NCBI RefSeq assembly: GCF_001625215.2
Contig: NC_030381.2
Coordinates: forward strand, 50,181,214 to 50,245,213
From: Daucus carota subsp. sativus
Taxonomy: Eukaryota > Streptophyta > Magnoliopsida > Apiales > Apiaceae
DNA: 64,000 nucleotides
Direction: 5' to 3'
Shown here: piece after piece, positions 1 to 64,000 of the stretch
Numbering within the stretch: position 1 is the stretch's first letter
How the letters are laid out: each line of letters starts with the position of its first letter
Position numbers and translations under genes: made by a program
The notes under the pieces: model-generated
The model's input: the letters and a program-made list of their open reading frames with translations, nothing else
Told to the model about the DNA's origin: nothing
The model's database searches: none

Positions 1-489
1 TGATGTAGGTTGGATTATTCGAGATACAAATGTAATACTTTTATATTAAAATAATTTAATTATTTTATGTGCTAAGCGATTTGAAAACAAAATGATTATC
101 AATTTAGCTTATTTTTTATTTCACAATCAGATTTGACATTTTGGAGGTTTGTCTCGATTGAGTTTCACTCCTTCAAGTCCTTTCCCAATACCACATTTTG
201 TCACTTGTCTCATTTTTTTTTTAGTAGATAAAACAACTAAGTGTGTGCCTATATTGACAAATATCTAACGGGAGAAAGTGGTTAACAACAAATGCGTGAA
301 CTTGCTTGAATGTAGGAAGAACGTTGTGAAAAATATGGGACTGAGAGTGATGGAGAATGCAATTGATAATTTTTTTTATGCTTGAGAAAAACAGAGAAAG
401 TGTTCTCTAGCAAAATAATCGATTTAATGATACATGAGGCCCACATTATCTTATTTATAGGGTTCAACCTACCACATAAATTTTGGATG
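1..489. other. AT-rich spacer, no gene seen
   Basis: No ORF with coding character on either strand. The longest open stretch (282..467, minus) is short, AT-rich and has no recognisable motif. The spacer ends at the 8-bp target duplication of the hAT element that starts at 498. Confidence 0.6.
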
Positions 490-497
490 AGTTAGGG

Positions 498-1412
498 TAG
501 GGCTGAGCAAACGGTCGGTTCGGTCAAAAACCGAACCGAACCGAAATAACCGAAAACCGAACTTTCATATTTTTGAAAACCGAACCGAACCGTAATAGTG
601 TTTCAAACCGAACCGAACCGAACCGAAAATATTTCGGTTTTTTCGGTTCGGTTCGGTTAAAACCGAACTTTATTTTTTAAAAAAAAAAGGCAATTTAGTG
701 AAGTCTTCCAGAAAAAAGCAATATATTACCTTCTGAAAAAAAAGTCACATAGAAACAATTTTGTGTATATTTCAGTGACAACCCCAAATGCTTGCCGGTT
801 GATCTGAAAACCACAATATGCACTGGACTTATAAAGTCTCTTTGTGCTTACACTTAGACAAACTTACCCTTAGACAACCAAATAAGCATAGACAATCAAA
901 CCAGTAGATCAGAGAAATCTAATATTTGGAGTTCAGAATTAAGATTGAAGAAACAGTACCCAGATTATTAGATATCAAATATGAAGGGTGAAGCTTGAAT
1001 CAGATGTGAAGGGTGAAGCTTGGATCAGAACTCTGGAGAATGGAGTGGAAGGCGGAGGCGCAGTGGGTGGGTGTTGTCTGATTAGGATTAGGTTTAGTGA
1101 TTCAGAGGACCGACGAGCTTTAACATTTACATATGCTACTTATGTATTATTTTATTATTATTATTATTATTAAGTATAAATATTATTAATATTATATATA
1201 AATATAATTTAAAAATATATATAAAAAAAACTTCGGTTATTTCGGTTAAACCGAAATTATACTTTTCAGAAACCGAACCGAACCGAACTTTTAGTTCGGT
1301 TAAAACCGAAAACCGAACTAACCGAAATTTTAAAAAATTCCAAACCGAACCGAACCGAATTTCGACGGTTCGGTTCGGTTATTTCGGTTCGGTTCGGTTT
1401 TGCTCAGCCCTA
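498..1412. mobile_element. Non-autonomous hAT-type element, AACCGAACCGA family
   Basis: A 915-bp element whose ends read TAGGGCTGAGCAAA and its reverse complement. It is bounded by a perfect 8-bp target duplication AGTTAGGG (490..497 and 1413..1420), the length made by hAT transposases. Both flanks inside the ends (about 505-665 and 1230-1400) are arrays of the words CCGAACCGAA and TTCGGTT in inverted arrangement. The middle is AT-rich and I see no transposase. An open frame at 988..1173 lies wholly inside it and looks non-coding. Confidence 0.88.
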
Positions 1413-1420
1413 AGTTAGGG

Positions 1421-2319
1421 TTTGTCAGGTCCATCAAGATCGGGGTAATTAGACCATGTAATTAAGCCACCGTCAAGAAATCCGTATCTTACATGATCCG
1501 AGCTCAAACAGCTAAAGAAGTTGACCTCGAGCGAGTCGGAAAATGGATAACGATCTAACGAGCGGATGTGAAAAGCATAACAACAATTTTTTTCCAATTT
1601 TTATTTAATATCCAACTCGACATAAAATATTATCCATTTCTTACAGGCCAATTGATCAGCACCATTACTATTTGTAGAAACGAATTAACTACGACTGCCC
1701 CTTAATATCATTGATTAGTTTAAACAGTAAAATAAAATCATGAAAATGTTAGTAACTTGCTTTATATTATTAAAATACTTTTACAATAATTTTGATAATT
1801 AAGTCATTGTTAAAAAAATTGAAAATATAATTTTCTTCTATATATGTCACTCAGGGATATTCCTCTTGTTTCACCTCTGATCCTTAATTTCCTTGTTTTT
1901 TTTGACAGATTAATTTCCTTGTTATTCTGTCCTCGCGATCAATTAAAAAATCGATATTATTGTGTACATGCCTCACACATAAAAAAAAGTCAGATTACTT
2001 ATTGGACGTTTGACCGTTTCATTATAAAAAATTTATTTAACGTGTTGATAAAAATATTTATTTAACAATAATATGTTATATATGAGCATATTTTTAATAT
2101 GATTTACACATTTATCGACACTAATATGATTTATTAGAAAGGAAAGTACATAATAATAATCATATACGGAATAAATTTTCCATATAACTCTTGCCATTCA
2201 TCTCTAAAATTTTGAGTATATACAACACAAATTGAATCATGAATTAAATAGGGAGTAAAATATATAAGCATACACACGTAAGTTAAGTTAGCATGTGACG
2301 AAGTTATTGGTGGAACAGG
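1421..2319. other. AT-rich spacer between two hAT elements
   Basis: No gene recognised. Open frames at 1415..1597 (minus) and 1844..2065 (plus) are short, AT-biased and without motifs. Confidence 0.5.
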
Positions 2320-2327
2320 TATCGAGT

Positions 2328-2845
2328 TAGGGATGGCAACGGGTCGGATCGGGTCGGGTTTCTTGAGATCCAGACCCGATCCATTATATTTCGGGTCGGG
2401 TCGGGTTCGGGTCCGGGTCCGAAAAATGAAGATCCAGATCCGATCCGTCGGGTTTTTTCGGGTTTCGGTTCGGGTTCGGGTCTAATTCGGGTATTTAAAA
2501 AAATAAAATTAAATACAAATTAAAAATTATATATCTATAAAAAATGTGATTATGGATTTTTTTTTTAACTTTAGAAACATAAAAAAGAGAATTACAGGCT
2601 TCATTTATTACAATAAACACGTGAAACATGTTAACTCAATTGTATACAATCATTCAACTTATCATTTATATTTTATTATTTCTATTGTATTTAGATTTTT
2701 TAATACACAATAATTGAGAAAAATAAATTATTGATGAAATAAATATAAATTCTATATTGCAAATATAAAATTAAGTAAAATGTTAATATTCATACCTAAT
2801 AATTCATAATATTTCAATATATACACTTTACATTTAACATATATT

Positions 2846-2877
<32 letters not shown>

Positions 2878-3115
2878 ATATTTTGTATCGGGTTTTTATC
2901 GGGTTTCGGGTTCGGATCGGGTTTAAATCGGGTCTCGGGTTTCGGGTCGGGTCTCGGTTCGGAATACCTAAGATCCAGATCCAGATCCAAACCTTTTCGG
3001 GTCCAAAAATAAGATCCAGATCCGGATCCAGATCCAAAAAAATCGGGTTCGGGTAGACCCAATCGGGTCGGAACGGGTCGGGTATCCATCGGGTCGGGTA
3101 AAACTGCCATCCCTA
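2328..3115. mobile_element. Non-autonomous hAT-type element, CGGGTCGGGTT family
   Basis: A 788-bp element with terminal inverted repeats TAGGGATGGCA and a perfect 8-bp target duplication TATCGAGT (2320..2327 and 3116..3123). The subterminal arms carry arrays of CGGGTCGGGTTTCGGG and GATCCAGATCC words. The arrays create several long open frames of repetitive peptide on both strands (2814..3198), which are not genes. The centre is AT-rich and includes a GT/TA microsatellite near 2846-2876. No transposase is encoded, so it would need one in trans. Confidence 0.92.
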
Positions 3116-3123
3116 TATCGAGT

Positions 3124-3909
3124 AAAATAGGCAAGTGAAGGAAAGGTGCGGGCAGCTTGCCAACGCCGTAATCTGACACCGGCCAGTGCACTAATCACGT
3201 GATTACGCTTTCTTAATTACACAAGTTGACTCTGCCTTTCATTACACTTAAATCAATCTTTATTACAGGGAATCTCTTTCACAGCTAATTATCTCGATGT
3301 ACACCCACATTAATTATTCCTAGGATAAACTATCACAACCTTTTTTCAGTAACGTTGAAAGTAAATCTAATTTGCCCAACAAAAATGTTTGTCACTTTGG
3401 GGACGCAGATAAAAAATCTGCCTAGCAATTTTATTCCCGTTTCGCCTCTCTGTCAAGTTAAATCAAGAAAAATTGATATTATTTCAACTTGACATATACT
3501 GTGGTTCTAAATTTTAGGTTTGATTCTGATTAATTTAGAAAAGAATAAGATATCTGCCATATTGGATGTAAAATTATTATAAAATAATATGACAGCTTTA
3601 AATAATTTAATTGAAAATAATAATCAAAGTGTATGGGTATATTATTATTTAAATTATAATTAATAATAACATGATATATGTCACTTTGTGGTATCCAATT
3701 TTTCACCTCTAACAATTTGCTTCTAAAAATTATTAAAATTGAGCTTTTAGGATTCCAAATATGCCGATATTTGGAAAATATATCATTTAGACTTAAGTCC
3801 TCTGAGAATTACAAACAATATATATATTAATGTATCAATAATTTCTAATTATTAGTTGAATTTTAAAGTGAAAAACAAAGTAACCCTTTTTTTAAACTTC
3901 AATACAATG
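3124..3909. other. AT-rich spacer, no gene seen
   Basis: Nothing recognised; the open frame at 3530..3715 (minus) looks like chance. Confidence 0.5.
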
Positions 3910-3912
3910 TAA

Positions 3913-4307
3913 GAGCATTTCCATCGGTATTGGTTATAATTGTTGGTTAAATGAGACCAGTAAGACATTATGTAAAATTTGTTGAACCTGTAAGATATTT
4001 TGCTTCAGTGGTATTGGTTATATTTGTTGACTATAATTTAAAAATATTTTTTTATTAATATTTTAGATTGTTAAAATAAAATATATCAGTTTAATATGCT
4101 AATAAATGATGTGCAATCTTCCAAAAGATTTCTTACAGACCTATAGAGAGGTTCGACAAATTTAGCCATCCACAGGAGGTTGGCTAAAATTATAGACAAC
4201 AACTGAGTATGGTTTGGAGTATGAATTTTTCGAGTGTCGGCAAAAATTTTATTTTTTGTATGCCAACTCATATTTTAGCTAAAAGTTTTCGATGGTCGGA
4301 AATGTTC
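3913..4307. mobile_element. Tourist-like MITE, copy 1 of a 395-bp family
   Basis: Ends are GAGCATTTCC and its near complement GGAAATGTTC, with a 3-bp TAA duplication on each side (3910..3912, 4308..4310), as PIF/Harbinger-type MITEs make. The interior (for example the stretch around TTGTTGAACCTGTAAGA and the segment around TTCGACAAATTTAGCCATCC) is homologous to elements at 12800..13194 (inverted) and 39248..39638. It is more diverged than those two, so probably the oldest of the three. Confidence 0.82.
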
Positions 4308-4310
4308 TAA

Positions 4311-5615
4311 TCTTGTTATTTTTTTTAATCAGGAACTTAACCTTGTCATCATTTACATAAAAAAAATTAGCTACAAATAGTATTGTAAGGATCAGAGAAC
4401 GAACAATCCAAGTAGTATCTGAACTAATAAATCAATTGCCTTTATCTAATTACTGTATTTTTTTTAACTCAAGAATTCCGTGTAAAAGAAACAAAACGAT
4501 GGTTCCTCCGTTTACCAAAAACACTAAAAACAGACACGATAATAGACAGCTGTGTGTACCGCTGCTACGTGAATTTTTTTTTGAAAAAACAGAAAAATTA
4601 GTGTTAGAAAAATGTGGCGATGAAAGAGATAGGCAACGTAGAGGTGGATATAGAAATATAACAATGACTGTTCAACACGGAGGAATCAGATCCCACGAGG
4701 ACTGTTTATTATAAAGACTTGTACAGTGACACTTTGTACGGACCTACACTTACAATACCACCCGATCGATCCAGCTGAAATTAACTGTTCCTCTGCATCA
4801 CTGATTTTTACCCTTTCACAAGTTTGTTCTAGCATATTATGCCCATTATGAAAAATTATCAATAATTTTTGATTTTATTTTGAATATTAAAATCAATTTC
4901 AGTTTTTATATGACTAAAATTTTTATGAGGGAGATATTTCCGATATCATGAACAAATATTTGAACTAGATCAGGAAAATAATTTTGATATCATGGACAAA
5001 TATTTAAGTTAAACAAGAGCGAATAAACTCAAGTTAATAATAAGACTTTCGTATCTTATTAAATAATTAACTTATTTAACATCTTTAAATACAAGATGTT
5101 GATACATGTTTATACTCATCAAAATACTTATATACTTGTCGAGTTTATAATTGTAGTATTCTTAAGTATTAAGATTAAAGACCTTTTTCTCTTGTTTAGG
5201 TTAAAGTTTAAGAGATTAATAATTTATCTATTCTGTGATGTTATACTACTTTTTTCGTAAAATACAATTTTGAATTACAAATTTATAGCATCCGGTATTT
5301 CTTTTAAGTTAACATAACAACGAAATTGGCTATTGCCAAATCCGCATCTTCACTAACATGCACCGCATGTGCAATACGCTCAAGCTCTTCGATCCACGCG
5401 GGCCACAATACACGTGGCATAACATAAGAAGGGGTGCGCATATCACACCCTGAGCACGTTAGCTATTTACCCTTCTATAATCTGTCACCCTGTTCTTCAC
5501 CTATGGTGGATTTACTCATTAATAATTATAAATATTCTCCCTTTTCCCCAAAAATAAAATAAATTAATGCGACAAAATAAATAATTAAAAATTAAATGCA
5601 CCCACTCCTATAATT
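4311..5615. other. Spacer upstream of the auxin receptor gene
   Basis: No gene recognised. A 92-codon open frame at 4436..4714 has no motif and is rejected. A GC-richer patch at about 5340-5460 contains a CACGTG core (G-box) near 5412, which could belong to the promoter of the downstream F-box gene. Confidence 0.45.
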
Positions 5616-6174
5616 CACCTATATAAATATAATTTCAGTTGTTATCAAAATCCCCAAATTGGCTAATTGATTGCTCTGTCCTCTTGTACTGTACCAGCTA
5701 AAGCTTCAATCTTTTTCAGGTTCATTACAATTTGTGTGTGTGTATATGTTTTTGTGATTCATTTTCTTAAAGGGTCATGTAAAGTCTATTACTTTGTTTG
5801 TTTTAATTATTGCAAGATCTTTTTTTTATAGCCACTTTATTCATTTCTTGAATCTTGATTTGGATATATTTATCATTGTATATTGTCCATTATTTGAGCT
5901 TCACATGTCTTGATTTTTGTGTAAATCTCAAATCTTGCTTTTGTGTTTATTTGTGTGTTGTGTGTGTGGTGTCTATGCATGTGAATGTGCACAAAGGTAG
6001 CATTTTGATTCAAGAAGATTGATGTAGAGAATTTTTGCCAGGTTCATTATGATGTGAGTATAATTGTTGGTGTGTTTTTGTATTTATTGGATGGTAAAGA
6101 TTTGATCTTGATGGTTTATTTGTTTTAATTGTTGAATTTAGATTTTGGAGCTTGTGATTGAGGGTTGAGTTAGG
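5616..6174 (+). promoter_or_regulatory. Putative core promoter and 5' leader of the AFB gene
   Basis: A TATATAAAT box lies at about 5620..5628, roughly 550 bp before the start codon. The leader between them is T-rich and contains CT- and GT-rich runs, typical of long plant 5' UTRs. It may contain a leader intron, which I cannot place with certainty. Confidence 0.5.
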
Positions 6175-9100
6175 ATGGATCCAGTGAGAAAAAGGACCAA
6201 AGACTTGTCGAAATCGGTGGATTCAGCTCACCTTGCTCCATTTCCTGATGAGGTTCTTGAGAAAGTTCTTTCTCTAGTGAAATCTCACAAGGATAGGAGT
6301 TCAGTTTCATTAGTATGCAAAGATTGGTACAATGCTGATAGGTGGAGTAGGAGTAAGATCTTTATTGGAAATTGCTACTCGGTCTCACCGGAGATCGTGG
6401 CCAGGAGATTTCCAAATATAAGGAGTGTTACTTTGAAGGGGAAGCCGCGGTTTTCAGATTTCAATTTGGTGCCTCAGAATTGGGGTGCTGATATTCATTC
6501 ATGGCTCGTTGTGTTTGCTCAAGTTTACCCTTTTCTGGAGGAGTTGAGGTTGAAAAGGATGGTTGTTAGTGATGAAAGTCTGGAATTTTTAGCAAATTCA
6601 TTTCCAGGGTTCAAAGTCTTGTCTCTCTTGAGCTGTGATGGTTTTAGTACAGATGGTCTTAAAGCTATTGCTACTCATTGCAAGTAAGTTTTATATCCAT
6701 TTTTGATATTTATAGAAATAAGTCCTGTTATTGCATCTTGATTTAGGGATGCTATCCTGTTTCGTTGACTTGATCCATAAGGTTTTGCTGTAATTGTTCA
6801 AATTAAGATTGATTCACCTTGGGTTACTTCTGTTGCTGAACATGAGGTTTCATATAGCTGAACTGTTAGGCATGGATATCTTTTTGTGGAATGTGATAAA
6901 ATTGGAATAGCTCATAACTGTTACAGTGCTTTACTTTAAAACCGAATCTGTTCTGCTTTGGATAAATTGAACTATTTAAAATTTTTAAAGCGTGGGAAAT
7001 CACTAATGTTCATGTGCATGCATTTAGATGGAAGAGTTGCTAAAGTTTGGTTCTTGATAAAGTTGCCCATTGGTGTGTGGTTGAAAAATGAATGAGGTGG
7101 TTTGTTGGTTATCGGGTTGGGGAACTGATTTTTGTCTTCTTGGCTTCCTTAAGCAATAATTGAAATATTTTTGCTTTATGATAAAAGAAAAAAAAATGTG
7201 ATGTGATGTTTGACCTGTTAGAGCATTTAATGGATGGCATGTTCTTGAATCTTTATGTCATGTTCTTACTAAAGTATCTTCCTATATTATCTTGTTAATT
7301 TGAGGTACTACTCATATGGCCACTTCCTCTACCCGTCTTTGACACTCCATCTGCTCATGTCCTCATCACATATATTTCAAGAATATAACATTATAGGTTA
7401 AGTATCAACGATTGAGTTGTTAAGAATTCATGCCATATCATCTTAAATATTTGAAATTACACGTGCATATCTCATTGGAATAAACAAAAAAGATAAACAT
7501 CACTAATAGAAATGAGGGATGTGCAATTATATATTCTCCTTGGTATCTGCTTTGCCTTAAGCTCCATTATTCTCCTGTCATTAATCAGAAGAAAGGAGAC
7601 TGGATTCTGAGTAAAAATATGACTGGCCTAACCAGAATAAGAACTAGTATGCAACTCCTAGTAACTAGAAATAAACTACATAAATGATCAAAGGTTATTA
7701 CTAATTATTGATACCAGGATATATTTCTCTTGAAACAAGGTACAGTAATATTATTCTGTGAAGTCTTTTAACGAAAAGAGAACATTGAAATTTCTCGTGC
7801 ACAAGTTCCCTGTTAGATTCTGCTTCCTCCATGTTAAGAAAGAGAAAAGTGTGGATAAAGTAAGCCTTAGGATCTATCAGTCTGGCATCAACTGTGTTTG
7901 CAGATCAGATAGCTTAAGCAACTCAACATTCACTCTACTGAGAAGTACGTCTGGATTCTCGTATACTGTATCCAGTCTCCTAGGTCATATATGTAGCACA
8001 TCTCCATTTTCTAACTCTGCAAACATCTGGAATATGATATATTGCCCTTACTATTTTCACTTGTCAGCTGACTTTTTGCAACATTAGAAACATCATGGTC
8101 TTCTAAATCATGCTACATGCATATTGTTTCCCACTTAGCCATATGGCTCATATATTATAGACTCTTCGCGTGTTTTGAGTTTATGTAAATGAATAGGACT
8201 AGATGCGGACAGAATACTCGAACAATTTGTTTTGTGGGTGTTATAGAAGCTGGAATATTGGACTTGAAAGAATCTAGTTAACTTTGGAGCTATCCTCAAA
8301 TTAATTTTAGTTACATTTTGCAAAGGAAAAAAAATCTGTATGCTTTCTTGAAATTTTGGTTTCCCTCTTAGGGGTGGCAAAATTCGACATTATTCAAAAC
8401 CTAACATGAGCCCGACTCGAAAAAGTATGATTAGGGTCAGGATTTTTATATTTCTGGTCAGGTTTGGGTATGGTAAATTTTTACCCGGAAAACTCCAGCC
8501 CGGTTCAAGTTGACCCAAAGTACCCGAACCCAACCCCCTAAATTTTTATATATATTGTATTATGTACGATATACGATATATAAATTTACATTACACAATT
8601 ACATACTTGTGATATTTTTATAAGCATCTAAAATATATTATTCACATATAAATCACAATTTAATTATATTTTTTTAAATATATTATAATAAATATAATTA
8701 AATATAATAAAAACAATTATTTTAAATAAATTTTAGGTCACAATGGGTCATTTTCAGGATGGTAGAGAACAAATTGGGTTTGGATTGAAATTTTCAACCA
8801 TTTTTGGTTTGGGTCGGGTTGATCCAAAAACAAGGCCGGGTAAAATAACCCACCTGACCCATTACTCGAATTTCCACCCCTGCCCATAATCGTATTTGGG
8901 TTTACGGTCCCGATTTGATATATCCCTTTATTTAAAAATACTGTGCTCCTGAATCTACCTATTATTACTTCTCCCACCTATATATAATTTTCTTTATAAG
9001 CTAATTAACATGGATTACTTAATATGTGACTTGTGTCAACTTATATTTATTTAAATAATAATTTACTTTATAGATACTCGCTGATAGACAACTACCACCC

Positions 9101-10967
9101 ATTTGATGATTCCTTGTGTTTCCTGTACAAAGTTAAGTAATTTTGACCATTATAACTAGAGCAACCACTCAAAATCCTCAAGCTGTAGATCTGTGTCTCC
9201 TTTATCTCCAGTCAAAAATATGGATCTCTGCTGTTAGCTTCACAGATCAGCAATTACTGACTTGGCAGATAGGACGTTGTGCTATATATTTGCTCATTAT
9301 ATTTACATTGACCGGTGTTCTTTACTCTTTCAAGGTTTGTCTTGTGTAGCCACTTAAAAATTGGAACTTATAGGGTTCAATTTTTCAGGAACTTGACTGA
9401 GCTCGACATACAAGAAAATGGCATAGATGATCTCGGTGGGGGTTGGTTAAGTTGCTTTCCTGAGACCTTTGTGTCTCTAGAAGTGCTGAATTTTGCCAGC
9501 TTGAACAGTGATGTCACATTTGATGCTCTTGAAAGGTTAGTTAGCAGGTGCAAAGCATTAAGGGTTTTAAAGGTTAATAAACATATTTCCTTGGAACAAA
9601 TACAAAAGTTACTGCTAAGGGCACCCCAGCTGATGGAGGTTGGTACTGGTTCATTTCAACAAGAGCTTGTTCCCCGTCAGTTTGCAGAACTTGAAACTGC
9701 ATTCGGTAGCTGCAAAAATTTACATACACTCTCAGGTTTGTGGGAAGCTTCTTCGGTCTATTTACCAGTCATATACCCTGCCTGTGCCAATCTTACATAT
9801 CTGAATTTGAGCTATGCAACTCTGCAAAGTGATGAACTTTCCAAGCTTCTACCTAATTGCTCGAATCTACGGCGTCTTTGGGTAAGAAACTTCTGCAGTT
9901 TTACTTTCCCTTGCCACAATGTCTCTTCAATATGTTTACTTTTTTGGTTTGGTTAACATTAGATATAGACAAAAAAGACCAATGGTATTGATGGTGCAGT
10001 AATATGCTATGTTGTAACAAGAAAACAAGCTTTGGATCATATAATCCAAAGTGTACTTGTCCAATATGTTCTTAAAGATAGTTTGTGAGATTTGATGATC
10101 TGTTACATTTGAGATAAAATAGTTAAATAGTCGATGAAATGGAAAATACCTCGATAATTGATTATAGCTCCACGTAATACATTGAAGTCTGACTAGAATA
10201 CTTCTGTACAGGTTCTCGACACAGTGGAAGATAAGGGGCTAGAAGCTGTTGGGTCTAGCTGTCCCTTACTCGAGGAATTGCGAGTTTTTCCTGCAGATCC
10301 ATTTGATCAGGATATGGTCCATGGGGTGACCGAGTCGGGGTTTGTGGCTGTATCTTCTGGATGTCGCAAACTTCACTATGTCCTATATTTCTGCAGGCAG
10401 ATGACTAATGCTGCAGTTGCAACTATAGTCAAGAATTGTCCTGATTTTACTCATTTCCGTCTTTGCATAATGAATCCAGGCCAGGCAGATTACCTGACCA
10501 ATGATCCGATGGATGAGGCATTTGGTGCGGTGGTCAAGACCTGTACTAAACTCCAGAGGCTTGCCGTTTCAGGCCTACTAACTGACAAAACCTTTGAGTA
10601 TATTGGGAAGTATGCTAAAAACCTAGAAACCCTTTCCGTGGCGTTTGCTGGGAGCAGTGACAGGGGAATGCAATCTGTGATGGAGGGTTGCCCAAAGCTA
10701 AGGAAGCTAGAGATTAGAGATTGCCCATTCGGAAATGAAGCTTTGCTTTCCGGGTTAGATAAGTACGAATCAATGCGGTCTCTCTGGATGTCAGCGTGTA
10801 ACTTGACAATGAATGGTTGCAGACAACTTGCAAAGAACATGCCGAGGTTGAATGTTGAAGTTATTAAGGATGAAGAAAGTGATGACAGCGAAGCTGATAA
10901 AGTTTATGTCTATCGATCAGTGGTAGGGCCTCGAAGAGATGCACCTCCTTTTGTTCTCACCCTCTGA
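6175..10967 (+). CDS. TIR1/AFB-type auxin co-receptor F-box protein (AFB2/3/6-like)
   Basis: Exons 6175..6683, 9389..9881 and 10212..10967 join in frame to 585 aa; both introns are GT-AG. Family role: F-box subunit of a nuclear SCF ubiquitin ligase that binds auxin together with Aux/IAA degrons and triggers their breakdown. Seen: F-box at about residues 22-62 (FPDEVLEKVLSLV, then SVSLVCKDWY), then leucine-rich repeats to the C-terminus, which ends DAPPFVLTL. The segment FRLCI holds Arg417, equivalent to the auxin-binding Arg403 of TIR1. The two intron positions match those of other AFB genes. Overall wording (ELDIQENGIDD, VYVYRSV, DAPP near the end) fits the AFB2/3/AFB6 side of the family, probably AFB6, and not AFB4/5. 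Unusual: Arg92 and Ala452 replace the residues equivalent to TIR1 His78 and Ser438. The 2705-bp first intron contains a hAT-like element. The subclade is my inference from remembered sequences. Confidence 0.95.
8370..8881. mobile_element. hAT-like non-autonomous element inside AFB intron 1
   Basis: Inverted ends AGGGGTGGCAAAATTCG and CGAATTTCCACCCCT, with subterminal words such as GACCCAA and GGGTCGGGTT, as in the other hAT-type elements of the window. The centre is AT-rich. I could not find a convincing 8-bp target duplication, so the exact ends are uncertain and the insertion may be old. Confidence 0.6.
10767..10788 (+). promoter_or_regulatory. Degraded miR393 target site in AFB exon 3
   Basis: This is the position, coding for ESMRSLWM, where TIR1 and AFB2/3 mRNAs carry their miR393 site. 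Against a perfect miR393 complement I count two mismatches (opposite miRNA nucleotides 5 and 21) and two G:U pairs (opposite 8 and 11). The seed mismatch and the wobble next to the cleavage position suggest weak or lost regulation. The miR393 sequence is from memory. Confidence 0.6.
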
Positions 10968-12799
10968 ACCTAAAATGAATTTTGGGTGAGTCTTTCTGTA
11001 ACACATACTTGGTCTCTCGGGTATCTACAAATCTAGCAATAACATATTAGAAGGGCAGTGGAGAGTTATCAACTTCTCATGGCTTGTAAATAAGTTCATG
11101 AGCTAATATGGTATTTGATTGTCTAGACAAGGGAACCTGATGGCTTTACTTCGGCATGTTTGTCTTTTTATGACAATTTCTGCGACCTACTTTCTCTAGA
11201 AACCCTAGATGTAACACCATGGTCAAGTTGCTATATCAGCACTCTGTTGAACTCTTAGCTGTCCTATCATATCTTGGACATTGTTTGTGATTTATTTTCA
11301 GGAAATAATAATGAAGAAAAAGAAGCTAGCTGAATGGTTGAACTCTGGATTTTCCCAAGTGAAAGAAGCTGGCTTTGCTATATGCTACATGTAAGAAAAT
11401 ACTGATACATTATATTGTAACAGCTTATTGATGTGTACTTTCTTCGAATATTTATGAAAGTGTGTAGAAGTTTACACTGATACAATTTGTGGAGTCGTTG
11501 CTTATGCTCTATAGTTGTTCAAGCATTTACATTCGCTGCTTGCTTGCTTGTGTATGAATAATGATTAGCGAACATCCTTATTCAGTGAAGCTCTTTTATA
11601 TTTGTTGATTAAATTTGGCTCCAGCCTCCGGGCAATTTTCTTTTTAACATACAAGCTTATAGCTTTGGTGCGGATGTTATGTGATATATCTTTGTTAGTG
11701 GCAAATGTTGAAGGAAACTGTGACTGCTTAAGAGCGGTCAAGAGTTAAACAGAATACAAATATGAACAATTTATAACACTGTTCTATTTTAACAATATAT
11801 TGAATATCAATATATCATGGGAGACTTGGAGTGGTGATATTTATTTTTGTCCTATAATATAACTATAATTTATATAGCACAATATCTTGCTTTCGCAAAA
11901 AACTAAAAATCATTAATGATGTTCAACGTCTAGTACAATCTTATAGCTTGTTTAAATATACAAAAAATAAATAGACGGAGATATAATGCTATCACGTCAA
12001 AAAGTGAAATAGTGGGGTTCTTGGTGCAAAGTTAGCTTGAAAAATTATATTTGTGATTGAAAGAGTGAGATACTTGGAGAATGTTAAATTTGAAATAAGA
12101 TATAACACAAATCATTAGAGACATGTCATTTGTTTAGCATAAAAAATCACTATCATCGAAGATATATTGTTAGTTTAATATCAAAATTAACTTTTTAATG
12201 TTAAATTATAGTAATAACTCTTTTTATTTTAGTACATTTATTGAACTTGCTCTAAGATCTTAGTGGCGTTCTTATGCATGTCTGAGACCCGAGACCAGTT
12301 GAAAGCATTGATAAGACTGTAGTGGGTTCGCAGTAAATTGAGTGGAATGACGTCTTTCAGAAGCGACATGTCATATAAGGATTTTTTTTTTTCTTTAATT
12401 TTTTTAGCTTCTTTTTAAGCAGGTTTTTACTTGATCATTTGCATATCTATAAAATAACATGAAATGTTTTTCAGTACTGACTCAGAAATGTTTTAATTAC
12501 TTAATTAGAATGTTTGAGTAGGCATTTTTTTGCATCACATTCAGTACTCTGCATCTACTCTTATTGCAAGCACAACCCCTAAGAAATTTGCCGTGCACTA
12601 GTAAAATTCTAGAGAAATAAGAAAAGAGGAGACTGATTGACAAACATGGTAGATTTGACTAAATATACAACTATAAAACTGGTTTCAAAGTCAAGAAGTT
12701 GCTGCCAAGGGCTGGGGATATTTTACGTGGTGCTTGGTGTGCTGCTATTAGCCTAAATGATGTGCCCATCACACGGTTTAGTAAATATTACAGCAGTTA
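10968..12799. other. AFB 3' flank and spacer
   Basis: The first few hundred bases are probably the 3' UTR; the exact poly(A) site cannot be set. The rest is AT-rich with no gene recognised. Confidence 0.45.
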
Positions 12800-13194
12800 G
12801 AGCATCTCCAACCATCTAAAACCCTTGGCTTAAAAGTGAGGTGGCATACCTAAAATAAAAAAATTTAGCCAACAGCTCCAAAAACCCAACTCCAACCATG
12901 CTCAGCTGTTGTCTATAAATTTAGCCAACTTCCTATGGATGGCTAAATTTGTCGAACCTCTACAGGTCTGTAAGAAAATCTGTAGAAAGATTGTACATCA
13001 TTTATTACCATATTGAACTGATATATTCTATTTTAACAATTTAAAATATTAATAACATACTATTTTTAAATTATAGCCAACCAATATAGCCAGTACCATT
13101 GAAACAAAATGTCTTACAGGTTCAGCAAATTTTACATAATGTCTTACAGGTCCAATTTAGCCAACGATTATAGCCAACACCGTTGGAGATGCTC
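12800..13194. mobile_element. Tourist-like MITE, copy 2 (inverted)
   Basis: 395 bp, with ends GAGCATCTCCAAC and GTTGGAGATGCTC and a TTA duplication on both sides (12797..12799 and 13195..13197). Its interior is the reverse complement of the elements at 3913..4307 and 39248..39638, including the ACAGGTTCAGCAAATTTTAC and GGATGGCTAAATTTGTCGAA stretches. Confidence 0.9.
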
Positions 13195-13473
13195 TTAGGA
13201 AGCTGTCATTAATTTCATTAACAAATATGCAAATATTTAAAAAATTATAACAATTATTTGTTTTTTATGACAACATGTATTTTTGAAAGCACAACAATTC
13301 AAATATATTCTATTTTTTTACTGAACTGTTTTACTATTTCACTTTTTATTTTCTATCTTTTTCACCAAATTGTTGTTACAAATTTTATGCAGGCAGTCTG
13401 ACAGTCTGGCTTATAATAAATGAATTAAGCCGAGGACATGCAAACCTCGAAAAAGGTACAGCATATAATCATA

Positions 13474-13733
13474 TTCCTTCCGTTTCAAAATACATGTCCA
13501 CTTTAGAAAAAAAAATTTGTTTCAAAATACTTGTCCACTTCATCTTTCAATGTAAATTTATATTTCCAAAATCAACTCTCCTTCACATATTTCAAATTTA
13601 TATTTCCAAGATCAACCATACACCACATATTAGGTTCAATTAATGATTTAATGCACCTCTTTTTTCTCAAAATTCACTTTTCTTAAACTATATGATTTTT
13701 TGAAAGTGGACATGTAAATTGAAACGGAGGGAG
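13474..13733. mobile_element. Stowaway-like MITE (CTCCCTCCG ends)
   Basis: About 260 bp, with ends TTCCTTCCGTTTCAAAATAC and the complementary ATTGAAACGGAGGGAG, flanked by TA on both sides, as expected for a Tc1/mariner-derived Stowaway MITE. The 5' end has two substitutions from the usual CTCCCTCCG. Confidence 0.78.
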
Positions 13734-14860
13734 TATTATTTTGTATTTGCATAGAAGAGTGAAGGATATGGACTTTATGGAGTCGAGGTGGTGAACCCCC
13801 TGCTGCTTCAGCTAGAATGGATGATTGTCTGTGTCACGAGAATGGTCCATCCTGTGTGTGTTTAGCCTACAAGGTATGGGTCACATTCAAGATAACATTA
13901 CTACACACGACTCACAGTCACAGGACCATCCGATACTTAGCTGTGCCTGCGCACACAGCTAAATCTCTATTTAATTTTATAGTTCAACTGTATTAGAGTA
14001 ACTAATAACTAAATTTTCTATTTCATTTTTAAAGTTTTGTTTTCTAGTCCTTCAATTTCATTTGTCGGTCATACTAGTTATGAAAAAGTCACAGTTCATG
14101 GATAAGGATAACTAATATTGTTTTAAAAAATTAAAATAACATGTGATCACAGATGTTGCAAGAGTCAAGAATCGGAACTTATCTGTTAACCTATCAGTTC
14201 AAAATTTATTTAAAAAATTTTGTATTTTTTTTGATAAATCGAGAATTTTTAATTAAATAGGATATAATCACTAAATCAGTGAAATATTTTTCAAAAATTG
14301 ATCGAGAATTAATTAAAAATTTCTAAATTACAGTCTTCAATTCGAAATTGTGTTCCCCAAACAAAACATTCGACTTGATCAAAGAAAATTTTAAAAAATC
14401 CAAACTAATAAACCCAAATGCAAGGACAATTTGGATAACCTAATTCAACTTCTATTTTTTTCCTGATTTTAGCAAAAGTTGATGCAACTTTACCCTGTGG
14501 GAAACAGTTAAGAACAACTGAACAAGTCAAGAGGTTGAATTTGCAGTCTGTACTTTGGCATTTATTCTGTAAATTTTTCTCAGACAAGTTATACTTTTAT
14601 TTTCATACCCTTTTGTCACCCTTTTAATGGTCAGCATGCAAGGTCAGTTTCGTAAAATCACACAACCTATCTTCCAGTAGTTTCATACATAAATTCAGTT
14701 ACACTTATTACACAGGTAAATACAAGACAAATCTTCCATTCATGATAAGAAAATCATTGCCTTGTTTCCTCTCGTAAATCATCATATTTCTCATCAAAAT
14801 TCATCATAAATTTCCCAACCCAACTCACCGGAAAATGGGTTTTAATTCTTAAACAGCCAA
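13734..14860. other. Spacer and probable promoter/leader of the ARM gene
   Basis: AT-rich with no gene recognised. The last 200 bp before the next start codon should hold the leader; no clear TATA box could be chosen. Confidence 0.4.
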
Positions 14861-16585
14861 ATGGGTGAGCAAAGTTCACCGGAATTGTCATCACTACCTG
14901 CCGGAAAATCAAGACTCCGGCAAGCTATTGAGCTTTCATCAACAATCATTTCACTATCTTATTCTATCAAAGTGTTTACCGTTAAATGGCAGATGATAAG
15001 AAACAAGCTGCAAGACCTTCTCTCCGGCCTCATCGATATTGAAAACCGTGATTCCGGCAACACATCTTCACTCTCCGGCGAGTATATTCAGGCAATTATA
15101 GACACACTTTGTGTATGTAATGAATTTGGGAATAAATGCATTGAGTTGAAGTTTAGTGGGAAGCTTCTAATGCAAAGTGATCTTTCTATACTTGTCTCTC
15201 GAATAGATGATCATATCAAATGCTTATCTGAGATATATATAGTTGGGCTTCTTAATCATAGTAATGCTATTGTTGTGCAAAAGCCAGGAGCTTTGGCTTC
15301 TCGAGATGATATGAAGTTCTTTGTTAATGATTTATTATCAAGGCTTAAAATTGGAGATACCCATATGAAGAAACAAGCTTTAGTAGCTCTTAATGATGTG
15401 ATTCAAGAAGATGACAAGTATGTGAAGATTTGTGTGGAGACTGAAGGGATTGTCTCAATTTTGGTGAATTTTCTTGATTCAGAAGTGATTGAAATTCAGG
15501 AAGAGGCTGCAAAAGGGGTGTGTTTGATTTCTCAAGTTGATGTTTATAGAGGTGTTTTAGCTGGTGCAGGGATAATTGCACCTTTGATTAGGGTTTTGGA
15601 GAGTGGGAGTGGGGCTGGGAAAGAATGTGCTGCAAGGTGTTTGATGAAGGTTACTGAGAATTCGGATAATTCGTGGTCGGTTTCGGCTCATGGTGGAGTG
15701 AGTGTGTTGATGAAGATTGTTAAGAGTGTTGATGGTTGTTGTGGTGAATTGGTTGGTTTGGCTTGTAGGGTGCTGAAAAATCTTGCTGGTGTTGAAGAGA
15801 TAAATAAGTTTATGGTTGAAGAAGGCGCGATTGTTGTTTTTCTTGGGTTGCTGAAGTCTAAAGATGAAACTGTACTACTGAGTTCGATGGATTATCTTGA
15901 AACTATGGCATCTACAGATAAAATGAATCGGGATTTGATTCTTAATGAAGGCGGGATTTCTGTTCTAGTTCATGTTTTGGACCCTAAGTTGTCAGTTTCA
16001 TCCAAGGCACGGGAAATGGCCTTTAGAGGAATAAAGACATTATGTTTAAAATCAGAAAGTTCGTTAAACGTTGTGATGAATTCTGGATTTATGGATCATG
16101 TGCTTTATTTTCTTCGTTATGGGGAGGTTTCTATACAAGAATTGGCGTTAAAGGCATCATTTTGGCTATGCAAAACCTCAGAAGAGGCACAAAAAGCCAT
16201 GGGTGATGCAGGGTTTATGCCAGAGCTTGTCAAGTTTCTTGATGCAAAGTCTTATGAGGTCTGCGAAATGGCAGCGGAGACACTCTCTGTCATGGTATCA
16301 GTGCCCAGGAATCGCAAGAGATTCGTGCAAAACCCACAAAACGTTGGTCTGATTGTGCAGTTACTTGATCAAGACGAGCCCAATTTAGGCGACAGCAAGT
16401 TGTTGCTCACGATTCTAACATTCCTAGTAAGCTCAAACACTGGAAGAAGAAGCATTGTAAATTCCGGGCACCTCAGAAACATAGAAAAACTTGCAGCAGC
16501 AGAAGTATCAGATGCAAAGAAGATAGTTAGGAGGTTATCCTCAAATAAATTCACCAGCATATTTAGTGGAATCTGGCATTCTTGA
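14861..16585 (+). CDS. Intronless armadillo-repeat protein with a DUF7032-type N-terminal domain
   Basis: One exon, 574 aa. Residues about 15-130 are helical (SRLRQAIELSSTIISLSYSI onward) and resemble the N-terminal domain found in plant ARM proteins that lack a U-box (DUF7032 type). From about 155 to 560 there are tandem ARM repeats, shown by recurring patterns such as GGISVLVHVLD, AGIIAPLIRVLESGS, EEAAKGVCLIS and AGFMPELVKFLD. No signal peptide, membrane segment, U-box or kinase domain is visible. The first ATG is used because the reading starts directly in the conserved N-terminal domain and an ATG-less run precedes it. Such proteins are thought to be protein-protein interaction scaffolds; I do not know a specific role for this one. 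Confidence 0.9.
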   Translation: MGEQSSPELSSLPAGKSRLRQAIELSSTIISLSYSIKVFTVKWQMIRNKLQDLLSGLIDIENRDSGNTSSLSGEYIQAIIDTLCVCNEFGNKCIELKFSGKLLMQSDLSILVSRIDDHIKCLSEIYIVGLLNHSNAIVVQKPGALASRDDMKFFVNDLLSRLKIGDTHMKKQALVALNDVIQEDDKYVKICVETEGIVSILVNFLDSEVIEIQEEAAKGVCLISQVDVYRGVLAGAGIIAPLIRVLESGSGAGKECAARCLMKVTENSDNSWSVSAHGGVSVLMKIVKSVDGCCGELVGLACRVLKNLAGVEEINKFMVEEGAIVVFLGLLKSKDETVLLSSMDYLETMASTDKMNRDLILNEGGISVLVHVLDPKLSVSSKAREMAFRGIKTLCLKSESSLNVVMNSGFMDHVLYFLRYGEVSIQELALKASFWLCKTSEEAQKAMGDAGFMPELVKFLDAKSYEVCEMAAETLSVMVSVPRNRKRFVQNPQNVGLIVQLLDQDEPNLGDSKLLLTILTFLVSSNTGRRSIVNSGHLRNIEKLAAAEVSDAKKIVRRLSSNKFTSIFSGIWHS

Positions 16586-19500
16586 ATGTAATATCAATTT
16601 TCTCAGCCTTCACTCTTGTGTATTTAGTATGTCATTATTACAAAAACTCTTTTGTTAATCAAGATTATGAGAAAATGATATCTACTGATATATAGTTAAA
16701 TGGGTTGGAAGGTAATGCACATGGGATATAGTTGGATGGTTGCCTGGCATGTGGTAGAGTAACCATCAACTTATTGTTTGTTGTAACTTTTGTTGTTGTG
16801 TACAATGAATAGTCCAAATGAGAGAAACCTGTTACAAATCTTCCTGTGAAAGGAGAGTGATAGATATGGCATATAACGCTGCTCCTACAAATTGCCTGTC
16901 TTTTAACTCTTCTTATGTTGTCTCAATTCTGATGGTACCAACTTAAGAGTACAACTTTTGCTGATGAATAATTGAGTCAGTTGTCACCATGGTGTGTCAT
17001 GAGGTGTCTTAATTAACAGGGTCACCTTATCTTTGTTCAGATGCCCTTTTTTAAAGGTGTAAAATGAAAGAATCGTATATATAGACTTTGTAAAAAAGAA
17101 ATGGGTGTTGATCCGTCCGCGGTCATGGACGCCCAAGTCTCTCTCAAAAAGCTTGGATTAATGAGCGCGGATGGGACTCGCTGCATGCACACAAAAAGAT
17201 AAGAATTAATGTTTTCTGCTATTAAAAAAAAAGCGGATAAAAGCCTATAGTTTGTTACAACAGTCGATTGACAAGGATCCGAACCCTGCTAATATAATTG
17301 GTTGAGATGTAAGTTGCAGCATATAACTGAACCTCCTGGGTTTGCACATTATGTTCAGTTGTTCACCCATTCAACATTCAATTGTGTATATTTTAACATA
17401 CATATCAAAGTAGTATTGTTCAAGAGTACAAGCCTTTTAATTTTGACTTGTGTGACTTAGCTTTCTGGAAAGGGAGGGGAGCCCATAAGGAAAAGAATAT
17501 TTTACTCAAATTGCTTGCAGAAAAGGTTTTCTCAATTTTCCTTGTTTTTCTATGTCACCTAATGGTTATTTAATTGCCCACATGAATGGATACCAGTGAG
17601 ATATCATATATGCACCAGCTGCTGCACTAACATTTCGTGTAGGCTAAACATTACATTGTTTAAACGAATCACTTAGAGCAAATAACATATTTAAACAGCC
17701 AGTCGTAATCAGTTTCTAGTATAACTGATGTAAAATCTATTTCTCGTGTAGTTGATGCAGAATTTATAAGATGTAATTTGATGTTTAATATAAGTGTCCG
17801 AATGCACCTAACGTTTTTTCATTATGGAATCAGTTGGTCAGTCATTCCTAATATACATTCATGTTATCTTGTTTAGCAGCAAAGATATTGCTAGTTGTCT
17901 AAAATCAGCTTTTGCTTACTTTTACTATGCAGTGCTCTTCTGTAGATTTATTTGTTATCGTGATGCACAAATGGAGCCTGAACCCTATAATTTGGTAGAT
18001 ATTTCATAATGACTTATCCTCCTAGTTGGCATGTTTCATCTCACAATGCATAAGGCAGAAAGGGAGGGCCATTTGCCCCGTTTCGATCTCCGTTCTATTC
18101 GGGTCGGGGAGTCAGAGATTTTATCTGAGTATAGAGTGAGAATCGGAGAAAAATTTATAAAAATTTTAGGGATTGGGACAACTTCTTAAAATTATATTAA
18201 CAATATTAGCGAAATTTAGTTCAAAGCTATTCTCAAAGACTGCCGGCACTCAGAAATCTCTTTTTGGTTTAACATTAATATGTAATACAAATTAATGTCA
18301 ATTTTATATTATTTAATTTAATTCTTTAAATTGCAGAAATGTACACCTGCATTCAAATTAAAAAGTCTTTGTACTCACCTGATATACTTACGAACATCAA
18401 CCACAAAAATTATTTAAGTTTGTTCTCGATAGTCTCTGTAAAAAGCAAAAGAAAACAAAATATTTTCAAATATCACATTTCTTTTGGGTAATTTTTTTTT
18501 AACACGCACTTTCTCTATTCGACATGCTTATAAATTATAATAACGTGCTTGTCAAAAATAACGTGCTTGTCCTTTCAAAAAAAAAATAAAAAATAACGTG
18601 CTTGTCACGGTTAATGTAATATCTACATAATGGCAAAATTTTCAGTCAAGTGTGTCTGTTTCTGCAAGTAATTTTTCTCGATGTTACGGTGATAGTCCAC
18701 GAAAATGTCGAAAATTTATCTTAAAAAGAAAGACTCGCCAGTACCAGATCAATTGTCGCATTGGGTTGACAGTTGCACATAGCGAATTATCGTGTCCTTT
18801 TCCTGTGATGTTTATTGCAATTTCTTGGTAATGCGCAAATTAAAACCAATCCGAGCTGTATCGGTTTGTATAATAGTTCATGGAAGTTTGGAAGCTAGTT
18901 CAGGGCCAGATCTTATGGTCTTATATAGCTGACTGTCTGCACAATTTGTTTCTATGAGTCGGATTATAAGTACTTCTTTGTCTGACAGAATTGCTTTGAA
19001 GGAAGATCTCTCAATATATATGGACAATCTGTTGTTATATTGGAAGTAATGTCTACAAATTTTTACATTCAATAATCAATATGCAGTAAAACTGCAAAAG
19101 AGACATTGGTTACTGGTGCATATTCCTCCTGCAACAATACAAATTAGGCCAATACATGTACGAATTATCATCACAGATTTAACAACTGCGGATAACAGTT
19201 CTGACAATTTTAGAACTTGTTTGAATAAATTGTAACTCGGTATTGCATAGAGAGTCCCACAAATCTATAATACAGAGCCAAATATAGAACCCGTTTGACT
19301 CAGGTTTATCACTTATGACTTAATGCGATTTATGTGGCTGAACGTTTAAAATGTCTGAGTAATTTTTACTTATTACTGATTTAAAAGTTATTAAAAATAT
19401 AAAAATAAAAATAAGATTGATTTGTGGGTAAGTTATGACTTAATGGATAATTTTTATCAAGAAAATTTTTTATAAAATCAAGTCAGTGAAAAAGAAACTC

Positions 19501-20509
19501 AAACTAACTTTTGATTTTAAGTCAGCTTCTGACTTATTTCTAATTTTAAGTCAAAAACATTATAGCTAATTTTATTAGATACTAACATTTGAGAGGATCT
19601 CAAACGAGTTGAAATCTGTAGTTTAAAATGGACAAATAAATTCGTAAATAAAATTATAGAAAAATATATGAAAAAATATCAAACTCTAACGAGAAATTTC
19701 GTTGGAATTAATAACAATTTCAGAACATTAGTTATATTTAGTCAACGTCTAGAACTTTGTATAAAGATTTCATATCATCTGTCAAATAGTATATTATATT
19801 TTATTTTCACTATTCATTATAACATTAAAATAAATATATTTAATTTATAATAATATGAAAAAATATAATAATATGCTACTTTGAAATATATTCTCATTGT
19901 TCCATTCATTTTCATTCAATTTTTATTTTGGCACGTATCACTCAATTGTATAAAATTTTCAAAGTAAAAAAGTTTTATAATATAAAATTTTAACTACATA
20001 CCTTATTTTCTTGCACTACACTCATTCCATACATTAAAATATTAGTTGCTCCAACACTTTATTCACTTTTGTTACATATCTTTGTTCAATTATAATTTTC
20101 TCTTAATCTTCGTTCCCCACCTTGTATGTATACTATACCATGAGACGAAGTCGGAACCATTCCAATAAAATACTAACATCGTAAAAATTCAGCAAATCAT
20201 TATCAATATTAAGTATTATTATAAGAGAATAGGGATTAGGGAGAGTGAGATACATATCAAATATCTTTTGTGAAATTATTAATAAAATAATTATGTTTTA
20301 ATTTTAATATATCCAATCTTTATAATTTAAGAACACCCATAATACATATAATGGAAAATTACTTGAGTAGAATCTCATGTTTCTTTTTCTTTTATTTCAA
20401 TTGATCATTTTAAATAATATAATTGAGTATATTTTTCATGACGTTTGCTAAACTTTATTAAAAAAATATAATGGATAATTTTTTTATATATTTTCAATAT
20501 ATCATATCC
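16586..20509. other. Long AT-rich intergenic region, no gene seen
   Basis: It begins with the ARM-gene 3' flank. Open frames such as 17824..18009 (plus), 18878..19072 (minus) and 19668..19850 (plus) are short and AT-biased. Near 18535-18611 the word AATAACGTGCTTGTC occurs three times. I recognise no protein or RNA gene here. Confidence 0.5.
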
Positions 20510-21360
20510 TATCCTATATTATAATACCTGAGTCTACCCAGGTATGCAGTTAACCAATCAGAAAAGAGGAATTATTTTAGGACCAATCAGAGGTCATTCC
20601 TAAATTTTACACCAATCATATTCATTCTTCACTTTCTTTCAACCACCTTATGCAGTTAACCAATCAGAAAAAAAGAATTATTTTAGCACTAATATTATTT
20701 ATTATACAATATAATTAATCAACTCCTTTCATTATCTGATTATAACTCAACTAATTAGACTCCTTTTCATTATTTAATTAAAAATAATCTAATTAGATAA
20801 TAATAAAATTTGAGATTTACTTTAAGTAATTTAATTTAATTCAATTCAATTTATGAAAAAATAAATTATTTTAGGATGTTAACCAATAAAAAAAGAGGAA
20901 TTAATTTAGTGCCAATATATCATTCCTTATTTTAGGCCAATGATATTTATCCGTTAACTTTAGATAATTTTAAAACAAATCAGAGTCCATCCTTAAATGC
21001 AGTTAACCAATCAAAAAAGAAGAACTATTTTAGGACTAATCAGAGGCCATTCTTAAATTTTAGACCAATCATATTAATTCTTCAACTTTCTTTCAACCAC
21101 CTTATGCAGTTAACCAATCAGAAAAAAAATAAATTATTTTAGCACTAATATTATTCATCATCCAACTTTTCTTCTATTAAATTTTATCCAAAATGTCTTT
21201 CGAGTATTATATGATATATAAAATTAGATATTTACTATTTTAGAAAATTAAATTCACACTTAGCTAATATAACCATTGTTTTTATAATTATAAATATATA
21301 ATTATAATGTGATTGGTTAACTGCATACCTGGGTAGACTTAGGTATTATAATATAGGATA
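20510..21360. mobile_element. 851-bp element with 51-bp near-perfect terminal inverted repeats
   Basis: The first 51 bases (20510..20560, starting TATCCTATATTATAATACC) and the last 51 (21310..21360) are complementary at 50 positions. The interior is AT-rich, non-coding, and contains a direct repeat of about 160 bp (about 20550-20705 and 20998-21160), each unit starting ATGCAGTTAACCAATCA, a word also present at the inner end of the inverted repeat. The ends include TA, so a Tc1/mariner or other TA-target origin is possible. I found no 8-9 bp target duplication, so the superfamily is open. Confidence 0.75.
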
Positions 21361-22820
21361 AATACAAGTTAGCATCTAGAATGACCAATTTTCATAAACC
21401 TCACAGTGATTTTATAATTTACTAAGACAAATTTTTTATTAAATCCATAAAATTTATTGACATAAGTGAATTTTTACAAGATATACACTTTTACGGCATA
21501 CTCGATTGAATTTAATAATTTTTATTATTTCATAAATAAGTTAAGTGCATACAAATTATCAGAAATTTGGCTATAAAGACAATTATGCAAATTAAATGAA
21601 TATACGTATAAATTAATTAAATTATATAATATAATAATAACGACTGATATTAGGCATGTATCCACCCGATCCGATCGACCTTAACCCAACATTACTTTAT
21701 TCAATAGGGGAAATTAAAAAACATTATGACCTTGAAATTACTCGCCCGCTCACGTCCCCATTCACTAACTGGCTCCCCAGTTCTCATATATATATTATAA
21801 AAAAATTTATACATAAATATTACAATATTGTTAAAATTAAAATAATTTTATACAAGTCCACCCATAAATTTTCATATGACTAAACAATATTTCTAATTTG
21901 TTGCGGTGGTTAAAATATTAACATGTATTACGTGACATACATGGTTTTTTGAGTATTATATAATATAAAATTAAATATAAATATATAGTACAACAAGTAA
22001 GATCTTAACCAAAAAATTTTGCCACGGATCATGCTCTAGCACAGGGACGAAACACTTGGGCCATGGAAGCTGCCGCTTCTTCTTCTTTCTTCTCATTTTT
22101 GCTCAAATCTCAATTGCTAAAAAACTGTCTACGGATGGACCAAGGACAATGACAGCCCACCAGTAGTGGGCTTTGGGCTGTGTTCTAGTTCTCACAGGCC
22201 GATATGTACCAAATACCAATCTGATGTGTGTAACCTGCAGACTCCATAGTCCATTTTAATCAATCTAATATGTCCAATTCTTAAACAATGTTAGAGTACG
22301 GCACGGCGAGAAAATATAAATATTTTATATGAACCAATACAAAATGCTGCATCAATTTTTATTGAAGGTCGCTAACTTGGTGACCTCTCATTTTGGACGT
22401 GGAGAACATTTTGTAACTATTATTATCTTTAATATAAAGTAATTATTTGAGGCAATAACTTAATTTTATATTGCCAGAGGTTCTTGTCGCTTTGGGTTGA
22501 CGTATTATAATCGTTAAATAAACAGCGACAACTACGTGTTCATATGTGATAAATCATTATATACTCCTAAACTCCTAATCAAGAAGTAGCGATCCAACTA
22601 GCTACTTATATAATTATATTGATATTTTATTAGTAATTTATACATAATTAGTCTCTAATCATGATTAAATACATGTTACTAGACGGCCAGGATGAACTTC
22701 ATTAGTTGACTTTAGCTTTAAGAGTGTAAGTCAAAGCCTTGCTTTTAAAGACAGTATTATACTTTTTGGATAATGTTATATTTGGCGAAGTATGATTATT
22801 AGTGTACAGCTTGTATTCAT
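21361..22820. other. AT-rich spacer, no gene seen
   Basis: A 29-codon open frame beginning at 22062 (starting MEAAASSSFF) looks like the start of a targeted protein, but it stops soon and has no detectable continuation. The open frame at 21656..21883 has no motif. Confidence 0.4.
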
Positions 22821-22821
22821 G

Positions 22822-23107
22822 TAATCCCTCCGTCCCAATCAATTCTATACAGTTTCTTTTTTGGGATGTCCCATCATTTCTATACATTCCCAAAATAGTA
22901 ACTTTTTATAATATAAAACACTACTACACCCACTACATTCTTCCACTATCTCCATTCTATAATAATATAAACACTATTACACCCACTATTTCAAATTTAT
23001 TATTAAATATAAATGGGTCCCACCACTATACTCACTTTTCATCCACGTTTACTCATTTTTTACCCCTTTTCTTGATCTCCGTGTTCCAGCCATTTGTGAG
23101 GGAGTAG
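22822..23107. mobile_element. Degenerate Stowaway-like MITE
   Basis: The left end reads ATCCCTCCGTCCCAATCA and the right end GTGAGGGAGTA, consistent with CTCCCTCCGT-type Stowaway ends next to TA. The interior has lost clear symmetry. The open frames across it (22802..23107 plus, 22702..22893 minus) are not genes. Confidence 0.5.
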
Positions 23108-26100
23108 TAGAGAGTAGTTTGTGTACAACGTCCTGCACTTGTTCTATGTGAAATTAGTATTATGTTCACATGGTTTTCTAATTTTTTGCCCTGGCAAGTT
23201 GTAATAATTAACCTCACAAGTTCACTGTTACACAGGACATGTCGCAAATACTACTGGTTTCGCTAATAATTATATATAATTTTAGCATTTTTACAAGCCC
23301 AGTGGCAATTTTATCATTTTAGTTGATGTTAATTTTGTGTCCAAAATAATTTCAAATATTTTAAATTTACTTGTTTTAAGAGATTATCTATTTGCCCCTA
23401 CATTCTTTACATTTTTTTCTGTCACAAGAAGATTCTTTACATTGTAAATAGAGAGTTCGGCAAGTATATATTTTAAAATTATTATAAAAATAATTTTGAA
23501 AAATATTTTAATTTTTTATCTAGAAAAAGTATATTTATAAAATTTTAATAAAAAATTAAAAAAATAAGAGCTTTAAAATATATAAAGATAATGGACAAAA
23601 CAATACAGAATGAGAGGTCCATAAAATACTGATATACTCTTGCCAATGTGCCCCTACAAGAAAGATACGAAACTTCAGTTTTAATTTGGACAGCAGACTC
23701 ATATATAGACGTCAAAAAATAATTAAACTGAATGCGAGTGTTTTTTCTGGTGGGATCATGTTTAAATGAGAACTTGATGAGTCAATTGATCTATACGTCT
23801 TGTTTTTACGATCAAGTCTTCAGGGGTTGATTTTGCAGACGATATTTTCGATTGCTCCGTCCATATCACTTTGAATGTATGTACACTGGCACAATGTATA
23901 ATAGTCTTGACATGCAACGTAGATTTTAATGACCAGAACCCACCCATAACAGTTGGTCCTTGAGAAGAAATTTCTTGGCTAGTTTGTTCAAACAAGTTTA
24001 CCAAGATGACAAGCACACAAGTTTGAGTTTGACCACCTCCATTCACATGGTTCGACTTCGACCTTTAGTTCGTTATACTCAGAATTCAGATACACTTGTT
24101 TGTGGATTATCATATTCGGCTTCTCGGATAAGTATCGAGTAGTTTGTTCTTCATTGACGATTAAAGAGGTGGCAATATCAGACACGATCGGAAACCCGAC
24201 ACGAACGCGACCCAATCTGAAACTCAATTTACTGAGACAGAAACCCAAAAGTGATCCGAAAATCACCCGATTGACCCGAAATGGACCCGAAATTAGAATT
24301 TCATTTCTAATAACTTCAATTTCAAGTTTTATTCAATTTTAAGTGATTTTAGCTTGACCTGAAATTGACCCAATTACTAACACGAACACGATCCGTTACC
24401 CAAAATTGCCACCCCACGATTTGCCTTGATATCAAATGTAGTTACCACATTCTTGATATTAACAACGAAGCTATATTGATTTTTGGAGTTTAAGTTGTTA
24501 TAAGTTCGAGATCTCCTATAAAAGTTATGAAGCTATATTATTATTTTATTAATTTTTGAAACTATATTATTATTTACTTATTCTCATGGAAAAGTTAAGT
24601 AATAATTATGTTCCATTATTTTGTGATTTCTATAATATAAAGAGTAAATTTCACTTGTGTGACCACTTTTTACACCGATTTGCAATTTTGTGGCCGAAGC
24701 TTAAATTTTGCAAAACTGTGTTCGGAGTTCGACTCAGTATTTTAAAATTTTGGCTCCCGTTAAGTCCGTTAGTTTTCAACCGTTAACTCACTTAAAAATT
24801 AAAAATTGAAGGGGTAAAATATAGCCACACCCTTGAAATTTATTCTAATATAAATTGCCGATTATATAATGCATATTAAATTTTGTAATATATATTGGTG
24901 ATTGAACTTTTTTTTTCCCACGATTAGTGATTGAACTATGAATTTGACAATTATAAATAATATGTGAAAATAATAAGTTTATGGGAGATTTTTTTTTATA
25001 AGCCTGAGACGACAAATGGATAGTTCTACCATCAAGTTACTCTCATCCCATTGTGTCGAGATGTTATCAATACTCATCAAATCGGTTAAATCATCCGTGT
25101 TGATGGTGGTGATCGAAGAACTTTTTATATATGTATTTATTTAATTTATAAAATTAAATAATTATTAATATTACAGTCATTACTTTAAAAACATTGTACG
25201 TCTATAGCGGCGAAAGTTCCTATATAAATATATGCATTTATACACCAGTCGTGAGAGTGAAACTGTAAAAGACGATGAACCCAGATTGGGTGCATAGTTA
25301 AGTTTTGTTTCTTTAAAGAGCAGCAATCTTTCTTCGCTAACTAAAATAGTGCATATTTTCACTTAAACTATTTTGTTGACTTTTCTATTATTATTACCCT
25401 TTTTTTTTGGTACCCTGCATTAATAATTTGTGCGAAACGAATGCATCGATGATATAAAATAAGTGTAGAGTGCGAATATGTGTTTGTCTGTTTGTGATAG
25501 CTACTTCGCATCTGATATCGCGTATAGTTATTATAATTAATTTATACTTTACTATCTGAAATCTTAGCCCTGTGTTGTCATTGACATGCATGGTCCAACA
25601 GCTTGTACCAACTCATATTTATTTTAAGATATTTAAATAAATCAAACTGGTTGCAGAGATTCGAATCTTAGTTATAGACATACGGTATTATTAACAATTT
25701 ATTTATTTATTTCCGAGTTGATCAATACATATTTATATAATGATATATATAGTATATAAACTCCAAAATTTGTTGCCCAAGTATAATGAAAAAGATCCAC
25801 ACCACGGTGTCTGGATGCGAGAATGTGTACAAGAATGACGGTATGGTCCTAATTTATATTGCTGAATGCTGCGGCATACAGGAATAGTAACATTTTGTTG
25901 AAATTATTTTGAGAACTGTTTCCTACATCTAAAATCCGTATTTTTCAAATAATGGTATTTGTTTCTAAAATTATTTCTAAGAAAAGCATATTTCTGGTAA
26001 ACAAATTATTTTTATTGCACTATCAAAGTTCAACAAACATATTTTTTTTGTATCATGACCTCAAATATGTGTATTTGAAAATAAACTATCAGACAATAAT

Positions 26101-26117
26101 TTAACTTGTATAATAAC
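23108..26117. other. AT-rich spacer with an old hAT-like remnant
   Basis: At about 24163-24413 there is a remnant with inverted ends AGGTGGCAATATC and AATTGCCACCCC and with GACCCAA/CCCGACACGA words inside, like the other hAT-type MITEs but degraded; ACGATT flanks both sides. Open frames 23762..24046, 23988..24266 and 24100..24342 overlap this remnant and are not genes. Nothing else recognised. Confidence 0.45.
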
Positions 26118-26134
26118 ATTTTTTTACCGATTTT

Positions 26135-26303
26135 CTTTTCTTTTTTCTTTTTGGTTCAAACGGTGTCCGGACCAGTTTGCGCGCAGTTCGACTAATTCGG
26201 TTAGACTAACTAGCACACTCATGGTAGCCCACTTGTGATCTCAAGAGTCAAGGGAGTAAGCCTCAAGCGCCACTGTCCAACCATCTGGGACACCCATGAC
26301 AAT
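26135..26303 (-). mobile_element. Au-like SINE fragment with 17-bp target duplication
   Basis: The core GGTGTCCGGACCAGTTTGCG, followed by CGCAGTTCGACTAATTCGG, matches my memory of the 3' part of plant Au-type SINEs in reverse orientation. It is flanked by 17-bp direct repeats that differ at one base (26118..26134 and 26304..26320; ATTTTTTTAC then C/T then GATTTT), the kind of duplication LINE-driven retroposition leaves. The copy is short, so it is 5'-truncated or partly deleted. Confidence 0.65.
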
Positions 26304-26320
26304 ATTTTTTTACTGATTTT

Positions 26321-27556
26321 TTTTGTAATAGTACAAAAAATGAATAATACTGATAGAAAAATGAATAACATGTGTATGATCCCACACGTATGCAGGCCAA
26401 AAACGGATAACATATAATTATAATTTATTTATAGAGTTTTATATGCTTTTCGAATAAATTTGATATATGTTAGTTTTTTTACTAAGTTGGAATCAGGATA
26501 TAAGTATAATCAAACGGATTCAGGAACGAAATTTTAGCATCAAAATTCGGTTGACTTCGAGTCATGTGATGCACACGGATCTGATTTGTTTTCGACCACC
26601 ACATGTCCATGTACAATGAGCCCTTTGAATAGCATTATCTTGGTGACTTTATTAGCATATATACGTTGCAGGTTTGATTATGTGGAGTAAATATCCGTTA
26701 GTTTTGAAAATATAATGATAAAAAAGGAAATCCAATATGTCACCGAATATTGACATTTTCAATGAAGTCTGTAATTATATTTTTGTATCAGAATAGAAAT
26801 AGATTGATCGACCCGAATTAGAAATTTGATCTAACTATTGTTATAAATTTTAATATGTTAGAATATTTATATGATTTATTTATGAATAATCTGAATATGA
26901 TACTTTATTCATAAATATATATTGATAAAATTTTGTATATTAATCCAACTTGTGTGATTTTAAAATAAAAAATATACATCACAGTAATTAAGAATATAAA
27001 ATATAGTTACTTGTATATAATAAATCTTCTATATCATATTCGTATTCTGATTTTTCTTTTGTGGCAGGTTCTCATAACCGGAACATGTCGATTTCGAATC
27101 GACTCTCATTCTGATTTAAAATGTTTTAATTTAATTTCATATTTTTTGGATCAAGTTCGTCTTGAATCAGAGATAGAGTTGAATAGTTGATAGCGAGCTA
27201 GGGTGCTGGACGAGCAACATTATGTGGCCTGATATTTCAAGAACCTGTTATTAGTGTTCAGTGTTGTTATGCTGAAAGCATGCGTTGGATACTATCTATA
27301 ATAATTATTTTTTTTGAGTAAAAATCCATAATAATTAATTAAATCAATACGAAATATTAATTGTACTAATTTTATTGAATGTGTAATTTCATGGACTCTA
27401 ACTAAAATAATGGATTATAATTGAGACATAATATGGTGTTTTTAATAAATATTTTTATTTTGGTGGTTATTTCTATTAATTAATTTTAATTCCCCCTTTA
27501 CTAAAAAAAATAATATATATTATAATTAAAAGAAATTTAAAAAATTATTTTAAATA

Positions 27557-27603
<47 letters not shown>

Positions 27604-28102
27604 AAAGTGTGTACAAAACAATTTAGTGCTATATATAAAAACAACTTGAGTATTCATTCATGAAACATACATTATGCGATGGACATGTTTGGTTGACTGA
27701 TTTTGTGCAATGAATATAATAATTTTTTTAGTATTAACATATTAAATATTAGATTTTAACTTTTTTATTATAAAAATAAGTGTCTTATTTATAAGAAGAA
27801 AATTTACATTTACATATATTTTCCATCTAAAAGATGCAATGAATCGCAGGTCTTGCTTGCTTTTTGGTTTGAGATATCTTTTTAGACATGGAAAGATTGA
27901 AAGATTTTACTAAAATTCCCGGAACATCGACCTGCCTTTCTGTTGTATTAATAATATTAAATATCCGGGTAATAGTTTTTTTAGTTGTACCTATAATTAC
28001 AAAGCAAGATGCATTTTAAAAAACGGTTTTTCTGTGGTGTGCTCATGGGCACACTAAGCACTAACTTTCACAAGTATGATGCATTTTTATTGGTCCTCCA
28101 AT
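26321..28102. other. AT-rich spacer, no gene seen
   Basis: It contains an uninterrupted (AT)n microsatellite of about 40 bp at 27561..27600. No coding region recognised. Confidence 0.5.
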
Positions 28103-28244
28103 CATAAATATGGATGACCCCTATGCATTTGCACCAAGTCCACCAATAAAAACTCACCAAACTCATCAAAGTTCATAAATATGGATGGCCCCTCTGCATT
28201 TGCACCAAGTCCACCAATAAAAACTCACCAAACTCATCAAAGTT
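28103..28244. repeat. 71-bp tandem duplication
   Basis: Two adjacent 71-bp units (28103..28173, 28174..28244), each beginning CATAAATATGGATG and ending CATCAAAGTT, differ at only two or three positions. There is no ORF. A recent local duplication. Confidence 0.9.
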
Positions 28245-28402
28245 AGTGTTTATTATGTCACATTAAAAAAAATTCTTTAAAAAAACATTTAGCTCAATAT
28301 AATGAACGAATAATATTCTCATTATGGAGGTCAAGTCAAGCGTACGCATAATATGCTACGCGATGTGACGATGGACCATGCCAACGTATGGATCGTCTTT
28401 TA

Positions 28403-28784
28403 GAGCATCTCCAAAAGCCTCCTTGTTGGCTTCTAAATATAATATAAAAAATGTGGCTCTTGGTAATTTAGGACAAAGTTAAGAGTGTAAACTCCAACAA
28501 TACTCTCTACATCTTTTCTCTATTTCATATTTTATTCATATATTGGGCTCCACTATAACAAAAGAGAGGGAAAGATGGAGGTTGATTGGAGGGAAGGATT
28601 TTTTTATTGTGAAAAAATAAGTTAGGAGCCGTGTAGTGGCTCTTAACTTTGAGGAGAGAGGAGAGAGAAACAAGAGGCTCTTAAGATTTAAGAGCCACTT
28701 AAGAGTCTCTTGGAGCAACATTTTGGTTCTCCCTCCTCAAATCTCAAGTTAGGAGCCTAAATGAAGAGCCTCTTGGAGATGCTC
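28403..28784. mobile_element. Tourist-like MITE of a second family
   Basis: 382 bp, with ends GAGCATCTCCAA and TTGGAGATGCTC and TTA on each side (28400..28402, 28785..28787). The terminal bases match the 395-bp family, but the interior differs (repeats of AGGAGCC and TTAAGAGCC), so it is a related but distinct family. The minus-strand open frame 28536..28721 lies inside it and is not a gene. Confidence 0.85.
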
Positions 28785-28787
28785 TTA

Positions 28788-30580
28788 AGCTTTTTATTCT
28801 TCTTAGGCTCTTAGCACGCGCACGAATGTAGGGCAGAGCACACAAACCCCACTTTATTTTCCCCCTAAATTATTTTACTAATCATAAAAAACTAAAGTAA
28901 GTGCTTTTTATTCTTCGAAACTGCTTTTCAAAATAGATTCAAATATCACATTTTCTAAGATATTATTTTCGTAATTTGAAAGATATGAAACAGTTTATAA
29001 CAGACAAACATGCGCTCATTCTTTCAACAATAAAGTAACTTAACTTCCTGGATTAGCAAAAAGATAAAAGAAAAAATCTTCGAGGGTCACCGCATCTTTT
29101 TCTAGGTTTTTTTTTTCTTTTGATCAATATGATTTATAGGTGCTATTTGGCAATTAGCGGTTAGCAGTTAGTTATTAGTCAATCCAAATAGTAGATAGTT
29201 TGACTAACTGATTGAAATAAATATTTTGATTAGCGGATTGAATTAGCGGTTTTTTGTGAAATTGTTTGGTAAATAACTGTTTGATGAGTTTTTAGTGACA
29301 ATACCCAAACTGTTAACCCCAAAAACTCCTCAAAGTAGCTTTTTGAGCTCAAATCTCTATTTCAATCCGCTAACTATCAAACACTAATATTAGCGGATTG
29401 AAATGGTCAAACTTCTAAACAGATATTCTCGAGGACTTCTAACTTCCAAATACGGCCATAGCCTTACAAATGAGTATTTGTTTCTGTATATTCGCGAGGT
29501 GAGTCATAATCGAACCCATGACCTGGAACAACAGATGATAAGCCTTTATCATTAGGCTATCCAACCGTGCTCATTTTCTAAGTTTTTCAAAAATAGTATT
29601 ACATTTTTTTTATAGTATATAATGTTCTTGAGTACTTTAAAATTTAGTATCGTTAAATAGCCTTCTCTGCTTATCTTTTTGGTTAACTTTAGTAATGTAA
29701 TATTTTTGTACCGTATGTAAATCTTTTCTAAAAAATGTTTTTTTTTTAAAATATACTATAAAAAATTGTTTGGGAAAACTTCATTTCTAATACTCATCAC
29801 TAAAATTGTTGATCCAAAGGATCAGAAAAGTGATGACCGCCTGAATCTTTCCGGATAATTACTGAGATTACCGAGCAGAAAAAAGGGCTTTAATCTTATC
29901 ATAATATCAATTTTTATTTGGACATAACATGTGTGATGTATTTAAATTTAGCTTCCAATAACCTATATATGATATATACATGATCGACAACATCACTACT
30001 GATTTCAATTGCTTTAAATGAAAGTGTCAAAGCGTGGATCAATATTGGAATCAATATGTTACAAGATATTAATATTCTCTGTTAAAAAATCGAAGTAGAT
30101 TAATATTGAATTAATATGTGACAAAATATTGATTTTGTCGTTGAGAAATCAATATTAGGTGCGGGATTATATCAAATTTTAGTTTCAAAATTATTGAGCT
30201 GAAAATGAGTATGATTTGTCTACTTTCTAATCTTCAAACCCCGTCTAACGTATCTTGGTACCTCTATCATCTTTGTTTATTTAAGAAATTTATACAGATA
30301 AATTTCTAAAAAAGACTTTTATGTAAATAATGAAGAATAATTATACTAAAGGAGTAAGTTAAATTTGTCAAAAAAGATAAAAACAAAGAAAAACTACTGT
30401 ATAAGTAATAGTAATTGTAATACATGTTTTCTGCCGTGTGCTCATGGAGATACACTAACAACCACTTTCAAGTTAGATGGTGTATTTTGATTACTTCTCA
30501 TCCTATTAATAATAATAACCACCTCATGCACAAAAATTTCTGTCAATCAAAATCTTCTGCTCATAAAAAAATAATTATTA
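28788..30580. other. Spacer with a probable MITE and SINE-like fragment
   Basis: About 29140-29458 looks like a MITE: it starts GGTGCTATTTGGCAATTAGC, ends CTTCCAAATACGGCC, and repeats the word ATTAGCGGATTGAA internally. Directly after it (about 29470-29570), the minus strand shows A-box-like TAGCCTAATGA and B-box-like GGGTTCGATTA, as in a tRNA-derived SINE head. No protein-coding gene is seen. Confidence 0.4.
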
Positions 30581-30881
30581 CTCCCTCCGTCTCAATTTAT
30601 AGGTCCAGTTTGGAAAAAAAATTTGTCCCAAAATACTTGTCCATATCTTCTTTCAATACAAATTTATCTACATATTAATTGTGATTTTTTTGAAACTCAA
30701 CATTATTCTCATTTCTCAATGCACTAAATCCCTATATTTATTGTGATTTTTTTGAAACTCAACAATATTTTCACTTATCAATGCACTAATTAATGATACA
30801 TGAGATAAAATTCCATCTAACCAACTTTTTTCTTAATGTGTGTTTATTCCAAAATGGACCTATAAACTGAGACGGAGGGAG
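30581..30881. mobile_element. Stowaway-like MITE (CTCCCTCCGTCTCA ends)
   Basis: 301 bp, with inverted ends CTCCCTCCGTCTCAATTTAT and the complement (ATAAACTGAGACGGAGGGAG), flanked by TA on both sides (30579..30580 and 30882..30883). The inner arms also pair (AGGTCCAGTTTGG with CCAAAATGGACCT). Non-coding. Confidence 0.9.
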
Positions 30882-31665
30882 TAGTATGTACGCATGGACA
30901 TTGGACACCGATAAAAAAGACCCCTAGTAATAACAGAGGAGTACGGAGTGATGGTATGGATGCGGACAAAGAGACTTGAACTGCGTCAGATGTAAAGAAA
31001 CATAAAGTATACACTGCTGTGGACTACTGCCCTGCACTGTATAAAAGCTGCTGAAACACCAGCACAAGGACATTAAAATTGCCCACTTTTCCGTATAACA
31101 TGAAAAGAAAACAAACCTCTCCAGTTTACTTGGACCGGGGTCATCAATGCATTATGCATTGTGCAACCATCCCCTTTTAAAAATATACAGTAATTTTGAT
31201 TTTTTACACATAATTTGAAATATATAAAAGAGACATATATTTAGATACTATTTTTTAATTTTTAATTTTCTAAATCAAAAAATTTAAAATTTAAAAAATG
31301 ATATATGAAAGTATGTTTTTTTTACACCTCAGATCACATGTAACAAGTCAAAACGATTCTTACTATGAGATATAAGTAATTATTTTGTCGGATCTTTTAT
31401 ATAAGTTGTTTGATTTTTTTCACATATCTTTACGAAGTTTGATCAAACATCTAGAATTATTATTTTTAATTTTTTTCTTAATAATATATTTATATTATAT
31501 TTTTATTCAAAAAAATTTATGATAATATTAATTTTTATTATACGATTAAAGCACCTTTAATTACGTTGTTAAGAGTGCCACAAGAGTAACGTTTAGAATC
31601 TGTATGCAATCAATAAGCAGGGATTTTTTTTTTTTTTTTTAAATTCAGAAGAAGACATTGTCTCC

Positions 31666-32223
31666 TTAGCAAATCAGACCCCACACTTTAAAAAGTGATA
31701 GTTTGTAACTCTAAACTTCATTAGCTTTCAGTTTGTAACCTTTACCCACACATCCGTTAAAAACTGCCGTTAAATTTAACTGTTGTATATATATTACTTT
31801 CTAACAGCAACTTACCCCGTGACCCCTCAAAGTTTATGTATTATATTTTAAAATTATTTCCGAACACACACACAACGATGTAAATAAATTTAAAATGTTG
31901 TAAAAAAATATGTATTCAGAGTTGAATTCTGAAAATTTATTTATTTTACATAATCAATGTAACTTATTTTAAAATTTTAAAATAAGTACATATTTTAAAT
32001 TTTTTTACATGTGTGTTTAAAAATAATTTCAAAATATAATACATAAATTTTGAAGAGTCACAAGGGGTAAAGTAGCCGTTGGAAACTAATATACACACCG
32101 TTACCTTTTAAACAATTAAAATTAACGATAGTTTTTAACGGATGTGTGGACCATGATTATAAATCAAAAGTTAAATTAAACTTAAGATTTCAAATTATCA
32201 TGTTTTAAGATCCGATTTGCTAA
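31666..32223. mobile_element. 558-bp foldback (long imperfect palindrome)
   Basis: The ends are TTAGCAAATC and GATTTGCTAA. The two arms, about 230 bp each, pair imperfectly through CACACATCCGTTAAAAACT, a CCTCAAAGTTTATGTATTAT-like stretch and ACACACA near the centre. No ORF. It looks like a foldback-type MITE; a clean target duplication was not found because the ends themselves are palindromic. Confidence 0.65.
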
Positions 32224-33825
32224 TGAGCCGATGTACGTGTACGAAGTGCAATGTACTTTAAAATAGCTTTAGAGATACCCCGAGTATAATTTTAGTTTTT
32301 CAATGTACCTCGGTTGTGGCATTGTACATTTCAACTCTGTAAAAGAAGGAAGTGTGGATGGCATAATGGCAATACATATCCACACATTCAAAATGCATTA
32401 AAGCATGCCAAATTAATTTTACGTTGACTCATGGCTGGTCTAATCGGTGTTGGGAGCAGTATAAATAAACAGGGTAATACTAATACCCATTGGACAAGCT
32501 GTGGCTAGATAAACTCCAAAATATTGTGTATCCTACGTCCTGACACGGTGATACTACTACTGTATCAAAGATATATTCGAATCGCAACATATCCAAAAAT
32601 CCAGTTGTAAATGTAAAGTTAAAAAGGAACTTTCACAAGTCACGTTTTTTCTGTATATGTAATAGAAATATGGTACCAGTATCCTTTATTGTGACCGACG
32701 CCATAATTACGCGACATTATCCAAACACCGATAATGAACTTATCTTGAATCGTAATAGTAGGAGTATCTAATGGAAAATACAAATTGTGTTTATGCACTT
32801 CCACACTTTGTCCACACGTAATCTGTGGTTTTAGTTCTCGTTGATGGCTAATTTCGGAAAAAAATTGTAAATTTTTCATATTCTTAAATTTATTTTAAAA
32901 TTATGATCAAAATTGTATATGAAATTGTAAAATTAGTTGAAAAATTGTTTTTAAGATCGTGATTAACATGTATATTATTGTCCCGTATTTTTGGAAAAAA
33001 TATAGGTTAATTGTTTATGGAAAAGTATTATATCAATAGCTTAGTTATTGTATTTAGAATATAATACACCATTAAAATTATATTCGTGGACAACAAATCG
33101 TGTTTCATTCAATTATATTAAATAACTGACGATTTTTAAAGCATATATCTTTTAATCAAACAAAATATTTAAGTTATATTATTATTGCAATACACCATAA
33201 CTTCTATCTTTCTGATTTATTATAATATATATTTGAAACCAATGAAATTATAAATTATAAAATAGTTGGTTAACGGATAAACTCTATCCACCAAAAGATA
33301 AACATCAATTTTACCAACTACGGCTACAGCCTTTTCTTTCGAAATAGACACGAACAAAAATAGCCTTTTACACTAAACCGGTTAACTAGTACGGCAAGTC
33401 CTTGTCAAAAAACTTTCTTAAAATATTTAAGTAGTTAATATTTCGGGCGTTTGATTTATTTTATGAGCATTTAAGTATGAAATTCGCGTGTCACATATCC
33501 GTTATATGATGAATTCCGAAACCGAAAATCAAACCTGAAATTCAGTGGTATAGATACATAACCTTACTTGTACATAGAATTAATTTAATTACGTATACTA
33601 ATAAACAAATAATATAAAAAAATTTGTCAAGGTACTACGTGAATCAAGTTGAAAAACATGCAAAGCCGTTGTATGAATTTCACTTTTAGAATATTGTACA
33701 CCGTCACTTAAACTTAAAAATGGAAAATGAAAAGGATAATAAGAAAAAAGATGGTAACAGTTGAACAAATAATAGTATTAGCTGGAATTACGTTTGGACA
33801 AACTACATAGTATAATAAAAAATTC
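32224..33825. other. AT-rich spacer upstream of the sugar transporter
   Basis: No gene recognised; the open frame 32640..32879 (minus) has no motif. A microsatellite-free, AT-rich region. Confidence 0.45.
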
Positions 33826-33979
33826 TATATATACCCCTTGTCAATAGTCTTAAGTCCATCCAATCCTCCGTTAGAAAAATCTCTAGCTCCTTAATTTTCT
33901 ATTTTCTCTTTTCTCACTCTCCTTTACTTGAGAGTTACTACATTTCTTCATCACTCTATAGCTATATTTTCCGGCGAAA
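33826..33979 (+). promoter_or_regulatory. Putative TATA box and leader of the hexose transporter gene
   Basis: TATATATA at 33826..33833 lies about 150 bp before the start codon. The leader between is CT-rich (CTCTTTTCTCACTCTCC), common in plant 5' UTRs. Confidence 0.55.
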
Positions 33980-36708
33980 ATGGCCGGCGGTGGTCCTATC
34001 AATTCCGGTAGTGGAAAAGCTTATCCCGGAGAGCTTACTACATATGTCTTGATAACATGCATTATTGCAGCCATGGGTGGTTTGATCTTCGGTTACGATA
34101 TTGGAATTTCAGGTACAATTTTTGTAATAAAATAGCGTTACGATATTTATTTTTACATGTAACTGCAAACTAGGTCCGGGATAGGTACATGCTAATATAG
34201 GGGATATGTTTGGTTTGGTTTCGGTTATGGATTTTGATTTATTTTGTTGCAGGTGGGGTGACATCGATGGATCCCTTCTTGAAGAAGTTCTTTCCATCCG
34301 TGTACAGAAAACAAAAGGCTGATGATTCGGACAATCAGTACTGTAAATTCGACAGTCAAACTCTAACGATGTTTACATCATCGTTGTACTTGGCTGCTCT
34401 GTGTTCCTCAGTGGTGGCTTCATGGGTGACACGTAGATTGGGTCGGAAGCTGTCTATGCTTGCCGGTGGTTCATTGTTCTGTGCCGGAGCTCTGATTAAT
34501 GGCTTTGCTCAGGACGTGGCTATGCTCATTATTGGTCGGATTTTGCTCGGTTTTGGTATCGGATTCGCAAATCAGGTACAAATTTTTTCAATTTATTTTA
34601 CTTGTTTTTTTAGATTTTTGTGATTTGTTTTGAGTGAAGGAATCTTTGAATAATTCTATGTGATTTGTTTTGTAAACCGATTTTCGTATAGTTCAAATGT
34701 GTTGTTGTCAGAAATAGCACAACAATTTTTTGTTCTTATGTGTAATTATTTATATATAGAATTTCAGATGGATTTGTATTGTAACTATGTTTTTTTTTTT
34801 TTTACCTTGTTATGTATTGTTTGTAGTCGATAATAAGATTTTCTTGGTGGGTTCTATTGCAAACATTTGTACATGCAACTATAATGATGTAGGTCCATAA
34901 TGTTGGTGAAATTCCCTTTACAACTCAGTCCTTATGCTATCTCAAATGAATTTGGACTATGAACATTCATTTTGGATCTGAATCATGAGTTTTTTGAAAT
35001 CTTTCACATGTTTGATCTTTTTATATCCATGATGTTCTGGTTTTTACTTGCTATTTGTTGGATTTTGCCTTCGATTTATCGATCTGTTTCTTGAAGATTG
35101 GGTGGTTGTAGTCTATTTAACCTGATTATTCCAGTTAAACAAAAATGAAGATTCAACTGGGCAAATAAGTCATGTTTATGCCTCACTTTTCAATAGCATG
35201 ATATCTCCATTTACATGTCGTTTACTTATGAATGTGACTCTCACTCTTGTCTGTAATAAAAAAAGGTTGAGAAGACCTGGTGCAAGTTGTGTTTATAAAA
35301 TAGCAACCATGTTCTCTATTCTTGCTTAGATTGAGAATTGAAATTTGTGTTTATATTAAAAACCAATAATATAACATGTATGGTCCCAGAACATAATAAT
35401 CTTGCTGACTAATTTAATAAAATTTGCAATATCTCAGAGAATTTTAAGGAAAAATTTAGAGTTGGCTCTTATGGTTTGTTTTTGAAATGATTTTGTTTTG
35501 TAATTACAGGCAGTGCCACTCTACCTCTCTGAAATGGCGCCATACAAGTACAGAGGAGCTCTTAATATTATGTTCCAGTTATCAATCACTGTTGGTATCC
35601 TCGTGGCTAACGTCTTGAACTATGCCTTTGATAAGATCGAAGGTGGTTGGGGATGGCGATTGAGTTTAGGAGGAGCTGTTGTCCCTGCAGTTATCATGAT
35701 TGCTGGATCTTTGTATCTCCCTGAAACTCCCAACTCAATGATTGAAAACGGGAAGCAAGAAAAGGCTAAAAAACAACTAATTAAAATTCGCGGTGTTGAT
35801 GATGTTGAGGAGGAGTTTAATGATCTTATTGCGGCTAGTGAAGCCTCTAAGCAAATAGAAGATCCCTGGAGAAACCTCTGGCAACCAAAGTATAGGCCAC
35901 AACTTGTAATGGCTATACTTATTCCATTCTTTCAGCAAGTTACTGGAATTAATGTTATTATGTTTTATGCCCCTGTTTTGTTCAAGACTATTGGTTTTGG
36001 GGGTGATGCGTCTCTCATGTCTGCTGTGATCACTGGCGGAGTTAATGTGGTTGCAACTTTCGTTTCTATTTTTTCTGTTGATAAGGTGGGACGAAGGTTT
36101 CTTTTTCTTCAGGGAGGTGTTCAGATGTTTCTTTGCCAGGTATACATGCAATGAACTAATTGTTGCTAATGCTGTATATAAGTTCTTAAGTTATTTGAGT
36201 TGCTAATGAGTTTTTATTCTTTGGACAGATTGCTGTTGCAGTTTGCATTGGTCTAAAATTCGGAACATCTGGCGATGCTGATCATCTACCCAAGTGGTAT
36301 GCCATCGTTGTGGTCCTTTTCATCTGCATATATGTTGCGGGATTTGCCTGGTCTTGGGGTCCTCTCGGATGGTTGGTGCCTAGTGAAATCTTTCCACTGG
36401 AAATCCGATCAGCTGCACAGAGTATCACAGTTTCAGTGAACATGCTTTTCACTTTCATCATAGCTCAGCTCTTCCTAATGCTGTTGTGCCACTTGAAATT
36501 CGGACTCTTCTTGTTCTTCGCGTTCTGGGTGTTCGTGATGACATTGTTCATATACTTCTTCTTGCCCGAGACGAAAAATATTCCCATCGAAGAGATGACA
36601 ATGGTATGGAAGTCGCATTGGTTCTGGAAGAGGTTCATGGCCGATGCCGATGTTCCTAAAGGCGGAGTTCAAATGAGCAACGGAGGAGGCTATGTCAAGC
36701 AAATCTAG
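33980..36708 (+). CDS. STP-type monosaccharide/H+ symporter (STP1-like)
   Basis: Four exons (33980..34112, 34253..34575, 35510..36139, 36229..36708) join in frame to 521 aa, with GT-AG introns, the second of 934 bp. The family imports hexoses with protons across the plasma membrane. Seen: major-facilitator fold with 12 expected helices; [18 protein letters not shown] at about 33-50 with Asp40, equivalent to the proton-coupling Asp of STP10; Arg140 in [14 protein letters not shown]; the [15 protein letters not shown] sugar-binding helix; LPETPNS and [12 protein letters not shown] motifs at the ends of the two halves; Cys75 (QYCKFD) and Cys449 (LLCHLKF), the pair that forms the lid disulfide in STP10. 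[20 protein letters not shown] and [20 protein letters not shown] are close to STP1/STP12, so I infer that clade over STP9-11. No break or missing key residue. Confidence 0.96.
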
Positions 36709-38038
36709 TCACTGATGTATCATTTCATTTTATGTTTAGTAGGCTGTCTTATATAATACCATTGTAATCTTGGTGACACTAGTACATATTGATACATGGA
36801 ACATGGTTGTCAAGAATCTAAGAATTTCAATTGTAAGTCCTGTTTTCCTGTTTGTTATTACCTCTATGATACAAATTTTCAGACATGAATTTATGATGTG
36901 ATTTAGTTTAATTTTTAAATAACGGTTCATGAATTTATGATGTAATTTAGTTTAATTTTTAAATATCAGAACCGATTCTCGTACATAATTTCAGACTCTC
37001 ATCTCTAAAATCTCAAGTTGCTAGAGGAAGATCCTAAACATGGATCCTACACTATATTTTAACTTTATGGAGAATTGGAAAATGCTATTGTTCTGCACTT
37101 TTACCGTTTACAAGAACATGATATATTTTTGTGTAAAATCCAAAAATTCACAGGCTGATTGACAGTGTCCATTTTAATTAACGTTAGCAGCCGCTATGAG
37201 CTGTGGCCTGTGAGTGTGCATATGAGGCATATTTCATTAAAGATTCGGCTTCTCCGTCACATTCACATGCTCTTGCTTAATTCACAAAACTACAACAGAA
37301 TATGCATTAGTTATGCCACATATCGGGCAATTATAAATCGGTATCTGTTCATGCTTACTGTACCTAGCTGGACCTATAATTAGCACACCGCATTGATTGG
37401 GGGGTTAAAATTGATTCTTACTTATCCACAAAAGATAAAAAAATTTATTCTCCGGGATTTATTCTCACATGGGAACGCTACTGGAAGTTACTACAAAACT
37501 TCCTTTTTGAAAGAGATTTGCAAGTAGCCAAGTTGGTAAAAAAGATCCTTTCTTTACTCCAAAAGAACCAAAAAGATTATAACACACAACGTGAAGACTG
37601 AAGAGACCCATTAAAATTTAAACAAACGGGAAGATACTTCAAAATTCAAATTATGATATCTTAATTTGTATTAAACCGATAACAAATTGTTAAATTAACA
37701 GTATTAATTTGTAAAGACGTATAAGTCTAAATTGTCAAAAAACCAATAACAAAATCGATGTTACTATAAAATGATAAGTGCATTGTTTCTTTTGAAATTT
37801 TATCATGAGGGATAAATATGTCATGACATATTATCGGCTGAAAAAATTATAGATTTTTTGATAAATATGTAGAAAAATTATTGTGATCTAGCGAAAAAAT
37901 GACTCTTAAATCATATAACATTTTTTTTACCGGACAAATGTTATTACCGATGATTGATTATTCCGTATCAACACCCTTATTATTAATAATAGTCAATAAG
38001 GATGACGTCTTTATACAATATTTTACTTGGTATTATTT
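36709..38038. other. 3' flank of the transporter and spacer
   Basis: The first 150-200 bp are probably the 3' UTR. The word TTCATGAATTTATGATGTRATTTAG occurs twice near 36885-36955 as a short direct repeat. No other gene recognised. Confidence 0.45.
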
Positions 38039-38464
38039 CGGGGTCGTTTGGTTCCTGGGTTTCTGGAATGAGATATGGGGTTTGTCCATTCCAAACCCAT
38101 ACTTGGTGTTTGGTTGAGAAAAACAAAATGTGAAACCCATACCTTAAACTCCCAAGGTATGGGTTTTTGATACCCAAGTGGAAAGGTGGGTATGAGATAA
38201 AGATATGAGATACATTCATTTTTTACTTTTTTTGTCTCTTTTTAAATAATGAAATATTAATGTTTGATACAAAATTAAATCAATGATGCAAAAATATATG
38301 AGAATAATAATTTTATTAATATTTTTAATTAATATATATTAATAACTTATTTTTTATAAAAATTGTATGATATCAGATATGAATATATGATACTTTAAAC
38401 CCATACCAGCTTAACCCTATTCCTCATTCCAACCCGATACCACTCCACGAACCAAACGAACTCT
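38039..38464. mobile_element. Probable MITE with GGTCGTTTGGTTC ends
   Basis: The left end reads GGTCGTTTGGTTCCTGG and the right end is the near complement CCACGAACCAAACGAAC. Inner arms also carry inverted words (ATTCCAAACCCATAC and GTATGGGTTT). The target duplication is unclear. The open frames 37899..38117 and 37983..38219 overlap it and are not genes. Confidence 0.6.
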
Positions 38465-39244
38465 TAAAGAAATGATTTTTATCGAGCTATACTTTAATGG
38501 ATTAAAAAGTTGGTGGATTCCACTGTTATTGACTAAATCAATATTTGTAATGATAACATGACAATTGACAACAACTTTATTTGCTGATAAAAAAATGTTA
38601 GAAAACTCTTGGATAAGCATAAATATTTGACTTATATTAAAAAAAAGATTTTAATATAAAACGAGAATCAAACTATCACATGTCTAAATATCTGGAATCA
38701 CCACTTTTCAGCCCTAGCAATAATGAAAATTTTGAAATTGTGTTGTTTCGGGTGACAAGCACAATCCACTAGCCCAAACGAACTTACATGGAAACCAGAG
38801 CTCTCAAGAAAAAGCGGTGAACACGGGCCATGCCCATTTAATAAAACGGAGGCCAAGCAAATATGCTTCATGTCACCGCACAATGTTTCTTTTCCATTGC
38901 TCCACTTCTTTATTCTCTCGGTGCTACAAATTTTACGTTTTCTCACGGGATTATTGTAATTTGAATTAATATTTTGCGTAAAGGTGGAAGAATTCACATG
39001 ATTTTAGACTTGTAACTAGAATTTGAAGACCTTTAGCTTTCAATTTTCATGTATATCTATATGGATATGTTTGTGGATAGACATGGATAATATGACTCGG
39101 ATTGGGTCTGTATCCACATTGGCAATGCGCGGCGCAAAGATTAACACATCGGTACATAGATTTAATCTGCTTTTGCATTGAATCGCAACATACTAAAGTA
39201 TGAATGTGGTTATGGAGCAGCATAAAATAGTTGAACATACTTTG
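38465..39244. other. Spacer, no gene seen
   Basis: Open frames at 38698..38997 and 39047..39238 (minus) show no motif or signal peptide and are not supported. Confidence 0.4.
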
Positions 39245-39247
39245 TTA

Positions 39248-39638
39248 GAACATCTCCAATGGTGTTGGCTATAATCGTTGGTTAAATTGGACCTGTAAGA
39301 CATTATGTAAAATTTGTTGAACCTGTAAGACATTTTGCTTCAGTGGTATCGGCTATAGGTTGGCTATAATTTAAAAACAGTATGTTATTAATATTTTAAA
39401 TTATGGAAATAGAATATATCAGTTCAATATGGTAATAAATGATGTACAATCTTTCTACAGATTTTCTTACAGACCTCTAGAGGTTCGACAAATTTAGCCA
39501 TCCATAGGAGGTTGACTAAATATATAGACAACAGCTGATCATGGTTGGAGTTGAGTTTTTGAAACTGTTGGCTAAATTTTTTTTTTTTAAGTATGCCAAC
39601 TCACCATTTAGCCGGGTTTTAGATGGTTGAAGATGCTC
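39248..39638. mobile_element. Tourist-like MITE, copy 3 of the 395-bp family
   Basis: 391 bp, with ends GAACATCTCCAA and TTGAAGATGCTC and TTA on each side (39245..39247, 39639..39641). It runs in the same orientation as the copy at 3913 and opposite to the one at 12800. Confidence 0.88.
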
Positions 39639-39641
39639 TTA

Positions 39642-40544
39642 GATAATTGGTAGATAATTGTTAGGTTTTGAAAATGACGCGGGGATTTATGTGAAGGAAA
39701 ATAGTATCAAAATCGGCAACGTATGATCTGAGTTGTTTCGGTAATATGTTGAATAAATGGGTTAAAATCAGATAATTTTATAAAATGAGTTAAAATCTGC
39801 GTAGATTTATTTGTTCGGTTCAAAAACCTTCAATTTATTAAAAATTTTAATTAATTTTAAATTTTTCATCAGTTTATTGTTTAAATATTAATTTGAAATT
39901 TTAATTTATCTAGACACACTTCGATAAATTCTGAATGGAAATCGATTAGGCTAATCCTCTTCCTGTATTCTACTTCCGGTGATTCTCAAACGTCTTCTGA
40001 GCATTAGGCTCAGCATATAATAACAAAGCCCATCAAGGAGAGGCCTGTTAAAAAAAAATTCAGCCTTCCCGTATTTGGGTCCAATTCACAGATGCTCACG
40101 GATACTCGTGGATAAGAGGTATGCCTCAACCCAACCCAATTATCATTTTCGAATTTTAGGAAAAATAATAAATCACAATTGACTTAAAACTGAAAATAAG
40201 TCGCGGCAAAAAAAAAAACTGAAAATAAGTCAGATAACTTAAAGATAAAAGTAAGTGGAGGTATGTTTAAATAACTTATTTTAAATTTGTGATTTCATGT
40301 AATGAAAGTTAATATGATCTCAAAAATTTCCCTTAATATAATATTGTTCGAAAAACAATTTAACCTTACACTAATCTAACAGGACATGGCTATACATCTG
40401 GATAACATATTACAGTAACCAACGAAACTGACGACCCTGAAACATCGCAGTTTATATGTAAAACGTACAAGCTCTTATACCAACATAGCATGTTCATGTC
40501 TTTATTACAAAGATGTTTACATGACACATGTAATACTTTTGAGC
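39642..40544. other. Spacer downstream of the first secreted-protein gene
   Basis: No gene recognised; the right part should hold the 3' UTR of the minus-strand gene that ends at 40545. Confidence 0.4.
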
Positions 40545-41181
40545 TCAATGATTTCTTCGGACATGATTAAAGGGAAAATAAATATCACCTTTGTTATGTT
40601 TCTCCACAAGTTCGTCTGATGAAGGCATTATAATTGAGAAAAGCCTGCCATCATTCGGCGTCTCGTGGAGCTCATCCATTGTGAACATCTTACGCGGCAC
40701 ATCACTATTCGGAAACACTTCACCCTTGGCGAAAGCTATACGATTCATCGGCGTATCCCTAACTGTAAGCACTTGACCGACGATGTACGAGTTACAATTG
40801 AGCTGAAGAAACACCGGATCATGAGGCTGCTGATGACTTTTTGTCATGTTCAACATTTGTTCCTTGCTGTCATATCTCCTTCCGAGAAAAAAACTTCCAC
40901 CGATTCTCAGAGGGGATTTAAGGGGCGCGAAGATCGTGGGACTAAACTGATCAGTACTATTCGACGAGGTTAACTGATTAGTTCCTGTGGTGACCGCTGT
41001 TGATTCAGTCTGTCCGACACCATCTATAGGACAAAAAAGAAATTAGGTCAAAATTTCTAATATAGAAATATAGATCTTTGATGCATGTAATTGACTCATC
41101 ACCTGCTACTGATGAACTGCAATGGATAAAGAGACATGAGAAGATGATAACCAGATTCAAAATTATTTCGTTTGCTGCCAT
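40545..41181 (-). CDS. Secreted protein of unknown family, 185 aa (paralogue 1)
   Basis: Two exons, complement(41103..41181) and complement(40545..41023), join in frame (phase 1) to 185 aa; the 79-bp intron is GT-AG. Exon 1 codes for a signal peptide (MAANEIILNLVIIFSCLFIH, then CSSSVA). The mature part opens with a Ser/Thr-rich linker of about 35 residues. A module at about 67-127 follows, whose core reads NCNSYIVGQVLTVRDTPMNR then IAFAK. This module aligns with the C-terminus of the neighbouring 420-aa protein (NMT, NC, VG, L.V.DTP.NR, FAK shared). The last 58 residues are unique and end in NHVRRNH. I do not recognise the family. A secreted or cell-wall location is inferred from the signal peptide. 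A TATA-like run lies near 41241-41260. Confidence 0.75.
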
Positions 41182-42004
41182 TGCTTGATTCGGCGAGGGT
41201 TCCTATGTCATACACTCATTCTTCCATCAAGAAGTTTGATCTAAATATATATATTATATGAACGTATTATAATGTATGCCAACTGCTCTTGAAAACTATA
41301 TGAATTCGGCCAAAAATGCTAAATCAGTCGTTTTCTGTAAATTGTATACAATGTTCAATCAGCGGGACGTTCGTTCATACTTAAATAATATTCTATACAT
41401 ATCGTACCTAAAACGTTCGTCTTTTACGGATGAATGATGATGCTCTTTAGCATTAAAAATTATGTATGTATGCGCCAATTTTACAGTAGACAACTAATGC
41501 TAGGTATCTCAAATTCTCTCACAAATTTTTTTTTGAAATTGGGTGGTTTTTGTATTTTTTCAAATTGGATGGCTCATGTGCATATAATTAAAGATCTCAT
41601 TATTATCGGTGTCAGTGGAATCAATCATACATCGTCTACTAAGATTTTAGAAAAAAAAATTCTACTCCTGGTTAAATAAGTGTTAGGCTCTAATTGTGCA
41701 AGTGCTTGGAGCAAAATTTTCACGGGAATGAACTCCTTAAATTTAAGGTATGAAATCTTATGGTTGTAAATTGCAATAACATTATATATACAGTAGTTTA
41801 ACAAGAAAACTTCATATATAACCAAAATTTGAAATATTATACATAGCAAAACAATACATGGAAAATTCTTCACTAATATACAATATTTATAGCCGTTTAA
41901 ACAACTGGAGATTTCTGTTACAGGAGCAGCTGTACCTCTCCTTATTCATAAACACACCTGCAATACTATCTATTCGAATTTCTTTCACATCTTCGTACTA
42001 TACA
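41182..42004. other. Spacer between the two secreted-protein genes
   Basis: The left 80 bp are the promoter of the downstream gene. The open frames 41434..41679 (plus) and 41625..41873 (minus) show no motif. Confidence 0.4.
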
Positions 42005-43381
42005 TTAATCGTCGAGTGGGACCTCTTCCTCACTGGAATCATCGCTAGTTTTACGGCTCTCTTCATCAGAGAATTTGGCAAATATCATTCGGTTGTGTGG
42101 CGTATCAGCAACTTTAAGCAGTTTACCGACCAAAAATACGTCGCAGTTATTAGTCGGGTATATTTTTCTGTAGTACTCGTCACTTGTCATGTTGTACATC
42201 TCTGAACCCGAAACCATTTTTCCGTAAAATACATGCGCACCAATCGCCCGCGGTACCTTCTCGACATTCTCAGACTCCGTGCTAGTTTTCTTAGTTTCTT
42301 CGATTACACTTGATTGAGTAGGTTCAGCATACTCCGTTGATTCTTCTTTAGTCTCCGAATTTTCTTGAGTGTAATTTGTCCCTGGTTCAAGCGACATTTT
42401 CGTCGAAGGATCAGTGACACTTATTAGAGTAGCATCAGTTGTTTTGATCGGTTTATGGGAACTCGTTGCTGATAATTTATCAGCATTCACCTCAACGGAA
42501 TCAGTGTATATACCGGAAATTGTCTCGGTCTCAGGTAATTCTTCGAGACCACTAGATGCAATACTGTAATTATACACTACCTCATTCGGTAAATTTCTCA
42601 TCATTGTCCCAGCGACAATTGTGGGAGTTGGTTCAGTAACGGTTTCCATTCCTCGAGATTCATCATTCACTTGGGCTGATTTAACATATTCCGCTGATTC
42701 CATGTTAGTGCTCGGAGTTTCTACGGTTAGACTCAGTTGAGTGCAATTGATCAGTGGTTCGGTCAGTGATGTGCTGCTGCTCGTTGAATTGCTAACACTT
42801 ATTAGAGTTGGTTCTGTTTCAAATGTTGCTGTTCCTTCTCGCTGATCAATCACTCGCGCTGTTCCAGCGTCATCTATTATATCATCAGCACCTTTGATAA
42901 CCTGATCGGGATTGTCAATCAACCAAGTAGGTTTATATTCAGTAAACCAGATTGGTTTAGCACTATTAGCCTTCATCGCGATTGGTGTAGCATCAGTCGT
43001 TCTGATCGGCTTTAATGAACTCGTTTGTTTAATGTGTTTGATTCGTGACGCTTTCTTGTGACTTGATACAGCGTCTGGTTCTAGATTTGTTGGTAATCCA
43101 CGATTCACCATCACGGAACCAGCTTCCGGCCTCGAGCTTCCATCCACTCTGCGTGGTTTAGCCTTTTCAAGAATTTCTGCTCGAAAGAAAAGAAGACAGC
43201 AAATCAAATAAATATAGAACAATTGTATCTTTGTGTAGCAGATGAATTAGCAAGAGTAACAAAAATGCAGAGAAGAGACTTATAACTCACCACTTAGTGT
43301 TCTGCTTTCAACCATGGAAATAAGCAGAAGAGAAAAGATAAAAGCCAAATGAAAAGCCATGGACACTTTGTAAATTGCCAT
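42005..43381 (-). CDS. Secreted acidic Ser/Thr-rich protein, 420 aa (paralogue 2)
   Basis: Two exons, complement(43291..43381) and complement(42005..43176), join in phase 1 to 420 aa; intron 114 bp, GT-AG. Exon 1 is a signal peptide (MAIYKVSMAFHLAFIFSLLL, then ISMVESRTLS). Residues about 31-110 are basic (KPRR, RIKHIK). Residues about 145-335 are acidic, rich in Ser, Thr and Glu, with candidate N-glycosylation sites and an internal duplication (SLKPIRTTDATP versus SHKPIKTTDATL; SAEYVKSAQ versus STEYAEPTQ). Residues 340-399 form the module shared with the 185-aa neighbour, core NCDVFLVGKLLKVADTPHNR then MIFAK. The tail is acidic (SSEEEVPLDD). The middle looks disordered, as in extracellular glycoproteins. 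The family is not recognised. A TATAAATA box lies at 43419..43426. Confidence 0.78.
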
Positions 43382-43426
43382 TGCTGATCTGTGTGCACAT
43401 AATGTACAACTTATTTAGTATTTATA

Positions 43427-44499
43427 CCGAAACTAAAACTTAAATATCATATTGGGAAAAAGATTAAATATATAACAAGTCATTAGTCACAACAGTATTC
43501 ATTGTTGAATATTATACGGCCGGGGATTCGTAAAATCTGTATATTATATAGTATTTTTCGTTTTGACGTGCCTGGTGCGTACATGTTTCGTGATTCTATT
43601 GCTAAACATCAGAGTCATATAATATTATAGTAGTACTTGGTAATTATCGTGAAAAATGACAAGCTACAATGTTTGGGATGAAAGAAATGGGTGGAGCAAG
43701 TGTAATTGCCTTCTCTTGTACACAAGCACTGATCATTTTGATGTTTACGCAAAAAACTGTAATAGAATTCTCATAACCTCGAATATGCTGGTCGGTTAAA
43801 CCATGTTCGTAAATAAATATGTTGATGGACATGGACGCATCTAAGAAGAGGCACGTGGGATACGTGCCCCCTAAATGTTTGTTTTACATCTTTTCACCGT
43901 TTTTAATTTTGCAAAATTATAAAAACCACCTCCATAAGATTTAAAAATATACGGATGTTTTTCCGAAATTTACTTGGTGCCCCCAAATTTTAAATTCTAG
44001 ATCCGCCCTGTTAGGGAGATGCGTAAATCATTTGCCTTTTCATTTCTCGTAGGTTATAGTTTTATAGTTTCTTTGGTATTCCGATTTTATGATACTATTG
44101 TATATTTATAATCATACAAAACTGACATTTTTGAGATGTTTGGTCCTTTTATTTGACGGAAATAAGGACTCGATAAAAAATTTCATATCTAGATAAATTT
44201 TTTTAGTATTAAGTTTAGTAGGTGTTTTATATTTCATATTAATTTATAGAAATCACTTATTTCCAGAGAAAGTATATATTTATGAATTTTTAAAATAAAT
44301 AAGTTCTTTATGATAAAATGACATTATTGACATAAACCAAATAATAAAATTGTTTACTTGCATGGCTCGGCACAGTTCTGAATTTCACTGACATACTCCG
44401 AGCTCAGATGAAAACCTTTTTTTATATGCTGATTAGTGGATGTGACATTTATATATATAGCACATTCAGTTGAGGAATTTCATAAAAAATCAGTGGAAA
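43427..44499. other. Spacer, no gene seen
   Basis: The part near 43920-44000 (GTGCCCCCAAATTTTAAATT and so on) resembles phrases found in dispersed plant repeats, but no ends could be found. Open frame 43644..43832 is not supported. Confidence 0.4.
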
Positions 44500-44963
44500 A
44501 CGCCATTTCAAATGAACCAGGACATGATTGTCGTTAGGATACATATGGGAGAATATTACAGTAGCAGATAATAAACGCAGATTACTTGGCCCATTTCTGG
44601 ATCTTCAACTTTTGTACACTCAAATGAAAAATAATAACATAAAACTTTTAATACCAGGTCAGGAACTACAAAAGAAGAAAAAGAGAAAACATGCGCCTAG
44701 AATCTGTTGACGAGAAAGGAATCAGCAGGGAAGATGAGATGAGATTCGAACAAAGTTGCAAGTAGCAGATATTATCGTTATGCAAAGATTCTCAAACACT
44801 GATCTAGGTATCTGGCTTACATGTGTGACTAGGTTCACTGATTCTCATATATGCAACTCTGCTGCTCGACCCAAAGTGAGGCAAAGAGCATGTACAGATT
44901 CGAAAAGTAGTGACAATTTGCACGTTTTGCATGCATGAATATAACTGGACTAGCTCTGTGCAC

Positions 44964-44971
44964 TATATAAA
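44964..44971 (+). promoter_or_regulatory. Putative TATA box of the first MIR395 locus
   Basis: TATATAAA lies about 150 bp upstream of the 5' arm of the hairpin on the same strand, a usual distance for a plant MIR transcript start plus short leader. Confidence 0.5.
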
Positions 44972-45117
44972 TGCACATTGTGACATGCATTAATAGGCAA
45001 GAAAAAATATCACTAGCTAGTCATATACACATACACAAATGTTGATCTTGAAGTAGTGGTTCTCGAAACGAGTGGATCAGAATTGAAGCTGATCGAGCTT
45101 ATCATGATCAAGTTATT

Positions 45118-45218
45118 TCTAGAGGTTCCTCAAACACTTCATTGGGGAATGTATACACACTTATGTATATGTATAATCAATTTTACCTACTGAAGTGTTT
45201 GGGGGAACTCCTGGGGTT
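45118..45218 (+). ncRNA. MIR395: MIR395 precursor hairpin, copy A
   Basis: The 3' arm contains at 45190..45210 the exact 21-nt mature miR395 as I know it from Arabidopsis (starts CTGAAGTGTT, ends GGGGGAACTC). The 5' arm (45125..45145, GTTCCTCAAACACTTCATTG) pairs with it over the TGAAGTGTTTG core, with one bulge in the GGGAAC part. The loop is about 40 nt and AT-rich. In plants miR395 is induced by low sulfate and cuts mRNAs of ATP sulfurylase and of the sulfate transporter SULTR2;1. It lies on the strand opposite to the LysM genes, about 500 bp past the stop of the neighbouring LysM gene. Confidence 0.93.
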
Positions 45219-45715
45219 ACTTGATTTACAAAAACGTCGCTTGCTGAACTGCCGTATATAGGTATCGGTATTTTTTTGATTATTTTTTAGGTAATTTTTG
45301 GTTGTTCATTAGCAAAACCCAAACATTCTGCTTCCTTCAAATTTGTAGGCTAATATCTTCTGATAAAAGCAGTACTAACGATTAATCAGTTTGATGTGAA
45401 TCAAGTCGCTGGCAGATGAGAAAATAACTACTAGCTGTTGCACGTAAATATCATAGATGGAAAGTATTAAAGCAGATGGCTGAAAGAGAAGCGAAAATTT
45501 TGAAGGTGTTAAACCACTCTCTGGGATTATTAGGATTACAACGAAAAAGCAAAGTCCCGGATGCATCATTTAAACATCCAGTTATACTCGAGTAGCCAGA
45601 ACAAGAAAACGAAATACAAGATGTAGCATTGGTACTTATAGCTAGGTTAAAGACCTTGTTTTACAACAATTTATTTTTTTAGTCCCGTCCTAGCTAGTGA
45701 AGATATGCAAGTTTA

Positions 45716-46124
45716 TCAAGCGGTTCCATCAACACAAACCCACTGACCCACGAACAAGGCCGCACAATTAATGTTAGGGTTGATGGAATCGAACTCAGGA
45801 GTCGAGAGTTTGAAATTCTGGGCGATGTCAAAACAAGTGTCTCCTTTCCTCACTCCGAACACAGTATCACATGCTGGAGGTGCTTTCGGCTTTGCAGCAA
45901 CTGCATTTTTAATACAAATACGAATCATGTTAAAATAGTCGTAACACAATGCAAGGTGCAATACGTTCGAAAACTGGTTCAAAAGAGATATTAGTTAGTA
46001 GTAAAGAGGCAATGTAAGAGGTGAGCTTACCATGGAAAACTGGCCTGCTTTCGGCAATTGTGATGATCACAAAAATAGAGAGTACGAGTACTAACAAGGC
46101 AGCTTTGTTGTTTAGGATCGCCAT
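45716..46124 (-). CDS. Small secreted LysM protein 1 (92 aa)
   Basis: Exons complement(46031..46124) and complement(45716..45900) join in phase 1 to 92 aa; intron 130 bp. Exon 1 is the signal peptide (ends VIITIAESR). The mature part is little more than one LysM domain: ACDTVFGVRKGDTCFDIAQ, then FDSINPNINC and ALFVGQWVCV. It has four cysteines, expected as two disulfides. LysM domains bind chitin or other N-acetylglucosamine glycans. With no kinase, GPI signal or membrane segment, this is the extracellular LysM (LysMe-like) type, not a receptor. A TATAAATT box is at 46198..46205. Likely role is in fungal or symbiotic signalling, by family only. Confidence 0.92.
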
Positions 46125-46223
46125 TTTAAATTACTCTGAACCTTGATATAAGTTAATGTTTTGGTGGTGATGGCTTCCTCATTGCAAGCCTTGCCTTAAT
46201 TTATAGTACCAGATTACTGTATT

Positions 46224-46362
46224 TTCATTAACGAGACGAACAATAACAGACGAACACTGAAACAAGAAGCATTGTTAGCTGAGATTTAATTGGCCGTTCC
46301 TTTCCTTCCAGGGGTAAAAGTTATACGAAACCATTGATCCCCGCGACTTTAACAATGGGATA
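46224..46362 (-). promoter_or_regulatory. Conserved upstream block of LysM gene 1
   Basis: About 100-240 bp upstream of the start codon. It shares words in the same order with the upstream regions of LysM genes 2-4: GAGACGAA, AAGCATTGTTA, ATTTAATTGGC, AAAAGTTA and GCGACTTTAACAA. See the separate finding. Confidence 0.6.
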
Positions 46363-47548
46363 GATCGAGCCATTGAGGTGATTCGAATAATTATTGCATA
46401 ATTACAAGTTATATGTACTTAAGCAGACAATATCTACGTTAATTGTTTATGTATTTTTATATGGCCGCGGCTAACTGAGATGCAGACATATAATACTTAT
46501 GTGATAGATGTTAATCACGAAGTCATCGAAATTTAAGCTAGCTGATGGTTGGAGGGCTTGTAGTCAAAGCTCAGTTTTAGTGGAATCCGATGAATTTTGT
46601 AAAAATCAAAACATTGAAATATCAGTGACATCTGCATTATGTTTGTGGAGTAGTTTTTTACTACATCAGAACCTCTACAATTTTGTACGCAACAAATAAA
46701 TTAAACTAGTGACCTTTATACAATAATAAATGTGATCACCTTGAGTTAACATAAAATATATAAATTTAATAAAATCAGATAATACTTTTATCGATAATCC
46801 TGATATTAGTATAGTTCCTCCAAGACATCCGAAAATTAAATTCATATAGGATCATGTAGTAACATATAGTTTTATAATTACTTTTCTTAAAATATAGTAT
46901 TAGTGAAAATTATACAAGCCTTTCGCATGCTATTCAATATTTGATCCATGTTGTTTCCAAAATGTTAATAAAAGTTTGAGAGCTCTTGAGGGCTTTCCAC
47001 ACATCATTCATAACAAAAACGGTTCAACATCTTTAACTTCATCATCACATTCATTTTAGTATCATATTCGACGGTTTATTAAATGTTAGATTTTTGTTGA
47101 TAGATACTTCCTGTGATGGTACTAATGGATATGATACCTAGATTGTTATTGCATTTAAAATAATTAAATTCAAACTAATAAATATTAATTAATCAAGTAA
47201 TAACCTATAAATGTGTTGGGATTGATACATTTTTATTGGTTTTGTTAAATACGATTTTTATTTAACACGTGTAATAAATTTTTAATAGTTAAGACTGATA
47301 AAAAATTAATTAAATATTGGTCCAAAATATATGTTTAAATAGGAATATTTAAATATATTCTAATCCTGATAAAAATTTATTAGAAAATGTTATAGATTAA
47401 AGAGTTACAAACCTAAATATCGATTAACCAAAATTTTATTATTTGAGCTTTAAAGTTATCATACAAATAAAACTAAAAATATTATTTATAACATGTCACA
47501 TTAATTTTAAATTATAAATTATTATTTTAAACTAATCAAATATACTCT
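46363..47548. other. AT-rich spacer, no gene seen
   Basis: Open frame 46508..46699 has no motif. Nothing else recognised. Confidence 0.45.
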
Positions 47549-47557
47549 AAATTAAAA

Positions 47558-47757
47558 GGGCAATGCTAGAGACCCCAAAAAAAATTCCCAAAAATCTTTA
47601 CCAAATGATGTGGCAAACAAATGGCTAGTTATGATTGGGTGATTGATGAATCTGCAGGGGGTCTCATTATTGTGGGAGTAAATTCAGCCAATCAAATTTG
47701 GACACATCATTTGGGAAAATTATTTGGGACAATTTTTTGGGGTATCCAGCATTTTCC
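47558..47757. mobile_element. 200-bp Mutator-like MITE with 9-bp target duplication
   Basis: Inverted ends GGGCAATGCTAGAGACCCC and the complement of GGAAAATGCTGGATACCCC, with pairing that continues through CCAAATGATGTG about 40-50 bp in. Perfect 9-bp flanking repeat AAATTAAAA (47549..47557, 47758..47766), the length made by Mutator-type transposases. Non-coding. Confidence 0.85.
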
Positions 47758-47804
47758 AAATTAAAATTAGTACATGCGGCTTGACTCAGGATTAACTGCG
47801 TTAT

Positions 47805-48385
47805 TAGGGCTGTTCACGAACCGAGCCGAGCCGAGCTTTGACCGAGTCGAGCCGAGCTTTAAATTTTTTCTTATCGAACCGAGCCGAGCCGAGCTTTCTT
47901 ATCGAACAAAAAAGTGTGTTCAAGCTCGAGCTCGATAACTAACGAGCCGAACACGAGCTTGTTCACGAACAAATACGAGCCGAGTCGAGTCGAGTCGAGC
48001 CAGAGAAAAATAAGGCCAAACCGCTACTTTACTTTAAAATAGCAAGCCAAATAAATTTTTTAGTATGTTTTGATGGTACCATATTATAGTTGATATTCTC
48101 ATGATCGATTTGATATATTATATGTTGAATTCGGCGTTCAATAACATATATATATTACGAAATTATTATGAAAATATTGCTTTTTTTCGAGTTTTAACGA
48201 GCCGAACGAGTTCGAGCCGAGCTCGAGCCGAACATACTAAAAGCTCGGCTCGAGCTCGTTTTCTTAACGAACAATTTTTTGTGTTCGAGCTCGAGCTCGT
48301 TAACTTAACGAGCCGAGCCGAACGAGCTCTTAACGAGCCGAGCTCGAGCTTGTTCGCGAACAGCTCGGTTCGTTAAACAGCCCTA
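47805..48385. mobile_element. Non-autonomous hAT-type element, CGAGCCGAGC family
   Basis: 581 bp, with ends TAGGGCTGTTCACGAACCGA and the near complement (TCGGTTCGTTAAACAGCCCTA), and a perfect 8-bp target duplication TGCGTTAT (47797..47804 and 48386..48393). Arms are arrays of GAGCCGAGC and CTCGAGCTCG words. The open frame 48101..48376 is made of these repeats and is not a gene. Confidence 0.92.
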
Positions 48386-48456
48386 TGCGTTATCATACTC
48401 TCGTGGTGAAAATAGTGTGAATGCGTAACATGTCCGCTTCTCGTGTAATAGTTTAA

Positions 48457-48666
48457 CTTAATACATTGTTTAAGGGTGTTATGAAGGGCAATATATTTGA
48501 GAAAAAGGTGATAACCTGCAGTGTAGCCAGCCCAGACAACGAGTTGGTGATTTTTAAATGGGTGTTGACTGTTGGTTCCGCGAAGACTCTAGACAAGACA
48601 TATGCAAAGTTTAAAGTTCCTGAACACAAGAAGTTTGATGGGATTCAGATTGTTAAGGATCTCTAG
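48457..48666 (+). pseudogene. Possible exon or gene fragment, function unknown
   Basis: An open frame of 66 codons (48466..48666) has a more protein-like composition than others in the spacers: KGNIFEKKVITCSVASP, then NELVIFKWVL, ending FDGIQIVKDL. An acceptor-like sequence precedes it (TACATTGTTTAAG). I cannot name the family and see no partner exons, so a transposed gene fragment is the likeliest reading; it may also be chance. Confidence 0.3.
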
Positions 48667-49099
48667 TAACTTTTGTAGAACATGGAGCAATAATTTTTGA
48701 CGGCTTACGGTCATGCTGATGATATTTATGATGGCGCACTCACGTAGATGATCATGAAGACGCATTTATACCCAATATTGAGATTTAGGCATCTTTCAAG
48801 AATGATGTTAAGGATCAATTTTTTCTCTAACAAAGCTTTATTGAAAAAGGTTACTTGCATTCAAGATAGTACCGAATAAAATAATAAAAATCATGAAGAT
48901 GTAGAGACAACAGAATTATATATTGTTCATAATAAAAATATTAATACAATTATTTTTATTTGATAATATTTACAAATTTCAAATACCCAACAAACATTGA
49001 AGTTGCAACACAACTGTATAAAAGCGAACATCCATGTATAATAACTCTTTATTTCTTTTTTTTTTATTCCTGTCAAAAAAGAACAATTTGAATAAATCT

Positions 49100-49750
49100 A
49101 AATTCTTTTCTTTGTGGTATCGGTTTACCACTAGAGGTAATGAGAATAATTATAGAATGGATTGCTACCTATGCCTAGATCGCGGATAAATAGAAATTTT
49201 ATTGATAAGACCTTTTCAATTATAGCCAATATCTTATTACGAATAATTCCGACAACTTCAGGAATAAAAGAGGCATTTACCTATTACAGAGATGGTGCGA
49301 TTTGATTCTTTTTTTTATTGCTCTCAATATTACGAGAAAGATACATAACATAGAAATAAAAATTTTGAAAAAAAAAAAATCTACGCTTGTTGAAGGTAAA
49401 GTTTGGAAATAGAACAATTCCTTCTGTCGTGTATCCTCCGTTAATGTAACCTCAGATGCAATGGTTTAATTGTCGACTATAGTATTGAGCGAAAGGCTAC
49501 ACCTATAGGTTCTGTTAGGTTCTGTATTTACAGGTCAATCCTACTCCACCAGTACCAATAGGCCACATAGGGGAAGAAGCACTACACCTAGGAATCAACA
49601 ACACGAAAACTTTGTTCGAAATTATTATCCCGATCCTTATCAGGATCGGAACTAACAAGAATGGTCGGGATAACAAACATCCATCTCGTTTGTATTTTGG
49701 ATACCTGTATAACCATCGAAGGCTGTTGAAGTGACTAATTTTTAGAAATT
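49100..49750 (+). pseudogene. ycf3: Nuclear insertion of plastid DNA with ycf3 exon 1 (NUPT)
   Basis: From 49171 the sequence reads as exon 1 of plastid ycf3 (photosystem I assembly): MPRSRIN, then [32 protein letters not shown]. The 124-nt length (49171..49294) and the intron start GTGCGATTTGATTC are as in plastid genomes. Upstream (49105-49170) and downstream bases to about 49745 (for example ACACGAAAACTTTGTTCGAA) also look like plastid ycf3 flank and group II intron. The product would differ from the usual one at three residues (G to R, V to I, E to I), the intron part seems shortened, and the other exons are absent, so it is a decayed nuclear copy with no function. Confidence 0.85.
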
Positions 49751-49900
49751 ATAAGACAGCTGTGTTCACTTAGATCATGAAATGCAATGAAATTTGTTTT
49801 ATAAACTGTGAGTGATCAGTAAAAGTGAAACATGTATAGTCTACAAGTAAAACATGTTTTGCATGATAACATGATTATGTGATAGACATGAAATAAGTAC

Positions 49901-49980
49901 AGCTTCGCTAAAGGAATTCAATAAGCAAATCGGTTGAAATACCTTCGCTAAAGGAATTCAATAAGCAAATCGGTTGAAAT
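49901..49980. repeat. 40-bp tandem duplication
   Basis: Two consecutive 40-bp units (49901..49940, 49941..49980) containing TTCGCTAAAGGAATTCAATA differ at one base or so. It lies at the left edge of duplicated copy B. Confidence 0.92.
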
Positions 49981-50421
49981 GCATTTTCAAATGAACCTGG
50001 ACATGATTTGCGTTAGTATGCAGTATGCACCGATAGAATTAAGTGCGGCATCAAATAACACACGCAGATTACTGAGCCCCTTCTTGGACCCCGACATTTT
50101 CCCCCACATTAAAAAAAAAAAAAGAAATTAGATTTTTTAATACAAGGTCGGGAACTACTAAAGAGAAAAGGGAGAAAAATCGAGAGAATCTATTGACGAG
50201 AAAGGAATGAACAGTGAAGATGAGGTATATGTTATCGTTATGCAGCAGCTTCACAAAGATTCTCTAAAACTGATCTACCTTACATGTGTGACTAGGTTCA
50301 CTCATACTCAGACACACCTCGTGCATCTCTGCTACTTGGCTCACAGTGTAGCGAAGAACATAAATGTGATAAGCACATTTGAAAAGTAGCTAGTGACATG
50401 CGAGTACGAAACTGCTGGCTC

Positions 50422-50430
50422 TATATATAT
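50422..50430 (+). promoter_or_regulatory. Putative TATA box of the second MIR395 locus
   Basis: TATATATAT about 170 bp upstream of the hairpin, at the place matching the TATATAAA of copy A. Confidence 0.45.
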
Positions 50431-50591
50431 GTGCATAATGGAACATATATATGCATAAGCAGGCAAGGAAGCAAGTGAATATAAGTAGCTAGCTAGTATA
50501 TATACACAAATACAAATGTTGAGATTGAAGTAGTAGTTTTCGAAACGAGTGGATGCAAAATTGAAGCCGAGCTCATAAATGATCAACTTAC

Positions 50592-50692
50592 TTCTAGAGG
50601 TTCCTCAAACACTTCATTGGGGAATTTTAACGTTAACATTTCTGTAATCGAATTCTACCTACTGAAGTGTTTGGGGGAACTCCCGGGGTTGT
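50592..50692 (+). ncRNA. MIR395: MIR395 precursor hairpin, copy B
   Basis: The mature 21-nt miR395 is at 50662..50682, identical to copy A (starts CTGAAGTGTT, ends GGGGGAACTC), and the 5' arm at 50600..50620 (GTTCCTCAAACACTTCATTG) is also identical. The loop differs from copy A in length and sequence, so selection appears to have kept only the paired arms. A functional duplicate is likely. Confidence 0.93.
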
Positions 50693-51512
50693 TTGATTGA
50701 CAAACGTTGCTTGCCGAACCGTCGTATATAGGTATCCATCCTGAACTTTACTATTTTTTTCCGAGTAGATTTGAGTCACAGAAATTTATACCTCCCAATA
50801 GTTATCACAAGTCTAGAAGAACTGATACCGTATTTTAATTAGCAGATACAGCTGGTGTTATTTTAATTGATACTAGGCTTTCCATCTCCATACATGCTTG
50901 TTTTCCCCGAGATGCTGCCGTAGAGGTTCTTGTTTGTTTGAAGCCTGTTTATAAAAAAGGGATTCTCCGTTTTAATTACCTCCTAATTACAACCCTTATC
51001 ACACATCGATCCTCATCGATTATAGTTTCTTGAAACATTGACGTTGAGAAATCTGGAGCACCACTTTTTTATTTTTTAGCCGAAGGAAGAGAGGATTTGA
51101 GACTGAAGATTTTGAATGTTGCTGATTTTACGGAATAGGTGCTTGATCTAAATATGAAACTTAGTCATCTGTTCGACAGGAATCAATATTTATAACGTAA
51201 AGAATGTTACATATAGTTTAGAGATGATGTCAGAGATATCATCATAAGATTTGAGACTTGAAATGAGTTTAGAATGCATCAATATATAGTAAACTAGCTT
51301 GTAGTCTGATATCTTTCAAGCAGTACATTAAGTAATTATTAGGATTACAGTGAAGAAGCAAGGTTTCGGATGCATCATTTGAGCATCGAATCATACTCTG
51401 AGCAGGAAAACAAGAAAATGGAAAGCAAGATGCAGCACAAAAACTAGCTAGGTCAAAGACCTTGTTCGGCTACACTTTATTTGATACTCCCAGAGTGAGG
51501 TCATCCAAGTTT

Positions 51513-51898
51513 TCAAGCGGTTCCTGCAACACAAACCCACTGACCCACGAACAATGCAGCGCAATTGATGTTAGGATTGATAGCATCAAACTCGGGAGTT
51601 GTGAGTTCGAAACTCTTAGCGATGTCAAAACAAGTGTCTCCTTTCGTCACTCCTAACACAGTGTCGCATGCTGGAACTGCTTTCGCTTTGGTAGCAACTA
51701 CTTGTTTCATAATAACAAGATGAAATTAATATGTAAACGAACTCATCAGCATTGCAGATATATTGTAGTAAAGAGGCAATGTAAAAGGTACGTAAACTTA
51801 CCATGGAAAACTGGTCTGCTTTCGGCAATTGTAATGATCAGAAAAATAGAGAGTACGAGAACTAACAAGGCAGCTTTGTTGTTGTTTAGGAACGCCAT
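51513..51898 (-). CDS. Small secreted LysM protein 2 (93 aa)
   Basis: Exons complement(51802..51898) and complement(51513..51697) join in phase 1 to 93 aa; intron 104 bp, GT-AG. The signal exon reads MAFLNNNKAALLVLVLSIF, then LIITIAESR, almost the same as protein 1. The mature LysM domain has ACDTVLGVTKGDTCFDIAK, FDAINPNINC and ALFVGQWVCV, with all four cysteines kept. The changes from protein 1 are mostly conservative and no stop or frameshift is present. It is the closest paralogue of protein 1 and part of duplicated copy B. TATAAATT box at 51986..51993. Confidence 0.92.
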
Positions 51899-52011
51899 TT
51901 TAAATTTCTCTGAAGACTTAGGCCACTACCTTGATTTAAGTTAATGTTTTGTTGGTGATGGCTTCCTCATTGCAAGCCTTGGCCTAATTTATACTACTAC
52001 ACTTACTGTAC

Positions 52012-52165
52012 TTACATTAACGAGACGAACAATAAGAGACGAACACTGAAACAAGAAGCATTGTTAACTCATACCTGATATTTTATTGGTAGCCCCTTTT
52101 GCCCCAAGGGTAAAAGTTAGAATATAGAACCCATAATTCTCAGCGACTTGAACAAAGAAATGGTT
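52012..52165 (-). promoter_or_regulatory. Conserved upstream block of LysM gene 2
   Basis: Same ordered words as upstream of gene 1: CGAGACGAACAATAA, GACGAACACTGAAACAAGAA, GCATTGTTA, ATTGGTAGCC, GGGTAAAAGTTA, CAGCGACTTGAACAA. Confidence 0.6.
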
Positions 52166-53511
52166 CGAGATGAATATTTAATGCATAATCATAAGTTTTA
52201 CGTCACTCAAGCAGACAACATGCAATTTTATAATATTTAGATTATTTATGCAATATAATTGAAGAACTTATTAGATGAATGTTTCATGAAATCACTGAAA
52301 TTTAAGCTGATGATTTGTATGCATTGACATTTGACTGTCCAAGGTAAATGTGAGTTAGAAGAGAGAGCTTGCAGTACTCAAAGCTCAGTCTAAGTAGGAT
52401 TTTGGTAAAAAAATCTTCACAGAATCACATTAAATTACAGTGACATCTACATGCAGTTTGCGGAGTAGATTTGTATATTGACCTGAAGCATATAAATGGG
52501 TCTTTTTGTCTAATTGTAATTATATCTTTCTTGTTCTTTAATTGTTCCATCTGATGTTACTGTATTCCATTGTTTATTCTGTGACAGATACTAATTAAAT
52601 ACTAATTAAATATAAGGAATTGTTTAATACATAACAGTGTCACGTAACTTAAAAACAGATTACTTATAGCATCTTGAATAGTTGGCACCCTTCAAAGGGG
52701 GCTAATTTTGACATATAACTCAAAATATTATTTTTATATTCATACTCTTCCAACTCATTTTTAGCACCCTTCTTTTAAAATACACTCCAATAGTTGGCAC
52801 TCCAAGATGCCAACTTTATTAATAGAGAAATAATAATATTTTATGAATTATTAGGACCACAAATCTATATTTTATGTATTATTGGGACCACAAATGAAGT
52901 TGGCACCCTACTTTATGGGTTGCCAACTTTTGACAACCCAAAAAATTATTTATGTATAAAAGTAAATTTTAATTCATATATAGGAGCAATTTATTAGTAA
53001 AAATAATTTATTATGTATAAATTAACAAAATATAATAAATTATTATAAACTAAGTTTTAAGTGATTATACACATTTTTATGGAGTCAAATTTTGAAAATC
53101 AAAACAATTTTTATATTCTTAGATAACAATTTATAAGTCAAATGTTGATTATAAATTTATTATACGAATAATATTAACAAGTTAATTCGACTTATGCATC
53201 CTCTTCAACAGTTCAACTTTTAAAGCAGTACTCTTCGGTTACACACACACACGAGTTGGTGCTTGTATAAGTACTTCAACGGAAACTTGATCTTAAATAA
53301 GTACTTGCGTGCGGCTTGACAGCATCCATGCATTTCTGATGAGTGATGGCCTGATGGGTAAACAGATCAGTAAAAATTGATAAGTACTATCACTTAACAT
53401 TCCGGGAGTTTCCCTTATCTCTTATGAATTTTCATTTTAACATATAATATTTAATCACTTTTTTATTTGAATTTTTAGTTTTTAACACATTGTTTAGGTG
53501 TTTTGTTTTTA
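52166..53511. other. AT-rich spacer with a probable Tourist-like remnant
   Basis: At about 52667-52940 there are inverted and direct copies of TAGTTGGCAC and AAGATGCC/AGCATCTT words, as in GAGCATCTCCAATAG-type MITEs, but I could not define both ends. The open frame 52794..52997 overlaps it. A short CA run lies at 53241-53250. Confidence 0.4.
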
Positions 53512-53519
53512 CTGTTATA

Positions 53520-54167
53520 TAGGGGTGATCACAGTCTGGTTTAAACCGCAAAATCCGCATGAACCAATCCGATATTAATCCGATCCAAACCGAAACCGAA
53601 ATGAGGTTTACGGTTTCGGTTCGACTAATTTAAAAAACCGTCGTTTGTGGGTTGGTTTCGGTTTTATATTAAACCAACCCGTTAAAAAACCGAACCGCAT
53701 ATTTATATATATATATATATATATTTAGTATTATATATATACAAAATATTAATTTTATATAAATATATTAATGTTTTTAGTTTATACTTGCTGGGTTGTT
53801 TAGTTACTTACCTTATCAATACCTAACTACAAGTCATATCAATTCAGTAATCCAAGACTTCGATTCAACTTTATGCATTTTATTAGACTAAAATTTGTAT
53901 TTTAATTTAACTATGTGAAATTATGTAAATGGAGACAAAAATGATCCTCTATTTCTAGTATTATTCATGAATCCTCATCTTTGATTATAAGCCTTAGTCA
54001 TAAACCGATCAATCCGCATAACCGAACCATTAAAAACCGCACCGCTTGATCCGGGTTAATTGGTTTGCGGGTCGCGGGTTGGTTTGAGATTTTGAAAAAC
54101 CGCTAATATATGGTTTGGTTCCGGTTCTACCTCCAACCCGAACCAAACCGGACCGCGATCACCCCTA
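53520..54167. mobile_element. Non-autonomous hAT-type element, AAACCG/GGTTT family
   Basis: 648 bp, with ends TAGGGGTGATCAC and its near complement GCGATCACCCCTA, and a perfect 8-bp target duplication CTGTTATA (53512..53519, 54168..54175). Subterminal arms are arrays of AAACCGAAACCG and AACCGCA words. AT-rich centre with a TA microsatellite near 53705-53725. No transposase. Confidence 0.92.
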
Positions 54168-54175
54168 CTGTTATA

Positions 54176-54919
54176 TATAGTGTTATGTACGTATATTTTG
54201 TTTTCAAGTTCTGCTCTTTAAATTTGTAAACTCTCTAGCGCGTGACTTGTTTTCCTGGTAAGTAGATTTGATCCTATTCCAACAAATATCATATAAAATA
54301 AAATTTAAATAAAAAATCAATACTGATCAAAGGGATTTTGGGATTTGAAGATAGACTTGGAGATAGCTATCTCGACGGATTGGGTAGAACGGGTGGGGTC
54401 TATCATAAACTGATGGACTAGTTGGAATTTTGACGAGATTTTAGTAGTTTTGAAATCATGAGACTCGGATTTGTCTCAAACACGTGATGTGATGTAGAAA
54501 ATGAGTCATATATGTTCTTAGTTTGTGTTTAAATAATATATAATTGATCATATACAGTTAATATATTGTTTGACTAATGAATGTCTTGAATGCATGCACA
54601 TGAGAAATTTACATTAGTCACCGTCATTTTTCTTATAGCATATAGGATTCCCATAATTGATCCATGCACGTAAATAGCAAATACCACATCAAAATATTAA
54701 CAGCACTGTTGTACTTCCACGTTATGGAATTCTCAGGGTTACAATGAAGAAGCAAACCTGGGGATGCATTATATAAACATCCAATTATTTAGTACCAAAC
54801 ACAACAAAAAGAACAACAGAAGTAGCTTCTCAAACTTAGCCTAACGACCTTGCTTGGCTACACTTTAGTTTATTCGACAGTACTTTCGAAACTTCAGTTC
54901 AGGAGGATCCATAATCTTT
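54176..54919. other. Spacer downstream of LysM gene 3
   Basis: No gene recognised. The last 180 bp resemble the 3' flanks of LysM genes 1 and 2 (GGATGCAT..TAT..AACATCCA and ACCTTGCTTGGCTACACTTTA), so they are probably the 3' UTR. Confidence 0.5.
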
Positions 54920-55319
54920 TCAAGCGGTTCCGCTAATACAAACCCATTGCCCCACGAACAATGCAGCGCAATTGACATTAGGGTTGATACAATTAAAATC
55001 ATGAGCCGAGAGCTTGAAATTCTGACCGATGTCGAAACAAGTGTCCCCTTTCCTCACTCCGAACACTGTATCACATGTTGGCCCTGCAGGAACTGGAACT
55101 GCTCTTCCAAAAATGCATGAGAATAAAAAACAGTTATTGTTCTAACACAAAATTATGAAAATAACAATATATTGACAATTCCTTTTACGCGAAGCAACTG
55201 AAACCAGTAGTGATCTTACTGCGGTAACCTGGTTTGCTCTGAGCTACTGCGATGAGGAGAAAAAGAGCGAGGGCTAGGGCAAACAAGGAAGCTCTGCTGT
55301 TGTTGTTAGGATTGGCCAT
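54920..55319 (-). CDS. Small secreted LysM protein 3 (92 aa)
   Basis: Exons complement(55220..55319) and complement(54920..55098) join in phase 1 to 92 aa; intron 121 bp. The signal exon begins MANPNNNSRASLFALALALF and ends AVAQSKPGYR. The LysM domain has TCDTVFGVRKGDTCFDIGQ, FNCINPNVNC and ALFVGQWVCI. It carries a fifth cysteine (in DFNCINPN, where the others have DFDSINPN), so an odd, possibly unpaired cysteine or a dimer bond is possible. No ATG lies in the second exon, so it can be missed by simple ORF calling. TATAAAA box near 55402..55408. Confidence 0.9.
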
Positions 55320-55420
55320 ATCAGATTGAGTTGAAGAATTAATATTGTACTTGAAATTGTAAATATTTCTGTGTTATACTGAATTCCCCAAAAATGCACA
55401 TTTTATAGTGAACTTCCTTT

Positions 55421-55555
55421 AGTGAGACAAACAATTGCGACAGATTATGAAACATTGTTACTTGACGACATTTAATCGGCTAGCTGTTCTTTTAGTCGTA
55501 GCCAAGGGGAAAAGTTAAATGAAACCTTGATTAAAATTTTATTCAGCTTTAACAA
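55421..55555 (-). promoter_or_regulatory. Conserved upstream block of LysM gene 3
   Basis: More diverged than in genes 1 and 2 but in the same order: GTGAGACAAACAAT, GAAACATTGTTAC, ATTTAATCGGC, GGGGAAAAGTTAAATGAAAC, CAGCTTTAACAAAG. Confidence 0.5.
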
Positions 55556-57050
55556 AGATTCGAATAATTAATACATAAATCATGATCCCATGCAGGCAAC
55601 ATGTTAATATATTTTTATTTTTTATTTTAATCTTTGTATGCTTATATACATTACAGTAAGATACTATTGTTTTATATCTTGTTGAAAATGTGGAAGCTTT
55701 CGGTTTGTCTGAATCGACCAACTGCTACACTCAGAATTCGAAGGATAGAAATTGTAATTGAGGTTCAATTCCTGATAAGAGGATCCAGATATTGGAAAAT
55801 CCTAAGAATGAAATTTATATGATTAATAATATGTATGCAGTTTCTAGAGTAAATATATTAATCAAATCACATGTGTTTTGTCTGTTTACTGCTATATGTG
55901 TTGTCGTTTCTCGTTGTTTTCCGGCAACAGATGCTTGTTTGTATATGTATATACATTCTAGACGATGCATTCCCGGCGGGTCAAGGATGTAGTACAAGAG
56001 CAAATTTATACATAAAAATATAAGTGAACACAACTTAAAGGAGTACTTTCATTTATATACAAATTTGTTTAGTTGCAAATATGACTTCAGTCCCCTGTTC
56101 AAAAAATCATTAGTAATCATCCATTCATCCATTTCATATTAAATATTTAATTATTTAATTAATCATTCGATTAATTTCCAATCAATCCAATTAATCTTCT
56201 ATTAATTTTTGTTACATGACTTTACCGATTAAGTCTGATTCCCGTTTGTTACAACACTGATTCAGTCATATAAAAATGAATTCTATCACTTTTATCCTTT
56301 ATTAATAAGCAAAAACTCTCTTTTTAGTCGAACATTAGAAGGATCATGCAATAATATTTTGTTATCATTATATAATTTTTTAAAATAATAATAACTATTA
56401 TTGTAAAAAATTTATATTGCTCAGAATTTTATAATATAACAGCTGTATATATATCCTATCAATAGAGATGCATCACCAATGGAAATTTACTTCTTCTTTA
56501 TGGAAAAATACATCTTTTACATGTATGTGTACTCTTATTATCATTATAATAAAAAAAGAAAGTTAAGTTTTCGATATTATATTATGAATCCAATTTTTTT
56601 AAAACGAGCGTGAATTTCTCATGTTCTCATTTGAATCATTATCTATATTATTTGATTTATCATTGAATTAAATTATCTATATTTTTCATTTAATTTTAAG
56701 TGTCTGAATAAGTTTAGTGGTCGATATTAGCGTAAAAAGAAGCGATTCAGAGAAAGGGTTTAATTACTTTAGTGGTCAAAATATCTGTACCACAGATAAA
56801 CAACGTATAAGAAGAAAATAGTATAGAATCGATAGAAAAAAAAGTTGTAAAATCCATTACCCGGAATGATTCCAACTACGTATAAAGAAACAAAATTTAG
56901 GAATGATGCATCTTTGCCCATCCAATTACTTAACAGTAAATCAGAAAAACACAACATGCAGTAACTTTTAAACTAGGTCTGGGACCTTGTTTCGCTGCGC
57001 TTTATTAGGCAGTCCCTGCATTCAGTTCCATGAGAGGATACATGAGTTTG
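55556..57050. other. AT-rich spacer, no gene seen
   Basis: Open frames 55634..55822, 55792..55992, 55815..56033 and 56769..56957 show no motif. The last 80 bp are likely the 3' UTR of LysM gene 4 (ACCTTGTTTCGCTGCGCTTTA recalls the flank of the other copies). Confidence 0.45.
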
Positions 57051-57671
57051 TTAAGCAGTTCCACCGATACAGATCCATTGTCCAATGAACAGTGCAGTGC
57101 AATTTACATTAGGGTTGATAGAATCGAACTCAGCAGTTGTGAGTTTGAAAAACTTGGCGACATCAAAACAAGTATCTCCTTCCCTCACTCCGAACACCGT
57201 ATCACATGTTGGAACCGGCTTGGCTTTTGCAGCAACTGTTCAATACAAAAAAATGATATCAATTTTTAGTATTAAACAAGAAACAATAGTATGTAGTTGG
57301 GGGTACAATAACAACTATTTTAAATTAGGTAGAAAATTTTTATCGGAGAAGATTTTTGTTGCATGCCAGTGGTCATTATTAGTAATGAGATTGTAGTCAA
57401 TAGAAATCCACTACTTATCCAGAAAAAAGTTGTTAGTGTTTGCCCATGAATACACACTAGAAAATCATAATATGCAGGGGGATAGCACATTTTTCGTGTT
57501 AAATTTTGTGCAGACGTTACAATTTCAAGCGGAGGAGATTTTTCAGCAAAGGCCAAATTGGAAGGCGAACTTACTGGAAAGTTTTCTGCTTTCAGAAACT
57601 GTGATAAAAAGAAAAATGGAGAGTACGAGAACCAACAAGGCTGCTCTGGTGGTGGTGTTCAGCTTGGCCAT
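57051..57671 (-). CDS. Small secreted LysM protein 4 (93 aa)
   Basis: Exons complement(57575..57671) and complement(57051..57235) join in phase 1 to 93 aa; intron 339 bp, the second longest of the five, GT-AG. Signal exon MAKLNTTTRAALLVLVLSIF, then LFITVSESRKLS. LysM domain TCDTVFGVREGDTCFDVAK, FDSINPNVNC, ALFIGQWICI, four cysteines. Differences from protein 1 (VRKG to VREG, VCV to ICI) lie at surface-type positions. TATAAAT box at 57743..57749. Open frames on the plus strand across this gene are shadows. Confidence 0.92.
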
Positions 57672-57763
57672 TTCGAATTCTTTAGAGAAATTAGCTTAAT
57701 TCAAATTATTTTCTTGATCACAAAGGCTCCCACTTAGGTTCCATTTATACTGAACTCTCACTA

Positions 57764-57895
57764 ATGAGACGAAGAGTAGGTACCATCAAACGCGACAAGA
57801 AGCATTGTTACCTGAGATTTGATCGGCTGCTCTTTCTAGCCCAGTGGAAAAGTTAACTGAAACTCTTGATTCTCAGCGACTTTAACAATGAGATG
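57764..57895 (-). promoter_or_regulatory. Conserved upstream block of LysM gene 4
   Basis: Carries TAATGAGACGAAGAG, CGACAAGAAGCATTGTTA, GAGATTTGATCGGC, GGAAAAGTTAACTGAAAC and CAGCGACTTTAACAATGAGA, all in the same order as upstream of gene 1. Confidence 0.6.
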
Positions 57896-58756
57896 GATGG
57901 AGGTATTTCAATTATTTAATTCAATATTATAAATGTATATGACTGCGGCTGAATATCAGTAGATGCATAAAGATGTGTACTTATGTGACAATGTTCGATG
58001 AACTCAGTCCAAGTGAGATCTGAATTTCGCAAAATCCAAAAGGTTAAATATACCGTGCCATGTTCATCTTGTGAAATAAATAAATAAGATCAAATCACTC
58101 ATTTTTAGTTTTTGTCATCGTTTATACTTCTTAATCTATTTCATTCCTGGATATATGTTGTCGTTTCTCATTGTTTATTCCGCAACAGATATTTAATTTA
58201 TTTGTAGAGGTCTGATACTCTAATTACCAGATAAAAACGAAGCTCAACGACTCGAGTTTAAAGATTCGGTATATATGTGGCATTTTTATTGTTTGGAATT
58301 ACATCAGTGAGTAGTAAATAAAAAAAGAGAAATTTGCAAAAATACTCATGTTTTTAAATTTATTTTTTAAAAATCCGGTTGAATTTGCATAGTAGATTGC
58401 AATGTCAGTTGAAAGCAGTTGTTTTTCAGGTTGCAGGAGTTGCAAATTAGATTACATATATATGGTTGAGCCGTATTTTTTTAAATAAAATTTGCAATTT
58501 GGGTATTTCTGAAAAAACACATTAAAAAAACCCCGAAGGCCAATCCTGGGCACATTCATCTCTAACCAGTTGATGCACAAACGAGTTCAAAACAATTTAC
58601 TTTAATCGAGTCTGTTGGTGAGCAGGTTTGCGAACTTAATCATGAGCCTGGTTCCTAGTATTAGAATCAACTTGCCAGATTTTAGTTGAGTTTTGCAGTG
58701 ACAAATCCAGTTGTTTACGAATTTGGACTTTGATTATTTCATAAGAGGTATACTTA
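57896..58756. other. AT-rich spacer, no gene seen
   Basis: No coding region recognised. Confidence 0.45.
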
Positions 58757-58774
58757 AACGTTGTGGACATTCTT

Positions 58775-59061
58775 CAAAAGGCGTATTACAATATACCCTG
58801 GTCTGCCTAGGATTTTTCCCCTTAAGAACCTGCCGACTAGCTCCATAGCCAACAGGTAGGTAAATCGGGCTAATCAAGCGATAAGACCCAGTGGGTGGAA
58901 ACTTCCCTGCGATACGCACGAATTGGAACCCGATCCCCTTTCTTCAAATCATCCCACTGTCTCTTCAACTCGGGTGAACGCCCAGGAGCTGGTGAGGTTC
59001 AAACCCGTGACCCTTTGGATCAACGCAAGGCCCCGTTTCCACTAGGACAGCTCTCACACTC
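58775..59061 (-). mobile_element. tRNA-derived SINE with 18-bp target duplication
   Basis: 287 bp inserted on the minus strand. At its 5' end (right side) it shows a pol III A-box-like GTCCTAGTGGAAACGG and a B-box-like GGGTTTGAACCTC. It is flanked by 18-bp direct repeats with one mismatch (58757..58774 and 59062..59079, AACGTTGTGGACATTCTT versus AACGTTTTGGACATTCTT). Open frames 58734..58919 and 58895..59092 lie in it and are not genes. It is GC-richer than its surroundings. Confidence 0.8.
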
Positions 59062-59288
59062 AACGTTTTGGACATTCTTAAGCAATACATAATAGTATTC
59101 ACTGAAGAACATAAATATGGATACATCATTTGGATTATTGAATGTACATCATTTATGAAAAGATTAAGCTACTTTAGTGATTCTCCTGAAAATAACTATA
59201 TTATTGTATAGCGCATTGCTGTAACAATGAAGTGTCAGGCCTTTTATTTGATTGATGCAGTAACTATGCAACTTTGCTCCAGGTTCAT

Positions 59289-60015
59289 TTATGAGAAATC
59301 TTCACTTCCTTCGACGCAGATCCACTGACCAACAAACAATGCTGTACAGTTGACATTAGGGTTTATGGATTCAAATTCACCACTTGACAAACCAAAACCT
59401 TGAGCTATATTGAAGCATGTGTCTCCACTCTTTACTCCAAACGCTAAATCGCAAATTAAAGGTGCTGGCGCCTCTGAGATTCCTGCTAATAATATGATGA
59501 AGATGAATTATATGGAAATAAGTAAGAAAATTTAAAGATATACCTTTATGTACTAAGTACAAACATTTGATATAAATAATACATAAGGACTTGTACCTAT
59601 TTTAAATGGGTCCGGATCCCTGACAGATAATTGTTGCAACATACCTTGTCGCGCCTATCATATCAACGGTAAAGAGTAACACATGTATTCTACTCCCAAG
59701 TTTACACTTTACCATATTTATCATCATCATAAGTATGTTGTAACAATCATCTGTCGTGGACCCGGACCCTTTAAATATAGAGAACGTAATATACTATATA
59801 TCTATGTGCACTTCCGACGGAAATTACTAATAGAACATTATATTGTTACAGTTTTCATTTGTAAATCGTGTGTGAAATCAGACATATCTCTTTATCCAGC
59901 TCTTACTGCGGGAAACTGGTTTGCTCTCAGCAACAGTCAAGATAAGAAGAAGAGAAAATATGATGAAAATGCAGAAGGAACGTTTGTTGTTGTTGCTCCT
60001 GCTCGACTTGGCCAT
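59289..60015 (-). CDS. Small secreted LysM protein 5 (100 aa), divergent
   Basis: Exons complement(59907..60015) and complement(59289..59482) join in phase 1 to 100 aa; intron 424 bp. Signal exon MAKSSRSNNNKRSFCIFIIF, then ILTVAESK. LysM domain ICDLAFGVKSGDTCFNIAQ, FESINPNVNC, ALFVGQWICV, with the four usual cysteines. The most divergent member: DTVFGV has become DLAFGV, the loop reads GFGLSSGEF, and the C-terminus is extended (EGSEDFS). A TATAAGT box lies at 60128..60134. The conserved upstream block of genes 1-4 is hardly visible here. Possibly the oldest copy or one under different control. Confidence 0.88.
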
Positions 60016-60317
60016 ATTACAAAGTTTCCTTTGGTTTCTTGAGCAATATTGCAGCTATTCTCAAGATTTTAACTGAAGTTCACAGTTCCGCTCTTATAAT
60101 CTGAATTGCTGCCGACTAAAACCTTCTACTTATACTGAACTTTGGACAACAGACTAACAAAACTGATGCCCCCAAGACAGCATTGTTTTTTCCGATCTTC
60201 AAATACTGTCACTTGAGCGACTATACCAACATAGTGTATGTTATTTATATACACATGAAATCTATCTGATTAAAGTAACAAACAAGTTAATAGATGTTCC
60301 GATCAAAATTATTACTG
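60016..60317. other. Promoter region of LysM gene 5
   Basis: TATAAGT at 60128..60134 on the minus strand. Weak traces of the block found upstream of the other copies (CAGCATTGTT near 60178). Nothing else seen. Confidence 0.4.
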
Positions 60318-60390
60318 CTGATTAGTATGCTTTCAGCAATAGTGAACATGAGAAGAGCAAGGAACACGAGCAAAAAAAAATAGACAACAT
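60318..60390 (-). pseudogene. Relic signal exon of a sixth LysM gene
   Basis: On the minus strand one frame reads FFLLVFLALLMFTIAES, then ILIS and a donor-like AGCA|GTAATA, matching the end of the LysM signal exons (ITIAESR, TVAESK, then phase-1 GTAAG). No start codon lies in that frame; the only nearby ATG (60388..60390) is in another frame, past a run of nine T. No LysM exon follows in the 3' direction before gene 5. A decayed copy or a lost exon 1. Confidence 0.6.
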
Positions 60391-60774
60391 TTTCAAAAAA
60401 TAAAACCTACTTCTTTGAACTAATCTTTGTTATTTTCCTGATGTTGAGGATTTCAATCCATTAGATATTCTAGATAAATGAGGATTCAAACTCAATAATT
60501 TCAAGGATAAAGGAAACGACTGATTCAATGAGGCAATTTGTATTCCAACATAGCACCTATACATTTTCACTTATACCGGATAAAGGAAACAAATTAAAAT
60601 ACATTATCTACAAGTTCGGCGTTGGACAATAAAGATAATCGGTGCCTAAAATTACAAAATTAACTCCTCTCTGAACATCTCCAGAAAACAAAAAAAGAAA
60701 ACTTAACGAAATGTTACATAATACAACGTCGACATAGGCACCTCAAGTAACTTCAGAAAACATGAGCAAGCACT
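60391..60774. other. Spacer and 3' UTR of the VAP gene
   Basis: No gene recognised. The right part should be the 3' UTR of the minus-strand gene that ends at 60775. Confidence 0.45.
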
Positions 60775-62029
60775 TTACTCTGAATCACCTCCCTCCACCT
60801 GCTGTCGAGCCAAATATCTTTCCCGTCTTTCTTTCTATAAGAAATAAAAAAAATGAGTAAACATCTAGTAAATAATTTAAACAGGAGTATATTCAAATCT
60901 AAGTAAAAACTCACCCATTCATCTATGACTAGTCCTTCACCGATAATCTTTGGGCCTGTGTCTTCCGGAGGCTTTTTGCTAGCCTCAACAGCAGCCTCAG
61001 CCTCAGCAAGCTGACGGTTTAATTTCTCAAGCGCCTTGCAATGGGAGAAGGAACTAAATCAGTAAAATGCACAACTGAAATTTTTAAGAAGCACATTTTA
61101 AACCCATGTAGAAGATGGAACGGCAATCACACTGTAATATTCATATAATAATAAGCAACTCTTACAGGGGTAGGATGTTCCACATCCAGAAACACAACCC
61201 GCAATATCTGCTCAACAGCAACTTGATCCTTCTGTTCATCAAACTGACATGAAATGAAAAAATATATTAGAGACAAAATTAAAAAACATGGCAGCAAAGC
61301 ACAAGTAATTTCAACTTCTCAACAGGAAACTACAGAGAATCCCATTCTCCACTATTGCAAATCCCAAATGGACCCTGCTTACCAAGATATTAATTATCTT
61401 AATATTCAAAATTCAACTTAAGTGATGCAAATTTGATTACAATGTGGCAACAGAATGCTATAATGCTCCCAAATAAACCATCATGACAGGTACATAGCAT
61501 ACCAGTTCAGGTACATAGTCCATTGGTCCTTGCACCTTCAGGCTCATGATCTTAAACTTCACCCTGCTCTTCTGATCCATTGGCTTCTCATTGTTCTCTG
61601 GAGTCTCCACAAACTTAAATACTAGAAAATCAAACAAAATACAAGCTAAATGAATACAAAACTCATGTGCATTTAATTATCTATGGAACTTTTACACAAT
61701 GGGAAAGAATCTGAGTTAGAAATTACCAGTAGCTATAAGACTCTCGCCAGGGGCAAGAATAGCCCCTGGAGGACGCATGAAACAGCTTTTCGGTGCAGTT
61801 GTTTGGAACTACAGCAAAAAAAAAAAAAAAAAGCATTCATTAGGTTAGCTGAGAATACCAAAAGTCATGAGTCAGAAATGGAAAACATACTACTGAGTAA
61901 CACATATGCAATGCATTCTGGTTAGGATTAGAAAGCAAATTACAAGCTCGTAACATACCTTAAAAGCTACATAAGATTTGCTTGTATTTTTAATTCCAAT
62001 AGCACTTCGGACTTGCTTGCCAGGTTCAT
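60775..62029 (-). CDS. VAP/MSP-domain protein, plant VAP4 type (3' six exons)
   Basis: Six exons on the minus strand: 61959..62029, 61727..61808, 61503..61621, 61166..61243, 60915..61034, 60775..60834. They join in frame with GT-AG introns and stop at 60775. Translation: EPGKQVRSAIGIKNTSKSYV, FQTTAPKSCFMRPPGAILAP, FKFVETPENNEKP, KVQGPMDYVPEL, then a helical stretch ALEKLNRQLAEAEAAVEASK and a tail IGEGLVIDEWKERRERYLAR. This is the major sperm protein fold followed by a short coiled coil, close to Arabidopsis PVA41/42 (VAP4). VAP proteins sit at the ER and contact sites and bind FFAT-type peptides. No C-terminal membrane anchor follows, unlike classic VAP27. The first coding exon (ending in phase 1 before the Tyr-Glu-Pro-Gly segment) is not found up to 64000, so the intron exceeds 1970 bp. 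Confidence 0.93.
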
Positions 62030-62174
62030 CTGGCGAACAAATAAGACTTAAAACTTAAGCAATACCAAAAATACTACAAAGTAAGCAACAAGAAAAATGC
62101 AGCCTGTCATATTCTAATTATAAAGGTCAATAGTTCTATAGTAATAACTAACGCTTAACATTCATACAAATATA

Positions 62175-63167
62175 CTCCCTCCGTCTCATCCAATTCTATA
62201 CGTTTTTTTTGACTGCTCGACACGCACTTCAATGCTCTTATAATATAATAAGTGCTTCTAACTTTATAAACCCGGAAGCGGGCTTATAAGTGGTAGCCAA
62301 ACACCCCCATAGTTTTGTAACTTATTTTTAAGTTTTTTTTTTCTGAATGAAAATTTAGATGTTAATTTTTATTCAGAAAAAAATAATCTTTAAAATAAGG
62401 GGTCATTTGTTAAATCTGAACAAATATTTCTGGATGACTGAAATTTCTGAATGATAGCTAATCTGAACGAAAGCTATAATGTTATTTGTTAAATATTTTT
62501 TGAAAAGTTCTGAATACAAATTTATATAATTTTCAAAATTTAAGTGTTTCACTTTATTAAATTTAGTTTATTTATGACTATCAACCATTATTATATGTAT
62601 TATTAAACTTTTATAATTAATATATAAATTATGATGGAAAAATTAAAAAAAAAAAATATTCATTTTAAAATTTTTAATTACAAATTCATATGATTTTTCA
62701 AAACGTAAGGGATTCATATTCTAGTGTTTCTCTCTATTAAATGTAGTTTATTTATGACTATCAACTATTATTATATGTTTTATTAAATTTTTATAATTAA
62801 TGTGTAAATTATGATGGCAAAATGATATTCATTTAAAACTTTTTTTAATAATAAAAAACGTTTATACTATTATTGCAAATAATATTTGTTCTGAGAAGGT
62901 GAGTCAAGTTGAAAAACGTTTCTTGACTATCTGGATGGTTGAGGGAAGTTTTTTGACGCGAGTCGTCCAGCTGATTTCGCGTGTGATTCAGCTGTTAAGA
63001 ACTTCATCAAACAGTCTTAACAGATAAAATGGATCGTCCAGTTCAGCTTGGGATGGTTCACTCATTAACAAATGACCCCTAAGTTACAGAACTATACTTT
63101 ACTGGACATTAAAGTACGTGTCACGTCCCCATTCCCCAATGTATACTACTCAGGGGGGCAGAGGGAG
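62175..63167. mobile_element. Stowaway-like MITE, split by a nested element
   Basis: Left end CTCCCTCCGTCTCATCC and right end GGCAGAGGGAG, with TA on both sides (62173..62174, 63168..63169). The outer element is interrupted at 62399 by the nested element described next. Parts of the outer arms (AATTCTATACG, CCCCATTCCCC) are not symmetrical, so it is diverged. Lies in the long intron of the VAP gene. Confidence 0.6.
62399..63079. mobile_element. Nested 681-bp Tourist-like element
   Basis: Ends GGGGTCATTTGTTAA and TTAACAAATGACCCC are perfectly complementary, with TAA on each side (62396..62398, 63080..63082). Inside there is an AT-rich direct repeat of about 120 bp (around 62561-62640 and 62741-62820, word TTTATGACTATCAACNATTA). 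It lies inside the CTCCCTCCGT element, so it arrived later. Confidence 0.85.
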
Positions 63168-63169
63168 TA

Positions 63170-64000
63170 TTCTTTTGTATCCAAATGATATATAATACAA
63201 ACATATAATCTTTTGTATCCATATATTATATAATGCAATCACTGAATCAGTACAGCTATGTCCAAGCTAGAGATATATGTCTGCTTAAATACCAATATAG
63301 CATTGCAAATTTGCACTATTAATTATCGAACTTCAAAACAAAAATTTAAGACACTATAGAAAGATTGTGCTTTCACGAGAAGAGATATCATCAGAGTGAA
63401 CCCTTAGCAGGACAACCTTTCACAGTTCTGAAGTGTGTACTTCGAAATAATTAAAATATTAAACTTACTTTCTGCAAAAACATTTAGGCAAGGCAGGGCA
63501 TAAAGCACAAAAAGAAATTAAAAATTAAAATATTAACAAAGTCATGAGTTAAAAAATTTGGACTTAAAAATCTCCCAATTCCCTTGCGGGCCTGATAATT
63601 CTAGCTGTATAAAATCCATTATTAGTTAAAGGCTCAAATAGATACAAAAATCGAACAACCGTAGCACGTGTCCATATGAGCGTTTTCATGGAGTGGATAT
63701 AAATGGCAGTACCTTTTGTCATGAAGTCTGTTTTTTTTAGCTCAAGTCTATTATTCCCTGTTCTTGGTCATACCAACATGATGAATCAACTTTCTACATA
63801 TTCCAGTAACCTAGATATTGTGTTATTGTGTATAGTGTTTCGGACACCGCACATATTGACTCAGAATTTCTGAAACCAGGGAGGGACTCTATCCAACTTT
63901 TTCTACATGTGTACGGGAACATGACAATATTAATTAAAATATTTTGATACAAAAAGTTGACAGAAACTCAAGTTATACATGTTTATGTATAAGAACTATA
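63170..64000. other. Remainder of the VAP first intron, no exon seen
   Basis: I searched the minus strand for the expected preceding exon (ending in a YFPY-like segment with a phase-1 donor) and found none. A tiny GCAG-AAA-GTAAG pattern near 63470 is chance-like. Confidence 0.4.

Follow-up and report, generated by a model that had tools for sequence, protein, structure and literature searches.

What kind of module do two adjacent, secreted-type carrot genes share, and how did such genes come to lie beside an array of small LysM genes? We addressed this in a window of 64,000 nt from Daucus carota subsp. sativus (GCF_001625215.2, NC_030381.2, positions 50,181,214-50,245,213 of the forward strand). 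The window lies on contig C1, and the genome searched comprised 441 Mb in 11 contigs.

Two adjacent genes and their common module

Our gene models agreed with the original prediction of two neighbouring secreted-type genes that follow the same exon plan and encode proteins of 185 aa (A) and 420 aa (B). Both carry a GT-AG intron of phase 1 directly after a strongly hydrophobic first exon, and the rest of the protein is encoded by one long exon. Their features, in window coordinates, were as follows:

41103-41181, minus strand: first exon of gene A, with the start codon, a stretch resembling a signal peptide (MAANEIILNLVIIFSCLFIHCSSSVA) and a donor of phase 1
40545-41023, minus strand: second exon of gene A, comprising a short stretch rich in Ser/Thr, the module, a tail of 59 aa and the stop codon
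40725-40904, minus strand: gene A module, residues 67-126, LysM-like second half NC..YIVGQVLTV
43291-43381, minus strand: first exon of gene B, likewise with the start codon, a stretch resembling a signal peptide and a donor of phase 1
42005-43176, minus strand: second exon of gene B, comprising a linker that is acidic and rich in Ser/Thr, the module, an acidic tail of 22 aa and the stop codon
42074-42244, minus strand: gene B module, residues 342-398, LysM-like second half IYPTNNCDVFLVGKLLKV
42423-42467, minus strand: B linker, one of two internal repeat copies, matching 42981-43025 at 80% across 45 nt
42981-43025, minus strand: the other copy, partner of 42423-42467

The two proteins had been described as different outside a module of about 60 residues, and this was borne out: BLASTP found 25 identical positions out of 65 (38%; E 1e-10 for one comparison), and the local alignment of mature A vs B scored 106 while the maximum of 2000 shuffles was 67. 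The residue pattern proposed for the module (IG...F..G, NMT, NC, VG..L.V.DTP.NR and FAK) holds in both proteins, and so does its placement, which is C-terminal in B, behind the acidic Ser/Thr-rich linker and before the 22-aa tail, and mid-protein in A, with 59 aa still to follow. Residues 31-335 of B include 79 Ser/Thr, 47 Asp/Glu and 29 Lys/Arg, and the N-X-S/T sites number two in A and five in B. Judged from these comparisons and from the selection estimates given below, genes A and B are real, and the module is real.

Sequence searches did not place the module in a known family. Neither A and B nor a third copy, C (described below and queried with one extra Gly outside the module), found a Pfam family at E values up to 10, no significant match was obtained in NCBIfam at E up to 1, and nothing significant was returned among PDB chains (best E 1.6 and 0.44). 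Thus a clear match to a known domain, the outcome that had been named in advance as speaking against an unfamiliar module, was not found by sequence in Pfam, NCBIfam or PDB. Two other ideas were set aside: a likeness to BURP and dirigent proteins was dropped for want of a Pfam match, and a recent transfer from prokaryotes or viruses was left without support, the 55 and 72 pattern matches yielding no confirmed relative in the collections searched.

A third copy in a duplicated segment

Genome searches with each of the three modules in turn returned the same three places every time: A, B and C, the last at C2:54688298-54688474 on contig C2. The search runs exon by exon and scores the best candidates only, so that three places are a lower bound and distant copies may escape. 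Gene C, which encodes 227 aa, has the same plan: its first exon measures 88 nt, the intron is of phase 1, and a single long exon follows. Hydropathy showed a hydrophobic first exon and a hydrophilic C-terminus in A, B and C alike. The modules of B and C are 59% identical, compared with 35-38% for B and A, and the positions P, I-G, F.G, M.N, N, V-G, V.D-T, N-R and A-K are invariant in all three. The last of these form a conserved extension, DT..NR...AK, that follows the VG strand pattern of the module. Beyond the module, C 3-121 aligns to B 5-127 and C 72-215 to B 264-404 (C numbered with the extra Gly, 228 letters). The linker of B is longer than that of C partly through an internal duplication, whose mark is the 45-nt repeat, and the C linker aligns to both repeat places.

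Gene C adjoins two genes that match window genes and that, going by their protein sequences, we take to be a sugar transporter of the STP type and an auxin receptor of the AFB type. Their window counterparts are:

34-36.7 kb: STP-type gene
6-11 kb: AFB-type gene

The duplicated segment (L007/L008, C2:54679000-54698000) holds the AFB-type and STP-type genes, C and LysM genes; within it, the STP-type gene is oriented relative to the AFB-type gene opposite to the arrangement in the window. Synonymous divergence was 0.63 (0.52-0.79) for the AFB exons and 1.05 (0.82-1.34) for the STP exons; as these ranges do not overlap, it is the conserved neighbourhood, and not equal dS, that speaks for a shared duplication. 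The B-C module gave a dS of 1.16 (0.60 to unbounded), close to that of the STP neighbour. Taken together, comparison of the predicted genes and their surroundings showed that A, B and C are homologous and that C was duplicated along with the AFB/STP segment.

For the B-C module, dN/dS was 0.25 (bootstrap 0.10-0.51, leaving out replicates with unmeasurable dS). Taken over the whole of exon 2, with 191 aligned codons, it was 0.51 (0.25-0.84), a value that includes a partly unreliable linker alignment. The dS between A and B was saturated. These values indicate that the module is conserved and the linker less so; by the same estimates the B-C module is under purifying selection, and A either separated from B and C earlier or changes faster. 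The proposal of a rapidly evolving family consequently applies to the regions outside the module, which change fast, and not to the module itself.

The same data bear on two alternative explanations. If the genes were functionless, decaying LysM copies, or wrong gene models, the strong divergence of A and the saturated A-B dS would be expected, but open frames of 185, 420 and 227 aa, together with the low dN/dS of the B-C module at a dS near that of the STP neighbour, make this explanation very improbable. The second is that the genes encode precursors of secreted signalling peptides, with a variable acidic pro-region and a conserved C-terminal piece near DT..NR...AK that is released. The hydrophobic first exons fit such a precursor, as do the acidic variable region and conserved C-terminal module of B and C. 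We nevertheless considered it very unlikely, since the conserved part spans about 60 residues with hydrophobic strand-like stretches, the module of A has 59 residues still to come, and no curated peptide family was matched.

Relation of the module to the neighbouring LysM array

The next genes on the same strand, at 45.7-60.0 kb, are five small LysM genes, all having a single LysM domain and a first exon that is hydrophobic:

45716-46124, minus strand: Lys1, canonical LysM gene of secreted type (PF01476), its intron in phase 1 behind exon 1
51513-51898, minus strand: Lys2, canonical secreted-type LysM gene
54920-55319, minus strand: Lys3, canonical secreted-type LysM gene
57051-57671, minus strand: Lys4, canonical secreted-type LysM gene, exon 1 ending in ESRKLS, compared with ESRTLS in B
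59289-60015, minus strand: Lys5, secreted-type LysM gene, alone in having a first exon that clearly resembles those of A, B and C

All five passed the gathering cut-off of PF01476 (E 3e-7 to 1e-10), whereas A, B and C failed it. The supported model of every array gene (5/5) has its intron in phase 1 directly behind exon 1, as in A, B and C, although one phase-2 model was possible for Lys3 as well and the acceptors of some array genes were ambiguous. Two LysM genes lie on the minus strand of contig C2 at 54695410 and 54707568, the nearest 7 kb from C. Among six further LysM loci, the phase-1 model was obtained in L035, L036, L039 and L050, only a poor one in L044 and none in L047. A genome-wide search with the LysM model returned 50 matches, 37 of them over the cut-off, and A, B and C were absent from the 50.

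The array itself bears traces of tandem duplication. Hairpins resembling miR395 precursors (45112-45220 and 50587-50692; 58 and 55.8 bits, cut-off 56) each closely precede a LysM gene when read in window coordinates, and blastn showed that 44473-45266 is repeated at 49952-50736 (71%) and 45526-46433 at 51335-52221 (76%), which indicates that a unit of miR395 plus LysM was tandemly duplicated. Near-perfect two-copy tandem repeats were also present at 28102-28244 (71-nt unit, 97%) and 49903-49980 (40-nt unit, 100%).

Comparison of the module with LysM profiles by hhalign gave E 0.0013 (probability 18.7%) for five LysM sequences and E 0.0008 (probability 24.8%) for ten, each as one comparison; LysM was picked after the neighbourhood was known, so these single-comparison values are optimistic. 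The match spans 25-29 residues in the second half of LysM. Column shuffles did not reach the five-LysM score in 300 trials, and larger sets reached it in 0/1000 cases with LysM shuffled and 3/1000 with the module shuffled; for the ten-LysM score the count was 0/400. As real controls, 140 overlapping windows were cut from AFB, STP and ARM-repeat proteins, and none attained the score (best 15.4 vs 21.6). When a module HMM was run over 1367 ORFs, taken from the window and from the C2 segment, the three members ranked 1-3 and six LysM exons 4, 5 and 7-10, the sixth place going to an unrelated ORF. In the reverse direction over the same ORFs, B was the first non-LysM ORF with the ten-sequence LysM HMM (E 0.064), followed by A as 13th and C as 664th, and with a six-sequence HMM B was 7th, A 14th and C 473rd. 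At the DNA level, A and B had no match to the LysM genes below E 0.047.

The second half of the LysM, N-P..N-C...(L/F).VGQ.L.V, is mostly kept in A (LQLNCNSYIVGQVLTV) and B (YPTNNCDVFLVGKLLKV), while the module of C retains VG and KV but has NN. The GDT motif of the first LysM loop is absent from all three modules; what stands there instead depends on the alignment, BLASTP with Lys5 putting GSE at that position of B and MAFFT a gap. Of four cysteines conserved in the five neighbours, the A and B modules keep one and the C module none. First exons were also compared: as profiles, those of A, B and C matched those of the LysM genes with E 1.4e-4 and a probability of 53% (1/300 shuffles). In single comparisons Lys5 scored 25.2, whereas seven control N-termini, chosen crudely, reached 14.0 at most; seven other LysM first exons scored 6.8-11.7, no better than controls, so that the first-exon likeness rests on Lys5.

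Structure prediction had been proposed originally as a check. From A and B alone it reached a pLDDT of 34, too low to be of use; from an alignment that included LysM rows, the best model showed a strand-helix-helix-strand order, three of the five models being poor, and neither VIA-align nor Foldseek matched the model to a LysM structure in the PDB. Set against PF01476, A and B resemble the family in a pattern like I.P..NC...VG..L.V and possibly in the order of strands and helices, but A, B and C lie below Pfam detection, have lost GDT, and have a fold match unconfirmed by comparison with the PDB.

The case for LysM is thus one of several modest agreeing lines with no single strong match. The main alternative is a separate, perhaps lineage-specific secreted family whose module is not LysM and whose adjacency to the array is coincidental. 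The lack of a significant family match, the restriction of the likeness to 25-29 residues at low hhalign probability, the structure model without a LysM match and the poor ranks of C alone under the LysM HMMs would all suit such a family. It is harder to reconcile with genes that share the strand of the array and the phase and place of its introns, with a neighbourhood preserved in both duplicated segments, with a Lys5 first exon close to those of A, B and C, and with profile scores that exceed nearly all shuffles and all real controls. We regard a separate family as possible but unlikely. In our assessment, with a probability of about 60%, A, B and C are strongly diverged local paralogues of small extracellular LysM (LysMe-type) genes. 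Their descent from LysM is supported but not proven, and the original statement that no family with this pattern is known is probably wrong: a diverged LysM belonging to the neighbouring array is the best reading of the module.

Putative origin and role of the three genes

Such paralogues would differ markedly from the LysMe proteins described so far. Like these, A, B and C are small, secreted-type by hydropathy and carry one module, with array neighbours on the same strand; the LysM-like second half is seen in A and B, and all three genes place their phase-1 intron directly behind exon 1, just as the nearby LysM genes do. LysMe proteins, according to PMC2728734, measure 100-120 aa, contain one LysM with motifs 91% identical, and are encoded by intron-less genes, whereas A, C and B measure 185, 227 and 420 aa, A and B are 38% identical over 65 residues, and the local secreted-type LysM genes (45716-60015; L035, L036, L039, L050) have a phase-1 intron in the models tried. 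A, B and C further differ in lacking GDT, three or four conserved cysteines and a Pfam LysM match, in their extra C-terminal extension and, for B, in the long Ser/Thr-rich linker. No title reporting a diverged LysMe family of this kind was found among the open-access papers searched, which are a part of all literature.

If the LysM reading is right, a two-exon LysM gene would have been copied in tandem and would then have lost GDT and three or all four cysteines. The second half of the LysM fold would have been retained (in A and B, N-C and then a strand like FLVGKLLKV), the conserved DT..NR...AK extension would have been gained after it, and B would in addition have come to carry its long acidic Ser/Thr-rich linker, partly enlarged through internal duplication. 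The three proteins would be exported to the apoplast as soluble extracellular proteins, probably glycosylated, as suggested by the two sites in A and five in B. LysM domains bind their ligands through loops, and with GDT and three or all four cysteines lost, ordinary chitin binding has probably been lost or changed in A, B and C. Their ligand may be some other component of walls or microbes, or the proteins may modulate chitin signalling of the LysM type. A bolder proposal is that the module is a new small non-LysM fold, or a LysM fold remade without disulphides for a new extracellular ligand, kept by selection since a segmental or whole-genome duplication in an immune-type LysM cluster; we consider it unlikely.

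Descent from LysMe-type genes also bears on the roles first put forward, wall glycoprotein or defence-related protein. Hydroxyproline- and Ser/Thr-rich wall glycoproteins are similarly secreted-type and recall the acidic Ser/Thr-rich linker of B, but the part shared by A and B is a globular-looking module and not a repeat. Under the LysM reading, 'defence-related' is the better guess. In cotton, silencing of LysMe3 led to higher susceptibility to Verticillium (PMC5583995), which by analogy makes an apoplastic, immune-linked role plausible for A, B and C. If this reading is right, a domain of the chitin-sensor type would have drifted past the standard models while the gene stays in place under selection, and the three genes would offer a concrete test case for secreted LysM relatives without the usual binding loop. 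Domain models alone may miss such members, and gene neighbourhood together with intron phase can reveal them.
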